A stretch of 62,220 bases of DNA from an uncultured Pelagibacteraceae bacterium (GTDB lineage: Bacteria > Pseudomonadota > Alphaproteobacteria > Pelagibacterales > Pelagibacteraceae): positions 1 to 62,220 of the forward strand of contig CACECJ010000005.1 of assembly GCA_902557935.1 (NCBI GenBank). Reading direction: 5' to 3'. Shown in pieces: positions 1 through 62,220 of this stretch (the stretch's first letter is position 1; each line of letters begins with the position of its first letter). Under the pieces are notes generated by a model. That model had not been told where the DNA came from. It did not search any database and saw only the letters and a program-made list of their open reading frames with translations. The translations under genes were made by a program, and so were the position numbers.

Positions 1-1481
1 TCATTTTCTGAAGAAGTAAAAACTAATTCTGATAACTCCTCATGTTTGTTTAGAGCTATTTGAAAATTGTTTAAAATTATAAATAATATTGATGACTCGA
101 TAATTTGAATTTTAGAAAGGTCTTTTCTTTTTTGATGTAAGATTTTTGTTTCTTTAAGAATTGTAGGGTTTTCTCTCTTTTTAAAAGAAAGATAATTGTA
201 ATCTTTTCTAAAACTTTGAATTGGTGTTAATTTCTTTAATTTTTCTAGAAAGTCCTCTAACACGTATTTTTTTAGTGTTTCATCGTTAATAGAATAGGAT
301 AACCTTTTTATTGCCTTTTCAAATTTCGATATTTCGTAAGGGTTGTTTTGATCTATTTTGCTTAAATGGTAATTCCAAATAAAAGACTGAATTATTTGTT
401 TTTTACTTAGTAAGTTTATCAAGGCCTCCTTACCATTTTGTTTTATAAAATCATCAGGATCTTTGCCATCTGGCATTATGGAAAAATAAATTTTGTTTTG
501 TTCATTTATTAATGGAAATAATCTTTCTGCAATTCTAAATGCAGCTTTTTGACCGCTTTCGTCTCCATCTAAACAAATAATTGGATTGTGGAAAAACTTC
601 CAAATTAAAGATATTTGTTTTTCTGTCAAAGCAGTGCCAGAGTTAGCAATTACATTTTTAATTCCAGAAGCGTAAACACTTACAACATCCATGTAACCCT
701 CAACTATTAACACCTCATCAGTCTCTGATCTTAATTCTTTTGCCTTTTCAAGATTATAAATCATACTCCCTTTTTTATAAAACTCAGTTTCCGGTGAGTT
801 TATATATTTTGCCAATTTACTATCTCGAATTATTCTTCCTCCAAAGGCAATAGTATCTCCTGAAATGTTATTTACCGGAAAAATAATTCTGGAGTTAAAG
901 CGATCAATATATTTATTTGTTTTATCACTTTTGTAGTAAAGTCCTGTAGAATTAATTTCTTCTTCAGAATATTTTTTCAATAGTTCTTCATACAAGTTGT
1001 TTTTCCAAGGCACATATCCTAATTTAAATTCTTCAATTATATTTTTTTTTAATCCTCTTTTATAAAGATAATCGAGTGCTTCTTTGCAATTCTCACTGTA
1101 TAATTGCTTATTAAAATAATCCCTATATTCGATAAGTATATTTTTGTAAGTCTTATATCTTAATTCTTTTTTTTGATCGAAATTTGTAAATCTATAAGGT
1201 TGCATCCCAGCTTCTGCTGCAAGAATTTTTACTGCTTCTCCAAAACCAACTGATTTAGTTTTCATGAGGAAATCAAAAATATTTCCATGTTCTCCCGTGC
1301 TAAAACAATGATAAAATTCTTTTTCATCATTTACGGTGAAAGAAGGTGTTTTTTCATTTTTAAAAGGAGATAAGCCTATAAACTCTTTGCCCCTTTTTTT
1401 TAACTGAACAGTTTTTCCAACCACATTAGAAACCTTAAGTCTTAATTTAATTTCATTTAAATATTCTTTAGGATATTTCAT
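1..1481 (-). CDS. dnaG: DNA primase DnaG (3' end cut by window edge)
   Basis: DnaG makes RNA primers at the replication fork. I translated it from an ATG at 1481; about 493 residues are visible and the C-terminal helicase-interaction domain lies beyond the left edge. The N-terminal CHC2 region (about residues 37-65, LSPFKNEKTPSF then YHCFSTGEHG) is clear, but only Cys59 of the four zinc ligands remains: Ser38, Lys41 and Thr62 replace Cys, His and Cys. The TOPRIM centre follows, with VEGYMD near residue 258 and the LDGDESG acidic motif near 302. It lies directly behind yqeY (2-base gap), a common neighbour order. The identification is certain; whether zinc is bound is doubtful. Confidence 0.96.
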   Translation of the reverse strand, partial: MKYPKEYLNEIKLRLKVSNVVGKTVQLKKRGKEFIGLSPFKNEKTPSFTVNDEKEFYHCFSTGEHGNIFDFLMKTKSVGFGEAVKILAAEAGMQPYRFTNFDQKKELRYKTYKNILIEYRDYFNKQLYSENCKEALDYLYKRGLKKNIIEEFKLGYVPWKNNLYEELLKKYSEEEINSTGLYYKSDKTNKYIDRFNSRIIFPVNNISGDTIAFGGRIIRDSKLAKYINSPETEFYKKGSMIYNLEKAKELRSETDEVLIVEGYMDVVSVYASGIKNVIANSGTALTEKQISLIWKFFHNPIICLDGDESGQKAAFRIAERLFPLINEQNKIYFSIMPDGKDPDDFIKQNGKEALINLLSKKQIIQSFIWNYHLSKIDQNNPYEISKFEKAIKRLSYSINDETLKKYVLEDFLEKLKKLTPIQSFRKDYNYLSFKKRENPTILKETKILHQKRKDLSKIQIIESSILFIILNNFQIALNKHEELSELVFTSSEN

Positions 1482-1483
1482 AT

Positions 1484-1939
1484 TTATTTCAGAAGTTCTT
1501 TCAAAATAACACTTACTTTTGAAAAATCTAAGGAGTCAGAATGTTTTGATTTTAAGGCTCCCATAATCTTTCCCATATCTTTCATAGATGAAGCGCCAAC
1601 AGACTTTATCGTTTCTTCACAAATCTTTTTTGTTTCCTCATCACTAAGTTGTTTTGGTAAGAAAGAATTAATTACCGTTATCTCTTTTTTTTCATTTTCT
1701 AAAAGTTCTCTACGACCAGCTTTTTCATAAACCTCGCAAGATTCGTTTCTCTGTTTAACCATTTTTTTGAGCAGTGAAATAATGTCACTATCCTTAAGTT
1801 CTTTTTGACCTTTTGACCTACCAGCTATTTCAGCATCTTTTATAGCTGAAACAATTAGTCTTAGTGTGGGATAGGTGTTTTTATCTTTTGCTTTTAGGGC
1901 TTTATTTAGCTTATCGTCTATTTGCTTTTTTAGAGACAT
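1484..1939 (-). CDS. YqeY-like GatB/YqeY domain protein
   Basis: This 151-residue protein matches the YqeY family, a free-standing version of the C-terminal helical domain of the amidotransferase subunit GatB. It begins MSLKKQIDDKLNKALKAKD and carries the family region KMVKQRNESCEVYEKAGR near residues 60-75, followed by FLPKQLSDEE and the C-terminal segment on MGKIMGALK. The full family length is present. The gene precedes dnaG on the same strand with a 2-base gap and is probably co-transcribed with it. Its exact biochemical role is not known; a tRNA-related function is inferred only from the GatB resemblance. Confidence 0.92.
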   Translation of the reverse strand: MSLKKQIDDKLNKALKAKDKNTYPTLRLIVSAIKDAEIAGRSKGQKELKDSDIISLLKKMVKQRNESCEVYEKAGRRELLENEKKEITVINSFLPKQLSDEETKKICEETIKSVGASSMKDMGKIMGALKSKHSDSLDFSKVSVILKELLK

Positions 1940-1991
1940 AATTAAAAATTTATTTTAATCACAATTGTAATACAAAATAAAAAGAACTTTC

Positions 1992-2020
1992 TTGACGATT
2001 TTGTTTCTATTTCATATGTT
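1992..2020 (+). promoter_or_regulatory. Sigma-70-type promoter for carAB
   Basis: A -35 box TTGACG (1992-1997) is followed by a 17-base spacer and a -10 box TATGTT (2015-2020). Transcription should start near 2027, about 36 bases before the TTG start of carA. It is the only long leader predicted among the promoters I could assign here. This is read by eye and not supported by expression data. Confidence 0.6.
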
Positions 2021-2062
2021 GCGCAAAATCATGTTTATAAGTTTTTTACTTTAACTCATGAG

Positions 2063-3271
2063 TTGTATTTGAAGAAGATTGGTCAAATTATAAACTCAAC
2101 AAAAAATCTTAAAAAGATCGATTCCACAGCTATTCTAGTTCTTCAAAACGGTAAATTCTTTAAAGGCGTAGGTTTAGGTTACAAAGGCACCGCAACTGGT
2201 GAAGTATGTTTTAATACTTCTATTACTGGTTACCAAGAAATTATATCTGACCCCTCTTATGCTGATCAGATTATAAATTTTACCTTTCCGCACGTTGGAA
2301 ATGTTGGAACTAATAAAGAAGATCACGAGTCAGATAAGATTTGGACTAAAGGAGTAATAATAAATACAGAGATAACTAATCCATCAAATTACAGATCTTT
2401 AAAACATTTAGATCAATGGTTAAAGAAAAATAAGATTGTTGGAATAACTGGAATTGATACTAGAAATTTAACAAATTTAATTAGAGATAAAGGTGCTCCT
2501 AAAGGGACAATATCTTTTTATAACAAAAATAAATTAAATATAAAAAAACTAATCAAAATAACTAATAAATGGAGCGGCCTAAAAAACTTAGATTTAGCAA
2601 AAATGGTTACTACTAAGAAAAATTATTTGTGGCAAGATTATAAAACATGGGAAAAGGGAAATGGATATTTAAAAAATAAGAAAAAAATATTGCATGTTGT
2701 AGCCATAGATTACGGAATTAAGAAAAATATTTTAAGATATTTTTCAGATTTTAATTGTAAAGTTACAATCGTACCATGCAAAACAGCTGCAAAAGATATT
2801 CTAAAACTCAAACCTAATGGAATATTTTTATCAAATGGACCCGGAGATCCTGCGGCGACAGGGAAATATGCAATACCGACAATCCAAGAATTAATCAAAA
2901 AAAAGTTACCATTATTTGGAATCTGTTTGGGCCATCAAATCCTAGCTTTAGCACTCGGTGCTAAGACAGAAAAAATGAAATTAGGGCATAGAGGAGCTAA
3001 CCATCCTGTTAAAAATTTGATTGAGGGAAATGTTGAAATTACAAGTCAGAATCATGGATTTGAAGTAATAAAAAAAGGTATGCCTAAAAATATTAGAGTC
3101 ACTCACCAGTCTTTATTTGATAATAGTATTGAAGGTATCGAGTTAAAAAATAAACCCGTTTTCTCAGTTCAATATCATCCAGAATCTAACCCTGGTCCTC
3201 AAGATAGTGTTTATTTATTCGATAAATTTGTAAAGAGTATGAAAAAAAATGCCAAAAAGAAAAGACATTAA
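2063..3271 (+). CDS. carA: Carbamoyl-phosphate synthase small subunit CarA
   Basis: CarA hydrolyses glutamine and passes ammonia to CarB for carbamoyl phosphate, feeding pyrimidine and arginine synthesis. The N-terminal CPSase domain (from [10 protein letters not shown], with [16 protein letters not shown]) is followed by a class I glutamine amidotransferase domain with GICLGHQ (Cys288) and YHPESNPGP (His372, Glu374). No in-frame ATG fits the N-terminus, so TTG at 2063 or TTG at 2069 is the likely start; this gives about 20 more residues before the conserved core than usual. It overlaps carB by 23 bases. An ATG at 2058 opens only a four-codon frame that ends inside carA. Confidence 0.95.
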
Positions 3272-6200
3272 AAAAATTTTAGTTGTTGGTGCGGGACCAA
3301 TAATTATTGGGCAAGCTTGTGAATTTGATTATTCAGGAACTCAAGCCTGTAAAGCTTTAAAAGATGAAGGTTTCAAAGTAATTCTTATAAATTCAAATCC
3401 AGCAACAATCATGACAGATCCAAACATCGCTGATAAAACTTATATTGAGCCAATTACAATAGAAGTTCTTGAAAAAATTCTTATCAAAGAAAAACCTGAC
3501 GCGATCTTGCCAACCATGGGTGGCCAAACTGCTTTAAATTTAGCAATGGAGGCAGAAAAAAAAGGTATTCTTAAAAAATATAAAATTGAACTTATAGGCG
3601 CTAATTCAAAAGCTATTTCCAATGCAGAAGATAGAAAAAAGTTCAGAAAAAATATGATAGAGATTGGTTTAGATCTTCCCAAATCAAAAGTAGTAAACAA
3701 TTTTAAACAATCTTCAAAAGTATTAAAACAAATCGGATTACCAGCAATTATAAGACCGGCTTTTACTCTAGGTGGTTTGGGAGGTGGTATCGCAAAAAAT
3801 AAAAAAGATTTTTATAAGATAATAAAAAATGGGCTTCACGAGTCACCTGTAAATCAAGTCTTAGTTGAAGAGTGTTTAGAAGGTTGGAAAGAATTTGAGA
3901 TGGAGGTTGTCAGGGATAAAAATGACAATTGCATAATCATTTGCTCAATAGAAAATTTAGATCCTATGGGTATTCATACTGGGGACTCAGTAACTATCGC
4001 TCCAGCACTAACTTTGACCGACAAAGAATATCAAGTTATGAGGAATGCATCTATAGCCTGCTTAAGAAAAATTGGTGTAGAGACCGGAGGATCAAATGTT
4101 CAATTTGCAATAAATCCAAAAAATGGAAGAATGGTTATCATTGAGATGAACCCTAGGGTTTCAAGATCATCTGCGCTAGCTTCCAAAGCCACAGGATTTC
4201 CAATAGCAAAAGTAGCAGCGAAGTTAGCTGTAGGGTACACTTTAGATGAACTAAAAAATGAAATTACAAAAGTTACGCCTGCATCTTTTGAGCCTACAAT
4301 AGACTATGTGGTAACTAAAATCCCTAGATTTACTTTTGAAAAATTCTCCTCTTCAGCTGCAGTTTTAGGAACATCAATGAAATCAGTGGGAGAGGCAATG
4401 GCTATAGGTAGAAATTTTAAAGAGTCTCTTCAAAAAGCTTTGGTATCTCTGGAAACAGGTTTCTCAGGTTTAGACCAAATATTTAATTTAAATACTAAAC
4501 AAATTAGACAAAAACTTAAAGAAAATATTCCAAATAAGATTTTACTTGTTGGAGAGGCTATAAGAAAAAAAATTAATTTAAAGGATATAAATAAACTATC
4601 GAAAATTGACCCTTGGTTTTTAAATCAAATAAAAGAAATCATAGAAAATGAAATTAAAATTAAGAAAAAAGGTCTTCCTAAAAATTTTAATGAATTTAAT
4701 TATATTAAGTCTATAGGGTTTTCCGATAAAAAATTATCTGAACTTACAAATATTTCGGAATCGTTAATTAGAAAGAAAAGAACTGCTTTAAAAGTTTTAC
4801 CAGTTTATAAAAAAGTCGATACTTGTGCTGCAGAATTTAAGTCTTTCACTCCGTATATGTATTCTACTTATCAAAGAAATTTCTCTTATAATTCAGAATG
4901 TGAAGCCGATCCGTCTAGTAAAAATAAAATTATAATACTTGGAGGAGGCCCTAATAGAATAGGTCAAGGAATAGAATTTGATTACTGCTGTTGCCAAGCT
5001 AGTTTTGCTCTAAAAGAAGCTAAATATGAAACAATCATGGTTAATTGTAATCCTGAAACCGTGTCAACAGATTACGATACAAGTGACAGATTATACTTTG
5101 AACCTTTAATAGATGAATATGTTTTCAATATTATAAAGAAAGAAAAATCAAAAGGTAATGTAAAAGGTGTCATTACTCAATTTGGAGGACAAACTCCTAT
5201 AAAACTTGCAAAATTTTTACACGAAAACAAACTTCCAATTTTAGGAACTCAATATTCATCAATTGATCTTGCTGAGGATAGAGATAGATTTAGAAATCTT
5301 TTAAATAAACTTAATTTCAATCAAGCTGAAAGTGGTATAGCTAGAACTTTTCCTCAAGCAATAAAAATTGCGGATAAAATTGGTTTGCCTCTAATGGTAA
5401 GGCCATCTTACGTTTTAGGTGGAAGAGCAATGGAGATTGTTCATGAAAAAAGGCAACTCAAAGACTTTATAAAAGAAGCATTTAAAGTCGCTGAAAAAAA
5501 TCCAATTTTAATTGATAAGTTTATTGATAACGCAATGGAAGTTGATGTTGATGCAATATCAGACGGTAAAAATGTTTTCGTAGCCGGTATCATGCAACAC
5601 ATTGAAGAAGCAGGTATCCACTCAGGTGACTCAGCATGTAGCTTACCTCCGGTATCAATAAAACCTTTTTTGATTAAAGAAATTGAAAACCAAACAAAAA
5701 AATTAGCTTTAGCACTTAAAGTTAAAGGTTTCATGAATGTTCAATATGCAATTAAAAAAGATAAGATTTATGTAATTGAGGTTAATCCTAGAGCAAGTAG
5801 AACTGTGCCATTTGTTTCGAAAGCAAAAAATTTACCCCTCGCCAAGATAGCATCAAGAGTGATGGCGGGAGAAAAATTAACTAATTTTAATTTAAAAAGT
5901 AAAACAAAAGATATGTTTGCAGTAAAAGAGGCAGTATTTCCATTTAATAAATTCCCAAACAGCGATCTTTTACTTGGTCCTGAAATGAAATCAACAGGTG
6001 AAGTTATGGGTTTTGATAAAAATTTCGGAATGGCTTTTGCTAAGAGTCAAATTGCAGCCTCAAACTCTCTTCCTAAAAAAGGCTTAGCTTTTATCTCTTT
6101 AAAAAATAGTCATAAAGAAGAGGGTGTGCAATTAGCAAAACAATTAGTTAAATTAAATTTCACACTTTGTGGAACTGGAGGTACTGCTGATTACATCAGC

Positions 6201-6473
6201 AAACACGGGATAAAATGCAAAAAAATTAATAAAGTAAATCAGGGATCTCCTCATATTGTTGACATTCTAAATACTAAAAAAATAGCACTAGTTATTAATA
6301 CAGGTGGCGGAAATAGTGAGGCTCAGTTGAGCGATGCGGTAGCTTTAAGAAGGGCTACGTTAGCTAACAAAGTTCCATATTGCACGAATATGTCGACAGC
6401 AAAAGTTTGTTTGGAAGGTATTAAATCTCTTAAATTGAAAGATATTAGCGTTACTTCTTTACAAGATCTTTAA
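3249..6473 (+). CDS. carB: Carbamoyl-phosphate synthase large subunit CarB
   Basis: CarB makes carbamoyl phosphate from bicarbonate, ammonia and two ATP, working with CarA. The 1074 residues are full length and contain two homologous ATP-grasp halves: the first opens with [21 protein letters not shown], the second near residue 556 with [19 protein letters not shown]. Metal and ATP-binding motifs include [18 protein letters not shown] in half one and [16 protein letters not shown] in half two. The C-terminal MGS-like allosteric domain starts near residue 935 with the [11 protein letters not shown] region. It starts inside carA and ends in a 4-base tail-to-tail overlap with the next gene. Confidence 0.97.
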
Positions 6474-7135
6474 CTTTTAACTTTCCAATCAGTTTCAAAT
6501 GTAACATAATTTATTTGAATACATCTTCTCTCTTTTTTAATCTCTTTTTTTTCCATTCCATGCCAAGTGTTTGGTCCGCTTGTAAAGAAGTATCCATAAT
6601 TATGTTTATAAGGAACTGTTTTAACTTTGTTCAATTTTGCGTCATAAAAATCAGTACCTAAATTCTCCGATTCATTATGTAAATTAACAAAAACTATTGA
6701 TGACATTAATTTTTCCTCAATATCGCAATGAGGCTTTAACCAAAAACCTTCTCTATCGCAAATTACTTCTAGTCTCACGTAAGAATTACTTAAATCTTTT
6801 CCAATTAATGATCCGATCTTTTTATAAACATCAGGTGATCTTAATTCTTCTATAAATTTTGTTAAATTTGGAAATTGATTAAAGTTTTCTTTAGTAACAT
6901 AACATCGAAGTTTTTTTGCTTTACCACCATCTTTAATTCCAGCTCGAAAGGCTCCCTCTCCTCCATCAAGAGCTCTTGTTCCATCATAATTTAAATTTTG
7001 TTTTCTAGGATCAGCTATCTCTGCACTACAGATTTCGTCAATAGCATTTTGAGTCAGTGGCTGGTTGATTTCAAAATGTTTAAATGGATCGCTAAATAGT
7101 TTAGTTCTTTTTTCTAATGATTTAAATAATTCCAT
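6470..7135 (-). CDS. 2-oxoglutarate/Fe(II)-dependent oxygenase-like protein
   Basis: The 221 residues look like a member of the 2OG-Fe(II) oxygenase superfamily. The iron triad can be placed as His136 and Asp138 (KPHCDIEEK) and His192 (NTWHGME), with Arg203/204 ([10 protein letters not shown]) positioned to bind 2-oxoglutarate. The core [24 protein letters not shown]-type strands are also typical, although I give that segment from general fold knowledge. The substrate cannot be told from sequence. It overlaps the upstream ELM1-like gene by 14 bases, so the two are almost certainly translated from one mRNA, which may point to a shared cell-envelope or modification task. Confidence 0.75.
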
Positions 7136-8075
7136 GTTTTTTCATTTTTGCTTTTACAATTGGAGCAATTCTGTTTACCTCATTCAAACTATTGTAACTC
7201 CAACTTTCAACCCTATCTTCTAATTCTCTTGTTATACCTAAATCTTTCAATTGTGAATAAAATTTTTTGAATCTTCCAGTTGGCTTAAAAGACTTCATCA
7301 TAGCAATATAAACAGGTTTTCCAGTCATTGCAGCCTCTGAAATCATTGACGTGGAGTCGCACGTTACAACTATATAATTTGAGATTGCTAGTGCTGAAAG
7401 ATAGGCTTTTTTATCAATATTTTTTACAACATGGTGATCGATGTTGAAAGTATTAAAGGCTGCTTTTAAAATATTTTCAGGCGTTCTATACGATGGGACA
7501 ACAATAATCTTAAATTTATCCGGGGTAAATAAAGTTTTTACCTTATTAAAGAGTTTATGAATTTGTTTTTCTGAATATCTGTAGTATTTATTTGGCCCGC
7601 CAATTATGAATGCAACTAATTCTCTTCTTTTATCTTTTTCTATTTCAAGATATTTTGAGTTATCAGTAATTTCTTTTTTAGTTAAATAATGAATAGCTCC
7701 CATCGTATTAATAATGTTGTCACCTTTTAAATTATCATGATCAGGACTTACAATGAGATCAAAATATTTAAAAGAAATTTTTGGATCTTGAATATGAATA
7801 TTGAAAACTTGATTACCTAATCTTTTTTTTAAAGCTATTGATGGTATTACGCTCTTTCTTCCGCAAGAAATAATTACTTTACAGTCACATACAAACTTAT
7901 TTTTCACCAAATTTTCTGAGATTGGACTGATTCGTGGCGGAATAAAATTCCAAAAAGATTTTAATTCTATTTTTTGATGTTTATAACTTAAGCCCAAAGC
8001 TTTAGCTAATCCCTCCACTTGACTAACCATACCGTGCATACCTTGCGTTAAAAGAAGTGCTTTTAATTCTAACAT
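7122..8075 (-). CDS. ELM1-like (DUF1022) family protein
   Basis: This 317-residue protein resembles the DUF1022 family, named for plant mitochondrial fission protein ELM1. Supporting segments are GMVSQVEGLAKALGL near residues 15-30, the ISCGRKSVIPSIALKK loop, IHIQDPKI, FDLIVSPDHD and the C-terminal VVTCDSTSMISEAAMTGKPVY, which recalls nucleotide-sugar binding sites of GT-B glycosyltransferases. Bacterial function is not established; a sugar-transfer role at the envelope is only an inference from the fold-like motif. It starts 23 bases from the divergent trxB gene and is followed by an overlapping 2OG-oxygenase-like gene. Confidence 0.82.
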   Translation of the reverse strand: MLELKALLLTQGMHGMVSQVEGLAKALGLSYKHQKIELKSFWNFIPPRISPISENLVKNKFVCDCKVIISCGRKSVIPSIALKKRLGNQVFNIHIQDPKISFKYFDLIVSPDHDNLKGDNIINTMGAIHYLTKKEITDNSKYLEIEKDKRRELVAFIIGGPNKYYRYSEKQIHKLFNKVKTLFTPDKFKIIVVPSYRTPENILKAAFNTFNIDHHVVKNIDKKAYLSALAISNYIVVTCDSTSMISEAAMTGKPVYIAMMKSFKPTGRFKKFYSQLKDLGITRELEDRVESWSYNSLNEVNRIAPIVKAKMKKHGII

Positions 8076-8098
8076 TAGTTACTATATACCTTTACATA

Positions 8099-9049
8099 AT
8101 GAATAATAAATCAACAAAACATACAAAAGTGTTAATTCTTGGATCAGGTCCCGCCGGCTATACAGCAGCTATTTATGCGGCTAGAGCTATGCTTAAACCA
8201 ATACTTGTTCATGGTTCTCAACCCGGAGGACAATTAACTACCACTACAGATGTTGAGAATTATCCTGGATACTCAAAAGTGATTCAGGGGCCATGGCTAA
8301 TGGATGAAATGAAAGGTCAGGCTGAAGCTGTAGGCACAGAGATGATACAAGATCATATAAGTAAAGTTGACTTAACAAAAAAACCTTTTACCGCAACAGG
8401 CGATAGTGGTCAGGTTTACACTGCAGATAGTTTTATAATTTCAACAGGAGCACAAGCAAGATGGTTAAATTTAAAATCTGAACAAGAATTTAGAGGATTT
8501 GGAGTTTCAGCATGTGCTACTTGTGACGGATTTTTCTTTAAAGAAAAAGAAGTGGCTGTAGTTGGTGGGGGAAATGCCGCCGTTGAAGAAGCAATGTTTC
8601 TAACTAAATTTGCTTCAAAGGTTTATTTAATACATAGGAGAAACGAACTTAGGGCAGAAAAAATGCTTCAAGCAAAATTAAAATCTAACAAAAAAATACA
8701 AATTATTTGGGATACTGTAGTCGAGGATGTTATTGGCACTAAGGATCCAAAAACTGTTAATGCATTAAAAATTAAAAATGTAAAAGATAATAAAGTTAAA
8801 GAGCTAAAAGTTGATGGTTTATTTATTGCCATAGGTCATGATCCAGCAACATCTTTGTTTAAAGATCAACTTAATATGGACAAAGAAGGATATTTAATTA
8901 CAAAACCTGACTCTACTGAAACAAATATTCCAGGAGTTTTTGCTGCAGGAGATGTAAAGGATAAAATTTTTAGACAAGCTGTTACCGCTGCTGGAATGGG
9001 TTGTATGTCAGCACTTGAAGCTGAAAAATATCTATCTGAGTCTAATTAA
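8099..9049 (+). CDS. trxB: Thioredoxin-disulfide reductase
   Basis: TrxB uses NADPH and FAD to reduce thioredoxin in the cytoplasm. From the ATG at 8099 the protein has 316 residues, the family's usual size. It shows the FAD motif LGSGPAGYTAAIYAARA near residues 14-30, the redox pair Cys139-Ala-Thr-Cys142 (ACATCDGFF), the NADPH motif VVGGGNAAVEEA, and the C-terminal GVFAAGDVKD. A longer frame open from 8057 adds hydrophobic residues not seen in the family, so I reject that start. It is divergent from the ELM1-like gene with 23 bases between starts and ends overlapping aspC by 8 bases. Confidence 0.96.
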   Translation: MNNKSTKHTKVLILGSGPAGYTAAIYAARAMLKPILVHGSQPGGQLTTTTDVENYPGYSKVIQGPWLMDEMKGQAEAVGTEMIQDHISKVDLTKKPFTATGDSGQVYTADSFIISTGAQARWLNLKSEQEFRGFGVSACATCDGFFFKEKEVAVVGGGNAAVEEAMFLTKFASKVYLIHRRNELRAEKMLQAKLKSNKKIQIIWDTVVEDVIGTKDPKTVNALKIKNVKDNKVKELKVDGLFIAIGHDPATSLFKDQLNMDKEGYLITKPDSTETNIPGVFAAGDVKDKIFRQAVTAAGMGCMSALEAEKYLSESN

Positions 9050-10229
9050 AGCTATCACAAAAAGTTTTTATCCTTTGCATTGCTTTCTTTAAATTTTCCA
9101 TTGAAGTAGCGTAAGATATCCTAAAGTAACCGTCTAAACCAAAGGCAGAACCTTGAACCACAGCTACCTCAGCTTTTTCTAACAATTTTTCGACAAAGTC
9201 CTTATCAGTTTTCAGTTTTGTTTTCTTATTTAGTAATTTTTTACAGTTTGGAAAAACATAAAAAGCTCCTTCAGGGCTTAAGCAGCTTATACCTTTTATA
9301 TTATTTAAACTCTCAACAACGAAATTTCTTCTTTCTTTAAAAGAATTTGATCTTTCTAAAATAAAATCTTGTGTTCCGTTTAAAGCCTCGACTGCAGCTG
9401 CTTGGCTTATGGATGTAGGATTACTAGTTGATTGGGATTGAATTTTAGCCATCGCTTTAATTATTTCCTTTGGACCTGCAGCATAACCTATTCTCCAGCC
9501 AGTCATTGAGTAAGATTTACTCACTCCATTCATAGTTAAAGTTCTGCTTTTTAATTTTTCAATTTGCGCGATTGTAAAAAATTTAAAACCGTCATAAGTA
9601 ATATGTTCGTAAATATCATCGCTTAAAATATATAAATTTTTATATTTCAATAAAATCTTCGATAAAGCTATTAACTCATCTTTGGTATAACCGGAGCCTG
9701 TAGGGTTAGATGGCGAGTTTATAATTATCCACTTTGTTTTCTTTGAAACTGCTTTATTTAATTTTTCTGGTGTTAATTTAAAATTATTTTTTTCATCACA
9801 CTTTATTATTTTAGGTTTTCCCCCAGCTAACAAAACAATGTCAGGATAAGAAACCCAATAAGGTGCTGGAATAATGACCTCATCACCTTTATTAATAGTT
9901 GCCATAAAAGCATTATATAAAACTTGCTTTCCACCAGTTCCAACGGAAATTTGATCAAGCTCATATGATAAATGATTTTCTCTAGAAAATTTTGCTTGGA
10001 TAGCTTTTTTCAAAGCTGGAGTTCCATCCACTGCTGTATATTTTGTATCCCCTTTTCTAATTGCTTCTATGGCCGCCTCTTTAATATTGTCTGGAGTATC
10101 AAAATCGGGCTCCCCAGCCCCTAAACCAATAACATCCTTTCCAGCAGCTCTCATTTCCCTAGCTTTTGAGGTAACTGCTATTGTAGGCGACGGTTTTATA
10201 CGTTTTAAACTATTGGAAACTATGCTCAT
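9042..10229 (-). CDS. aspC: Aspartate aminotransferase (class I PLP enzyme)
   Basis: A 395-residue fold-type I aminotransferase that interconverts aspartate/2-oxoglutarate and oxaloacetate/glutamate in the cytoplasm. Visible family marks are GAGEPDFDTPDNI near residues 37-49, INSPSNPTGSGY, SDDIYEHITYDG, the PLP lysine in GVSKSYSMTGWRIGY (about Lys237), and FRISYATS near the C-terminus. The N-terminus MSIVSNSLKRIKPSPTIAVTSKA matches the alphaproteobacterial I-beta-like subgroup, some of which also accept prephenate, so substrate range is not settled. The gene is divergent from uvrB with 38 bases between start codons. Confidence 0.9.
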   Translation of the reverse strand: MSIVSNSLKRIKPSPTIAVTSKAREMRAAGKDVIGLGAGEPDFDTPDNIKEAAIEAIRKGDTKYTAVDGTPALKKAIQAKFSRENHLSYELDQISVGTGGKQVLYNAFMATINKGDEVIIPAPYWVSYPDIVLLAGGKPKIIKCDEKNNFKLTPEKLNKAVSKKTKWIIINSPSNPTGSGYTKDELIALSKILLKYKNLYILSDDIYEHITYDGFKFFTIAQIEKLKSRTLTMNGVSKSYSMTGWRIGYAAGPKEIIKAMAKIQSQSTSNPTSISQAAAVEALNGTQDFILERSNSFKERRNFVVESLNNIKGISCLSPEGAFYVFPNCKKLLNKKTKLKTDKDFVEKLLEKAEVAVVQGSAFGLDGYFRISYATSMENLKKAMQRIKTFCDSFN

Positions 10230-10258
10230 TGAAATTTATAATATAATTAATTTATTAT
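10229..10258 (+). promoter_or_regulatory. uvrB promoter, near-leaderless
   Basis: A -35 box TTGAAA (10229-10234), an 18-base spacer and a -10 box TATTAT (10253-10258) point toward uvrB. The predicted start of transcription is near 10265, about three bases before the ATG at 10268. The -35 overlaps the first codon of the divergent aspC gene. I see no LexA-like site, but low AT contrast makes that hard to judge. Confidence 0.5.
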
Positions 10259-10266
10259 TAACACAA
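10238..10266 (-). promoter_or_regulatory. aspC promoter, interleaved with the uvrB promoter
   Basis: Read on the minus strand, TTGTGT (10266-10261) is followed by 17 bases and TATTAT (10243-10238). The -10 box ends 8 bases before the aspC ATG, so the mRNA would begin almost at the start codon. Its boxes lie inside the uvrB promoter, so the two polymerases could not bind together. The -35 match is only partial. Confidence 0.4.
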
Positions 10267-10267
10267 A

Positions 10268-12439
10268 ATGCAAAATACTTATCAAGAAAAATTAGCTGAT
10301 CTAGAAGTTAATAACTCAAAAAAAATTAAGAAGTTAGAGGGAGGTATTAACTTTAAAATCAAAAGTGATTTTCAACCTAGCGGTGACCAACCAGAGGCCA
10401 TAAAGCAAATATTAAAAAACTTAAAAGATAACAAACAGGAACAAGTACTTTTAGGGGTCACGGGATCAGGTAAAACATTTACAATGGCAAAAGTTATCGA
10501 AAAGGCTAATAGACCAGCTCTTATTCTAGCACCAAACAAAACTTTAGCTGCTCAATTGTACGGAGAATTTAAAAGTTTTTTTCCAGATAATGCTGTAGAA
10601 TATTTTGTATCATATTACGATTATTATACTCCAGAAGCATACGTTCCTAGATCTGATACTTACATAGAAAAAGAGGCCTCAATAAATGAGCAAATTGATC
10701 GTATGAGACACTCTGCAACAAGATCTTTGTTGGAAAGAGATGATGTAATTATTGTTGCAAGCGTATCATGTATTTATGGTTTAGGTTCTGTAGAGGCGTA
10801 CTCAAAAATGACTATTACTTTAAAGAAAAATTATGAGTACGAGCGAGACGATTTAATTAGAGCATTTATAAACTTACAGTACAAAAGAAATGATCAAAAT
10901 TTTTTTAGAGGTACCTTTAGGGTAAGAGGAGAAAATTTAGAGATCTTTCCATCACACTTGGAAGATAGAGCTTGGAGAATAAGTTTTAATCTAAATAAAT
11001 TGGAAAAAATTGAGGAATTTGACCCACTTACTGGAGATAAGACAAATGATTACTCAATAATAAAAATTTACGCTAATAGTCATTATATAACTCCTAAGCC
11101 TACTATCGAACAAGCAATCAAACAAATAAAATCTGAGTTAGCTGAGACTTTAAAAAGACATAGAGAAAATAATAAACTTTTAGAGGAACAGAGATTAAGA
11201 GAACGAACTAAGTTTGATTTAGAGATGATTGAAGCTACCGGAACTTGTGCAGGAATAGAAAATTATTCAAGATTTTTATCAGGAAGAAAAGCTGGCGAAC
11301 CTCCTCCTACTCTGTTTGAGTATTTTCCAGATAATACAATTATATTTGTAGATGAAAGTCACGTAACAGTTCCTCAATTAAATGGAATGTATAAAGGTGA
11401 CCGTACAAGAAAAAGTACGTTAGCCGAATATGGGTTTAGACTCCCTTCTTGTATGGATAATAGACCTTTGAAATTTGAAGAGTGGGATTTAATGAGAACA
11501 CAAACTGTATTTGTCTCTGCTACCCCAGGACCTTGGGAGCTAAAACAAACAAGTAATAAATATATTGACCAAATCATTAGGCCAACAGGTTTAATAGACC
11601 CACCAGTTGAAATTAGGCCAGCCAAAACTCAAGTGGATGATCTTATGCACGAGGCAAAAGTGATTGTAAAAAAAGGATATAGAGTTCTTTCTACAACTCT
11701 GACAAAAAAAATGGCTGAAGATCTTACTGAGTACCTCCATGAAAATGGTCTTAAAGTAAGATATATGCACTCTGACATTGATACTCTAGAAAGAATTGAG
11801 ATCATAAGAGATTTGAGAATGGGAGTGTTTGATATTCTTGTAGGAATTAATTTGTTGAGAGAGGGATTAGATATTCCCGAATGTGCTTTAGTAGCAATTT
11901 TAGATGCTGATAAAGAGGGATTTTTAAGATCTGAAACTTCTCTAATTCAAACAATTGGAAGAGCAGCGCGAAATGTTGATGGTAAAGTAATTTTATATGC
12001 TGATAAAGTCACGAAGAGCATTGAAAAGGCAATTAAGGAAACAGACAGAAGGAGAAATAAACAATTAGAGTATAATAAGAAAAATAGAATAACTGCTGAG
12101 TCAGTTAAAAAAGAGATAAGTGATATTCTAGAGTCTGTTTATGAAAAAGACTACGTTAAAATTAGTGAAGGCTCAAACGTAGGTGGTAACTTAAAAAAAC
12201 ATCTTAAAGCTTTAAACAGAAAAATGAAGGAAGCCGCATCTAATTTAGAATTTGAAGAAGCTGCTAAACTAAGAGATGAAATGAGAAAACTAGAAGCTAG
12301 TGAACTTGAAATAACTTTAAATCCTAAAATATCTCAATATAATTTAAAAAGTAAAGTTTATCCAAAAGGAAGATCGACTATGGGTATGCCAGGTACAAAA
12401 CCAAGAAAAGCGATAAAAAAATGGAAGCCAAAAAAATAA
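10268..12439 (+). CDS. uvrB: Excinuclease ABC subunit B
   Basis: UvrB verifies DNA damage in nucleotide excision repair, loaded by UvrA and then joined by UvrC. At 723 residues it is full length. Seen are Walker [14 protein letters not shown] near residue 63, the damage-wedging beta-hairpin region with [20 protein letters not shown] near 116-135, the DEAH-like box VDESHVT near 363, helicase motif [11 protein letters not shown], and a C-terminal UVR coiled pair near 650-685 for UvrC contact. The last codons run into the following SDR gene (19-base overlap). uvrC follows two genes later; uvrA is not in the window. Confidence 0.97.
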
Positions 12440-13176
12440 TTATAACTGGTGGAGCTACTAGAATAGGATCAGCAATCGCTAAAAGTTTAGCTAGCTTTGA
12501 AACAAAAATAGGTATCCACTTTAACAAATCTAAAAGAAGCGCTTTCAAATTAAAAAAAGAACTGGAGGAACTTGGGGCTGAAGCATACTTGTTTAAAGCT
12601 GATTTAAATAATCTTAAACAAACCGAAACTTTAATAAAAAAAGCTTATAAAACTCTGAAAGGATTAGATTGTTTAATTAATAATGCATCTATTTTTGAAA
12701 ACGATAATCTTGAAAATTTTTCTGAAAAATCCTTTACAAAACATATGAATATCAACTTAAAAGCACCGGCAATCATCACACAAAATTTTAAAAGATTAAT
12801 CAGAAATAAAGAAGGATGTATCATCAATATTATTGATCAAAGAGTTGAAAAATTAACTCCTTTTTTTTTCTCTTACACTTTAAGTAAGTCTTCATTGGCC
12901 ACTTTTACAAAAACATCAGCCATGAAATTAGCACCAAATATAAGAGTGAATGGTATTTCACCCGGACCAACATTAAAAAACAAAAGACAATCTGAAAGAC
13001 ATTTCAAAAAACAATGGAAATCCACGCTCTTAAAAAAAAAAGTAGATTTAGAAAACATATGTAATGGAGTAAAGTTTCTAATTGAAAATAAAAATATAAC
13101 AGGAGAGATTATAAATATTGATAGTGGGCAAAGACTTGCATGGCAAACACCAGATATTATTAATACTAAAGAATGA
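12421..13176 (+). CDS. SDR oxidoreductase, probably a pteridine/dihydrofolate-type reductase
   Basis: A 251-residue short-chain dehydrogenase/reductase. The NADP-binding motif [12 protein letters not shown] is near residues 8-19, the NNAS motif near 88, and the catalytic Tyr-x3-Lys appears in SYTLSKSSL near residues 158-166. The ending IDSGQRLAW is typical of the PTR1/FolM-like pteridine reductase subgroup, and the very next gene is folB of the same pathway, with a 4-base overlap. I therefore infer reduction of dihydropterin or dihydrofolate. A generic 3-oxoacyl-ACP reductase role cannot be excluded. It overlaps uvrB by 19 bases. Confidence 0.8.
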
Positions 13177-13568
13177 AGATAATAAAATTTAAAAAAAAAG
13201 AAAAATTTAAATATAAAAGAAAAGTAATTATAAAAGATTTAATCTTAAATATTTCTATAGGAATACACAACTTTGAGAAAAAAAAGAGGCAAAGAGTAAA
13301 ATTTAATATTGAAATTTTAACAAATCCATATGTGACTCCAAATAACAAAGATTTGAATTCAATACTTAATTATGAGGAAATTGTTAGTAAAATTGAGAAA
13401 ATTGCTTATCTAAAACATCACGATTTACTTGAAGACTTAGCGGAGAATATTTTTAATATGATATTTAGAAATAAACTTGTTAAAAAGATTAATCTTAAGA
13501 TAGAAAAGTTAGAGATCTTAAAGAAAACCAAATCTGTTGGTATCGAGGTATCAAAATCAAAAGTATGA
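13173..13568 (+). CDS. folB: Dihydroneopterin aldolase FolB
   Basis: FolB converts dihydroneopterin to 6-hydroxymethyl-dihydropterin in folate synthesis. The 131-residue frame carries the family's [24 protein letters not shown]-type first strands (given here in part), the [14 protein letters not shown] helix near residue 65-78, [12 protein letters not shown] around the active-site glutamate, and the closing IEVSKSK strand. The N-terminal 15 residues are an unusual run of lysines. It overlaps the SDR gene before it and uvrC after it by 4 bases each, so all are in one operon. Confidence 0.85.
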
Positions 13569-15403
13569 TCAGTAGTTTAGAGTTAGGAAAAAAAGTAATA
13601 AAAGAAAAAATACCGCTAATACCAAAAAATCCCGGTGTTTATAAAATGATTAGTTCCACTGGTGAAATTCTATATATTGGTAAAGCTAAAAATATCCCAA
13701 ATAGACTCAAAAGTTATGTCACTGAATCTAATCTTCCTATTAGAACTGAGAGAATGCTTTCACTTACGCATAATCTTGAAACTACTACTACAAGTAATGA
13801 AAGTGAGGCTCTACTATTGGAAGCAAATTTAATAAAAAAACATAAACCCCGTTACAACATACTTTTGCGTGATGACAAATCTTTTCCTTATATTTACATT
13901 GGTAATAAAGATAAGTGGCCACAACTTACAAAGTTAAGAGGTAAAAAATCAAAAACCGGATATTATTTTGGTCCGTTTGCATCAATTGGTTCTGCAAATT
14001 GGACAATAAAAATTTTACAAAAAATTTTTCTTTTGAGAGTCTGTGATGACACTGTTTTCAAAAATAGAAAGAGACCATGTATCTTATACCAAATTAAAAG
14101 ATGCTCTGCTCCATGTGTTGGACACATAAATGAAAAAGATTACGAATCTACAGTTGTAGACGCTATTGATTTTATTTCGGGTAAATCTAGAAGAATTCAG
14201 AAAAACTTATCCAAGGAAATGGAAAAAGCTAGTAAAGAATTAGATTATGAGAAAGCAGCTATAGCAAGAGATAGAATAAAAGCATTAACTCAAATACAAA
14301 CCTCTCAGAAAATAAATCAAACAAATTTAACAGAAGCTGATGTTATAAGTATTTATAAAGAGACAGGAAAAACATGTGTGCAAGTGTTTTTTTTTAGGTC
14401 AAAACAAAACTGGGGTAATCAGGCTTTTTATCCAAAACATGATCCTGATGATAATGTAGAAGATATAATAAGCTCTTTTATATCCCAATTTTATGAAAAC
14501 AAATCTATTCCGAGGCTGATATTAACAAACTGTGAAGTCAAAGATAAAAAACTTATTGAAAAAACATTCTCCGACAAGGATAAAAAAGATATTGTTATTA
14601 AGCTAGCAAAAAGTAAAAATGAAATAAATATTTCTAGTCTTGCAGAGAAAAATGCTAAACAATCTTTAAAACAAAAACTCGTTCAATCTGATACTAACAA
14701 TAATCTTATCGAAGAATTAGCATCTAAATTTAATATCAATAACAATATAGAATTGATAGAAGTTTACGATAATAGCCACATTCAGGGTACTGACTCTGTT
14801 GGATCATTAATTTGTTTTAGTAATGAAGGTTTTGTTAAAAAAAGATATAGGAAATTCAATATTAAAGATGAAAAAGTTAAAAATGATGACTATGGGATGA
14901 TGAAAGAAGTTTTATTTAGAAGATTTTCAAAAGCTATTAAAGAAAAATCTGGTTCACTGTCATTGCCAGACTTAATAATGATAGACGGTGGAAAAGGACA
15001 ATATTCTGTGTCTAGAGAAGTTCTCAATGAATTAGGATTGCACGACTTACCAATTTTAGCCGTAGCAAAGGGTAAAAGAAGAAATGCTGGAGAAGAAAAA
15101 ATTTATTATAAAAGCAAAGAATATATTTTAGAAAGAAATGATCCACTACTATTTTTTGTACAAAGACTTAGAGATGAAGCTCATAGATTTGCTATAAGCA
15201 CTCATAGAGCTAAAAGAAAGAAAAATCTTAGTAAATCTTTGTTAGATCAAATCCAAGGGATTGGGAAACAAAGGAAAAGAGCTTTATTAAATCATTTTGG
15301 GTCAGCGCGTGCCGTTGAGTCTGCAAGCTTCGATGATTTAAAATCAGTGGAAGGAATAGAAGACAGCATAGCAAAGAAAATATATAATTATTTTCACGAA
15401 TAA
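13565..15403 (+). CDS. uvrC: Excinuclease ABC subunit C
   Basis: UvrC makes the two incisions of nucleotide excision repair. The 612 residues include an N-terminal GIY-YIG nuclease ([20 protein letters not shown], near 24-43), the cysteine segment [21 protein letters not shown] near 160-180, a UVR domain near 205-235, the RNase H-like C-terminal nuclease with [15 protein letters not shown] near 400, and a helix-hairpin-helix pair at the end ([21 protein letters not shown]). All parts are intact. It runs directly into pgsA with no gap. Confidence 0.97.
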
Positions 15404-15994
15404 ATGAAATTAAAAATACCAAATATACTAACGATTGGTAGAATAATTATTGTACCGATTTTTGTTATAACTTTTTTTATTCCAGGATTTTTTGGAGATT
15501 TAATACCTTTTTTCTTATTTGTGTTAGCTAGCTTTACTGATTACCTAGATGGGTTATTGGCTAGATTATTTAAGGAAGAGTCGAAATTAGGTGAATTGTT
15601 AGATCCTATCGCTGACAAAATTTTAGTAGCCGCTGCTCTAATCTTGCTAGTAATGAATGGTACAATTAAGAATTATGAAGTAATTGCCGCAGTAATTATT
15701 CTGACAAGAGAAATTTTGGTATCTGGACTAAGAGAATTCTTAGCAAAAGGTAAAATTACTATGAAAGTTACTAGTTTATCAAAACTTAAAACTGTTATTC
15801 AAATGGGCTCTATAGCTATCTTGTTGACTGGTGACATAGGAAATAAAATAATTAATTTTCAAGATTATAATGCACAAACAGTAGGAATAATTCTGTTATG
15901 GTTATCGGCATTTTTAACTCTCTACACCGGTTACGATTATTTACGAAAAGGGATTGATCATGCTATAAACGAGGATAACAAAGAAAATAAATGA
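15404..15994 (+). CDS. pgsA: CDP-diacylglycerol-glycerol-3-phosphate 3-phosphatidyltransferase
   Basis: PgsA is an inner-membrane enzyme making phosphatidylglycerophosphate, the precursor of phosphatidylglycerol. The 196 residues contain several hydrophobic segments and the CDP-alcohol phosphotransferase signature spread over residues 46-71: Asp46, Asp49-Gly50, Ala53-Arg54, Gly63, Asp67 and Asp71 (in TDYLDGLLAR and LGELLDPIAD). The start ATG follows the uvrC stop immediately. The uvrC-pgsA order is common in alphaproteobacteria. Confidence 0.95.
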   Translation: MKLKIPNILTIGRIIIVPIFVITFFIPGFFGDLIPFFLFVLASFTDYLDGLLARLFKEESKLGELLDPIADKILVAAALILLVMNGTIKNYEVIAAVIILTREILVSGLREFLAKGKITMKVTSLSKLKTVIQMGSIAILLTGDIGNKIINFQDYNAQTVGIILLWLSAFLTLYTGYDYLRKGIDHAINEDNKENK

Positions 15995-16737
15995 ATTTAT
16001 CTGAAAAAAATTTAAGAGAAAAAAAATTTCATAATCAATTACAATCCAAAAATAAAGGAAGATTCGAAAATATTTTTTATAAGGCGCTTCATAATGCTCA
16101 TGAAGATTTTTTAAAAGATCTTGAAATTAGCTCAAAAAACTCGACTGTTTTGGATTACGGATGTGGTGTTGGCTCATCTATTGAAAAAACATTAAAATTT
16201 AATCCAAAAAAGATTGTTGGAATAGATATATCTGAAGTTTCTATACGGAAAGCCCAAAGTCTTGTCGACAGTCTATCAGCTAACAACGTTGAATTAAAAG
16301 TGGATAATTGTGAAGAAACAGGTTTTCAAGACAAAGAATTTGACCTTGTTTATGGAACTGGAATTTTGCACCATTTGCAAATTGAAAAATGCATTCGTGA
16401 AATATCTAGAATATTAAAACCAAGGGGGAAATTATTATTTATTGAACCTTTGGGGACTAATCCTTTAATAAATCTCTATAGAATACTAACACCAAAATCC
16501 AGATCTATAGATGAACATCCATTGCTAGAGAAAGATTTTAATTTATTAAAAAAAGGTTTTTCTAAAATAAGAATAAAATATTACGGATTTTTTACCCTTA
16601 TTTTTTTTCCTTTTTACCGTACGCCAAAAACTTCGACGATTTTCAGATTATTAAAAACGGTTGATCAATTTTTATTTAAAATTAAATTATTTAGATATTT
16701 TGCATGGTCTTCTTTGATTATTGCACAGAAGGACTAA
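15991..16737 (+). CDS. Class I SAM-dependent methyltransferase, substrate unknown
   Basis: A 248-residue protein with a Rossmann-type methyltransferase core: motif I VLDYGCGVGSSIE near residues 50-62, the acidic loop IVGIDISEVSI, and motif IV/post FDLVYGTGILHHL near 113-125, followed by EISRILKPRGKLLFIEP. The C-terminal 70 residues are rich in Phe, Ile and Arg and may form an amphipathic or membrane-touching part. This organisation suits small-molecule or lipid methylation, but I do not recognise a subfamily. It overlaps pgsA by 4 bases, which makes a lipid link possible, and overlaps ilvE tail-to-tail by 4. Confidence 0.85.
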   Translation: MNLSEKNLREKKFHNQLQSKNKGRFENIFYKALHNAHEDFLKDLEISSKNSTVLDYGCGVGSSIEKTLKFNPKKIVGIDISEVSIRKAQSLVDSLSANNVELKVDNCEETGFQDKEFDLVYGTGILHHLQIEKCIREISRILKPRGKLLFIEPLGTNPLINLYRILTPKSRSIDEHPLLEKDFNLLKKGFSKIRIKYYGFFTLIFFPFYRTPKTSTIFRLLKTVDQFLFKIKLFRYFAWSSLIIAQKD

Positions 16738-17621
16738 GCAGCGGAGTCCTTTCTTACAATATTTTGATATGTTTTATTTAAATCGGTAATTAAATCACAG
16801 ACTTTAAATTCATATTTTCCTATTTGAGATACCGGTGTTACTTCAGCAGCAGTTCCAGTAAGAAAACATCCTATAAAATTTTTCATTTCTTCAGGCTTAA
16901 TTTTTCTCTCTATTACCTTTATGCCTTTTGACTTAGCGATTTTGATTACTTCTCTTCGCGTGATACCGTCTAAAAAGGAGTCTGGAATAGGTGTAATTAA
17001 ATCATTTTCTTTACTTTTAAAAAATATATTCGCACCTGTTGCTTCTGCAATATTTCCTTCATGGTCAAGCATCAAAGAGTCTGTGAAACCTTTGGCTTCA
17101 GCCTCATGTTTTGAAAGTGTACATATCATATACAATCCTGCCGCTTTAGTGTCCCATGGAATTGTGTTTGGCGCAGGTCTTCTCCAGTTCGATATATCAA
17201 GTTTAATTCCATTTAATTTTAGTTTAGGATCAAAGTATGAACCCCACTCCCAAGTTGCTATAGCGACATGGATTTTATTTTTTTGAGCAGAGATTGCCAT
17301 CATTTCACTACCTCTCCAAATTATTGGTCTAACATATCCGTCTTTCACTTTCTGGATATTAACAATTTTTTTACATGCATCATTTATTTCATTTTGAGTA
17401 AAAGGCACTGTTATTCCCATCCGTTTAGCTGAGTAAAATAATCTTTCTGTATGTTCTTTTAATTTAAAAATTTCACCATCGTAAACTCTTTCACCCTCAA
17501 AAACACAGCTTGCATAATGTAAGCCATGATTTAAAATATGAATATTTGCGTCTTTCCATTCAACAGTTTTGCCATTGAACCAAATTTTTCCTGATCTTTT
17601 ATCGTAAGGCACACTTTCCAT
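16734..17621 (-). CDS. ilvE: Branched-chain amino acid aminotransferase
   Basis: IlvE performs the last step of leucine, isoleucine and valine synthesis with PLP. From the ATG at 17621 the protein has 295 residues; a TTG nine bases earlier could add three residues but is less likely. Family marks include GKIWFNGKTVEWKDA, HYASCVFEGERVY, the PLP lysine in WDTKAAGLYMICTLSK near residue 153, EATGANIFF near 193 and FLTGTAAEVTPV near 253. The gene is divergent from the MarR-type gene petP and ends 4 bases inside the methyltransferase gene. Confidence 0.94.
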   Translation of the reverse strand: MESVPYDKRSGKIWFNGKTVEWKDANIHILNHGLHYASCVFEGERVYDGEIFKLKEHTERLFYSAKRMGITVPFTQNEINDACKKIVNIQKVKDGYVRPIIWRGSEMMAISAQKNKIHVAIATWEWGSYFDPKLKLNGIKLDISNWRRPAPNTIPWDTKAAGLYMICTLSKHEAEAKGFTDSLMLDHEGNIAEATGANIFFKSKENDLITPIPDSFLDGITRREVIKIAKSKGIKVIERKIKPEEMKNFIGCFLTGTAAEVTPVSQIGKYEFKVCDLITDLNKTYQNIVRKDSAA

Positions 17622-17697
17622 TTGAAGCAAATATATAGATTTTTTTATTTTAAAAAAGTATATTCCAAATCAGGATAAGTCAATATAACTTACCATT

Positions 17698-18138
17698 ATG
17701 AAAGATTTGCTTTACTTAAAAGATGATCAAATTAAAGAGTTTATTCAGCTTCTTTACTATGCTCACAGGGAAACGTTTTTAGATCCTCGAGAAATTTTAT
17801 CAAAAAAATTTTTTGGACCTGCTCATCTCAGAGCTTTGCATTTAATAGAGAGAAATCCAGGGATAAATTTAGGAGAGTTAATTTTTAAACTAAAAGTAAC
17901 GAAACAAAGTTTAAATAGAGTTTTAAGAGATCTTATAAATTCTAAAATGATTAAACAGATTCAAGACGAGGGTGATACAAGAAAAAAAAATCTTTTTTTA
18001 GATAAAGAAGGAAAAGTTTTTTTTGAGATAGTTTATAATTCTCAAAAAAAAAGAATTTTCAACGCATTGAAAAATTCAAGTTCAGACTCTGTTATAAAAT
18101 TTAAAGATGTTCTCAAAAAGATAATTGATGGAAAATAA
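17698..18138 (+). CDS. petP: MarR-family transcriptional regulator (PetP-like)
   Basis: A 146-residue winged-helix regulator. The helix-turn-helix covers about residues 60-100 (INLGELIFKLKVTKQSLNRVLRDLINSKMI), and the wing holds GDTRKKNLFLDKEG. The pairing with the OmpR-type regulator just downstream (11-base overlap) is the arrangement called petP-petR in Rhodobacter, where PetR is needed for bc1 expression, so I use that name by context. A possible -10 box TATAAC (17684-17689) lies 8 bases before the ATG, without a convincing -35. petABC itself is about 8 kb away. Confidence 0.8.
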   Translation: MKDLLYLKDDQIKEFIQLLYYAHRETFLDPREILSKKFFGPAHLRALHLIERNPGINLGELIFKLKVTKQSLNRVLRDLINSKMIKQIQDEGDTRKKNLFLDKEGKVFFEIVYNSQKKRIFNALKNSSSDSVIKFKDVLKKIIDGK

Positions 18139-18805
18139 CAAAATACATATATTAGTTGTAGATGATGATGATAGAATAAGAAATTTATTAAAAGATTATT
18201 TGTCAGAAAATAAATATATAGTGTCTACGGCGGAAAATGCTGAACAAGCCAAGCTAAAAATTGGATACCTTAAATTCGACTTAATTATTTTAGATGTAAT
18301 GATGCCTGGAAAAACTGGATATGAATTGACACAAGAACTTAAAAAAGAAATAAAAATACCAATTATTTTACTCACTGCCAAAGGAGAAGTTGAAAATAGA
18401 ATAAAAGGTTTAGAAATAGGTGCTGACGACTACATTGGCAAACCTTTTGAGCCAAAAGAACTATTACTGAGAATTAAGAATATTATTAGAAATAATTATA
18501 AAATTAACACTGATTCAAAATACTCAATTGGAACAGCGCAGGTTGATTTAAATAAAATGATTATAAAGTTTAATGGTAAAATCAAAAAGATTAATAATAC
18601 TGAAAAAAAAGTGCTGATCGAGATGATATCAACTCCTGGAAAAACTTTTACACGTGAAGAGATTGGTAAAATTTCTGGTATTAGTCAAGAAAGGTCTATT
18701 GATGTAATGATAACAAGGCTAAGACAAAAATTAGAATTAAATCCAAAAAATCCAAAATATTTACAAACTATTCGAGGCTCAGGCTATGTTCTCTGGATTG
18801 AATAA
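18128..18805 (+). CDS. petR: OmpR-type response regulator (PetR-like)
   Basis: A 225-residue two-component regulator starting at the ATG at 18128; a TTG one codon earlier is also open. The receiver domain has the acidic pocket VVDDDDR (about residues 10-16), the phosphorylation site Asp56 in LIILDVMMPGKTG, Thr in LLTAKG and Lys in IGKPFEPKE. The C-terminal winged helix runs from about 130 and ends LQTIRGSGYVLW. It overlaps petP by 11 bases and the histidine kinase by 20, so kinase and regulator are very probably partners. The target genes are unknown; bc1 genes are the inference from Rhodobacter PetR. Confidence 0.88.
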   Translation: MENNKIHILVVDDDDRIRNLLKDYLSENKYIVSTAENAEQAKLKIGYLKFDLIILDVMMPGKTGYELTQELKKEIKIPIILLTAKGEVENRIKGLEIGADDYIGKPFEPKELLLRIKNIIRNNYKINTDSKYSIGTAQVDLNKMIIKFNGKIKKINNTEKKVLIEMISTPGKTFTREEIGKISGISQERSIDVMITRLRQKLELNPKNPKYLQTIRGSGYVLWIE

Positions 18806-20102
18806 ATTAATAAAAATAATTCTTCCTAAAAGACTCTTTTATAGAGCTCTAATAATTGTTGCAGCGCCTACTATAATTCTTCAGCTTATTGTAACTATTG
18901 TGTTTTTTGACAGCATTTGGATAAAGGCAAATAAAAATACAACTCGAGCTTTAGTTGCGCAATTAAAAACGATAGAGGAAATTTATCAAAATGATAAAAA
19001 AAATTTAGACTTTTTTACTGACAGTTATAAAAATAACTTTAATTTTGAAATAGGGATTAATCAAGATGAATTTCCCAAAGTTTCTGGAGAGAGAAAGTTT
19101 AGCCCTATGGACAGATCTTTGCGGAGGGAATTAAAATCAGCATTTGGGAATAATAATTATTGGTTTAGTACTTCAAAATTTAAAAATGCTGTAGAAATAA
19201 AAATTAAATCTGAAAAAGAAGTTATAGAATTTGTGATCCCAAAAGAATTAGTGTCCGCGTCATCTGTAAGATTGTTTGTATTATGGACTACACTTCCATC
19301 AATTTTATTGTTGATTATCGCTCTTATTTTTTTAAAAAATCAAACACGACCTTTAGTAAAATTGGCGAAAGCTGCTGAAAAATTTGGCAAAGGTGATTAC
19401 GTTAATGATTTTAGAGCTTCTGGTGCTGCAGAAATACGTAAGGCGGCCTTTGAATTTGATAGGATGGCAAAAAGAATTAATAGACACCTTAACCAAAGGT
19501 CTGAAATGTTGTCAGGTATTAGTCATGATTTGAGAACACCTCTTACAAGATTAAAACTTCAATTAGCTATGTTAAACCAAAAAGACATATCAAAAAATAT
19601 GTCAAAAGACATAGATGAAATGGAAAAAATGTTAAATGATTACCTTCAATTTGCTAAAAACAAAGTACAAGAGAGCACAACGTCTCTTAATTTAAATCAA
19701 TTATTTCATCAGATTAAAAATAACTTTAATGAAGAAAAATTAACAATATCTTGTGAAAATGATATTTCCTTAAGTGGAAGACCTCTTGCTCTTAAAAGAT
19801 GTTTTGAAAACATTATTCAAAATGGCTTAACGTATGGAGAGAACGTAAAGGTTGAGGTAAAAAAAGGAAATAACAGAGTATCAATTATAGTTGAGGATGA
19901 TGGTCCTGGCATACCTGAAGAACAATTTAGAAATGTTTTCAAACCTTTTTTTAGACTTGATAAAAGTAGAAGTCTTAATAAATCAGGAATAGGACTTGGT
20001 TTAGCTATAGTGGAAGACGTAGTTAATTCTCATGGTGGAAATATTCAACTAGGAAAAAGCCGCTTAAACGGTTTACAAGTTAAGATTTCTTTACCTTTTT
20101 AG
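18786..20102 (+). CDS. Membrane sensor histidine kinase (EnvZ-like)
   Basis: A 438-residue sensor kinase. Two membrane helices are visible at about residues 22-43 and 162-183, enclosing a periplasmic part of about 120 residues. A HAMP linker follows (about 184-237), then the H-box SGISHDLRTPLTRLKLQ with phospho-accepting His247, an N-box near IIQNGLTYG, and the ATP-lid glycines DDGPGIP and SGIGLGLAIVEDV. No PAS or other ligand domain is recognised, so the signal is unknown. It overlaps petR by 20 bases and the UbiK-like gene by 23 tail-to-tail. Confidence 0.93.
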   Translation: MFSGLNKLIKIILPKRLFYRALIIVAAPTIILQLIVTIVFFDSIWIKANKNTTRALVAQLKTIEEIYQNDKKNLDFFTDSYKNNFNFEIGINQDEFPKVSGERKFSPMDRSLRRELKSAFGNNNYWFSTSKFKNAVEIKIKSEKEVIEFVIPKELVSASSVRLFVLWTTLPSILLLIIALIFLKNQTRPLVKLAKAAEKFGKGDYVNDFRASGAAEIRKAAFEFDRMAKRINRHLNQRSEMLSGISHDLRTPLTRLKLQLAMLNQKDISKNMSKDIDEMEKMLNDYLQFAKNKVQESTTSLNLNQLFHQIKNNFNEEKLTISCENDISLSGRPLALKRCFENIIQNGLTYGENVKVEVKKGNNRVSIIVEDDGPGIPEEQFRNVFKPFFRLDKSRSLNKSGIGLGLAIVEDVVNSHGGNIQLGKSRLNGLQVKISLPF

Positions 20103-20325
20103 TTTTTTTTCTTTTTTTAAATTTTTTTAATTCTTTATCTTGTTTCTCTACAATTTTTTTTAAAATTTCAAATTCTTGCCTGGTAACAAGATCCAACTTA
20201 TTTATTAAACTATCTCTTTTAAATTTAAAATCCTCTGATATTTCTTTTCTTATGTCTTTAGATGTAAGCAAACTATTTTCAATAAGGTTTGATATTGATT
20301 TTAAAATTTTTTCTGAATTACTCAT
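20080..20325 (-). CDS. UbiK-like (BMFP) accessory factor
   Basis: An 81-residue, highly charged coiled-coil protein of the BMFP/UbiK type. The start MSNSEKILKSISNLIENSL and the centre LVTRQEFEILKKIVEKQDKEL (quoted in parts) match that family, which in Escherichia coli supports aerobic ubiquinone synthesis with UbiJ. The C-terminus is a lysine-rich tail. A ubiquinone role would fit the aerobic respiratory genes nearby, but is transferred from the family. It diverges from lgt with 51 bases between starts and overlaps the histidine kinase gene by 23 bases. Confidence 0.75.
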   Translation of the reverse strand: MSNSEKILKSISNLIENSLLTSKDIRKEISEDFKFKRDSLINKLDLVTRQEFEILKKIVEKQDKELKKFKKRKKTKKVKKS

Positions 20326-20330
20326 ATCGC

Positions 20331-20359
20331 ATCTTATTTGATAGAAATCTTAATTTCAA
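20331..20359 (-). promoter_or_regulatory. UbiK-like gene promoter, leaderless
   Basis: On the minus strand TTGAAA (20359-20354), a 17-base spacer and TAAGAT (20336-20331) form a good sigma-70 promoter. Only five bases separate the -10 box from the ATG at 20325, so transcription would begin at or next to the A of the start codon. It interleaves with the lgt promoter. Confidence 0.5.
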
Positions 20360-20366
20360 ATATGAT
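20338..20366 (+). promoter_or_regulatory. lgt operon promoter, near-leaderless
   Basis: TTGATA (20338-20343), a 17-base spacer and TATGAT (20361-20366) point to lgt. The predicted start is near 20373, about four bases before the ATG at 20377. It shares nearly all its length with the opposite promoter for the UbiK-like gene, so the two should exclude each other. Confidence 0.55.
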
Positions 20367-20376
20367 ATAAGAATAT

Positions 20377-21159
20377 ATGTTTACCCATAATTTAGACCCG
20401 GTAATTTTAAATTTAGGCTTTATTGATATTCGGTGGTACTCATTAGCATATATTTTTGGCATTCTTTTTGGCTGGTGGCATGGGAAAAAAATAATCTTAG
20501 GAAGGTTTCAATTAGATGGAGAAAAATTTGATATTAAAAAATTTGATGACTTAATAACATACATCATAATTTCAATTATCGTAGGAGGGAGAGTTGGATA
20601 CGTATTATTTTACAATTTTGAATTTTTTATTAATAATCCTTTAGAAATTTTCAAAATTTGGCAAGGTGGGATGTCTTTTCATGGAGCATTACTTGGAGTA
20701 ATAATTGGAACTTATATATTTGCATCAAAAGAGAAAATACAAACGATGTTTTTGTTAGATGTAATTGCTTGTGTTGCGCCTATTGGAATATTTTTTGGTC
20801 GGATAGCTAATTTTATAAATGGTGAATTAGTTGGTAAAGCAACTAATATGCCTTGGGGTGTTATATTTCCTACTTATGATATGATACCAAGACACCCTTC
20901 TCAAATTTATGAGGCATTTTTAGAGGGAATTTTTTTGTTTTTAATTTTAAAAATCATAATTAATAAAAAAAATTATAAAACCGGTGTGTGCGCAAATTAT
21001 TTTCTGATTTTATATGGAACTTTTAGAATTTTTTCTGAATTTTTTAGGGAGCCAGACTTACAAATTGGATATATTTTTAATTTTATAAGCATGGGAACAT
21101 TATTAAGTGTTATAATGATTTTAACAGGATTCATAATATTTTATTCCAAACAAAAATGA
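20377..21159 (+). CDS. lgt: Prolipoprotein diacylglyceryl transferase
   Basis: Lgt transfers diacylglycerol from phosphatidylglycerol to the cysteine of prolipoproteins in the inner membrane. The 260-residue protein has about seven hydrophobic helices, GGMSFHGALLG near residues 97-107 with the conserved histidine, and the Lgt signature GRIANFINGELVGK near 146-159. The RHPSQIYEA motif near 172-180 is also intact. It heads an overlapping three-gene operon with the MidA-like and PgeF genes. Confidence 0.96.
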   Translation: MFTHNLDPVILNLGFIDIRWYSLAYIFGILFGWWHGKKIILGRFQLDGEKFDIKKFDDLITYIIISIIVGGRVGYVLFYNFEFFINNPLEIFKIWQGGMSFHGALLGVIIGTYIFASKEKIQTMFLLDVIACVAPIGIFFGRIANFINGELVGKATNMPWGVIFPTYDMIPRHPSQIYEAFLEGIFLFLILKIIINKKNYKTGVCANYFLILYGTFRIFSEFFREPDLQIGYIFNFISMGTLLSVIMILTGFIIFYSKQK

Positions 21160-22232
21160 AAAATGTTTTTAAAAATTTTGGCATAAAGGAAAATAAATCT
21201 ATTCCAGTTGATGAGTTTATCAACAAAGCTTTATATAATCCAAAATTCGGATTTTATTCAAAGAAAATCCCTTTCGGTAGAAAAGGAGACTTTGTTACTG
21301 CGCCAACTATCTCAAACTTGTTTTCAGAAATTATAGCCATATGGGTAGTATCCACCTGGGAAAAATTTGGTAAACCAGAAAAATTTAATTTTGTAGAACT
21401 TGGGCCTGGTGATGGCAGTCTCTCAAAAGTTTTGGTAAATATTTTTAAGCACTTCACTGAATTTAACAGCTCGTTAAATATGTTTTTATACGAGAAGAGT
21501 AAACTATTATCAAAAATACAAAAGAACAAAATTAAGAATAGTAAAGTTAAATGGATTAAAAACTTTAATGAAATAAAAAAAGGACCAGTAATTTTTTTTG
21601 GTAATGAATTTTTTGACGCCATACCAATAAAGCAATTTTTAAAAAAAGATAATCTGTTTTTAGAAAAGTATTATACGACTAGTGTGTGTGGTTTAAGAGA
21701 AACTTATAAATTGGCTTCAAAAGTAGATGTTTTGAAAATCAAATCTTTTGATACTTTAAAAAATAAAAGTTTTATTGAGTTTCCTAAGCTAGGATTTTTA
21801 GAATTAAGAAAAATCACTAAAAAAATCTTTGCTCAAAATGGTGGTATATTATTAATAGATTATGGATACTTAAATTCACATTACAAAAATACCTTGCAGG
21901 CGATAAAGAAAAACAAAAAAATTAATATTAGTAATATATCTAATTACCTTGGTGATGTTGACATTACTTCACTGGTAAATTTTAGTTTATTAAAAGAATT
22001 TTTTTTAAAAAACAACTTAAAGGTCAGTAAAATAGTTTCTCAAAAATTTTTTTTAGAAAGAATGGGAATATTTGAAAGATTTAAAATTTTGGAAAAAAAT
22101 ATGACTTTAAAACAAAAAAATTATATAACAAATACATTAAATAGGCTTTTAAATAACAAGCATATGGGAGAGCTATTTAAGGTGATATTTGCTTACAAAA
22201 GTAAGTCTAATAATTTTTTTGGTTTTAATTAA
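21156..22232 (+). CDS. MidA/NDUFAF7-family SAM-dependent methyltransferase
   Basis: A 358-residue methyltransferase of the MidA (DUF185) family, whose mitochondrial member NDUFAF7 methylates an arginine in complex I subunit NDUFS2. Marks are FGRKGDFVTAPTISNLFSE near residues 37-56, the SAM motif FVELGPGDGSLSK near 80-92 and FFGNEFFDAIPIKQF near 147-161. A complex I assembly role is inferred from the mitochondrial protein. It overlaps lgt by 4 bases and pgeF by one, an order conserved in alphaproteobacteria. Confidence 0.88.
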   Translation: MKNVFKNFGIKENKSIPVDEFINKALYNPKFGFYSKKIPFGRKGDFVTAPTISNLFSEIIAIWVVSTWEKFGKPEKFNFVELGPGDGSLSKVLVNIFKHFTEFNSSLNMFLYEKSKLLSKIQKNKIKNSKVKWIKNFNEIKKGPVIFFGNEFFDAIPIKQFLKKDNLFLEKYYTTSVCGLRETYKLASKVDVLKIKSFDTLKNKSFIEFPKLGFLELRKITKKIFAQNGGILLIDYGYLNSHYKNTLQAIKKNKKINISNISNYLGDVDITSLVNFSLLKEFFLKNNLKVSKIVSQKFFLERMGIFERFKILEKNMTLKQKNYITNTLNRLLNNKHMGELFKVIFAYKSKSNNFFGFN

Positions 22233-22987
22233 TGTTTTATTCGAAAAAATTAAAAAAATTTAAAGAGATTAAACACTGTTTCTTTTCAAGAAAAGGTGGT
22301 TTTTCAAAAGGGCTTTATAGAGGTTTAAATTGCGGAAGAGGCTCGAGAGATAATAAAAAGAATGTTTTGAGAAACCTTAATTATGTTTCATCAAAAATGA
22401 AGATTGATTTCGACAAATTAGTGCTAATGCATCAAACTCATAGTAACAAAGTATTGGAAATTAATAAAAAAAATTTTAGAAAAAAAATATACTCTGATGC
22501 AATAATAACAAAAGTAAGTGGATTAACGTTAGGCGTGGTTACTGCTGACTGTGTACCAATTTTAATTTATGATATTAAAAACAAAATAGTCGGTTGTATC
22601 CACGCTGGATGGAAAGGAGCATTTTCGGGAATTATTAAAAATACAGTTTTGAGAATAAAAAAAATTAATCCTAAAAAGGAAATATATGCAAGTATAGGAC
22701 CTTGTATTGGGAAAAAAAGTTATGAGGTAGATTTAAATTTTTTTAAAAAATTTGTTTTAAAATCAAAAAAAAATAAAATATATTTTTCACGAAAGAATAA
22801 TTATAAAAAATTGTTTAATTTAAGAAAGTTTGTTGCCGACAAACTTTTAGAAATGGATGTAAAAATCGATCATGTAAATCATGATACTTTCAGAGAAGAA
22901 AATAACTTTTTTAGCTACAGAAGGTCCTCAACATTAAAGCAAAACGACTACGGAAGGTGTATTTCAGTAATTAAGTTAATTAGATAA
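22232..22987 (+). CDS. pgeF: Peptidoglycan editing factor PgeF (YfiH/laccase-domain)
   Basis: A 251-residue member of the DUF152/YfiH family, which includes the purine-nucleoside-cleaving enzymes and the factor that removes mis-incorporated L-serine muropeptides in E. coli. Seen are FSRKGGFSKGLYRGLN, LMHQTHSNKV, the copper/zinc-type segment TADCVPILIYD, and CIHAGWKGAFSGI near residue 121-133, then ASIGPCIGKKSYEV. The exact biological substrate in this organism is not settled. It ends the lgt operon, overlapping the MidA-like gene by one base. Confidence 0.88.
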   Translation: MFYSKKLKKFKEIKHCFFSRKGGFSKGLYRGLNCGRGSRDNKKNVLRNLNYVSSKMKIDFDKLVLMHQTHSNKVLEINKKNFRKKIYSDAIITKVSGLTLGVVTADCVPILIYDIKNKIVGCIHAGWKGAFSGIIKNTVLRIKKINPKKEIYASIGPCIGKKSYEVDLNFFKKFVLKSKKNKIYFSRKNNYKKLFNLRKFVADKLLEMDVKIDHVNHDTFREENNFFSYRRSSTLKQNDYGRCISVIKLIR

Positions 22988-22990
22988 AAT

Positions 22991-23019
22991 TTGAAAACTT
23001 ACTTAAATAATTGTATAAA
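22991..23019 (+). promoter_or_regulatory. prs promoter, short leader
   Basis: TTGAAA (22991-22996), a 17-base spacer and TATAAA (23014-23019) form a strong sigma-70-like promoter in the 44-base gap before prs. The predicted transcript begins near 23026, about six bases before the ATG at 23032, leaving no room for a normal ribosome-binding site. Confidence 0.6.
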
Positions 23020-23031
23020 TAGTTAAATTTC

Positions 23032-23964
23032 ATGAAAATTTTATCTGGAACTAGTAACTTAAAGCTCAGCAAAATTATTTCTAAAAATCTAAAACTAAAA
23101 CTAATCAATACTAATATAAGAAGATTTGCAGATGGAGAAATTCATATCGAAATTAATGAGAACATTAGGGGCAATAGTGTTTTTGTAATTCAATCAACTT
23201 CTAATCCTGCTAATGATAATATTATGGAATTGCTTTTGGTAATTGATGCACTAAAAAGATCGTCAGCAAAAACAATTACTGCGGTAATTCCATACTTTGG
23301 ATACGCAAGACAAGATAGAAAAGTCGCACCAAGAACTTCGATTTCTGCAAAAGTTGTGGCAAATTTGATTTCAAACGCAGGAGCAACTAGAGTTGTAACT
23401 GTAGATTTACATGCCGGTCAAATACAGGGTTTTTTTGATATGCCAGTTGATAATTTATACACTGCGCCTTTATTTGCAAAATATATTAAAAAAAAATTAG
23501 GTTCAAAAAAAATAATCTGTGTTTCACCCGACGTAGGTGGAGTAGCAAGAACAAGAGCTTTAGCGACAAGAATAAAAGCTGATTTAGCAATTATAGATAA
23601 AAGAAGGCCAGCGCCTGGAAAATCGCAGGTAATGAATATTATTGGGGATGTTAAAAATAAAACATGTATAATTGTAGATGATATTATTGACAGTGGTGGG
23701 ACTATAGTAAATGCAGTCGATGCACTTAAAAAAAAAGGAGCAAATGAAGTTTACGTCTTTATTACACATGCAGTATTAAGCGGAGACGCAGTTAAAAAAA
23801 TAAAAAATTCCAAAATTAAAAAATTGATTATTACTGATACAATTGAAAATACTCAAAAAATTAAAAATAATAATAAAATTGAGGTGTTATCAATTGCCTC
23901 ACTTATGTCAGAGGTAATTAAAAGAATAGCGAATTCTAATTCTGTATCAGATTTATTTAATTAG
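23032..23964 (+). CDS. prs: Ribose-phosphate pyrophosphokinase
   Basis: Prs makes PRPP from ribose 5-phosphate and ATP for purine, pyrimidine, histidine and tryptophan synthesis. The 310 residues are full length. Motifs visible are FADGEIHIEI near 33-42, IPYFGYARQDRK near 89-100 (ATP loop), VDLHAGQIQGFFD near 125-137, and the PRPP loop CIIVDDIIDSGGTI near 211-224. Its own promoter lies immediately upstream, and it leads the prs-rplY-pth-ychF group. Confidence 0.97.
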   Translation: MKILSGTSNLKLSKIISKNLKLKLINTNIRRFADGEIHIEINENIRGNSVFVIQSTSNPANDNIMELLLVIDALKRSSAKTITAVIPYFGYARQDRKVAPRTSISAKVVANLISNAGATRVVTVDLHAGQIQGFFDMPVDNLYTAPLFAKYIKKKLGSKKIICVSPDVGGVARTRALATRIKADLAIIDKRRPAPGKSQVMNIIGDVKNKTCIIVDDIIDSGGTIVNAVDALKKKGANEVYVFITHAVLSGDAVKKIKNSKIKKLIITDTIENTQKIKNNNKIEVLSIASLMSEVIKRIANSNSVSDLFN

Positions 23965-24013
23965 TACTTGTTTTGAAACAAATCTTGAGTTATATACCCT
24001 TTTCAATAATTTT

Positions 24014-24766
24014 ATGAGCAACCTAAAAGCTACAAAAAGAGAAAATTTAACAGCTGGTTCGAATAATAAATTAAGAGCCAAGGGTATGATACCTGCAATT
24101 TTGTATGGAGGTAAAGATCCTAATCAGAATATTACGGTGAGTAAAAAAGACATCTCAACAATTATTAACTCCGAAACGTTTTTGTCTAAAGTATTAGAAA
24201 TTGATATTGATGGAAAAAAAGAAAAAGTAATTCCAAGAGATGTTGCGTACCACGTAGTCTCTGAAGAACCTATACACATAGATTTTATGAGAATAATCTC
24301 AGGTAAAAAAATTATTTTAGAAATACCGGTGAAATTTATAAATCATCCTGACTCTCCTGGTCTTAAGCGCGGTGGTGTTTTAAACATTGTCCGAAGAAAA
24401 GTGGAGCTTAAATGTCCAGCGGAAAAAATACCTGATGAAATTGTAGTTGACTTAGCCGGTACTGACATAGGCACAAGTATAAAAATTTCTTCTGTAAAAC
24501 TACCGGAAAGTGTGATCCCTACTATTTCTGATAGAGATTTTGTTGTAGCAACTGTTGCAGCTCCAACAATAATAAAAGAACCTGAAAAGCCATCAGAGGA
24601 GACGCCAGCAGATGGAACCGAAGGCGAGGCACCTGCTGAAGGAGCAGAAGCGGCTGCTAAAGATGGTGAGGCGGCTAAAAAGGATGATAAGTCAAAAGAT
24701 GGTTCGACTGACAAAAAGCCCGAAGAAAAAAAGCCTGCTGATAAAAAACCTGCCGAGAAAAAATAA
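24014..24766 (+). CDS. rplY: 50S ribosomal protein L25 (CTC form) with charged tail
   Basis: L25 binds 5S rRNA in the large subunit. Residues 1-90 form the L25 domain (LRAKGMIPAILYGG, IPRDVAYHVVSEEPIHIDFMR), and residues 95-180 the beta TL5/CTC domain (FINHPDSPGLKRGGVLN). The last 65 residues or so are a low-complexity Glu, Ala, Pro and then Lys-rich tail (for example EEKKPADKKPAEKK), probably disordered. A weak promoter TTGTTT-17-TATATA (23968-23996) lies upstream. The pth gene follows five bases after the stop. Confidence 0.95.
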   Translation: MSNLKATKRENLTAGSNNKLRAKGMIPAILYGGKDPNQNITVSKKDISTIINSETFLSKVLEIDIDGKKEKVIPRDVAYHVVSEEPIHIDFMRIISGKKIILEIPVKFINHPDSPGLKRGGVLNIVRRKVELKCPAEKIPDEIVVDLAGTDIGTSIKISSVKLPESVIPTISDRDFVVATVAAPTIIKEPEKPSEETPADGTEGEAPAEGAEAAAKDGEAAKKDDKSKDGSTDKKPEEKKPADKKPAEKK

Positions 24767-24771
24767 TTGTT

Positions 24772-25344
24772 ATGCTTTTACTAGTTGGACTAGGAAATCC
24801 AGGTTCTAATTATACAAATACCAGACATAACATTGGTTTCAAAATTATAGACGCAATAAATTCTCATTTTAAACTTTCAAAACAAAAACCAAAATTCAAA
24901 GGTTTGCTAACTACTGGAAATATTGATGAAAAAAAAATCTACGCAATTAAGCCTTTAACATTCATGAATAACTCAGGCACAGCTATAAAAGAACTAATAG
25001 ATTATTTTAAAATCGACGCAAAAGATGTCATAGTTTTTCATGATGACATGGATATTGATTTTGGGAAAATTAAAGCTAAATTCGGTGGCTCCAGCGCTGG
25101 ACATAATGGAATTGAATCGATAGATAAATTTATTGGTAAAGATTACTCTAGAGTGAGAATAGGGATTGGGCATCCTAAGCAGAAAAAAAAGGTAAACAAT
25201 CATGTGCTTGAAGATTTTAAAGATGACGAGGAAGAAAAAATAAAAGAAATTACAGAAAATATTGTTAAACTTATACCTACTCTGATTGACAAAAAAATAG
25301 ACCTATTTTCAAGTAAGGTTAATCAAAATCTAGATGGGATTTAA
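24772..25344 (+). CDS. pth: Peptidyl-tRNA hydrolase
   Basis: Pth recycles peptidyl-tRNAs that drop off ribosomes by cutting the peptide from tRNA. The 190-residue protein shows GLGNPGSNYTNTRHNIGFKIID near the N-terminus, with catalytic His near residue 20 (NTRHNIG), KPLTFMNNSG near 61-70, the DDMDIDFGKIK region and GGSSAGHNGIESI near 105-117. It overlaps ychF by 11 bases. The rplY-pth-ychF order is widespread in bacteria. Confidence 0.97.
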   Translation: MLLLVGLGNPGSNYTNTRHNIGFKIIDAINSHFKLSKQKPKFKGLLTTGNIDEKKIYAIKPLTFMNNSGTAIKELIDYFKIDAKDVIVFHDDMDIDFGKIKAKFGGSSAGHNGIESIDKFIGKDYSRVRIGIGHPKQKKKVNNHVLEDFKDDEEEKIKEITENIVKLIPTLIDKKIDLFSSKVNQNLDGI

Positions 25345-26404
25345 ATGTGGAATTGTAGGGCTTCCTAATGTAGGAAAGTCAACTTTATTCAATGCCTTGA
25401 CTGCCTCAAAAAATGCCGAAGCAGCTAATTTTCCTTTTTGCACTATTGATCCAAATATTGGTGTTGTAGATGTAATCGATGAAAGATTAGATAAATTAGC
25501 AAAATTATCTAAATCTAAAAAAAAAATTTATACAAATATTACATTTGTTGATATCGCTGGCTTAGTAAAAGGAGCATCAAAAGGCGAGGGATTAGGTAAT
25601 CAATTTCTTTCACATATACGGGAAGTTGATGCAATTATACATTTAGTAAGATGCTTTGACTCTGAAAAAATTACTCACGTAAACTCTAAAATTGATCCCG
25701 CGGCTGATCTTGAGACAATTAAAACTGAAATTATGCTCTCAGATATAGATATCATTCAAAAAAAATTAGAAAAAAACAAAAAGAAAACACTTAATGAGAA
25801 AGAAATTAAAATTTTTGATGAAAAATTAAATAATCTTAATAAAGGTGAAGAAGTTAAGATTAATAATGCAGAAGAAGAAAAGCTTCTCTCAAGTATTGGC
25901 TTATTAAGTATTAAACCGAAAATCATTGTTTGTAATGTTGATGAGGAAAATTTAATTAAAGGAAACGACTATACAAATCAAGTTTCAGACAAATTTCCTC
26001 ATGAAAAAATAATTCATATTTGTGCTGATATTGAAGATCAACTTTCAGTTTTAGATAAAAATGAAAAAGAAAGTTTTATGCAAGATATTGGTCTAAGCAA
26101 GACAGGTTTAAATAAACTCATAAAAGCAGGTTACGATCTTTTGAGTCTAGACACTTTTTTTACTTCTGGACCTGAGGAAAGTAGAGCATGGACTGTAAAA
26201 AAAAATACACTTGCTCCGAGAGCGGCAGGTGTAATTCATACTGACTTTGAAAAGAATTTTATTAGAGCTGAGACAGTCACATGTGATGATTTTATAAAAT
26301 TTGGTAGTGCAGAGAAATGTAAAGAGAATGGTAGATTAAGAATTGAGGGAAAAGACTACATTATTAAAGACGGAGATGTTTTATACTTCCGTGTCAATCC
26401 TTGA
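25334..26404 (+). CDS. ychF: Redox-regulated ATPase YchF
   Basis: YchF is an Obg-related P-loop protein that prefers ATP and associates with ribosomes. The 356 residues begin MGFKCGIVGLPNVGKSTLFNALT with the G1 loop, followed by G3 DIAGLVKGASKGEGLGNQFL near 74-93, the NVDE motif near 196-199 in place of the GTP-selecting NKxD, and a C-terminal TGS-like domain (TFFTSGPEESRAWTV). It overlaps pth at the front and the cytochrome c1 gene by 24 bases tail-to-tail. Confidence 0.96.
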   Translation: MGFKCGIVGLPNVGKSTLFNALTASKNAEAANFPFCTIDPNIGVVDVIDERLDKLAKLSKSKKKIYTNITFVDIAGLVKGASKGEGLGNQFLSHIREVDAIIHLVRCFDSEKITHVNSKIDPAADLETIKTEIMLSDIDIIQKKLEKNKKKTLNEKEIKIFDEKLNNLNKGEEVKINNAEEEKLLSSIGLLSIKPKIIVCNVDEENLIKGNDYTNQVSDKFPHEKIIHICADIEDQLSVLDKNEKESFMQDIGLSKTGLNKLIKAGYDLLSLDTFFTSGPEESRAWTVKKNTLAPRAAGVIHTDFEKNFIRAETVTCDDFIKFGSAEKCKENGRLRIEGKDYIIKDGDVLYFRVNP

Positions 26405-27163
26405 CCATATTTTTTTCATACTTAAATAAACAAGAATTGTTAAAAGTACTAAATAAATAATTACCTTTACACCTGTTTTGTGTCTCTCTTCAAGCTCTGG
26501 CTCAGCAGCCCAAGCCAAGAAAGTTGTTACGTCTTTGGCCATTTGATCAACAGTAGAGTCCGTACCATCTGCATATTCAACTAAACCATCAATTAAATTA
26601 TTTGGCATTTTAATCTTATTACCGGCCATATATTTATTGTAATAAACACCATCATCAAGTGTCACACCTGGAGGAGGGTCTTCGTAACCGACAAGAACTG
26701 AATAAATATAATTAGCTCCTCCTTTTCTTGCTTTGACTAAAACTGACATATCAGGCGGGTACGCACCACCATTAGCAGCTGTTGCTGCCTGAACATTAGG
26801 ATATGGGCTCTTAAATTTATCTGAAGGTTTTCCTGGTCTAGTAAACATTTCTCCTTGAGAGTCTGGACCATCCTCTATTTCAAAACTAGCAGCTATAGCC
26901 TTTACTTCTTGTTCTGAAAACTCAGGTCCACCAGGTTCGCCTAGATTTCTATAGCTAAGGTATTGCATAGAGTGGCAAGATGCACAGACTTCTTTATAAA
27001 CTTGAAAACCTCTTTGTAGTGATGCTCTATCAAAGGTTCCTGTCAAACCTTTAAAACTCCAATCCACTCTTATTGGATCAACCATTTCAGCGCTTTGTAG
27101 TGGTCTAAGTGAGATAAGTAACAAAAAAGATAAAACGAGTAGTTTTATATTAGACTTTATCAT
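26381..27163 (-). CDS. petC: Cytochrome c1 of the bc1 complex
   Basis: Cytochrome c1 passes electrons from the Rieske protein to soluble or bound cytochrome c. The 260 residues start with a Sec signal peptide (hydrophobic residues 7-19, cleavage probably after LQSA near 25), then the heme site Cys60-Ala-Ser-Cys63-His64. The heme methionine is probably in NKIKMPNNL near residue 184. A C-terminal membrane anchor ([16 protein letters not shown], about 233-249) is followed by a basic cytoplasmic end. It overlaps petB by 14 bases. Confidence 0.96.
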
Positions 27164-28409
27164 TAACCTTCCTAGCTAAAGATGGTTCTGCTCCTCCGGT
27201 TAATACCGGCTCAGAGATGCTCATAGGAATCGGATCTGTTTTTTCCAAGTAACCGACAACAGGCATAACTACTATAAAATGTAAGAAGTAATAAATAGTT
27301 CCCACTCTAGCTAATACTAAGTAAATTCCTTCAGCTGGCATTGCACCAACATAACCAAGCATCAGAACGTCTATTACTAATATCCAAAAGAACTGTCTAT
27401 AAATCGGTCTAAAAACAGCTGATCTAACTTTTGATGTATCTAACCAAGGTAGGACAAATAAAATAAAAATTGCACTGAACATTAAAATTACTCCACCTAA
27501 TTTATCAGGCACAGATCTTAAAATTGCGTAAAATGGTAACAAATACCATTCAGGCACTATGTGAGCGGGTGTAACTAACGGATTGGCGGGTATATAATTG
27601 TCTGAGTGGCCCAATACATTAGGAGTAAAAAATACAAATCCAGCAAAAATGATCATAAAAACTAAAAGTGCGAAAGCGTCTTTAATTGTTATATAAGGAT
27701 GAAAAGGCACTGTATCTTTAGACGGTTTCTTTATATCAATACCTACTGGGTTATTATTTCCTGGAACATGTAAAGCCCAAATGTGTAAAACTACTAATCC
27801 TAAAATTAAAAACGGAATTAAATAATGTAAGCTAAAGAATCTATTTAGTGTTGGATTGTCTACAGAATATGCTCCCCATAACCAAGTTGTTATACTATCT
27901 CCAACTAATGGAATCGCACTAAATAAATTAGTTATTACTGTAGCGCCCCAGAAACTCATTTGACCCCAAGGCAAAACATAACCCATGAAAGCTGCTGCCA
28001 TCATTAATAAATAAATCATCAAACCAATTATCCAAATTACTTCTCTTGGTGATTTATATGATCCATAAAATAAAGATCTAAAAATATGAATATAAACTGC
28101 AAGGAAAAACATAGATGCACCATTGCTATGTATATATCTTATTAGCCAACCGTAATTTACATCTCTCATTATGTGTTCTACACTCGCAAAAGCTAAATCT
28201 GCATGAGCGACGTAATGCATAGCTAAAACAATTCCCGTAACTATTTGAGTGATTAAACAAAATGTTAAAATTCCACCAAAGGTCCACCAATAGTTTAGAT
28301 TCTTAGGTGTTGGGTAATCTGTAAGGTGTGCTCCAAGAGTAAGCAAAGGCAAACGATCGTTAAACCATTTTCCTGCTTTAGACTTCGGTGTATATTCGTG
28401 CTCACTCAT
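27150..28409 (-). CDS. petB: Cytochrome b of the bc1 complex
   Basis: Cytochrome b is the quinol-oxidising membrane core of complex III. I take the ATG at 28409 (419 residues, [11 protein letters not shown]); an upstream TTG at 28424 lies inside petA and is less likely. Paired heme histidines are seen in [11 protein letters not shown] and [20 protein letters not shown], and the Qo-site PEWY motif is present ([15 protein letters not shown] near residue 290). Eight hydrophobic helices can be followed. It sits seven bases after petA and overlaps petC, forming the usual petABC operon. Confidence 0.96.
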
Positions 28410-28416
28410 AATTTTT

Positions 28417-28938
28417 TTAACCAATCTTAATCGTATTACTATCTACAAATTCAAACTTTGGTATTTCCATATTTGTTGGAGCTGGTCCTTTTCTAATTCT
28501 GCCTGATACATCGTAATGTGAACCATGACAAGGGCAAAACCAACCATTGAAATCACCTTTATCTTTTAAAGGTACACATCCAAGATGTGTACAAACTCCT
28601 AACATGACTAACCATTCATCTTTGCCTTCTTTTACTCTATCTTCATCTTTTTGAGGATCGGGCAAATCGTCCAATTTTACCGCTCTAGCCTCAGCTATTT
28701 CCTCTGAAGTTCTTTTTTTTATAAATATTGGCTTTCCTCTCCATAAAACAGTAATAGACTTACCAGGCTCTACACTACTAATGTCAACTTCTGTAGTTGC
28801 TAAAGCTTGTTGGGCTTTATCAGGATTCATTTGGTCAATCATTGGCCAAATAACTGCTCCAACCCCTACTGCTCCTACTGTATAACTAGCTGTAAATAAA
28901 AAATCTCTTCTGTTAACTTTTTTTTCTTCTTTGCTCAT
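28417..28938 (-). CDS. petA: Rieske iron-sulfur protein of the bc1 complex
   Basis: The Rieske subunit carries a 2Fe-2S centre at the periplasmic side of complex III. The N-terminus has a twin-arginine type start ([10 protein letters not shown], residues 9-18) followed by an anchoring helix to about 33. Cluster ligands are Cys116 and His118 in VCTHLGC and Cys135 and His138 in CPCHGSHYD; Cys121 and Cys137 should form the conserved disulfide. The 173 residues are usual for alphaproteobacteria. It leads petABC; the 89-base gap to the divergent trmL holds AT-rich sequence in which I could not pick a convincing -35/-10 pair. Confidence 0.96.
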
Positions 28939-29027
28939 TTATGTAAGTGCTTATAATATAATTATTAAATAAAACCATATTTTAAAGATTTCTAGGGTCA
29001 GAATGACACATAAATTAAGCTTAAATA

Positions 29028-29477
29028 ATGCACATAGTACTTTACAAACCTGACATCCCTCAAAATACTGCTGCAATAATCAGACTAGGCGCATGCCTAA
29101 ATTTGAATATTCACTTGATAGAACCATGTGGTTTTAATTTAAACGATAGCAGATTTAAAAGAGTAGTTATGGATTATGCTGGCTTATGTAAGATTGTTCG
29201 GCACAATGACTTCAAAACATTTAAAAAAAAATATAGGAAATCCAGAATAGTTTTAATGACAACTAAGGCAAAAAAATTATATCATAAGTTTAAGTTTAAA
29301 AAAAATGATATGCTTTTATTTGGAAAAGAAAGTGCTGGGGTTCCAGAAGAGATACATGAAATACTCAAAGATAAAATAAAGATACCTATGAACAAAAAAA
29401 CTAGATCTTTAAATGTTGCAATGAGTGTTGCGATAGTAGCTTCTGAGGCTTTAAGACAAAATAATTTACTTAAATGA
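29028..29477 (+). CDS. trmL: tRNA (cytidine/uridine-34 2'-O)-methyltransferase TrmL
   Basis: A 149-residue SPOUT methyltransferase that modifies the wobble base of leucine tRNAs. It begins MHIVLYKPDIPQNTAAIIRLGA, the characteristic TrmL N-terminus, and has the knot motifs LLFGKESAGVPEEIHE near residues 101-116 and MNKKTRSLNVAMSVAIV near 120-136. The size is that of the minimal TrmL form. It diverges from petABC and overlaps hemF by 4 bases. Confidence 0.93.
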   Translation: MHIVLYKPDIPQNTAAIIRLGACLNLNIHLIEPCGFNLNDSRFKRVVMDYAGLCKIVRHNDFKTFKKKYRKSRIVLMTTKAKKLYHKFKFKKNDMLLFGKESAGVPEEIHEILKDKIKIPMNKKTRSLNVAMSVAIVASEALRQNNLLK

Positions 29478-30298
29478 TTACATCAGATTTTAGAAAAAAA
29501 ATGGCTGATAGCTGGTTTTCATATTTGCAAACTCAGATTTGTAAAGAATTTGAATATCTTGAAAAGAATAAAGTAAAATTCTCAAAAAGAGATTGGAGCA
29601 AAAATAAAAAAGATGAAGGTGGAGGAACTTCATTTCTGTTATCAAATGGGAAAATATTTGATAAAGTTGGAGTCAATAAATCTACCGTTTCAGGAATTTT
29701 TCCTAAAAAATTCAGATCAAAAATATTAGGAGCTGAAAAGAAAGGTAAATACTGGGCTTCAGGAGTTTCTGTGGTTGCTCATATGAGAAACCCCAAAATG
29801 CCTGCGATACATTTCAACACTAGGTTTATAGTAACTTCTAAAGAGTGGTTTGGTGGAGGGATGGATGCAACACCAAGTTATAAAGATCTAAAAGAAAAAA
29901 AAATGATACATGATGAACTAAAAAAAGTATGTATCCAAAATAAAAAAAATTATAAAAAATATAAAAAATGGTGTGACAAATATTTTTATTTACCACACAG
30001 AAAAGAAGCTAGAGGTATTGGTGGTATTTTTTTTGACTATGAAACTAAAGATTGGATTAAAAACTTTAAATTTGTAAGAGAACTTGGTCTTTCTTTTATA
30101 GATATTTCAAAAAAAATTATAAAGAGAAAAAAAAAATTTAAATGGACAATTAAGGACAAAGAAAAACAGTTTTACAAAAGGGGAAGATATGTAGAGTTCA
30201 ATCTTTTGTATGATAGAGGCACAAGGTTTGGATTAAACTCAGGAGGAAATATTGAATCAATATTAATGTCACTCCCCCCTGAAGCAAAGTGGAAATAG
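29474..30298 (+). CDS. hemF: Oxygen-dependent coproporphyrinogen III oxidase
   Basis: HemF uses O2 to convert coproporphyrinogen III to protoporphyrinogen IX in heme synthesis. At 274 residues it is a compact member. Conserved stretches include SGVSVVAHMRNPKMPAIHFN near residues 97-116, GGGMDATPSY near 130, HRKEARGIGGIFFDY near 175 and YDRGTRFGLNSGG near 246-258. The dependence on oxygen fits an aerobic life. Heme O synthase and two heme-using complexes are in the same window. Confidence 0.96.
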   Translation: MITSDFRKKMADSWFSYLQTQICKEFEYLEKNKVKFSKRDWSKNKKDEGGGTSFLLSNGKIFDKVGVNKSTVSGIFPKKFRSKILGAEKKGKYWASGVSVVAHMRNPKMPAIHFNTRFIVTSKEWFGGGMDATPSYKDLKEKKMIHDELKKVCIQNKKNYKKYKKWCDKYFYLPHRKEARGIGGIFFDYETKDWIKNFKFVRELGLSFIDISKKIIKRKKKFKWTIKDKEKQFYKRGRYVEFNLLYDRGTRFGLNSGGNIESILMSLPPEAKWK

Positions 30299-30300
30299 TT

Positions 30301-30777
30301 ATGGAAAAAGAACCAATTACAGTCAGTGGTCTCAAAAATTTAAAAGCAGAATTAGAAGATTTAAAAAATATTCAAAGGCCAAAAATTGTAGAGGCTATAG
30401 CTGAGGCAAGATCTCATGGAGATTTAAAAGAGAATGCTGAATATCATGCAGCAAAAGAGCAACAAACATTAATCGAAAGCCGGGTAATTGCAATTAATGA
30501 TATTATTGCAAGAGCGAATGTAATTGATGTCACTAAAATAGAAAATGATGGAAAAGTTATTTTTGGATCAACCGTAAAAGTTCAAGATTTAGAAACAGAT
30601 AAAAAAATTTCTTATAGATTAGTAGGACAAGATGAAGCAGATATAAAAAAGAATTTAATTTTTTTTAAAAGTCCAATAGGGAAAGCTCTAATAGGTAAAA
30701 ATAAGGGTGAAATGATAAGTGTAACAACACCATCTGGGGAGAGAAACTTTGAAATTCTTGATGTTGAGTACATTTAA
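30301..30777 (+). CDS. greA: Transcription elongation factor GreA
   Basis: GreA rescues backtracked RNA polymerase by stimulating transcript cleavage. From the ATG at 30301 it has 158 residues; a GTG at 30289 would overlap hemF and is less likely. The N-terminal coiled coil holds the acidic tip region AEARSHGDLKENAEYHAAKE near 34-53 (Asp and Glu conserved), and the C-terminal FKBP-like domain ends in VTTPSGERNFEILDVEYI. It overlaps cca by 4 bases tail-to-tail. Confidence 0.96.
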   Translation: MEKEPITVSGLKNLKAELEDLKNIQRPKIVEAIAEARSHGDLKENAEYHAAKEQQTLIESRVIAINDIIARANVIDVTKIENDGKVIFGSTVKVQDLETDKKISYRLVGQDEADIKKNLIFFKSPIGKALIGKNKGEMISVTTPSGERNFEILDVEYI

Positions 30778-32036
30778 TTTGAATTTACTTTTATTATCTC
30801 TTCAATCCTTTCATTTGAAATTTTAAAATTATTATTTATCCACTCTTTCTCTAAAGTTTTTAAAACATTTCCTAACCTCTGCCCCTCCTGCATTCCTTTT
30901 TGCTTAAGGGTCTCGCCATCTATTGGAAATTTAGGTACTTTAATTTTTAAAATTTTATTAAGAGTTTTAGTAAAATCGATTATTTTCACTTTCGAATTTA
31001 TGGAAAAGTTTATCAAATTTAGAGCTATTAAATGATTTTTTCCATTTAAATATATATTTTTGATTAAATTTTTTTCAAAAAATTCTTTATCATTTTTGAT
31101 TTTTATTAAATTTTTATAAAATTGTTCTAGAGTCTCTTTAGTCTTATTAGATGCGTTATACTTGTGAATAAAATATTCATGATTTTCCTTGTCATCAATT
31201 AGCATCACAGCCAACAAAATATCAGCGTTTACTTGCGAGTATTGATATATCTTTTTAAGTCTTTCTAATCTTTTCAAATATAAGAATTCAGGAAATATCA
31301 TTGAAAATATTTCCCTCAAATTGTGATTTTGATTAATTGTTAAAAAGTTTTTTAGACTTAAAATTTTGAGTAATTCAATCAAAATTCTCTCTTTAGAGAT
31401 TTTTTTAATACCGTCTAAATTTTGTTTAATCGCATCACTAGTAGTTGGTTCAACAACAATATCATACATTACTTTAAATCTTATAAATCTGACAATTCTT
31501 AAATAATCCTCCTCTATTCTTTTTTGTGGATCTCCAATAAATTTGATATTTTTATTTTTAAGATCAACTGTACCTATTTGTGGATCATAAAGTTTTCCAT
31601 TAATATCCATATAAATTGCATTAATTGTAAAATCTCTTCTCTCAGAATCTTGTTGCCAATTATCAGTATATTCTATCTCTGCATGTCTTCCATCTGTCTT
31701 GATATCTTTTCTTAATGTTGTTAATTCAACTTTGTGGTATTTGGAAACAATAGTGACAGTTCCGTGTTTAATTCCTGTATCAATAACTTTTAGATTTGTG
31801 TCTTTAAATTTTTCTTTGATCTGATCTGTTGTTAAAATTGTTGCAATATCTATATCATCTATTTTTTCATTTGAGAGATACTTCCTTACACATCCACCTA
31901 CAAATCTCGCAGCTACTTTATCTCTAGGAATACCCTCTTGTAATTTTTTGAAAATGAATTTTAAATCTTTGTTTCTGTAAAATGGAAATATAAAACTCTT
32001 GATATTTTTTAAAAAGTTAAAACTTAGATTAAGCAT
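30774..32036 (-). CDS. cca: CCA tRNA nucleotidyltransferase / poly(A) polymerase family
   Basis: A 420-residue class II nucleotidyltransferase that adds or repairs the CCA end of tRNAs. The head domain shows FVGGCVRKYL near residue 42-51, the metal pair in DDIDIAT near 59-65, and RRDFTINAIYMDI near 133. FIGDPQKRIEEDYLRIVRFIRF near residue 167-188 (given as its key RIEEDYLR part) completes the neck. Its ATG is only seven bases behind the 3' CCA of a tRNA-Gln gene on the same strand, so the two are likely one transcript. Confidence 0.93.
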   Translation of the reverse strand: MLNLSFNFLKNIKSFIFPFYRNKDLKFIFKKLQEGIPRDKVAARFVGGCVRKYLSNEKIDDIDIATILTTDQIKEKFKDTNLKVIDTGIKHGTVTIVSKYHKVELTTLRKDIKTDGRHAEIEYTDNWQQDSERRDFTINAIYMDINGKLYDPQIGTVDLKNKNIKFIGDPQKRIEEDYLRIVRFIRFKVMYDIVVEPTTSDAIKQNLDGIKKISKERILIELLKILSLKNFLTINQNHNLREIFSMIFPEFLYLKRLERLKKIYQYSQVNADILLAVMLIDDKENHEYFIHKYNASNKTKETLEQFYKNLIKIKNDKEFFEKNLIKNIYLNGKNHLIALNLINFSINSKVKIIDFTKTLNKILKIKVPKFPIDGETLKQKGMQEGQRLGNVLKTLEKEWINNNFKISNERIEEIIKVNSN

Positions 32037-32043
32037 AAATCGA

Positions 32044-32117
32044 TGGCTGGGGCACTAGGATTCGAACCTAGGATGGCGGTATCAAAAACCGCTGCCTTAC
32101 CGCTTGGCTATGCCCCA
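32044..32117 (-). tRNA. tRNA-Gln (anticodon TTG), CCA encoded
   Basis: The minus strand folds as a 74-base tRNA. The acceptor arms TGGGGCA and TGCCCCA pair perfectly, the anticodon stem is GCGGT/ACCGC around loop TTTTGAT, giving anticodon TTG for glutamine, and the T arm is CTAGG-TTCGAAT-CCTAG. Discriminator G and CCA (32046-32044) are in the DNA. It lies between ispE and cca, both on the same strand. Confidence 0.97.
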
Positions 32118-32152
32118 ATTACAAAACACAGATATATCATAAATAAGTAAAT

Positions 32153-32992
32153 TTAAATAGTTTTTGCAATTGAGAACCAAAATTTCGGGTATTTTTTTTT
32201 TAATGCTCTTAGTGCGACTTTTGAACAATTTTCATCAGAAAATAAACCAAAGCATACTGAGCCAGATCCTGTCATTCTAGATAAATAACAGCCTTTCTCA
32301 ATGTAAATATCGCTTAATAATTTTCTGACTGACGAATGCTTTTTTTCAACAATCGATTGTAAATCATTACGTCCTTTTATTAAAAAATTGATAAATCCAA
32401 CTCTTTGGGTAAATTTTTTTGACACAAATGCTTTTTTTTTTGAGTATTTTTTTACCTCTTTGTATACCAACGGAGTAGAACATTTGATTTTTGGATGAGC
32501 TAAAAGAAAAAATAACTTATATTTTTTTTTTAGTTTGATGACTGTATATAAATCTTTTAAAAAACCTTGATGGTAGAAAAAGAGTTTCAAGTCTGATCCT
32601 ACAAAATTTAAAGTTTGATTGAAAATCTTCTTTTTAATTTTTTTTTTTAAAAGATGTTTAAAAATTGTCACTGCATTACTGGAACCTCCTCCCAATCCAG
32701 AGAAAACTGGAATTCTTTTTATTACTTTAATTGAATAGAAGTTTTTAATTAATCTATTTTTTCTCATAATGTTTAAAATTTTTTGTATAGAGTTATTTTT
32801 TACTTTGATTTGATTAGAATATTTTCCAGTAAATGAGATTTTATCATATTTTGTATCACCTAATTTTTTTATATATATTGTGTCATATAAATCTATAAGG
32901 CAGTACATTGTCTGTATATCATGTAAACCATCATTAAATCTTTTAACCACGTTTAACGATAGGTTAATTTTTGCGTAAGATTTTAAGACCAT
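32153..32992 (-). CDS. ispE: 4-diphosphocytidyl-2-C-methyl-D-erythritol kinase
   Basis: IspE is a GHMP kinase of the MEP isoprenoid pathway. The 279 residues show SYAKINLSLNV near the start, the ATP-binding glycine loop PVFSGLGGGSSNAV near residues 91-104, and the C-terminal GCYLSRMTGSGSVCFGLF near 232-249. The active-site Asp in the GSDLKLFFY region replaces the usual GADVPFF with a conserved acidic residue. It provides precursors for the carotenoid genes at 45-49 kb, quinones and heme O. Confidence 0.9.
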   Translation of the reverse strand: MVLKSYAKINLSLNVVKRFNDGLHDIQTMYCLIDLYDTIYIKKLGDTKYDKISFTGKYSNQIKVKNNSIQKILNIMRKNRLIKNFYSIKVIKRIPVFSGLGGGSSNAVTIFKHLLKKKIKKKIFNQTLNFVGSDLKLFFYHQGFLKDLYTVIKLKKKYKLFFLLAHPKIKCSTPLVYKEVKKYSKKKAFVSKKFTQRVGFINFLIKGRNDLQSIVEKKHSSVRKLLSDIYIEKGCYLSRMTGSGSVCFGLFSDENCSKVALRALKKKYPKFWFSIAKTI

Positions 32993-32995
32993 ATC

Positions 32996-34696
32996 TTATA
33001 GGCCTTTAATTAATTTTTTTTTAATAAGTTTTTTAAGATCATTATCTGTGTTTTCTAGACTTAAAACATAATTCCAATAATATCTCGCCTGAATTTCTTT
33101 CCCGTTTTTCCAAAGAGCGTCTCCAAAATGATCATTTACTATTGGATCGGCGGGCATCAACTTTAATGCAAGTTGTAAATATTTTTTAGCCTCTTCGTAT
33201 CTTTTTAATTTAAATAATGCCCATCCAAGAGAGTCTATTATATAAGGATCATTTGATTTGAGTTTATTAGCTTTTTTTAACATTTCTAGAGACTCATTTA
33301 TTTTTACACCTTTTTCAATCCAAGAATAAGCTAGGTAATTTATTACATAAGCTTGATCTGGTTTTGCTTTTAATGATTCCAAAAGATCCTCCTCAGCATT
33401 ATCCCAATCTCCGATTCTTTCATAAGCAACACCTCTGCCATCAGTAACCTTATGATAAAGCGGATGTTCTTTGTTAATAAGATTAAGAATTATTGAATAA
33501 TACTTAACAGAATTTTTAAATTCATCATTGTTTTTTAAAAATTCTGCGTAATCGAAAGTTTCATAAACTCCTTTTACAGATAACTCATCATATGACTTCT
33601 CTAATAATTTAAGTGATCCCTTTTCATCACCTTCTTGAATTAATATTTTAGAAATTTGTTTATTAGAATGCCATTTAAAAGCTTCACCGTTTTTAAGTAA
33701 TCTTTTATAAATTTTTTTTGCATTTTTAAAATCTTGGATGTTATAAAAGTTTTCAGCAATTAAACTATCATAAGTTAGAAAATCCTTATTAAGAAATTTT
33801 GATAAATTAAGATAAAAATTAGATAAAGGGTAGATAAATTGAGATGAAATTACGTTTGCAGAAATGTATAAAATTTCTGCAATAACGTGTTGTTCATTTT
33901 TACAATCAAAAATAAAATTTTTATTCTGACTTTTCAAATCTAGTTTATACTGATTAAGTAAAACGTTTCTTGGATTTTCATCGAGAGAGTCATTGATTAC
34001 TTTTATTGCTTTATCTTCTTTATTGGTATTGTATAAATAGTTAGCATAAAAAAAGCTATATCTAGAAAAATCAGTTCTTTGATCTGAAACAAGTTCATCA
34101 AACAAATTTTCCGTATTATTAGTATCAAAATAACAATTTAAAAAAACTTTCTGTATTCTTTTAAAATTTCTAAGCCTATCGTCAATTTGATTTAAAGCTG
34201 TTACAGATTCAGTCAAACTTTTTGAATTAACATCTGACCATATAGATAGTGAGTTTAGAGTAAAACTTTCAAGTAAAGATATAGATTTTTCTGAATTTGC
34301 CCTTAAAAAGTATTTATTTGCAAGATTATTTTTAGAATTTTTAAGATAGTAAATACCCATAATTAAGTTACTTTCAAAACTATCTTTGTTATTTTTTTCG
34401 AGTTTTTTTGAGAACTCAAATGCTCGATTAAAATTTCCGGAATTAACTAAAGAATATAAATATACAGAAGAGTAATTTAGATGGATCTCTTCAAGACCAT
34501 CGAGCTTTTTTAAATAGTTATAAGAATCACTATATTGATTATCTTTTAAAAGCAAAATACCTGAAAAATAATTTGAAATATTATCTGCTTTGAAAGGCTT
34601 TACTGAGCTTTTAGCCTCCAATGTGGAAAAAAAAATAAAAATAATGACAAATAAATTTGTTGCTGTAATCTTAAAAGGTTTAAATAGACTAGACAT
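32996..34696 (-). CDS. TPR-repeat protein with signal peptide
   Basis: A 566-residue exported or membrane-anchored protein. Residues 13-28 form a hydrophobic signal segment ending near LEAKSS. The rest is helical with many degenerate TPR repeats; the clearest are near residues 415-540, for example IGDWDNAEEDLLESLKAKPDQAYV and LFKLKRYEEAKKYLQLALKL. It is probably a periplasmic scaffold. It precedes ispE by three bases on the same strand, and its ATG is separated from that of the divergent glycosylase gene by three bases. Function is not known. Confidence 0.8.
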   Translation of the reverse strand: MSSLFKPFKITATNLFVIIFIFFSTLEAKSSVKPFKADNISNYFSGILLLKDNQYSDSYNYLKKLDGLEEIHLNYSSVYLYSLVNSGNFNRAFEFSKKLEKNNKDSFESNLIMGIYYLKNSKNNLANKYFLRANSEKSISLLESFTLNSLSIWSDVNSKSLTESVTALNQIDDRLRNFKRIQKVFLNCYFDTNNTENLFDELVSDQRTDFSRYSFFYANYLYNTNKEDKAIKVINDSLDENPRNVLLNQYKLDLKSQNKNFIFDCKNEQHVIAEILYISANVISSQFIYPLSNFYLNLSKFLNKDFLTYDSLIAENFYNIQDFKNAKKIYKRLLKNGEAFKWHSNKQISKILIQEGDEKGSLKLLEKSYDELSVKGVYETFDYAEFLKNNDEFKNSVKYYSIILNLINKEHPLYHKVTDGRGVAYERIGDWDNAEEDLLESLKAKPDQAYVINYLAYSWIEKGVKINESLEMLKKANKLKSNDPYIIDSLGWALFKLKRYEEAKKYLQLALKLMPADPIVNDHFGDALWKNGKEIQARYYWNYVLSLENTDNDLKKLIKKKLIKGL

Positions 34697-34699
34697 AAA

Positions 34700-35395
34700 A
34701 TGTTAAAAAAAAATAATCTTACAAAATTAATAAAATATTATAATTTTATTAATTATAATTTAATTTACAATAATAAGGCAATCAATAGATATAAAAAAGA
34801 TAATTTTGAAATATCAGAGGATAAAACAAAAAGTTTAAAATTATTGAAATTTTCAATCGCTAATTTAGAGAATTGCAATCTTAAGAAAAAAGCTAGCAAT
34901 ATAGTATTTAGTGATGGTAACCCAAAATCTAAAATAATGCTTATTGGAGAAGCCCCTGGAGCTAGTGAGGATCAGGAGGGATTACCTTTTGTAGGGAAAG
35001 CTGGTCAACTATTAGACAAAATGTTATCAGCAATCGACTTAGATAGAAACAAAGTATACATTTCAAATATTATTAATTATCGGCCACCAGAAAATAGGAG
35101 ACCGACTGATTTGGAAATTAAAAGGTACTTGCCATTTATCACAAAACATATTGAAATAATTAATCCAAAAATAGTGGTTTTGCTTGGTAGCACAGCTATG
35201 AATGCTCTTATCGGTAATGAAGTTGTGATTTCAAAAATGCGTGGTAAATGGATAGAAAGACAATTTGGAAATTGCAAAACATCTGTGATTATTACCTTTC
35301 ATCCTGCTTTTTTAATGAGACAACCAGCTCAAAAAAAAATGTCTTGGATAGATTTAAAAATGATTAGAGATAAAAAAAAAGATTTGAATATTTAA
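34700..35395 (+). CDS. Family 4-like uracil-DNA glycosylase, Fe-S ligands missing
   Basis: A 231-residue glycosylase that should remove uracil from DNA. Motif A is MLIGEAPGASEDQEGLPFVG near residues 76-95, followed by KAGQLLDKML; motif B is ITFHPAFLMR near 196-205. Family 4 enzymes usually hold a 4Fe-4S cluster by four cysteines, but this protein has only two Cys in all (in ENCNLK and GNCKTS). The usual ligand positions in NIINYRPP and KRYLPF are tyrosines. The active-site motifs are intact, so activity without a cluster is possible. It abuts rnhB. Confidence 0.88.
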   Translation: MLKKNNLTKLIKYYNFINYNLIYNNKAINRYKKDNFEISEDKTKSLKLLKFSIANLENCNLKKKASNIVFSDGNPKSKIMLIGEAPGASEDQEGLPFVGKAGQLLDKMLSAIDLDRNKVYISNIINYRPPENRRPTDLEIKRYLPFITKHIEIINPKIVVLLGSTAMNALIGNEVVISKMRGKWIERQFGNCKTSVIITFHPAFLMRQPAQKKMSWIDLKMIRDKKKDLNI

Positions 35396-35965
35396 TTGAA
35401 AAAATTGATAATAGCTGGAGTTGATGAAGTAGGCAGAGGTTGCCTGGCGGGTCCTGTGGTTTCTGCAGCTGTGATACTAAAAAATAATATAAATTTAAAA
35501 CTTTTAAGGGATTCTAAGAAGATATCATCAGGCAAGAGAGAGCAGATTTCTGAACATATCAAGAGAAACTCTTACTACGCAATTGGGATTGCTTCAGTAG
35601 AAGAAATTTTAAATTTAAATATTCTGCAGGCATCATTGCTCTCTATGAAAAGGGCTATTGAGCAACTTGCTGTAAAGCCAAGTTTAACTCTAATAGATGG
35701 GAGTTTTGCACCTAAAGGTTTAAGAAATTATAAAACCATCATTAATGGGGACGATAAGATTAAAGTAATTAGTGCAGCTTCTATAATTGCAAAAGTTTAT
35801 AGAGACAGATTTATGGTAAGATTATCAAAAAAGTATTCTAATTATGCATGGGAGAGAAATTTTGGATATGGGACTAAAGCTCATTTGGAAGGATTAAAAA
35901 AACATGGAGTAACTACCCATCACAGAAAAAGTTTTAAACCAGTGCACAAGATATTGTCAAAATAG
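35396..35965 (+). CDS. rnhB: Ribonuclease HII
   Basis: RNase HII cuts single ribonucleotides and RNA in DNA. The 189 residues contain the DEVGRG active-site start (AGVDEVGRGCLAGPVV), the second acidic site LIDGSFAP near 99-106 and the SIIAKVYRDRFM metal site near 131-142. The only credible start is TTG at 35396, directly after the glycosylase stop; no ATG lies close in frame. It shares a DNA-repair context with the gene before it. Confidence 0.93.
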   Translation: MKKLIIAGVDEVGRGCLAGPVVSAAVILKNNINLKLLRDSKKISSGKREQISEHIKRNSYYAIGIASVEEILNLNILQASLLSMKRAIEQLAVKPSLTLIDGSFAPKGLRNYKTIINGDDKIKVISAASIIAKVYRDRFMVRLSKKYSNYAWERNFGYGTKAHLEGLKKHGVTTHHRKSFKPVHKILSK

Positions 35966-36041
35966 AAATCTAGAACACAAGAGGACTCACTTTTTTCAAA
36001 AATCGTTTGACCCTAGATTCAATTTGAAGTTGAATCTAAAA
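35966..36041. promoter_or_regulatory. ccrM upstream region with three GANTC sites and an inverted repeat
   Basis: This 76-base gap contains GANTC sites GACTC (35984-35988), GATTC (36016-36020) and GAATC (36032-36036), the last two inside a perfect inverted repeat TAGATTCAA (36014-36022) and TTGAATCTA (36030-36038) with a 7-base spacer. A -35-like TTGACC (36007-36012) with 17 bases to TTGAAT (36030-36035) could make a weak promoter overlapping the repeat. The ccrM ATG is at 36042. Methylation-dependent control is inferred. Confidence 0.6.
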
Positions 36042-37115
36042 ATGTTAGAATTTTCAAACAAAATAATTTTTGGTGACTCTTTAGTGGAAATAAAAAAAAT
36101 TCCAGACAAAACCTTTGATTTAATTTTTGCAGATCCACCTTACAATATGCAAATTGGTGAAAAGTTAACTCGTCCTGACTCTAGTAAAGTAAACGGTGTT
36201 AAAGATAAATGGGATCAATTCGATAGTTTCAAACATTACGATAATTTCTGTATAAATTGGTTAAAAGAATGCAAAAGGATTTTAAAAGATAATGGATCTA
36301 TTTGGGTGATAGGCTCCTATCATAATATTTTTCGATTAGGGTACCATCTGCAAGATTTAGGTTTTTGGTTGCTGAATGACATTATATGGAGAAAAAATAA
36401 TCCAATGCCTAATTTTAGAGGTACAAGATTCACTAATGCTCATGAAACTTTGATATGGGCATCAAAGAATAAAAAATCGAAATATACTTTTAACTACCAA
36501 TCACTTAAATGCCTAAATGATGATTTACAAATGAGATCTGACTGGAAATTACCTATTTGTAATGGAAAAGAAAGACTAAAGAGAAATGGAAAAAAATTAC
36601 ACTCTACGCAAAAACCTGAAGCGCTTCTTCATAGGATAATATTAGCGACTACTAATAAAGGAGATAAAATATTTGATCCTTTTTTAGGAACAGGAACTTC
36701 AGCAGTCGTCTCAAAAAAATTAGGTAGAAAATATTATGGGATTGAAAGGGATAAAAAATACTTTATTGCTGCTGAGGAAAGAGTTAATAAAACCAAAAAA
36801 ATATCTGATGAATATCTTGATACTATTCAAAATAATAAATCAAAACCAAGGATACCTTTTGGCTCACTAATTGAATTAGGAATAATCAAACCCGGAACAT
36901 CTTTATTTGATCCAAAGAGAAAAATTAACGCAAAAATAATGGCTGATGGAAGTATTAAATATAAGGATACAGAGGGATCAATACATAAAATTGCAGCAAA
37001 GATAATGGGTGCAGAAAGTTACAATGGTTGGACCTACTGGTATTATGATTTAAATGGATCGACTGTATTAATTGATAGTTTGAGACAAAAATTTATTGCA
37101 ACGAAACAAATTTAG
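36042..37115 (+). CDS. ccrM: CcrM-type adenine DNA methyltransferase (GANTC)
   Basis: CcrM methylates adenine in GANTC and is a cell-cycle regulator in alphaproteobacteria. From the ATG at 36042 it has 357 residues; an in-frame TTG at 36024 adds six. The catalytic DPPY is at residues 31-34 and FxGxG-type FDPFLGTGTSAV is near 211, so motif IV precedes motif I as in the beta class. The C-terminal 80-100 residues (FGSLIELGIIKPGTSLFDP, then GSIHKIAAKIMG) match the extra CcrM domain. Upstream sequence contains GANTC sites. It overlaps the FAD gene tail-to-tail by 4 bases. Confidence 0.95.
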   Translation: MLEFSNKIIFGDSLVEIKKIPDKTFDLIFADPPYNMQIGEKLTRPDSSKVNGVKDKWDQFDSFKHYDNFCINWLKECKRILKDNGSIWVIGSYHNIFRLGYHLQDLGFWLLNDIIWRKNNPMPNFRGTRFTNAHETLIWASKNKKSKYTFNYQSLKCLNDDLQMRSDWKLPICNGKERLKRNGKKLHSTQKPEALLHRIILATTNKGDKIFDPFLGTGTSAVVSKKLGRKYYGIERDKKYFIAAEERVNKTKKISDEYLDTIQNNKSKPRIPFGSLIELGIIKPGTSLFDPKRKINAKIMADGSIKYKDTEGSIHKIAAKIMGAESYNGWTYWYYDLNGSTVLIDSLRQKFIATKQI

Positions 37116-38242
37116 TTTTTATAAATTGTACCTAAATAAGAGCTTATAAAACTCTTTCTTTTTACCAAAAATTTCATAAAAAAGTTTCTAATTCCTTGCA
37201 TAATTGAACTAGAAAAATGGAATACAGAAAAATTAATATTAGATCTTCTCTTCACTATCTTTGCTCTTTTTGATCTCTCTTGAAAATAAGCACTCTGAAT
37301 ATTTATTTTATCTTCATCAATTAGATTAAATAATTCATATGCGCTTTCTATCGATTGACCTGCGCCCTGAGCTAATGTTGGTAAAAAACCATTAAAAGCA
37401 TCTCCAATATAAAAAACTTTACTATTTGTAGACGGGAGTATTTGAGGGGTAAAATATAAAGGCCAAGATTTTAAATCACCCTTAAAAACTTTTTCTAAAT
37501 CAGAATTTTGATTAATAACCTTGTTTAACAGTGATTTAATATTATCAGGGTTATATTTTTTCTCTCTTACAATACACACAAGATTTAATTCTTTGCTTTT
37601 ATTAATTGGATAAATAACAATGTGGCAGTTTTTTCCCATCATTAAACTAATTTTTTCCTCATCTATTTTAAGTTCAGATTTTGATTTAAGTATTGTCCTA
37701 ATAGCTACTGCTCTTTTAAATTTTGGCTCATTTTTTTTCTTTTCAAAAAAAGATCTTATGTTCGAAAAAATACCATCGGCTCCTATAACTAAATCAACAA
37801 GATCGTTAGTATTGTCATCAAATTTAATAAGTACCTTCCCTTTGATTTCTGAAACCTCTTTAATTTTTTTTCCAAATCTTAAGTGTTGGGTATAAACATC
37901 ATCTTTCAGAAACTCTATCAATGTTGATCTTTGAAGAGTAGTATATTTAGTCTGTCCTGTATTAAATTGAGTTAAATCTAAGTCACAAATCTTTTTATTT
38001 TGAATACTATAAAAATCAACTCCTCTAGGATGAAAAATTTTTTCATCATTAATATTATCAAACCCAATATGATTAAGAATTTTTATACTATTTGTGGAAA
38101 GTTGAATTCCGTAACCTTCATCGAGTGATAGACTCTCTTGTTTTTCATACAACATAAATTCATGTTCGGAATTTTTCTTAATAAGGTTAGCTAAAGTTAA
38201 GCCTGCTATACCTGCGCCAATAATTGCTAATTTTTTTTTCAT
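37112..38242 (-). CDS. FAD-dependent monooxygenase, UbiH/aromatic hydroxylase-like
   Basis: A 376-residue flavoprotein. The N-terminal FAD loop is IIGAGIAGLTLANLIKKN (residues 6-23), the middle DLVIGADGIFSNIR near 149-162 is the DG motif, and VFYIGDAFNGFLPTLAQGAGQS near 284 is the GD motif with the usual Asp. The nearest general type is single-component aromatic hydroxylases, including ubiquinone-synthesis hydroxylases and salicylate monooxygenases. The substrate cannot be decided. It overlaps mutY by one base and ccrM by 4. Confidence 0.8.
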   Translation of the reverse strand: MKKKLAIIGAGIAGLTLANLIKKNSEHEFMLYEKQESLSLDEGYGIQLSTNSIKILNHIGFDNINDEKIFHPRGVDFYSIQNKKICDLDLTQFNTGQTKYTTLQRSTLIEFLKDDVYTQHLRFGKKIKEVSEIKGKVLIKFDDNTNDLVDLVIGADGIFSNIRSFFEKKKNEPKFKRAVAIRTILKSKSELKIDEEKISLMMGKNCHIVIYPINKSKELNLVCIVREKKYNPDNIKSLLNKVINQNSDLEKVFKGDLKSWPLYFTPQILPSTNSKVFYIGDAFNGFLPTLAQGAGQSIESAYELFNLIDEDKINIQSAYFQERSKRAKIVKRRSNINFSVFHFSSSIMQGIRNFFMKFLVKRKSFISSYLGTIYKN

Positions 38243-39243
38243 TAGAATAAAGTAGACACTTGAAGAAATATTTTTTTTGTAAAACTTGGAATAAGTTCTT
38301 TATTATCTTTAAGGGAATACCAATTAAACTTTTGCGGAATTTTATTTGAAAATTTATAATATAAATTTATATTTAATTTAAGGTTTGAAATTGAATTTTT
38401 ATAGTTTTTAAGAAATATCCAATTTTTATTTTTTAAAGATTTGTTGGTCTCTTTTATCTCTGGCAAGTTGAAATTTTTAAGAAAACTAATTTGTTTATTT
38501 TTAGTCAAAGCTATTTGTTTTTTTTTATTAATATAACAAAAAATATCATAGTTTTTATTTTTTATCATTTTATTTCTAATATTATTAATTTTTTTATCAG
38601 ATTTAAAATACTTACAAGTTTTATTCAAACAACACGTAATACAATTTGGGTCTTTTGGTTTACATTCCAATGCACCAAATTCCATTAAAGCTTCAATAAA
38701 ATCATCATTGTGATTAGTGACAAAAAGTTTTTTTTTATTTTTTTCAATAAATTTGTCGAAATTTATTTTTTTTTCCTCTATGTTCATATTTCTAGAAAAC
38801 ACCCTTTTAACATTCCCATCAACTGCAATTCTAGGTTCGTTATAAATTAACCCTAATAAAGCGTTCGCAGTATAATCCCCAACACCTGGGAGTTTTTTTA
38901 TTTCAGCTATTGATTTAGGTAATCTTGAATTATAATTTTCTACTAAAATTTTAGAACATGCCAAAAGATTTCTTGCTCTTCTATAATATCCAAGACCTTC
39001 CCACATTTTTAAAATTTCTTTCTCATTACTTTTAGATAAAGCTTTGATTGTTTTAAATTTTTTTGTGAATTTGTTAAAATACGGGATAACTGTTTTTACT
39101 TGAGTTTGCTGTAACATAAACTCGCTTAAAAGCCTATAATAGAGCTTTTTTGGTGACTTTTTGCCAACACGCCACGGCAGGTCCCTTTTGCTATTATTAT
39201 ACCAAGCTAAAATTTTTTTTGGTAAGATCGGATTTATATGCAT
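38242..39243 (-). CDS. mutY: A/G-specific adenine glycosylase
   Basis: MutY removes adenine mispaired with 8-oxoguanine. I take the ATG at 39243 (MHINPILPKKILAWYNNSKRDLPWR, 333 residues). Seen are the helix-hairpin-helix LPGVGDYTANALLG, the catalytic Asp in AVDGNVKRVFSR and the Fe-S cysteines C-x6-C-x2-C-x5-C in ECKPKDPNCITCCLNKTC. The C-terminal NUDIX-like part is short and variable. Its start codon forms a palindrome ATGCAT with the start of the DciA-like gene on the other strand. Confidence 0.93.
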   Translation of the reverse strand: MHINPILPKKILAWYNNSKRDLPWRVGKKSPKKLYYRLLSEFMLQQTQVKTVIPYFNKFTKKFKTIKALSKSNEKEILKMWEGLGYYRRARNLLACSKILVENYNSRLPKSIAEIKKLPGVGDYTANALLGLIYNEPRIAVDGNVKRVFSRNMNIEEKKINFDKFIEKNKKKLFVTNHNDDFIEALMEFGALECKPKDPNCITCCLNKTCKYFKSDKKINNIRNKMIKNKNYDIFCYINKKKQIALTKNKQISFLKNFNLPEIKETNKSLKNKNWIFLKNYKNSISNLKLNINLYYKFSNKIPQKFNWYSLKDNKELIPSFTKKIFLQVSTLF

Positions 39244-39720
39244 AACAAAAATAATAAAACGTATACTTACATACAAGGACTTCGTCCATTTGCAAACTCA
39301 ATTCCAAAGACACTAAAAAAATATTTAAGAAAAGGTGGTTATAATTATTCAAATATTGTTGATAATTGGACAAAGATAGTAAGTAAAAAAATTTCTGATG
39401 CATGTTATCCACTTACAGTCAAAATGGAAAAGGATATGAGGGAAGGCACTTTAATTTTAAATGTGGTTCATGGAAAAGAAGTTGATATTGAATATGAAAA
39501 AAATGAGATAATAGATAAAATCAATAGTTTCTTTGGATATAATTGTATCAGCAACGTGAAACTTAAGATTATTCAAAATGAAATAAAAAACCAAAAGAGT
39601 TTTTCACCAAAAATTAAAAATTTAACTAAATTAGAAGAGAAAATAAAAAAGGTTAATAATAATCAATTAAAAGTTTCATTGAAAAATTTTTTGAGAGCTT
39701 GCAATGAGAAAAATAAATAA
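39238..39720 (+). CDS. DciA-like DUF721 protein
   Basis: A 160-residue DUF721 protein. In bacteria without DnaC, DciA loads the DnaB helicase; the region GGYNYSNIVDNWTKIVSKKIS (about residues 32-52) and GTLILNVVHGKEVDIEYEKNEIIDKINSFFG with the KH-like core match this family. Its C-terminal tail is lysine-rich. It is divergent from mutY with zero bases between, and followed by the DsbA-like gene by a 17-base overlap; the mutY/DUF721/dsbA/smc order is familiar in alphaproteobacteria. A helicase-loading role is inferred. Confidence 0.78.
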   Translation: MHNKNNKTYTYIQGLRPFANSIPKTLKKYLRKGGYNYSNIVDNWTKIVSKKISDACYPLTVKMEKDMREGTLILNVVHGKEVDIEYEKNEIIDKINSFFGYNCISNVKLKIIQNEIKNQKSFSPKIKNLTKLEEKIKKVNNNQLKVSLKNFLRACNEKNK

Positions 39721-40297
39721 AATAATTTTTAAACTATTATTGATATTTTTTGTTTTAATTCCTGTTAAAGCAGAAAGTAATATCGTAAGTACGGGTAGCC
39801 CAGAGGCAAAAATAACAGTAAAGGTTTTTTCTTCATTAACTTGTCCTGCTTGTGCTAACTGGCATACAAAAATTTTTTATAAAATGAAAAAGGACTTCAT
39901 CGATAAAGGCTTGGTGAGATTTGAGCACCATCCATTTCCATTAGACTTGGCAGCATTAAATGCTGAAATTATTTTAAGATGTCATGTTGATAATATAAAA
40001 AGATTTAAATTTTTGGCTGCGATATACGAAAATCAGAGAAAATGGGCAGTTGGATCTGATATAAATAAAATTAATGACTCAATAAAAAAAATAGGATCTG
40101 AAATAAACTTTAAAAAAGAAAAAATGGACAGATGTCTAGATAGTGTTAGCGCTCAAGATGAAATATTAAATCTTAGGATTGAAGCTCAAAAAAAATATAA
40201 AATTGAGTCCACTCCAACAATTTTTATTAATGAAAAAAAATATAATGGTAAGACAGACTATAAGCAATTTAAGAAAGCTATAAAAAAATATCTTTAA
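39704..40297 (+). CDS. DsbA-family periplasmic thiol-disulfide oxidoreductase
   Basis: A 197-residue exported thioredoxin-fold protein. The signal peptide is residues 1-24 or so (KLLLIFFVLIPVKAES), followed by the active site SSLTCPACANWH with Cys-Pro-Ala-Cys near residues 45-48. The ending ESTPTIFINEKKYNGKTDYKQF has the cis-proline loop (TPTIFIN). It fits a DsbA-like or Com1-like thiol oxidase. It overlaps the DciA-like gene by 17 bases and lies four bases before smc. Confidence 0.88.
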   Translation: MRKINKIIFKLLLIFFVLIPVKAESNIVSTGSPEAKITVKVFSSLTCPACANWHTKIFYKMKKDFIDKGLVRFEHHPFPLDLAALNAEIILRCHVDNIKRFKFLAAIYENQRKWAVGSDINKINDSIKKIGSEINFKKEKMDRCLDSVSAQDEILNLRIEAQKKYKIESTPTIFINEKKYNGKTDYKQFKKAIKKYL

Positions 40298-40301
40298 AAA
40301 A

Positions 40302-42746
40302 ATGAAATTTAAAAATTTAGAAATGACAGGTTTTAAATCTTTTTCCGAAAAGACAACTGTACTTATTGAGAAAGGTTTGACAGGAGTTGTCGGACCAAAT
40401 GGATGTGGAAAATCAAATATTGTTGAGGCTCTTAGATGGTGTATGGGTGAAAACTCTGCCAAAAGTATGAGAGGTTCTGGAATGGAAGATGTTATATTTT
40501 CAGGCACATCAAATCTCCCCTCCAAAAACATTTCAGAGGTTGTTCTTACTTTAGATAATGTAGAAAAAGATGGTCCGGCACAGTACAAAGAGTTAGATGA
40601 GATTTTCGTAAAAAGAAAAATAGAAAAAGATAAAGGTTCAAAGTATTATATAAATGATAAGGAAGTAAGAGCAAGAGATGTTCAAACTTTCTTTGCAGAT
40701 CTTTCGACTGGAGCACACTCTCCCTCATTAATAAGCCAAGGTAGAATTGGTCAATTGGTAACCGCTAAACCGATTGAGAGAAAATCGATACTTGAGGAAG
40801 CTGCAGGTATTTCGGGTATTCACGCAAGAAGACAAGAAGCTGAATTAAGATTAAATGCTGCTGAGAATAATTTAAAAAGAGCTGATGAACTAAGAAAACA
40901 ACAACAAAAACAACTTGATAATTTAAAAAAACAGGCAGAGGAAGCTTCTCGTTATAAAGAAATCTCAAATAAAATTAAAAAGATTGAAGCTGGATTATAT
41001 TATTTAAAGATACAGGATATTGAAAAAGAGAAAAAACAGATACAAGAAAAATTAAGTGAGTTAGATGATGAAATCAGTGCGATAAATATAGATTATAATC
41101 ATAACAACAATTTACTAGAGGAAGAAAACAAAAAACTTTCGCCCTTAAGAGACAAAAAAATGGAGAGTGTAGCAACTCTTCAAAAATTAAATCTTGATAT
41201 GTCAAATTTGGTAGAGGAAGAAGCAAGAGTAAAGACTTTACAAGATAAGCTCGAAAAATCAATTAAAACTGTAGACTCAGATCTTGAAAGAGAAAAAAGC
41301 ATAACTTTGGACGCAGATTTAAATGAAAAAAGAATTTTAAAAGAGAGGGGAGACTTACTAAACTCTGAAAGTAAATTATTAGACATTGAAACAAATTCTT
41401 TAAAAGAATTGCAAATTTCAAAAGCTGAGCTAAACAGTTTACAAGATCAATTAGACGATATGTTAAACCAGATTGAAATAGATATAGATAATGGATCAAA
41501 ACTATCGAAAACAACTTTTCAAAAATTAAAAAGCTTAGTTAGAAAAATAACCTTGTCACAGGAGTCTTATGCAGAAAAGTTTGGAAAAAATAAATCAATA
41601 GAGAGCGACTCTATAAAAAGAAAAGAAAGAATAAAGAATATAGATGTTGAGTTGGAAAATTGGAGAAATTTAAAAACAAATTCTGAAAAAATGATTTCAG
41701 AATTAAACGAAAGGAAGAATAAAATAAAATCTGAAATCAACGAAAATCAGAAAAACCCTGAAAGAATAGCTACTTCAAAAGGCCAAAATTTACAAAACCT
41801 TGAAAATATAAAAAAAAGAAATGAGGAAATTGAGAATGAATTAATTGAAGCCGAGAAAAAATTTACTGCAATAAATGATAATCTGAGAGAAATTCAACTT
41901 AGATTAACCGATTTAAAAGAAAGCAAAGCTAGAAATGAAGCAACAATTGAGGGAATAGAAAACAGAAAAAAGGATTTAATGTATTCAGTTAAAAATGAAT
42001 TAAATATTGAAAATGAGTCTTCTTTATTACCCCAATCGGATTTAAGCACCGTTGACGAGATGAGTTTTCCAAGTATAGAAGAACAAACTGAAAAAATTGA
42101 AAAAACCAAAAAACAAAGGGAGTCTTTAGGCTCTGTCAACCTCAGAGCCGATGAAGAGACTGAGAAGTATGAGACAGAGATAAAAAAAATGGAAGATGAT
42201 AGATCTGACCTTTATTCAGCAATAGTAAAATTAAAAACAAGTATTAATGAGTTAAACCAAAAAGGAAGGGAACGCTTACTTGATGCATTTACGAAAGTTA
42301 ATAGAAAATTTAACGAGGTTTATACAAAATTATTTAATGGTGGCACTGCTAAAATCGAATTAGTAGACTCGGATGATCCTTTAGAGGCAGGTTTAGAAAT
42401 GTTTGTATCTCCGCCCGGGAAAAGACTTCAATCAATCACGTTGCTTTCAGGAGGAGAGCAAGCTTTAACCGCCTTATCCCTTGTATTTGCAGTTTTCTTG
42501 GTAAATCCCTCTCCAATATGTGTATTGGATGAAGTGGATGCTCCGTTAGATGATGCAAATGTCACAAGATTTTGCGGTTTGTTAGATGATCTTACGAAAA
42601 TAACTAACACTAAATTTATAATTATCACTCACCATGCTCTTACTATGTCAAGAATGGATAGATTGTACGGGGTTACTATGGCTGAGCAAGGAGTTAGCCA
42701 ACTTGTTTCTGTTGACTTGCAGAGAGCTGAAGAATTAGTTGCTTAA
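40302..42746 (+). CDS. smc: Chromosome segregation protein SMC, short form without visible hinge
   Basis: SMC is the condensin-like ATPase. The ABC head is complete: Walker A GPNGCGKSN (31-39), Q-loop region SLISQGRIGQLV near 143-154, signature LSGGEQALTALSL near 715 and Walker B CVLDEVDAPLDD near 740. The 814 residues are about 330 shorter than usual for bacteria (about 1150). Residues about 165-660 are coiled coil, and I see no globular hinge block with its glycine-rich GxxG and GRATFLPL-type motifs in the middle. No stop or frameshift is visible. It lies between dsbA-like and atpI genes. Confidence 0.9.
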   Translation: MKFKNLEMTGFKSFSEKTTVLIEKGLTGVVGPNGCGKSNIVEALRWCMGENSAKSMRGSGMEDVIFSGTSNLPSKNISEVVLTLDNVEKDGPAQYKELDEIFVKRKIEKDKGSKYYINDKEVRARDVQTFFADLSTGAHSPSLISQGRIGQLVTAKPIERKSILEEAAGISGIHARRQEAELRLNAAENNLKRADELRKQQQKQLDNLKKQAEEASRYKEISNKIKKIEAGLYYLKIQDIEKEKKQIQEKLSELDDEISAINIDYNHNNNLLEEENKKLSPLRDKKMESVATLQKLNLDMSNLVEEEARVKTLQDKLEKSIKTVDSDLEREKSITLDADLNEKRILKERGDLLNSESKLLDIETNSLKELQISKAELNSLQDQLDDMLNQIEIDIDNGSKLSKTTFQKLKSLVRKITLSQESYAEKFGKNKSIESDSIKRKERIKNIDVELENWRNLKTNSEKMISELNERKNKIKSEINENQKNPERIATSKGQNLQNLENIKKRNEEIENELIEAEKKFTAINDNLREIQLRLTDLKESKARNEATIEGIENRKKDLMYSVKNELNIENESSLLPQSDLSTVDEMSFPSIEEQTEKIEKTKKQRESLGSVNLRADEETEKYETEIKKMEDDRSDLYSAIVKLKTSINELNQKGRERLLDAFTKVNRKFNEVYTKLFNGGTAKIELVDSDDPLEAGLEMFVSPPGKRLQSITLLSGGEQALTALSLVFAVFLVNPSPICVLDEVDAPLDDANVTRFCGLLDDLTKITNTKFIIITHHALTMSRMDRLYGVTMAEQGVSQLVSVDLQRAEELVA

Positions 42747-42754
42747 TTATTAAA

Positions 42755-43039
42755 ATGACAATTCCCGAAGATTTTAAAACTCGCCTAAAAATTGCAAAAT
42801 CTAAAATTAAAAAAGAATTGGAAAATGATGAAGAAAAACGTGGGTCATTTATGGGCAGTGCCTTTAAGTTAGGGACAGAACTAGTATCTGCGGTCGCAGT
42901 TGGGACAATAATTGGGTTTATTTTAGATAGCTGGTTTGATACTAAACCTTGGTTAATAATAATTTTCTTTTTTTTGGGTGCTGTTGCAGGCATGTTAAAC
43001 GTAATAAAAGCAGCTAACCGAATGCAAAAAAAAGACTAG
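42755..43039 (+). CDS. atpI: AtpI/AtpZ-type ATP synthase accessory protein
   Basis: A 94-residue membrane protein with two helices (about 45-61 and 65-82, the second LIIIFFFLGAVAGMLNV), typical of AtpI/AtpZ-type proteins that help c-ring assembly or Mg2+ supply. The GSAFKLGTELVSAVAVGTIIGFILDSWF segment (named here by its parts) matches the AtpZ/AtpI family. It leads the F0 operon, ten bases before atpB. The precise role in this family is debated. Confidence 0.87.
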   Translation: MTIPEDFKTRLKIAKSKIKKELENDEEKRGSFMGSAFKLGTELVSAVAVGTIIGFILDSWFDTKPWLIIIFFFLGAVAGMLNVIKAANRMQKKD

Positions 43040-43048
43040 AAAGACTAT

Positions 43049-43783
43049 ATGGCAAGTAATCCAATGCAACAATTTACAGTCCACAGAATTGGGCCAGAAA
43101 TTAAAATTGCAGGTATAGATTTATCTTTTACTAATGCAAGTATGTTTATGGTAATAAGCGCTTCAGTAATTCTTTTATTTTTGTTTTTAGGTTCTAAAGA
43201 AAAGAAAATTATACCAAATAAAATACAGTTAATTGCAGAAATTTTTTACTCTTTTGTTGCAAAAATGATTAGTGATACCGCGGGATCTAAAGCAAAACCT
43301 TATTTTCCATTCATATTCAGTTTATTCATGTTCGTTTTATTTTGTAACATGGTGGGGATGTTGCCTTATTCATTTACTGTAACTAGCCATATAATTGTAA
43401 CTCTAATTATGGCTTTATTTATATTTATAGCTGTAACAATTATTGGTTTTATAAAACACGGTTTTAAATATTTAAGTATTTTTGTACCTAGTGGTGTTCC
43501 AGCTGTGCTTTTGCCTTTAATTACCATAATAGAAATTATCTCTTATTTAAGTAGACCAGTAAGTTTATCGGTGAGGTTATTCGCAAATATGATGGCGGGT
43601 CATACCATGTTAAAAGTTTTTGGAGGATTTGTTGTAAGCTTAGGAATATTAGGCGGATGGTTACCGCTTAGTTTTTCAGTGGCATTAACAGGCTTAGAAA
43701 TTCTAGTAGCGTTTTTACAGGCATATGTTTTTGCAATATTAACCTGCATTTATTTAAATGATGCATTAAATTTACACCATTAA
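43049..43783 (+). CDS. atpB: ATP synthase F0 subunit a
   Basis: Subunit a forms the proton path beside the c ring. The 244 residues contain five to six hydrophobic helices, and the essential arginine is in the segment SLSVRLFANMMAGHTML near residues 170-186. FLQAYVFAILTCIYLNDALN ends the protein as in other alphaproteobacteria. It follows atpI by nine bases and precedes atpE by 17. Confidence 0.96.
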   Translation: MASNPMQQFTVHRIGPEIKIAGIDLSFTNASMFMVISASVILLFLFLGSKEKKIIPNKIQLIAEIFYSFVAKMISDTAGSKAKPYFPFIFSLFMFVLFCNMVGMLPYSFTVTSHIIVTLIMALFIFIAVTIIGFIKHGFKYLSIFVPSGVPAVLLPLITIIEIISYLSRPVSLSVRLFANMMAGHTMLKVFGGFVVSLGILGGWLPLSFSVALTGLEILVAFLQAYVFAILTCIYLNDALNLHH

Positions 43784-43789
43784 TTAATA

Positions 43790-43796
43790 AAGGAGG
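43790..43796 (+). promoter_or_regulatory. Strong Shine-Dalgarno for atpE
   Basis: The sequence AAGGAGG (43790-43796) sits four bases before the atpE ATG at 43801. It is a near-perfect match to the end of 16S rRNA and much stronger than the signals before most neighbours. Many c subunits are needed per ATP synthase, so extra translation is the likely reason. Confidence 0.75.
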
Positions 43797-43800
43797 AAAA

Positions 43801-44028
43801 ATGGAGTTAGAAGCGGCAAAAATGATTGGAGCAGGTCTTGCTGCAATCGCATTAGCTGGAGCAGGAGTAGGTATCGGAATTATTTTCGGTAATTACCTTT
43901 CCGGTGCAATGAGAAATCCGTCTGCGGCTCAAAAACAATTCCCTAATTTACTTTTGGGATTTGCTTTGGCTGAAGCAACAGGATTATTTGGGCTTGTGGT
44001 TGCTTTAATTATTTTATTTGCATTTTAG
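43801..44028 (+). CDS. atpE: ATP synthase F0 subunit c
   Basis: Subunit c makes the rotating proton ring. The 75 residues form two helices (about 8-33 and 50-73) joined by the polar loop RNPSAAQKQF. Glu59 in FALAEATGLF is the proton-carrying residue. I see no sodium-type Gln/Ser signature, so a proton ring is the simplest reading. It is preceded by an unusually strong Shine-Dalgarno. Confidence 0.97.
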   Translation: MELEAAKMIGAGLAAIALAGAGVGIGIIFGNYLSGAMRNPSAAQKQFPNLLLGFALAEATGLFGLVVALIILFAF

Positions 44029-44038
44029 TAAATTAAAT

Positions 44039-44614
44039 ATGAAAAGTTTCTTAAGTACATTTATAGCAACATTAGTTATAAACTCAGATTTGTATGCAGC
44101 TGAGGCTGGTATGCCTCAGCTGGATCCCAAGTATTGGGCTTCTCAGGCGTTTTGGTTAATAGTAGTTTTTGCAGTACTTTATATTTCAATATCAAAATTT
44201 TACTTACCTAAAATAAAGAATAATTTAGATAACCGAGAAAATAAAATTAAAGAGGATGTAGATTATGCTAACAAGTTCAAAGAACAGTCCGAGTCAAAAA
44301 TTAAGGAGTATGAGGTAATAATAGAAAAAGCAAAAAAAGAAGTTGCTAAAATAATTTTACAATCAAAAAATAATTTAGATAAAGATATTCAATCAAAAAA
44401 AGAGTCTTTGGAAAAAGAAATTGAAAAAGAAATTTCAAAAGCTCATAGTGAAATAAGTGAAATGAAAAAAAACTCAATATCCTCTATACAAAACCTTTCA
44501 GAAAATATTACATCTACAATCATTCAAAGTATTTCAGGTGATAAATTGAATGAGAGTAGCATCAAAGCTACTGTGGAAGATGTTACAAGAAAAAATGTGA
44601 GCAGATATTTATGA
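44039..44614 (+). CDS. ATP synthase F0 subunit b-prime
   Basis: One of two different b-type stalk subunits, as in most alphaproteobacteria. From the ATG at 44039 it has 191 residues; an upstream in-frame TTG at 44018 would overlap atpE and is unlikely. Residues up to about 20 resemble a signal-like segment, then LDPKYWASQAFWLIVVFAVLYISI gives the anchoring helix (about 30-52). The rest is a charged coiled coil. The stop overlaps the next gene as ATGA. Confidence 0.9.
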   Translation: MKSFLSTFIATLVINSDLYAAEAGMPQLDPKYWASQAFWLIVVFAVLYISISKFYLPKIKNNLDNRENKIKEDVDYANKFKEQSESKIKEYEVIIEKAKKEVAKIILQSKNNLDKDIQSKKESLEKEIEKEISKAHSEISEMKKNSISSIQNLSENITSTIIQSISGDKLNESSIKATVEDVTRKNVSRYL

Positions 44615-45108
44615 TTTTTGATGCAACCTTTTGGGTTACCATTTCTTTTTTTATTTTTCTTGGAATATTAATCTACTTTAAAGTGCCTCAAAAAGTTAAA
44701 AAAGTTCTTGAGCAAAATATTCATAATATTAAAAATCAAATTAATGAAGCTGAAAAACTAAAGGAAGATGCAAAAAATATTTTAATTGAACAAGAAAAAA
44801 AAATCAGTAATTCCAAAAAAGAGGTGAAAGCAATGATTGACAAAGCTAATAATGATGCTGAACAAAATATTATTAGAGTAAATGAGGATTTTCATACCTT
44901 AATGGAAAATAGAAAAAAAAATGTGGAAGACAGGATAAAACAACTTAAAAATCAAGCAGCTAAAGATATTAAGAATGCATCAGTTAAAATAGCTATCGAG
45001 TCAGTTGAAAAATTGATTAAAAACTCTCTAGATAAAAGCAAATTAGATAAAATTTATAGCTCTAGCATAGAGGAAACAAAATTAGCACTTAAGAAAAAAT
45101 CCAGTTAG
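44611..45108 (+). CDS. atpF: ATP synthase F0 subunit b
   Basis: The second peripheral-stalk subunit, 165 residues. An N-terminal helix (FWVTISFFIFLGILIYF, about 7-23) anchors it in the membrane, followed by a long charged coiled coil (KKVLEQNIHNIKNQINEAEKL and onward). It starts inside the b-prime stop. No F1 genes follow; instead crtI begins 17 bases downstream on the same strand, with no terminator I can see. Confidence 0.93.
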   Translation: MIFDATFWVTISFFIFLGILIYFKVPQKVKKVLEQNIHNIKNQINEAEKLKEDAKNILIEQEKKISNSKKEVKAMIDKANNDAEQNIIRVNEDFHTLMENRKKNVEDRIKQLKNQAAKDIKNASVKIAIESVEKLIKNSLDKSKLDKIYSSSIEETKLALKKKSS

Positions 45109-45125
45109 AATAGGCCATAAACAAA

Positions 45126-46592
45126 ATGGCAAAAAAAACTACTGTTATTGGTTCTGGTTTTGGAGGTCTAGCTGCTGCGCTTAGATTAAAAGCTAAAGGT
45201 CATAAAGTCACTTTAGTAGAAAAACACGCTGATCTTGGCGGTCGAGCAAGAGTTTTTAAAAAAGACAAATTTATTTACGACGGTGGTCCAACTGTTATAA
45301 CCGCACCATATCTTTTTGAAGAATTATTTTCACTGTTTAATAAAAATATTTCTGACTACGTCGAAATAGTGCCTTTAGATTTATGGTACAGATTTGTATT
45401 CAGTAACGGGGATACATTCGACTATAACGGTGATGATAAATCTATGGAGGAACAAGTTAAAAAGTTTAACCCTTCTGATTTCGATGGATATAAAAATTTA
45501 GTGAATTTTACTGAGAAAATCTTCAACAAAGGTTTTACGGATTTATCTGACAAACCCTTTAATAATTTGGTCTTTATGATGAAGCAAATTCCATCTTTAT
45601 TAAAATTAAAAAGTTATAAGTCAGTTTATAGTTTAGTTTCGAACTATATATCCGATGAAAAATTAAGAAGAGTATTTAGTATGCATCCTCTTTTAGTTGG
45701 TGGAAATCCTTTTAGCACAACTTCGATATATACTTTGATTTTATTTTTAGAAAAAAAATGGGGTATTCATTACTCAATGGGAGGAACAGGAAGCGTCGTT
45801 AAAGCTTTAGAAAAACTTATGATTGAGGAAAATATCAAAATTATTAAAAATGCTGAAGTTACTGAAATACTTACAGAAAACAAAAAGATTAAGGGTGTTA
45901 AAATCAATAATACTAAAATAATTAATAGCGACTACGTAATTTGTAACTCCGATCCCCCAAATGTTTACAATAATTTGATAAAATCAAAAGAGGATTATGA
46001 TTTTTTATTTAAGCAAAAAATGAAAAGGATGGATTATTCAATGGGATTATTTGTTTATTATTTTGGCTCAAAAAAAAAATATAGGGATGTTGCACATCAT
46101 ACAATTTATTTCGGAGATGCTTATGAAAAACATCTTAATAAAATTTTTGAAAAGAAAGTACTTTCTGATGACATAAGCTATTATTTACACCGGCCATCTG
46201 CAACAGATCCTAATATGGCTCCAGAAGGCCAAGATGCTTTTTACGTGTTGGTTCCAGTCCCAAATAATTTATCTAAAATTAACTGGATCGAAGAAGGTGA
46301 TAAATTTAAAGATTTGGTTTTAGATAAAATGGATAAAACTGTTTTACCTGGTATTAAAGAGAATGTGGTAAGTGATTTTTATTTAACACCTGACTACTTT
46401 GAAATAGATCTTGCAACTCTTTATGGATCTGGATTTTCAATTCAACCAAAATTTTCTCAGTCGGCTTATTTCAGATTTCATAATCAGTCTGAAATATATA
46501 AGAATTTATACTTTGTAGGTGCTGGTACTCATCCAGGCGCTGGAATGCCCGGAGTTCTATCATCGGCAAAAGTTTTAGACAATTTATTTTAA
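45126..46592 (+). CDS. crtI: Phytoene desaturase CrtI
   Basis: CrtI is a flavoenzyme that desaturates phytoene to lycopene. The 488 residues start with the FAD motif VIGSGFGGLAAALRLKAKGHK and continue with VEKHADLGGRARVF and FIYDGGPTVITAP, characteristic of CrtI. The C-terminus has FVGAGTHPGAGMPGVLSSAK. It lies 17 bases behind atpF and overlaps crtB by one base (TAATG). Lycopene then goes to CrtY. Confidence 0.95.
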   Translation: MAKKTTVIGSGFGGLAAALRLKAKGHKVTLVEKHADLGGRARVFKKDKFIYDGGPTVITAPYLFEELFSLFNKNISDYVEIVPLDLWYRFVFSNGDTFDYNGDDKSMEEQVKKFNPSDFDGYKNLVNFTEKIFNKGFTDLSDKPFNNLVFMMKQIPSLLKLKSYKSVYSLVSNYISDEKLRRVFSMHPLLVGGNPFSTTSIYTLILFLEKKWGIHYSMGGTGSVVKALEKLMIEENIKIIKNAEVTEILTENKKIKGVKINNTKIINSDYVICNSDPPNVYNNLIKSKEDYDFLFKQKMKRMDYSMGLFVYYFGSKKKYRDVAHHTIYFGDAYEKHLNKIFEKKVLSDDISYYLHRPSATDPNMAPEGQDAFYVLVPVPNNLSKINWIEEGDKFKDLVLDKMDKTVLPGIKENVVSDFYLTPDYFEIDLATLYGSGFSIQPKFSQSAYFRFHNQSEIYKNLYFVGAGTHPGAGMPGVLSSAKVLDNLF

Positions 46593-47440
46593 TGAAAAAT
46601 AATTTATTAAAAAAACATGCTAAATCTTTTTATTGGGCAAGTTTTTTTCTTTCGAGTAATACGTTTGAAAAATGTATATATTTATATAATTTTTGTAGAA
46701 CATTAGATGATATCGTTGATGAGGATAACAATCTAAGTATAAAAAGAAATATTTTCTTGAAATTTAAAAAAGATTTTGAAAATAAAAATCTAGATAATCA
46801 AATTATAAAAGATATGTGGTCACTCATAGATAGTGAAGGTATTTCTTATCAAATAGTTATAGATTTATTTGATGGAGTTGAAACAGACTTGGAGGAAAAA
46901 GTAGTGATTAATTCGAAAAAAGATTTACTTGTTTATTCTTACAGAGTTGCCGGAACAGTTGGATTAATGATGTCAAAAATAATGAAAGTAGAAAATAAGG
47001 AGGCCCTAAAAGGTGCGATTGATCTTGGTATAGCCATGCAGCTTACTAATATTGCTAGAGACGTTTGTGAAGATAAAGCGCGTAACAGACAGTATATTGA
47101 ACACAATTTTTCATCAATTCGAGCTATTATAAATGAGTCTCAAGCATTTTACGAAAAATCATTTACGTCTATTAGCAGCATACCAATTAAATCAAGATTT
47201 GCAGTTATTGTCGCAAGAAGAGTTTATAGAAAAATAGGTGACTACATTCTCAAACAAAATAATATAGATAATTATAATAATGCAGGCAAAATCTATGTTC
47301 CTGTATTTGAAAAGGTAGTTCAGACTTTTTTATCTATTATTGACTTTATTAAGTTATTATTCGTTAAAAATTTAAATTACAATAATCAATTAAATCATAA
47401 TATTTTAGAACAAGAGATTAATTTAAATGAAAGAATTTGA
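46592..47440 (+). CDS. crtB: Phytoene synthase CrtB
   Basis: CrtB joins two geranylgeranyl diphosphates to phytoene. The 282 residues carry the first aspartate-rich motif in CRTLDDIVDED (Asp39, Asp40, Asp43) and the second in NIARDVCEDKARNRQYI near 151-167. SKSFYWASFFL-type residues at the start match squalene/phytoene synthases. The GGPP donor enzyme CrtE is not in the window. It overlaps crtI by one base and crtY by 14. Confidence 0.94.
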   Translation: MKNNLLKKHAKSFYWASFFLSSNTFEKCIYLYNFCRTLDDIVDEDNNLSIKRNIFLKFKKDFENKNLDNQIIKDMWSLIDSEGISYQIVIDLFDGVETDLEEKVVINSKKDLLVYSYRVAGTVGLMMSKIMKVENKEALKGAIDLGIAMQLTNIARDVCEDKARNRQYIEHNFSSIRAIINESQAFYEKSFTSISSIPIKSRFAVIVARRVYRKIGDYILKQNNIDNYNNAGKIYVPVFEKVVQTFLSIIDFIKLLFVKNLNYNNQLNHNILEQEINLNERI

Positions 47441-48494
47441 TTATATTATTGTTGGAGGTGGGTGCGCGGGTTTATCTTTGGCCTATGAACTTGAAATAAA
47501 TGAAAAGTTAAAGGAGAAAACTTTAGCAATAATTGAAACCCGTGAAGGTTATAAGAGGGACAAAACTTGGTCATTCTGGAGAGTATTTGATCATAATTTT
47601 GAAGATTGTGTAATTAAAAGTTGGAATAATTTTACAATTAATACTGCTGAAAACTCTAATGAATTAACAAATATAAAATTTCCTTACCAAAGTATCGATA
47701 GTGGAAAATTTTATCAGAAGATAAATTCTAAACTCTCCACAAATTCCAATATTAGTTTTTTTAGAAATCTAAACGAAGTCAATTCAGAAAATTCAATAAT
47801 TTTTAATAGTATTTTTGAAAAAGAACTTGATAAATCTGAGTTATGGCAACACTTTCAAGGTATCGAGATAGAGACTCCTAAAAACATTTTTGATGAGGAA
47901 ATAATAAACTTGATGGATTTTAATTGTGATCAGAGAAAATATGTACATTTTTTCTACACATTACCATTCAGCAAAAATAAAGCTTTGATTGAAACTACTT
48001 GGCTATCAGATTTAGAGGATCGAAGCCTCAGAGATTATGACCTTCAATTAGAGAATTATATTGAGAATAATTTAGGTATAAAAAACTATAAAATAAATTT
48101 TACTGAAAGAGGAGCTATACCACTTTTTTCTCCGTCATTAAGAAATAATAATAAAATAATAAATATTGGATCAGCTGGAGGGATGACTCGTTTAAGCACT
48201 GGTTATACTTTTTTGAACATTCAAGAACATAGTCGTTATATTGTAAATAACATTGACAATATTAATAAAGCAAAAATATTCTCTATAGGGAAAAAATATC
48301 AATTTTTAGATAAAATATTTCTAAGAGTGATAGAAAAATATCCCGAAAAAATGCCTAAAATTTTTTTTAATATGTTTAAAACTTCATCAAATACAATTAT
48401 AAAATTTTTATCAAATAAAAGTAATATTATTGAAGACATGAATATTATTAGCAAAATGCCAAAATTAATTTTTCTAAAAGCATTGTTTAATTAA
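47427..48494 (+). CDS. crtY: Lycopene beta-cyclase CrtY
   Basis: CrtY closes both ends of lycopene to beta-carotene. The 355 residues begin with the dinucleotide motif YIIVGGGCAGLSLAYEL, followed by TWSFWR near residue 47, the substrate-side acidic motif in ALIETTWLSD near 186-195, and GSAGGMTRLSTGYTF near 247-261. It is a CrtY-type rather than CrtL plant-type cyclase. It overlaps crtB by 14 bases and blh by one. Confidence 0.92.
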   Translation: MKEFDYIIVGGGCAGLSLAYELEINEKLKEKTLAIIETREGYKRDKTWSFWRVFDHNFEDCVIKSWNNFTINTAENSNELTNIKFPYQSIDSGKFYQKINSKLSTNSNISFFRNLNEVNSENSIIFNSIFEKELDKSELWQHFQGIEIETPKNIFDEEIINLMDFNCDQRKYVHFFYTLPFSKNKALIETTWLSDLEDRSLRDYDLQLENYIENNLGIKNYKINFTERGAIPLFSPSLRNNNKIINIGSAGGMTRLSTGYTFLNIQEHSRYIVNNIDNINKAKIFSIGKKYQFLDKIFLRVIEKYPEKMPKIFFNMFKTSSNTIIKFLSNKSNIIEDMNIISKMPKLIFLKALFN

Positions 48495-49399
48495 TGGAAA
48501 ATATTAACTTTAAACACTCAATAATATTTTTTTATTTTTGTATTTTAATAAGTCCTGTTTATCTAATGCTCTATTTTGAATCAGTTATATTTTGCTTGTT
48601 TTTAATTTTAATTTTGGGAATTTCTCACGGCGCGTTAGATAATATCAAAGGGAAAAAACTTTTAAAATTATTTGGATACAAAAAAATTGTGTCCTTTTAT
48701 CTTGCCTATGTATTAATTTCGTCATTAATAATAATATTCTGGTTGAAATTTCCTAATACAATTTTATTGCTTTTTTTGATTGTGGCCGCCTATCATTTTG
48801 GAAAAGAAGATACAGTATTTTTTTTTAGAAAAAAGTTTTTTATATCTGAGTTTTTATTTTTCTTTAAAGGATCAACAGTAATTATGGCTCCACTATTATT
48901 TAAGAGAGAAGAAACTAATGAAATATTTAGAATGCTAAATTTTGAAGTTTTTGAAGCAGGATTATTTAGTAATGAATTTTTAATTGGAATGTTATGTCTT
49001 GGTTTTTTATCATCTATGTACATTTCAAAAAAAGAAAACACAAATCTAAAAGGTGTCATGATCATGGACTTCTTTTCTTTAATCATACTGAATCTTTTTT
49101 TGTCGCCTATTTTAGCATTCACTTTTTATTTTTGTTTTCTTCACTCAATTAGGCATTCGATTTCTCTTATTTTTGAGTTAGATAAATCTTTCAAGCGGGG
49201 ACTTAAAAAATTTATAATTAAAGCTGTCCCTTTAACTTTCGTATCTGCAGTAATATTTTTATTTGCAATATATTTTTTGAATAATTTTTATAAGCTTGAT
49301 GAGGCTATTTATAAGGTGATATTTATTGGTTTGGCGTCACTTACTTTTCCGCATATATTGTTAGAATATCTTTTAGAAAAAAATGAAAAAAGAACTTAA
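48494..49399 (+). CDS. blh: Beta-carotene 15,15'-dioxygenase, Brp/Blh family
   Basis: Blh cleaves beta-carotene to two retinals, the chromophore of proteorhodopsin. The 301-residue integral membrane protein has about eight hydrophobic helices. Conserved metal histidines appear in ISHGALDNIKGK near residue 45, VAAYHFGKED near 101, FLHSIRHSISL near 218 and LTFPHILLE near 288. It overlaps ispH by 17 bases. A rhodopsin gene is not in the window, but no other use of retinal is known for such a cell. Confidence 0.93.
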   Translation: MENINFKHSIIFFYFCILISPVYLMLYFESVIFCLFLILILGISHGALDNIKGKKLLKLFGYKKIVSFYLAYVLISSLIIIFWLKFPNTILLLFLIVAAYHFGKEDTVFFFRKKFFISEFLFFFKGSTVIMAPLLFKREETNEIFRMLNFEVFEAGLFSNEFLIGMLCLGFLSSMYISKKENTNLKGVMIMDFFSLIILNLFLSPILAFTFYFCFLHSIRHSISLIFELDKSFKRGLKKFIIKAVPLTFVSAVIFLFAIYFLNNFYKLDEAIYKVIFIGLASLTFPHILLEYLLEKNEKRT

Positions 49400-50327
49400 A
49401 ATTTATTTAGCTTCACCTAGAGGATTTTGTGCTGGTGTCAAGAGAGCAATTGAAATAGTTGAAAAATCTATCAGCAAGTTTGGAGCTCCGGTTTATGTTC
49501 GACATGAAATAGTACATAATAAGCAGGTTGTTGAAGAGTTAAAAGAAAAAGGTGCAATTTTTGTTGATGAGTTATCTGACGTAGATGACGCAAGCAGACC
49601 TGTAATTTTCTCAGCTCATGGAGTGCCAAAGTCAGTACCAGAAGAGGCTAAATTAAAAAATTTATCCTTCGTAGATGCAACTTGTCCATTAGTTTCAAAA
49701 GTTCACAGAGAGTCGGAACAATTAAATAAAAATGGTTTCGATATATTATTAATCGGACATAAAGATCACCCTGAAGTAATTGGTACAATGGGTCAGCTTC
49801 CAAAAGGATCGATTAAACTAATCGAGACAAAAAATGATGTTGATATGTTAAAAGAAAACAATTTTAAAAAACCTCTAGCATATATTACTCAGACAACTCT
49901 GTCCGTAGACGATACGGCTGAAATAATTAAAGCTCTTAAAAATAAGTTTCCAAAAATTAAAGGCCCTATTAAAGAAGATATATGTTACGCAACTACTAAC
50001 AGACAATCAGCGGTAAAAGAGATAGCTTCCAAGTGTGATATGTTTTTTGTTGTGGGAAGTCGTAACTCTTCTAATTCTGTCAGATTAGTTGAAGTTGCAA
50101 AAAAAGCAGGTTGTAATAATTCTCATTTAATGCATTCTGAAAAAGAGATTCCTTATAATGAAATAGAAAATTCTGAAATTATCGGAATATCTTCTGGAGC
50201 GTCTGCACCCGAAAAACTTGTTCAAACATTGTTGAACAGTTTAAGAAAAGATAGGAGTGTTTCTATTGAAGAAGTAATAGTTGCAGAAGAAAAGGTTGTA
50301 TTTAAATTGCCGAAAGAACTTAATTAA
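49383..50327 (+). CDS. ispH: 4-hydroxy-3-methylbut-2-enyl diphosphate reductase
   Basis: IspH is the iron-sulfur enzyme producing IPP and DMAPP at the end of the MEP pathway. The 314 residues contain the three cluster cysteines: RGFCAGVKRAIEI (Cys16), VDATCPLVSKVHRE (about Cys101) and EDICYATTNRQSAV (about Cys202). GHKDHPEVIG near 125 is also conserved. Start ATG overlaps blh by 17 bases, so the isoprenoid building block and its carotenoid users appear translationally coupled. It overlaps thrB by one base. Confidence 0.97.
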   Translation: MKKELKIYLASPRGFCAGVKRAIEIVEKSISKFGAPVYVRHEIVHNKQVVEELKEKGAIFVDELSDVDDASRPVIFSAHGVPKSVPEEAKLKNLSFVDATCPLVSKVHRESEQLNKNGFDILLIGHKDHPEVIGTMGQLPKGSIKLIETKNDVDMLKENNFKKPLAYITQTTLSVDDTAEIIKALKNKFPKIKGPIKEDICYATTNRQSAVKEIASKCDMFFVVGSRNSSNSVRLVEVAKKAGCNNSHLMHSEKEIPYNEIENSEIIGISSGASAPEKLVQTLLNSLRKDRSVSIEEVIVAEEKVVFKLPKELN

Positions 50328-51295
50328 TGGCTGTCTATACAAAGTTAAATCAAAAAAAGATTGAGGAAATTTTATCTAACTATAGTTTAGGTAAGTTGGA
50401 CTCATTTAAAGGAATTGAAGAAGGTATTGAAAATACAAATTATTTTTTATCAGTTAATAAAAAAAAATTTATATTAACTATTTATGAAAAAAGAGTTAAA
50501 TCTGCTGATCTTCCTTTTTTTTCTGATCTAATGTCATCTTTAAATAAAGCTAGTTTTAAATGCCCAGCTCCTATTTCTAATAATAATAATGAAACTATTA
50601 CAAATTTCGGTGGGAAAAAATTAATGATCGTGTCATTTCTCGAGGGAAAGGCAAAACAAAATTTATCTCCAGCGAATTGTGGGTCAATCGGATCTGAAAT
50701 AGCTAAAATGCATGAACTCACAAAGAATTTAAAATTAAAACGACAAAATGACCTATCCGTAAATTCATGGAGAAAATTATTTAATTCAGTCAAAGATAAG
50801 TGTGAAAATATACATAAAGATCTGCCAAGATTAATTGAGGAAAACCTTAATGATGTTGAAAAAAGTTGGCCAAAAAATCTGCCAAGAGGAATAATTCATG
50901 CAGATTTATTTCATGACAATATTTTTTTCATTCAAAATAAATTTAGTGGTGTGATTGACTTTTATTTTTCATGTGAGGATTTTTTTGCTTTTGAAATAGC
51001 TATTTGCTTTAACGCTTTATGTTTTGACGGTCTAAAAAGTAATTTAAGTTTTAACGTTACTAAAGCAAAAAATTTTATCGATGGTTACACATCTGTGAGA
51101 AAATTGTCTCAAGAAGAATTGAATAATATTAAGATTTTATCTCAAGGCGCTGCTTTGAGATTCTTACTAACTCGCGTATTCGACGCTTTAAATAAAGTAG
51201 AGGGAGCAATAGTTAAAACTAAAGATCCAATGGAGTATTTAAAAAGATTAGAATTTCACAAGAATGCAAAAAATCATGAGGATTATTTCTTTTAA
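50327..51295 (+). CDS. thrB: Homoserine kinase (APH-like type)
   Basis: This ThrB, of the aminoglycoside-phosphotransferase fold, phosphorylates homoserine in threonine synthesis. The 322 residues begin MAVYTKLNQKKIEEILSNY, then GIEEGIENTNYFLSV near 28-42, and show the catalytic Asp in IIHADLFHDNIFF near 188-200 plus the metal DFYFSCEDFFAFEIA motif near 208. thrC is 900 bases further on the other strand. It overlaps ispH and rnhA by one base each. Confidence 0.93.
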   Translation: MAVYTKLNQKKIEEILSNYSLGKLDSFKGIEEGIENTNYFLSVNKKKFILTIYEKRVKSADLPFFSDLMSSLNKASFKCPAPISNNNNETITNFGGKKLMIVSFLEGKAKQNLSPANCGSIGSEIAKMHELTKNLKLKRQNDLSVNSWRKLFNSVKDKCENIHKDLPRLIEENLNDVEKSWPKNLPRGIIHADLFHDNIFFIQNKFSGVIDFYFSCEDFFAFEIAICFNALCFDGLKSNLSFNVTKAKNFIDGYTSVRKLSQEELNNIKILSQGAALRFLLTRVFDALNKVEGAIVKTKDPMEYLKRLEFHKNAKNHEDYFF

Positions 51296-51717
51296 TGAAA
51301 TTAAAAATTTACACTGATGGTGCTTGCTCTGGAAATCCTGGAAAAGGAGGTTGGGCAGCAATCATATTAGATGATTCTAATCAATCAAGTATTTCTGGAA
51401 GTGAAAGTAATACAACTAATAATAGGATGGAATTAATGGCTACAATTATGGCATTAAAAAAAATAAAAAAGAAATCAGAGATTACAATTTTTACTGACTC
51501 GAAATATGTGAAAGATGGAATAACTGATTGGATTAAAAAATGGAAAGTTAATAATTGGAAAAGTTCAAACAAGAAACCTGTTAAAAATAAAGATCTTTGG
51601 ATTAAACTGGATAATGCATGTCTAAAACATAAAGTTACTTGGAAGTGGGTTAAGGCGCACGCTGGTAATAAATATAATAATCTTGCTGATGAACTGGCAG
51701 TTTCTAAAGCTAAATAG
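51295..51717 (+). CDS. rnhA: Ribonuclease HI
   Basis: RNase HI degrades RNA in RNA-DNA hybrids. The 140 residues have all four acidic residues: YTDGACSGNPG (Asp8), NRMELMA (Glu46), IFTDSKYVKDGI (Asp66 region) and NLADELA near 131-137. This is the last gene of the long plus-strand run; its tail overlaps the opposite peroxiredoxin gene by 8 bases. RNase HII is also encoded in the window. Confidence 0.96.
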   Translation: MKLKIYTDGACSGNPGKGGWAAIILDDSNQSSISGSESNTTNNRMELMATIMALKKIKKKSEITIFTDSKYVKDGITDWIKKWKVNNWKSSNKKPVKNKDLWIKLDNACLKHKVTWKWVKAHAGNKYNNLADELAVSKAK

Positions 51718-52195
51718 ATTTTAAAAAGCTTTCCGCTGAAGATAATTCACAAGTAGCTGTTTCTTTTTCCTCCTCTACTTTTTTAACTTCACCATTCTCA
51801 ACTAGCATAGTGTAGCGATTAGATCTTATTCCTAATCCTTTTTCGGATTTATCTACTTCTGCCCCGATAGCTTTTGTAAATTTGAGAAATGGGTCACCAG
51901 CCATGAAAATTTTACTTCCAGCATTTTGATTATCGCCCCAGGCCTTCATTACATGAGGATCATTCACTGCAACGCAAATAATTTTAGAAATTCCTTTTTT
52001 ATTAGCTAGTTCGTAATTTTTTATATATCCAGGAAGATGGAGGGCTGAACAAGTTTTTGTAAAAGCACCAGGCATACCTAAAATAATAGTCTTGTCTTTA
52101 CAAAGATCCAATATATCGATTTTTTTAACACCATTATTTTGATCAATGTAAAATAATTCCGAGTTAGGTAGTTTGTCTCCTATTTTTATTCTCAT
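51710..52195 (-). CDS. Peroxiredoxin, Prx5 type
   Basis: A 161-residue atypical peroxiredoxin that reduces peroxides with a thiol donor such as glutathione or glutaredoxin. The catalytic motif Pro42-Gly-Ala-Phe-Thr46-Lys-Thr-Cys49 is followed by SALHLPGYIKN, typical of the Prx5 group. Arg in IRSNRYTMLVE near 127 completes the site. It overlaps thrC by 4 bases and shares the minus strand with the oxidase operon, fitting protection against oxidants. Confidence 0.94.
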   Translation of the reverse strand: MRIKIGDKLPNSELFYIDQNNGVKKIDILDLCKDKTIILGMPGAFTKTCSALHLPGYIKNYELANKKGISKIICVAVNDPHVMKAWGDNQNAGSKIFMAGDPFLKFTKAIGAEVDKSEKGLGIRSNRYTMLVENGEVKKVEEEKETATCELSSAESFLKSI

Positions 52196-53568
52196 TTTAT
52201 TTTGCCCAAAATATAATCTTTAACTTCCGAATTTGAATTTCCAATAATATCAAATGTTTCCTTTTTATCTAGATTCAACTTTAAATGCTTAGGTAAATCT
52301 AAACTTCTTCCTATAGCCTTTTTTATTGTATCGTTGAATTTGTAAGGATGAGCTGTACCAAGAACAATTATATCTCCTAAATTTTTAAAACTTTTTGCTG
52401 CTCCTACACCAGTAGCAGTATGAGGATCAATAATAAATTTATGCTTTTTATATATTTCATCGATTACATATATTGTCTCTTCGTCTGTAATTTTTACTGC
52501 TTCAAAATCTTTTTTAATTTTATCGACTTCTTTTTTTTCTAAGCTGAATAAACTTTTTGATGATAGATCACTCATTAATGATCCTACCTTACTATCACTT
52601 TCGTCTAAAATATAATAAAGAAGCCTTTCAAAATTACTAGCAACTTGTATATCCATACTTGGTGTGATGGTTGTCTTAACTGTATCAGGTTTATATTTAC
52701 CTGTATTGATTACTCTTTGTAAAATATCATTTTTATTTGTTGCAACTATAAGTTTATTAATTGGCAAACCCATTTTTTTTGCTACATATCCAGCGTAGAT
52801 ATCTCCAAAATTGCCAGTTGGTACTGAAAAGCTAATATTGTTTTTTTTTAATTTAAAGAAAGAATAAAAATAATAAACAATTTGACAAACAATTCTCGCC
52901 CAATTGATAGAATTTACACCTGACATATTTATTTTTGATCTAAAACTATTTTCATTAAAAAGCTCTTTAACGATTTTTTGACAATCATCAAATGAACCCT
53001 CAATAGCAATATTATAAATATTAGCACCGCCAATTGTTGTCATTATTTTTCTTTGAATACTAGAAATTTTATTATGCGGATGCAGAACAAAAAGATTTAT
53101 ATTTTTTCTATTACTTAATGCTGCAATAGCTGCTGAACCAGTATCTCCTGATGTAGCAACTACGACATTTACAGTTTTATCTTTAGCGACTTCTAAGTAG
53201 TCATACAAATTGCCAATTACCTGCATTGCAATATCTTTAAAAGCTAAAGTGGGTCCATGATAAAGTTCGAGAAGATTTATATTTCCAATTTTTTTTACAT
53301 TTACAACTTCTTTATCTTTAAAGCTACTATAAGATTTTTTAATCAGTGAGCTAAGTTCTTCTTTTTTAATTTCATCTGAACAAAAATTAAAGATAATTTC
53401 TGTAGCAAGTTCATTATAATTTAGTTGACTTAAATATTTAAGTTCTTCTTGGCTATAATTCTTTATTTCTGCAGGTAAAAATAATCCTCCACCTGGTGCA
53501 AGTCCTCTTAAGAAAATATCTTTAAAACTAAATTCTAAAGATCTATCCCTAGTACTAAAATAATTCAT
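52192..53568 (-). CDS. thrC: Threonine synthase
   Basis: ThrC converts O-phosphohomoserine to threonine with PLP. The 458 residues are a long-form enzyme: N-terminal YFSTRDRSLEFSFKDIFLRGLAPGGGLF, the PLP lysine Lys111 in GPTLAFKDIAMQ, and the phosphate loop VATSGDTGSAAIAALS near 138-153. VPTGNFGDIYAGYVAKKMGLP near 247 matches too. It overlaps the SURF1 gene and the peroxiredoxin gene by 4 bases each. Confidence 0.95.
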   Translation of the reverse strand: MNYFSTRDRSLEFSFKDIFLRGLAPGGGLFLPAEIKNYSQEELKYLSQLNYNELATEIIFNFCSDEIKKEELSSLIKKSYSSFKDKEVVNVKKIGNINLLELYHGPTLAFKDIAMQVIGNLYDYLEVAKDKTVNVVVATSGDTGSAAIAALSNRKNINLFVLHPHNKISSIQRKIMTTIGGANIYNIAIEGSFDDCQKIVKELFNENSFRSKINMSGVNSINWARIVCQIVYYFYSFFKLKKNNISFSVPTGNFGDIYAGYVAKKMGLPINKLIVATNKNDILQRVINTGKYKPDTVKTTITPSMDIQVASNFERLLYYILDESDSKVGSLMSDLSSKSLFSLEKKEVDKIKKDFEAVKITDEETIYVIDEIYKKHKFIIDPHTATGVGAAKSFKNLGDIIVLGTAHPYKFNDTIKKAIGRSLDLPKHLKLNLDKKETFDIIGNSNSEVKDYILGKIK

Positions 53569-54227
53569 TTTTTTCTTCTAAAATATAAATAATAAAAAAT
53601 TATCGAGATTGATATTGCATACCATGTTATAGCATATTTAAGGTGATTGTTTGGCACATCTATGCTTATCTTTTTAGGCAGGGGTGACTTAGCCTGATTA
53701 TCTTCTAAAAAAATTACGAATTCATTAAATCGCTCCCCTGTAGCTTCTTTTAAATCTTCTAAATTTAATGAAAACCAAATATTACTTTTAATGTCATTGT
53801 CTGGTTTAAATATACTTGGTTTATATATTTCTCTCAAAAGGCCAATTATCTCTTTATCAGTTTCTGCTTTAAAGTTTATCCTTGGATTGTCTTTAAGTTC
53901 TTTTTTAATCCAACCTCTATTAATTAATACATTTTGGTTTTTATCTGTTCTAAAAGGGGTAACTACATCGTATCCAGGCTTTCCACTTTCATTCAAACTA
54001 TAAAGGTAAATTTGCTTGTCGAAATTAAATTTTCCTTTTGCGCTTACTCTCTGATAATTTTTTTTAATTGAATTTGAGTATTCTATTGGTTTAGAGTCTA
54101 ATCCAAACGTTATTTCACTTATAAGCTCTAGCTTCCATTGCAATCTATAAAGTTGCCAAGTTCCTAAAGCGCAAAATACTGTTACAAAAAAAATTACGAA
54201 TAGTTGAAATAAAAATGCTCTTTTCAA
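53565..54227 (-). CDS. SURF1-family cytochrome c oxidase assembly protein
   Basis: SURF1 proteins assist heme a3 insertion into oxidase subunit I. A TTG at 54227 gives 220 residues starting MKRAFLFQLF, eight bases after the coxC stop; a TTG at 54263 inside coxC adds 12 residues with no homology I recognise. The first helix (about 5-21) ends at FCALGTWQLYRLQWKLELI, the family signature, and the second helix is near the C-terminus (YAITWYAISISIIFYYLYF). NRGWIKKEL near 110 is also conserved. Confidence 0.85.
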   Translation of the reverse strand: MKRAFLFQLFVIFFVTVFCALGTWQLYRLQWKLELISEITFGLDSKPIEYSNSIKKNYQRVSAKGKFNFDKQIYLYSLNESGKPGYDVVTPFRTDKNQNVLINRGWIKKELKDNPRINFKAETDKEIIGLLREIYKPSIFKPDNDIKSNIWFSLNLEDLKEATGERFNEFVIFLEDNQAKSPLPKKISIDVPNNHLKYAITWYAISISIIFYYLYFRRKK

Positions 54228-54234
54228 TTTGAGA

Positions 54235-55026
54235 TTAGCTTCCCCAAATATAGATCGCAGCAAATAAAAATAACCAAACTACGTCGACAAAATGCCAGTA
54301 CCAGGCTGCTGCTTCAAATCCAAAATGATGTTGAGGGGTTGAATGGCCTCTCATTGATCGAAATAAACAAACTGCAAGAAAAACTGTTCCGACTATTACA
54401 TGAAAGCCATGAAAACCAGTCGACATATAAAATGTTGAACCATAAATTCCACCATCTAAAGTAAATGTTGCGTGATGATACTCATAAGCTTGGAAACAAG
54501 AAAATATAAATCCTAAAAATACTGTTGCGATTAAACCATTTACTAATCCTTTTCTATCATTTTCTAACATTGCATGATGCGCCCAGGTGACAGTAGTTCC
54601 TGATAGCAATAAAATTAGAGTGTTGATTAATGGTATATCCCAAGGATCAAAAGTTTTAATATCTGCTGGTGGCCATATACCTCCTATAGAATCTGATGGA
54701 AATAAACTTGCGTTAAAGAAAGCCCAAAACCATGCAACAAAAAACATTACTTCAGAAGCAATAAATAATGTCATACCGTACCGATGTCCAATTTGAACTA
54801 CGGGAGTATGATGACCTTGATGTTCTGCTTCTTCTATAACATCCCGCCACCACATAAACGCACCATAAACTACTAGTGCAAAACCAATTAATAATAACCA
54901 AAGAGCTTTAGAGTGGAAATAATAAACTGCTCCAAAAGCTAAGATTAAAGTAGCAAATGAAACATAGATCGGCCAAGGACTTGGGTCAACTAAATGGTAA
55001 TCGTGTTTTGGTTTTCCTGCTGACAT
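54235..55026 (-). CDS. coxC: Cytochrome c oxidase subunit III
   Basis: Subunit III of the aa3-type terminal oxidase, a seven-helix membrane protein of 263 residues. It begins MSAGKPKHDYHLVDPSPWPIY, and HRYGMTLFIASEVMFFVAWFWAFFNASLFP near 82-111 (quoted in part) holds the conserved glutamate. STGFHGFHVIVGTVFLAVCL and WYWHFVDVVWLFLFAAIYIWG close it. It overlaps ctaG by one base; the DUF983 gene often found next is absent. Confidence 0.96.
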   Translation of the reverse strand: MSAGKPKHDYHLVDPSPWPIYVSFATLILAFGAVYYFHSKALWLLLIGFALVVYGAFMWWRDVIEEAEHQGHHTPVVQIGHRYGMTLFIASEVMFFVAWFWAFFNASLFPSDSIGGIWPPADIKTFDPWDIPLINTLILLLSGTTVTWAHHAMLENDRKGLVNGLIATVFLGFIFSCFQAYEYHHATFTLDGGIYGSTFYMSTGFHGFHVIVGTVFLAVCLFRSMRGHSTPQHHFGFEAAAWYWHFVDVVWLFLFAAIYIWGS

Positions 55027-55577
55027 TATGTGTTACTCTTTTCGTAATAGCCTGATGAAAAAAAAGTAAAAGACAAAGTTACATCAGACATATTTTTAGT
55101 TTTATTATCATCAACTACTTTGGGATCCAAGAAAAAAGTTAATACAAACTCTTTTTTTTCACCTGGTTGCAAAGTTTGTTTTTCAAAACAAAAACATCCT
55201 ATCTTATTTAGATAAATACCAAATGGTGATGGGGAAACATTAAAAGTTGCTGACCCTGAAGAAATTTCATTACTGGGATTTTCAACGTTAAATTTCACTG
55301 TATGAACTTCACCAGGTTTTAAGTTTAAAGTATTCTTCTCAGGGTAAAATTTCCAATCTAAGGTACTATTGATGTTTGTATCAAATCTCATTTTATAGTC
55401 TTGGTTAACTATTATTTTTGGAATTTCTTTATTAGTTGCGTTTTGGGTAGTCCCACCGAATCCTGTTACTCTACAAAACAAGTCATATAATGGAACCGCT
55501 GCAAAAGATAAACCAAGCATAAGTAAGAATATTGATACCAAAGCAATAGGTGTTAAGTTTTTTTTACTTATATTCAT
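55026..55577 (-). CDS. ctaG: Cox11/CtaG copper chaperone for cytochrome c oxidase
   Basis: Cox11 delivers copper to the CuB site of subunit I. The 183 residues have an N-terminal membrane helix (about 10-32) then a periplasmic beta domain. VPLYDLFCRVTGFGGTTQ near 28-45 and the copper-binding CFCFEKQTLQPGE near 131-143 are diagnostic. Its ATG overlaps the stop of the preceding 37-residue CoxF-like gene (TAATG), so the two are translationally coupled. Confidence 0.95.
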   Translation of the reverse strand: MNISKKNLTPIALVSIFLLMLGLSFAAVPLYDLFCRVTGFGGTTQNATNKEIPKIIVNQDYKMRFDTNINSTLDWKFYPEKNTLNLKPGEVHTVKFNVENPSNEISSGSATFNVSPSPFGIYLNKIGCFCFEKQTLQPGEKKEFVLTFFLDPKVVDDNKTKNMSDVTLSFTFFSSGYYEKSNT

Positions 55578-55690
55578 TATATTTCTCTATTATAAATCCC
55601 AATATTGTAAAAAGTTAGTACAAACAAAAAAATCATAAATAAGATTAATATCAAAGCAGTAATCAAATTTTTTTTCTTTTTATCCATCAT
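55577..55690 (-). CDS. Very small membrane protein, CoxF-like
   Basis: I found a 37-residue frame that starts at an ATG-ATG pair (55690/55687) and ends in TAA overlapping the ctaG ATG. The peptide is four basic residues then one membrane helix (KKKKNLITALILILFMIFLF, then VLTFYNIG) and a polar tail. It fills the slot between ctaB and ctaG, where alphaproteobacteria commonly have a small CoxF-like protein; a similar TM helix followed by a Tyr-Asn-Ile-Gly type ending is expected. I infer a role in oxidase biogenesis. Confidence 0.72.
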   Translation of the reverse strand: MMDKKKKNLITALILILFMIFLFVLTFYNIGIYNREI

Positions 55691-55691
55691 A

Positions 55692-56606
55692 CTATTTAAG
55701 AATATTATCAATTAATAAAACTAAAAAAATAAAAAATAAGTAAAAAATTGAGTAAATAAATATTTTTCTTGCAATTTTGTTTGAAACTTTAGTTATTTTC
55801 GAACCGTATAATTTAAAACACAAGTATATATAATACATGGTCATTATTGAAGAAATAATTAAATAAAATGAACTTGCGAAATTAAAAAAATATGGAGCTA
55901 TAACTGCTGGTGACATAATCAAAGCGTAGACAAGAATATTTATTTTTGTTGTCTTAACTCCAGAAATTATAGGAAGCATTGGAATTTTTGCTTTTTTATA
56001 ATCTCCTGATTTGTATAAACTTAACGCCCAAAAGTGTGATGGTGTCCATAAGAAGATAATTAAAAATAAAATTAATGGCTCAACAGAAATGTTTCCGGTT
56101 GCTATTGTCCATCCGATAACAGGTGGTAACGCCCCAGCAGCACCCCCTATAACAATATTTTGTGGAGTTTTCCTTTTTAACCAAATTGTATAAACAAAAA
56201 AATAAAAGGCAATTGTTGATGCTAATAAAATTGCAGAAACTAAATTAGCTGAAAAATAAATGATACTTACTGACAAAGCTGATAAAATGATACCGAAGTA
56301 CAAAGCTTGATCTTTTTTAACTTTTCCAGTTGGGATAGGTCTTAAGCAAGTTCTGCTCATTAAAGCGTCTAAATCAGATTCATACCACATGTTAAGTGTT
56401 CCAGCTGCACCTGAACCCATGGCTACCGCTAATAAAGAAATACAAGCAAAGTTAAAATCTACATTAATTGGAGCTATTAAAAGACCAACCATACAAGTAA
56501 ATAAAACTAACGACATTACTCTTGGTTTCATTAAATTGAAAAATGAATTTAAGTCTAAGGATAAACCAAGTTTAGAGTTTCTAGTTTTAATACTTATCTG
56601 GCTCAA
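55692..56606 (-). CDS. ctaB: Protoheme IX farnesyltransferase (heme O synthase)
   Basis: CtaB adds a farnesyl tail to heme B, giving heme O for the oxidase. The 304-residue protein has eight or nine hydrophobic helices. NLMKPRVMSLVLFTCMVGLL near 25-44, NMWYESDLDALMSRTCLRPIPTG near 92-114 (the prenyl-binding Asp region) and WTPSHFWALSLYKSGDYKKA near 186-205 are conserved. No ATG fits, so TTG at 56606, one base after the coxA stop, is used. It fits an aa3-type oxidase. Confidence 0.94.
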   Translation of the reverse strand: MSQISIKTRNSKLGLSLDLNSFFNLMKPRVMSLVLFTCMVGLLIAPINVDFNFACISLLAVAMGSGAAGTLNMWYESDLDALMSRTCLRPIPTGKVKKDQALYFGIILSALSVSIIYFSANLVSAILLASTIAFYFFVYTIWLKRKTPQNIVIGGAAGALPPVIGWTIATGNISVEPLILFLIIFLWTPSHFWALSLYKSGDYKKAKIPMLPIISGVKTTKINILVYALIMSPAVIAPYFFNFASSFYLIISSIMTMYYIYLCFKLYGSKITKVSNKIARKIFIYSIFYLFFIFLVLLIDNILK

Positions 56607-56607
56607 T

Positions 56608-59036
<2,429 letters not shown>

Positions 59037-59041
59037 GAGTT

Positions 59042-59069
59042 TTTATACAGTTTTTAGATGATTTAACAA
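59042..59069 (-). promoter_or_regulatory. coxB operon promoter, leaderless candidate
   Basis: On the minus strand TTGTTA (59069-59064), a 16-base spacer and TATAAA (59047-59042) form a possible sigma-70 promoter. Only five bases lie between the -10 box and the ATG at 59036, so the mRNA would start at the ATG. The -35 match is partial. Confidence 0.4.
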
Positions 59070-59087
59070 TTTCAATTAATGCGACAA

Positions 59088-59798
59088 TTAATTAAATTTA
59101 TTGATAAAATTTACTAATGAAATCGCGCTTATTACAGCAGTGTCGGACCTTAGAATGTTTCTAGATAACGTAAAAGGTTTTACCGCTCTATTTTGAAGGA
59201 TAGACTCACGCTCTAATGGGGAAAAATCACCTTCCGGACCAATTAATATACAGAGTGATTTAAAGTTTTTTAAATCCTCAATTTTTAAATTATCTTTTGA
59301 ATTAACATCAGCAAATAAAAGTTTTGAATTTTCATTAAAGGTTTTCAAAAAATCTTTCAATTTAATTATGTTAGTAATTTCTGGGGGAACAAGTTGATTA
59401 GATTGCTCGGTTGCCTCAATCACAATTTTTTTTGCTCTATCAATATTTAATTCTTTTACTTCTGTTCTCTCTGAAACTATTGGAATTATTTTACTAACAC
59501 CAAGCTCTGTAGCCTTTTGCAGAATAATGTCCATCGGATGTTTTTTTACCAAACAAATTGCTATTTCAGTTTTAGATAGATTTTTAGCTTCTTTGACTTT
59601 TTCTAAAAACCTTACTTCAACTCTATCTTTATTTAAAAAAATTATTTCGCTCTTCCATTCTCCGTTTTTATTAAAAAAATTTAGGTTAGAGCCTCTTTTA
59701 AGTCGCATAACATTTACCAAATAATGAGTATGCTCTTTACTTAACAAACTTGTATTATTTTCTAGTATACTGCCTGGATGATATAATCTAATATTCAT
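59088..59798 (-). CDS. rsmE: 16S rRNA (uracil-1498-N3)-methyltransferase
   Basis: RsmE methylates U1498 of 16S rRNA. The 236 residues fit this SPOUT family. MNIRLYHPG...LSKEHTHYLVNVMRLKRG forms the N-terminal PUA-like part, and the knot has LVKKHPMDIILQKATELGVSKIIPIVSERT near 84-113, CILIGPEGDFSPLE near 186-199 and FTLSRNILRSDTAV near 211-224. It is separated from coxB by 51 bases that I read as the coxB promoter region, and diverges from the CDGSH gene with a 46-base gap. Confidence 0.95.
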   Translation of the reverse strand: MNIRLYHPGSILENNTSLLSKEHTHYLVNVMRLKRGSNLNFFNKNGEWKSEIIFLNKDRVEVRFLEKVKEAKNLSKTEIAICLVKKHPMDIILQKATELGVSKIIPIVSERTEVKELNIDRAKKIVIEATEQSNQLVPPEITNIIKLKDFLKTFNENSKLLFADVNSKDNLKIEDLKNFKSLCILIGPEGDFSPLERESILQNRAVKPFTLSRNILRSDTAVISAISLVNFINKFN

Positions 59799-59832
59799 TA
59801 GTAACTATAGTATAAACAATTTTTGGAGATAT

Positions 59833-59839
59833 AAAGGAG
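59833..59839 (+). promoter_or_regulatory. Shine-Dalgarno for the CDGSH gene
   Basis: AAAGGAG (59833-59839) lies five bases before the ATG at 59845. With the atpE site it is one of the few clear plus-strand ribosome-binding signals in the window, so it fixes this start. Confidence 0.65.
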
Positions 59840-59844
59840 CTTTA

Positions 59845-60084
59845 ATGAAAAAAGGTAAAAGAGCTGGAGATTCCCCAATTGGCATTGATGTGTTAGAGGG
59901 AAAATCTTATTTTTGGTGTACTTGTGGAATTAGTTCTAAACAACCTTTTTGTGATGGTTCTCACAAAGGAACTGAATTTACGCCTTTTAAATATTTAGCA
60001 GAGCAATCTAAAAAAGTTTTTTTCTGCTCATGTAAACAAACAAATGATCAACCATTATGTGATGGTTCACATAACATTAAGTAA
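59845..60084 (+). CDS. Double-CDGSH iron-sulfur protein
   Basis: A 79-residue protein with two tandem CDGSH domains, each binding a 2Fe-2S cluster through three Cys and one His: Cys25, Cys27, Cys36, His40 and Cys61, Cys63, Cys72, His76 (CTCGISSKQPFCDGSH and CSCKQTNDQPLCDGSH). No membrane anchor is present, so it is soluble. A redox or cluster-transfer role is inferred from the mitochondrial CISD family. The next gene starts with no gap. Confidence 0.93.
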   Translation: MKKGKRAGDSPIGIDVLEGKSYFWCTCGISSKQPFCDGSHKGTEFTPFKYLAEQSKKVFFCSCKQTNDQPLCDGSHNIK

Positions 60085-60747
60085 ATGATGAAAACGAAGT
60101 CAGTGGTGTTTGACGCTTACGGTACATTATTCGACGTAAATTCAGCTGCTGAAAAATGTAAAGATAAAATTGGATCTAAGTGGGAAGCATTTGCAAATTT
60201 TTGGAGAACTACTCAACTTGAATATACTTGGCTTAGAAGTTTAATGGAAAGACATAAAAATTTTTGGGAAGTTACTGAGGACAGTTTGGATAAATCTATG
60301 AGAGTGTTTAATATTAATAAAAGCATGAAAAATGAGTTATTAAACCTTTACAAAGTTTTATCCCCTTACCCCGAAGTTAGAGGGGTATTAGAAGATTTAA
60401 AAAAGAAAAACTTTAAACTCGCTATTCTTTCTAACGGAACCCCTGCTCTTCTGGATGAATTAGTTGCAAGTAATAAGTTAAACAATTTATTTGATGATCT
60501 TTTTTCTATTGAGGAAGTGAAAGTTTATAAACCCGACTCTAGAGTCTATGAAATACCAGTAAAAAAATATAATTTAAAAGCCAGTGAAATTACTTTTTTA
60601 AGTGCAAATACATGGGATGTTTCCGGAGGAGGAAACTATGGTTATAATTCCATTTGGGTTAATAGAAATAACTCAGTATTCGATATCCTAGATTTTCAAC
60701 CCAAAAATGAAATCAACAATTTAACGCAGCTACTTGATATAGTTTAA
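60085..60747 (+). CDS. L-2-haloacid dehalogenase (HAD type II)
   Basis: A 220-residue HAD hydrolase whose whole dehalogenase set is present: nucleophile Asp10 and Thr14 in VVFDAYGTLFDVNS, Arg41 in FWRTTQLEYTWL, Ser116 in ILSNGTP, Lys149 and Tyr155 in VYKPDSRVYE, and Ser173, Asn175, Asp178 in LSANTWDVSGGG. These match the positions known from L-DEX-type enzymes, which convert L-2-haloacids to D-2-hydroxyacids. It follows the CDGSH gene without a gap. Natural substrates such as haloacetates are only inferred. Confidence 0.88.
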   Translation: MMKTKSVVFDAYGTLFDVNSAAEKCKDKIGSKWEAFANFWRTTQLEYTWLRSLMERHKNFWEVTEDSLDKSMRVFNINKSMKNELLNLYKVLSPYPEVRGVLEDLKKKNFKLAILSNGTPALLDELVASNKLNNLFDDLFSIEEVKVYKPDSRVYEIPVKKYNLKASEITFLSANTWDVSGGGNYGYNSIWVNRNNSVFDILDFQPKNEINNLTQLLDIV

Positions 60748-60759
60748 ATATAGTTTAAA
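60739..60759 (+). repeat. Two 10-base direct repeats before the pirin gene
   Basis: ATAGTTTAAA occurs at 60739-60748 and again at 60750-60759, with an 11-base period, that is one DNA turn. The first copy includes the end of the dehalogenase gene. The pair overlaps the -35 side of the pirin promoter and could be an operator. AT-rich DNA makes chance possible. Confidence 0.45.
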
Positions 60760-60771
60760 CTTTATTATAAA
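60743..60771 (+). promoter_or_regulatory. pirin promoter candidate, leaderless
   Basis: A weak -35 TTTAAA (60743-60748), 17-base spacer and good -10 TATAAA (60766-60771) precede the ATG at 60779 by seven bases, so transcription would start about at 60778. The 10-base repeat pair lies inside it. Confidence 0.4.
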
Positions 60772-60778
60772 TACATTT

Positions 60779-61621
60779 ATGTCTCAAATTGAAGTAAAAA
60801 AAATTATTAAAGCCTTAAACGCCTCAGATGGTGCAGGAGTAAAATTAAAAAGAAGCATAGGAACTCCAGAAGCAGATTATATTGATCCGTTTTTAATGCT
60901 TGATGAATTTGGCTCTGACAATAAAGACGATTACATTGCTGGTTTTCCCCCTCATCCACACAGAGGAATTGAAACAGTAACTTATATGTTAAACGGAGAG
61001 TTTGAGCATCAAGATAGTACTGGAGCTAAGGGTATTATGACATCTGGAGATGTACAATGGATGAAAACTGGACGAGGAATTATTCATTCCGAAATGCCGG
61101 CTATGAAAGAAGGTAAGTTATTAGGCTTTCAACTTTGGATAAACATGCCGGCTAAAAAGAAAAAGAATAAGCCAGAATACCTTTATATTAAAGGAAATGA
61201 ACTAGGAGAACACAAAGACAGTGAGAAAATTGTAAAAGTAATTGCAGGTAAATACGAAAAAGCCGAAGGGCCAGAAAAAAATCATAATGTTGATCCCATT
61301 TATTTTCACGTAATTTTAAATGAAGGAAAAGAATTTAATTTTGATGTACCATCAGGACATAACTCTTTTGTATACTTGTTAAAAGGAGAATTAAAAATTG
61401 GTGAAAAGGGCCATAATAAAACAGCTGACTCAAACTTAATATTGTTAAAGCAGGGAACTATACTAAAAATTACAGCAAGCAAACAATCTGAGTTTTTATT
61501 TATAGCTGGTAAACCTATTGGTGAACCAATTGCAAGGGGTGGGCCATTTGTGATGAATACAAAAGCTGAAATACTTGAGGCTATTCAAGACTATAACGAT
61601 GGAACATTTGCTAAATATTAA
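60779..61621 (+). CDS. Pirin-family bicupin protein
   Basis: A 280-residue two-cupin protein. Iron ligands of pirin are all present: His59 and His61 in PPHPHRGIETVTY, His103 and Glu105 in GIIHSEMP. Bacterial pirins such as YhhW have quercetinase activity in vitro; others modify metabolism by protein contacts, so the role is open. The C-terminal cupin (GHNSFVYLLKGELKIG) lacks obvious ligands. A repeat and promoter lie just upstream; a quinone reductase gene follows 23 bases later. Confidence 0.93.
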   Translation: MSQIEVKKIIKALNASDGAGVKLKRSIGTPEADYIDPFLMLDEFGSDNKDDYIAGFPPHPHRGIETVTYMLNGEFEHQDSTGAKGIMTSGDVQWMKTGRGIIHSEMPAMKEGKLLGFQLWINMPAKKKKNKPEYLYIKGNELGEHKDSEKIVKVIAGKYEKAEGPEKNHNVDPIYFHVILNEGKEFNFDVPSGHNSFVYLLKGELKIGEKGHNKTADSNLILLKQGTILKITASKQSEFLFIAGKPIGEPIARGGPFVMNTKAEILEAIQDYNDGTFAKY

Positions 61622-61644
61622 AAGTTAAAGTACGTTCCGTAAAA

Positions 61645-62220
61645 ATGTCTAAATCCATTGTAATGAAAAAAAACGGGGGTCCTGAAGTATTAGAACTTCA
61701 GGATGTAAACATTGCTTCTCCAGGTGCAGATGAAATTAAAGTTACAAATTTTGCAATTGGTTTGAATTATATAGACACGTATCATAGATCTGGTTTGTAC
61801 CCCATCAAGTTACCAAGTGGTATTGGTTTAGAAGCTGCTGGAAAAATTGATGAAGTAGGTTCAAATGTGTCTGAATTTAACAAAGGTGATAATATTGCAT
61901 ACGCTTCTGTTCCATTAGGAGCTTATGCTCAGCAAAGAATAATCCCAGCTAAAATAGCTGTTAAAGTTCCAGATGGAATTTCACACGAGTTAGCTGCAAC
62001 ATTAATGACAAAAGGTTTAACTACAAATTATTTACTTACCAAAACATATAAACTTAAAGCTGGTGAAACAGTTCTTTTTCATGCAGCAGCTGGAGGAGTC
62101 GGTCAAATTTTTGCTCAATGGGCTAATAGTATAGGTGCAAAAGTAATTGGAACAGTCGGTTCTGATAGTAAAATCAAAATAGCTGAAGAAAATGGTTACT
62201 CTCACGTAATTAATTATACA
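61645..62220 (+). CDS. Quinone oxidoreductase, Qor/zeta-crystallin family (3' end cut)
   Basis: The first 192 residues of a medium-chain dehydrogenase of the zinc-free quinone reductase group. I translated it from the ATG at 61645 (MSKSIVMKKNGGPEVLELQDV). The segment NFAIGLNYIDTYHRSGLYP, the GLEAAGKIDEVG block and the NADPH loop HAAAGGVGQIFAQWA near 155-169 identify it. No zinc-binding cysteines are seen. It continues past the right edge. It probably reduces quinones or alkenals, and sits with a pirin and a CDGSH protein. Confidence 0.93.
   Translation, partial: MSKSIVMKKNGGPEVLELQDVNIASPGADEIKVTNFAIGLNYIDTYHRSGLYPIKLPSGIGLEAAGKIDEVGSNVSEFNKGDNIAYASVPLGAYAQQRIIPAKIAVKVPDGISHELAATLMTKGLTTNYLLTKTYKLKAGETVLFHAAAGGVGQIFAQWANSIGAKVIGTVGSDSKIKIAEENGYSHVINYT

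Follow-up and report, generated by a model that had tools for sequence, protein, structure and literature searches.

Dimerisation through the hinge is usually seen as a defining feature of SMC proteins, and what else the hinge does is debated. In Bacillus subtilis, an unrelated zinc hook can stand in for the hinge with normal growth (PMC5344682). A 2025 study presents the hinge as an obstacle-bypass gate that is dispensable for loop extrusion: replacing the elbow-to-hinge segment of Wadjet by nine residues left loop extrusion intact, as read out by plasmid cleavage, and abolished obstacle bypass (PMC12647877). The dimer of this Wadjet core stayed together only with the help of a disulfide, whose reduction abolished activity; the discussion of the same paper adds that B. 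subtilis Smc with a substituted hinge has defects that are suppressed when the parS sites are cut to one (PMC12647877). A cluster of 'hinge-less' SMCs from marine Actinomycetes was also reported in 2025 (PMC12153180).

Here we describe an 814-residue SMC from SAR11 (order Pelagibacterales) in which sequence comparison and structure prediction indicate that the hinge and the distal arms are missing and that the ATPase heads and the head-proximal coiled coil are kept. SAR11 bacteria are among the most abundant marine bacteria, and their hinge-free SMC provides a natural test of hinge function outside engineered mutants, as well as a small SMC for structural work. In the literature searched (mostly open-access journals, no preprints) we found no report of a hinge-free SMC in SAR11, and the available portions of two papers that name Pelagibacter hold nothing on the subject (PMC7203096, PMC2635572). 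As far as these searches show, a hinge-less SMC across SAR11, with its orthology, tip anatomy and parS pattern, is new.

The smc gene, its neighbors and its partners

The window, that is, the whole stretch of 62,220 nucleotides that was analyzed, lies on contig C5 of its genome. The features of interest in the window, and two on another contig of the same genome, are as follows.

38242..39276, - strand: mutY-like neighbor in the conserved smc neighborhood (family match, HhH-GPD), which we take to be mutY by name
39238..39720, + strand: dciA-like neighbor (family match, PF05258)
39704..40297, + strand: DsbA-like thioredoxin neighbor (family match, PF13462 and PF01323)
40302..42746, + strand: smc gene with an ATG start, coding for an 814-residue SMC without hinge domain (ORF call and profile searches)
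40392..40418, + strand: Walker A, GPNGCGKSN, residues 31-39 (motif)
40944..41489, + strand: N-terminal arm helix, residues 215-396 (AlphaFold2 model; residues 302-396 also in the tip-only model)
41490..41507, + strand: six-residue turn at the arm tip, residues 397-402, where relatives have distal arms and hinge (alignment and AlphaFold2)
41508..42002, + strand: C-terminal arm helix, residues 403-567 (AlphaFold2; the tip-only model breaks the helix near residues 485-495)
42444..42461, + strand: ABC signature LSGGEQ, residues 715-720 (motif)
42528..42554, + strand: end of Walker B and D-loop, DEVDAPLDD, residues 743-751 (motif)
42755..43039, + strand: atpI-like neighbor (family match, PF09527), presumably atpI by name
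43049..43783, + strand: atpB neighbor, ATP synthase A chain (family match, PF00119)
Own genome (G000), C1:261436-262080, strand not given: kleisin ScpA match (family search)
Own genome (G000), C1:260895-261359, strand not given: KITE protein ScpB match (family search)

As called, the divergent mutY-like and dciA-like frames share 39 bases (39238-39276), and mutY may begin at an internal ATG.

The original prediction described an intact SMC with both ATPase halves and their motifs, and held that ScpA and ScpB lie outside the window; both statements proved correct. Walker A, LSGGEQ and DEVDAPLDD are complete and are followed by an IITHH motif at residues 774-778, and the protein scores 681.9 bits against the TIGR02168 (SMC_prok_B) equivalog model, whose cut-off is 567.35. 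Among the features by which a bacterial SMC is recognized, it thus has the split ABC ATPase (Walker A, signature, Walker B), and its genome encodes ScpA and ScpB; a central hinge domain was not found in it. It is the single SMC of its own genome, in which two of 13 SMC_N matches exceed the family cut-off and correspond to its two heads. The window belongs to SAR11: in a scan of named genomes, the 80 loci listed out of 176 confirmed all came from Pelagibacteraceae, Pelagibacter or Pelagibacterales records, HIMB058 included, with 71-90% identity.

The ScpA and ScpB matches adjoin each other on contig C1 and are the only such matches in the genome. Across the 41 genomes searched, own genome included, each family was detected in 29 and not in the other 12; in genomes at least 90% complete, each was present in 11 of 14 and missing from three. 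ParB_N was detected in 37 of 38 genomes of the order.

The missing block and the predicted arm tip

The residues that the window SMC lacks relative to a longer orthologue belong to the middle of the protein. The distance from LEEAAG to NLRA is 449 residues, versus 785 in the hinge-bearing alphaproteobacterial orthologue L080, and that from NLRA to LSGGE is 102 in both, which places the whole 336-residue deficit, originally estimated at about 330, in the arm and hinge part. When ten hinge-bearing SMCs from Alphaproteobacteria were aligned with 14 from SAR11, a gap appeared at window residue 400-402, opposite residues ~419-741 of L080.

AlphaFold2, run on the monomer with 50 sequences, predicted helices at residues 215-396 and 403-567 joined by a turn at 397-402, with ten-residue means of pLDDT of 73-92 over residues 221-600, a pTM of 0.33 and poor heads, a large part of which fell below 60 pLDDT. 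When the 220-residue tip was modelled alone (30 sequences), the same hairpin was obtained with a mean pLDDT of 89.1, reaching 91-92 around the turn. In both models the two helices fold back on each other at the end of the arm as a simple antiparallel hairpin. There are 233 residues from LEEAAG to the turn, roughly equal to the mode of 238 residues given for prokaryotic SMC arms in PMC5344682, where length was measured another way, from head to hinge.

Across 14 SAR11 rows, the tip has the lowest mean pairwise identity (26.8%, versus 49.1 and 37.2% for the arms), and it is the most length-variable region of SAR11 SMCs; the reverse is seen in ten hinge-bearing alphaproteobacterial SMCs, with 38.3% for the hinge versus 26.3 and 20.0% for the arms. 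Conserved large hydrophobic residues show no clear excess at the tip (5-7 in tip windows, versus an arm mean of 4.7 with a standard deviation of 1.4). The original prediction called for another dimer contact; with so little conservation and no clear hydrophobic excess at the tip, no substitute dimer domain stands out, and the idea of a conserved dimer patch there was not adopted. It is kept as a rival interpretation that we regard as rather unlikely, in which the hairpin tip would be a minimal dimerisation device, two tips packing as a small helical bundle that closes the ring. This interpretation draws on the closed ring required by the engineered Wadjet core, as presented in PMC12647877, and on the window's genus, in which the regular hydrophobic pattern of the tip runs up to the turn, K400, K403, F406 and L409 are near-invariant, and each of these four, like I395 and I416, occurs in 47-50 of 50 sequences. 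It also draws on genus g6, which has two sizes of SMC, four of ~857 aa (L092, L093, L098, L100) and three of ~799 aa (L094, L095, L099), with 77 and 59 residues before and after the tip helix in the former versus 48 and 29 in the latter. In this comparison of seven sequences with anchors picked by eye, the tip helix is kept and the stalk differs by 29 residues on its N-terminal side and 30 on its C-terminal side; such a balanced change is what is expected of an antiparallel hairpin. Order-wide, the identity values and hydrophobic counts given above weigh against tip dimerisation.

Closure of the ring by a separate protein that bridges the two tips appears improbable. Such a partner would explain how a ring that must be closed can do without its hinge, and the conserved basic residues at the tip in the window's genus could be read in its favor, but tip sequences differ greatly between genera, which argues against one conserved partner, and no separate hinge ORF was found: PF06470 gave no match above its cut-off in any of 118 genomes of the order. 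Ten weak PF06470 matches were seen in these genomes (best E 0.0185), but at the locus of the SMC none fell in a frame of SMC size.

Two other ideas about the tip were abandoned. The basic stretch KRKERIK that follows it was considered as a new DNA-binding site, a proposal weakened by the aligned stretch of hinge-bearing SMCs, which is also charged and is followed by a W kept in eight of ten of them. A sequence search of the PDB with residues 388-435 returned one match at E 0.35, which is chance level.

Searches for a hinge, distribution and origin

The Pfam SMC_hinge profile, a check proposed with the original prediction, gave no match to the window protein at E<=10, residues 350-500 included, and none at E<=0.05 to any member of a diverse set of 22 SAR11 SMCs that includes it; at E<=1 SMC_hinge was not among the matches listed (25 of 30 families). 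This profile is insensitive in the class, with matches at E<=0.01 in 137 of 288 alphaproteobacterial genomes; because it misses about half of the class, the lack of a Pfam match proves little, and it was dropped as sole proof of absence in favor of a class-specific profile that was run alongside controls. Automatic annotation by the same Pfam profile would call many normal alphaproteobacterial SMCs hinge-less.

The class-specific profile was built from ten hinge-bearing alphaproteobacterial SMCs. In profile-profile searches it recovered the hinges of the held-out L084 and L086 at probabilities of 98.3 and 98.9, and at 98.3 that of genome G047, which Pfam SMC_hinge misses, whereas no hinge was found in six SAR11 alignments of the middle region (0.0-0.2) or in the whole window protein (0.1). 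Used as an HMM with a threshold of E<=1e-3, it matched none of the 120 rows from SAR11, some of them representing one genome twice (best E 1.3). Of the SMCs not used to build it, the HMM matched the two alphaproteobacterial ones, L211 (6e-36), which shares its genus with L081 of the training rows, and L212 (5e-45), as well as 10 of 28 from other Pseudomonadota. In the 864-aa family f2, 'GYDD..W' resembles the hinge 'GYE..W' and was considered as a possible hinge remnant, but the profile gave it no support. The claim that no hinge is recognizable is thus borne out by the alignment gap, the hinge profile with its controls and the AlphaFold2 hairpin. We consider it very improbable that a strongly diverged or reduced hinge went unrecognized: the insensitivity of Pfam in alphaproteobacteria and the extra residues at the tip of some SAR11 SMCs (857-891 aa) would allow for one, but the window protein has just a six-residue turn between two predicted long helices, and the hinge profile was negative for all SAR11 sets tested while its controls worked.

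TIGR02168 was searched in the 118 Pelagibacterales genomes, all at least 75% complete, and matched in 116, a few of these matches being merely weak and not to an SMC. Frame lengths were read by hand from among the matches listed. In 91 of the 96 genomes so listed, SMC frames measured 799-891 aa (27 of 799-820, 59 of 852-868 and 5 of 882-891), counting G039 and G341, whose frames reach contig ends; the five shorter frames we infer to be fragments. Outside the order, the full-length SMC frames listed from 288 genomes of the class were ~1100-1240 aa, a few being longer. Judged from these sequences, absence of the hinge is a trait of the order, the sampled relatives all having the short form; none of those seen had the normal length that would have pointed to a sequencing deletion. 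An assembly error or a decaying gene can be dismissed as having next to no chance of being correct, given similar lengths in independent single-cell, metagenome and single-contig genomes (G128 and G329, for example) and conserved heads (mean entropy 0.19-0.45 bits), against which stands one in-frame TAG in the SMC frame of the single-cell genome AG-917-K20 (G021; L013/L149).

The original suggestion that a streamlined cell may run on a simplified condensin is supported, yet a small genome alone does not suffice. We rejected it as sole cause of hinge loss on account of G047 (1.4 Mb, 93% complete), whose 1148-aa SMC has retained its hinge. Elsewhere in the class, the SMC frame at G064:C1:1811635-1816122 has 1523 aa and is perhaps of the long-armed, channel-less hinge type described for Acetobacter in PMC12647877; G268, of the same family as G064, gave no TIGR02168 match.

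A tree of the head regions was computed from 53 rows, four others having been dropped for a missing search motif and no actinobacterial sequences being included; it is a quick search with SH-aLRT as its sole measure of support, and it contains some long alphaproteobacterial branches. All SAR11 SMCs fall in a single clade (SH-aLRT 99), and together with nine other alphaproteobacterial SMCs they split from 27 other Pseudomonadota (100); within this group, SAR11 sits with five of the nine at a support of 86, where the program stars values of at least 95. The gene order mutY-dciA-dsbA-smc-atpI-atpB is complete in all four SAR11 loci tested and in two of five hinge-bearing loci (L215, L216). L214 is complete except for a detectable dciA, and mutY, dsbA and smc were seen in L213 and L217. 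On the strength of the head tree and the gene neighborhood, the window ORF is identified as the orthologous chromosomal SMC of SAR11. With one SAR11 clade, grouped with alphaproteobacterial SMCs and found at a conserved locus, the hinge would most simply have been lost once in this orthologue, before f1 and f2, the two families sampled in the order, parted, and the distal arms appear to have been lost together with it.

parS sites, a proposed core-only condensin and known SMC complexes

Near-consensus parS sites were searched by allowing the consensus no more than one mismatch; the reversed pattern, used as a control, had no match in any of the 22 genomes. Among 11 SAR11 genomes at least 99% complete (G128, G226, G307, G328-G332, G334, G337, G025), ten have one near-consensus parS ~1.45-1.48 kb from ParB_N, which carries one mismatch in G226 and G337; G332 has a second at 1.8 kb. 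Four more one-mismatch sites (G307, G337 and two in G332) are distant and have their mismatch within the central CACGTG. No near-consensus parS was found in the window's own genome, which is 83% complete. Two or three clustered parS were found in seven of ten other alphaproteobacteria, in which parB was not located; two of the remaining controls have one parS, each with one mismatch, and one has none. Nine of the ten control genomes are among those listed with full-length SMC frames, the frame of G157 not being among the matches listed. A core-only SMC predicts few parS, and the single SAR11 site would fit this prediction, in a contrast that sets one clade against others, amounts to one event and is confounded with genome size.

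We consider it fairly probable that the chromosomal SMC of SAR11 has been reduced to its core, a natural core-only condensin produced by one ancestral hinge loss. Together with ScpA and ScpB, it would still work as a ParB/parS-loaded condensin, its dimer being held by ATP-driven head engagement, by the ScpA/ScpB bridge and by contact between the short arms, either along their length or at their tips. Such a complex could extrude or compact DNA without a hinge gate for passing large obstacles, and hinge loss may have been tolerated because loading from essentially one parS would lead to few SMC-SMC collisions. By analogy, the closed ring needed by the engineered core argues for some arm contact in the SAR11 dimer; an open-topped dimer may not be functional, given that reduction of the disulfide abolished Wadjet core activity (PMC12647877). 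A broader proposition, to which we give somewhat less than even credence, is that the SAR11 order has a naturally hinge-free core-only condensin, its hinge lost once, that neither viability nor a working condensin requires the hinge, that single-parS loading is a compensating change which made obstacle bypass by the hinge unnecessary, and that the actinobacterial hinge-less SMCs are an independent, parallel case.

Among known systems, Smc-ScpAB condensin (TIGR02168; B. subtilis, Caulobacter) shares heads, motifs, arm order and the encoded ScpA/ScpB and ParB with the SAR11 SMC, and hinge-bearing alphaproteobacterial SMCs have the same gene neighborhood; it differs by its ~1150 aa with hinge and distal arms, versus 814 aa without either. 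Rad50/SbcC also combines a head with an antiparallel coiled coil and has no globular hinge, but Rad50 models score merely 24-36 bits on the window SMC, far below their cut-offs. A CXXC zinc hook of the Rad50/SbcC type was found in none of 119 SAR11 rows between LEEAAG and the neck, and the only cysteines of the window SMC are at positions 35, 47, 740 and 758. The marine Actinomycetes cluster, compared here by its description in PMC12153180, resembles the SAR11 SMC in its heads and coiled coil, in having neither hinge nor CXXC zinc hook, and in belonging to abundant marine bacteria. Its authors place it in Actinobacteria, whereas the SAR11 SMC groups with Alphaproteobacteria, and their 80% mutual-length rule (PMC12153180) would probably exclude 814-aa proteins. 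The engineered Wadjet ecJET(core), as described in PMC12647877, likewise keeps heads and proximal arms and has a short linker in place of the elbow-to-hinge segment. It is artificial, built on JetC and not on SMC, and held as a dimer by a disulfide, whereas the SAR11 protein is natural and has a predicted six-residue turn at its tip.
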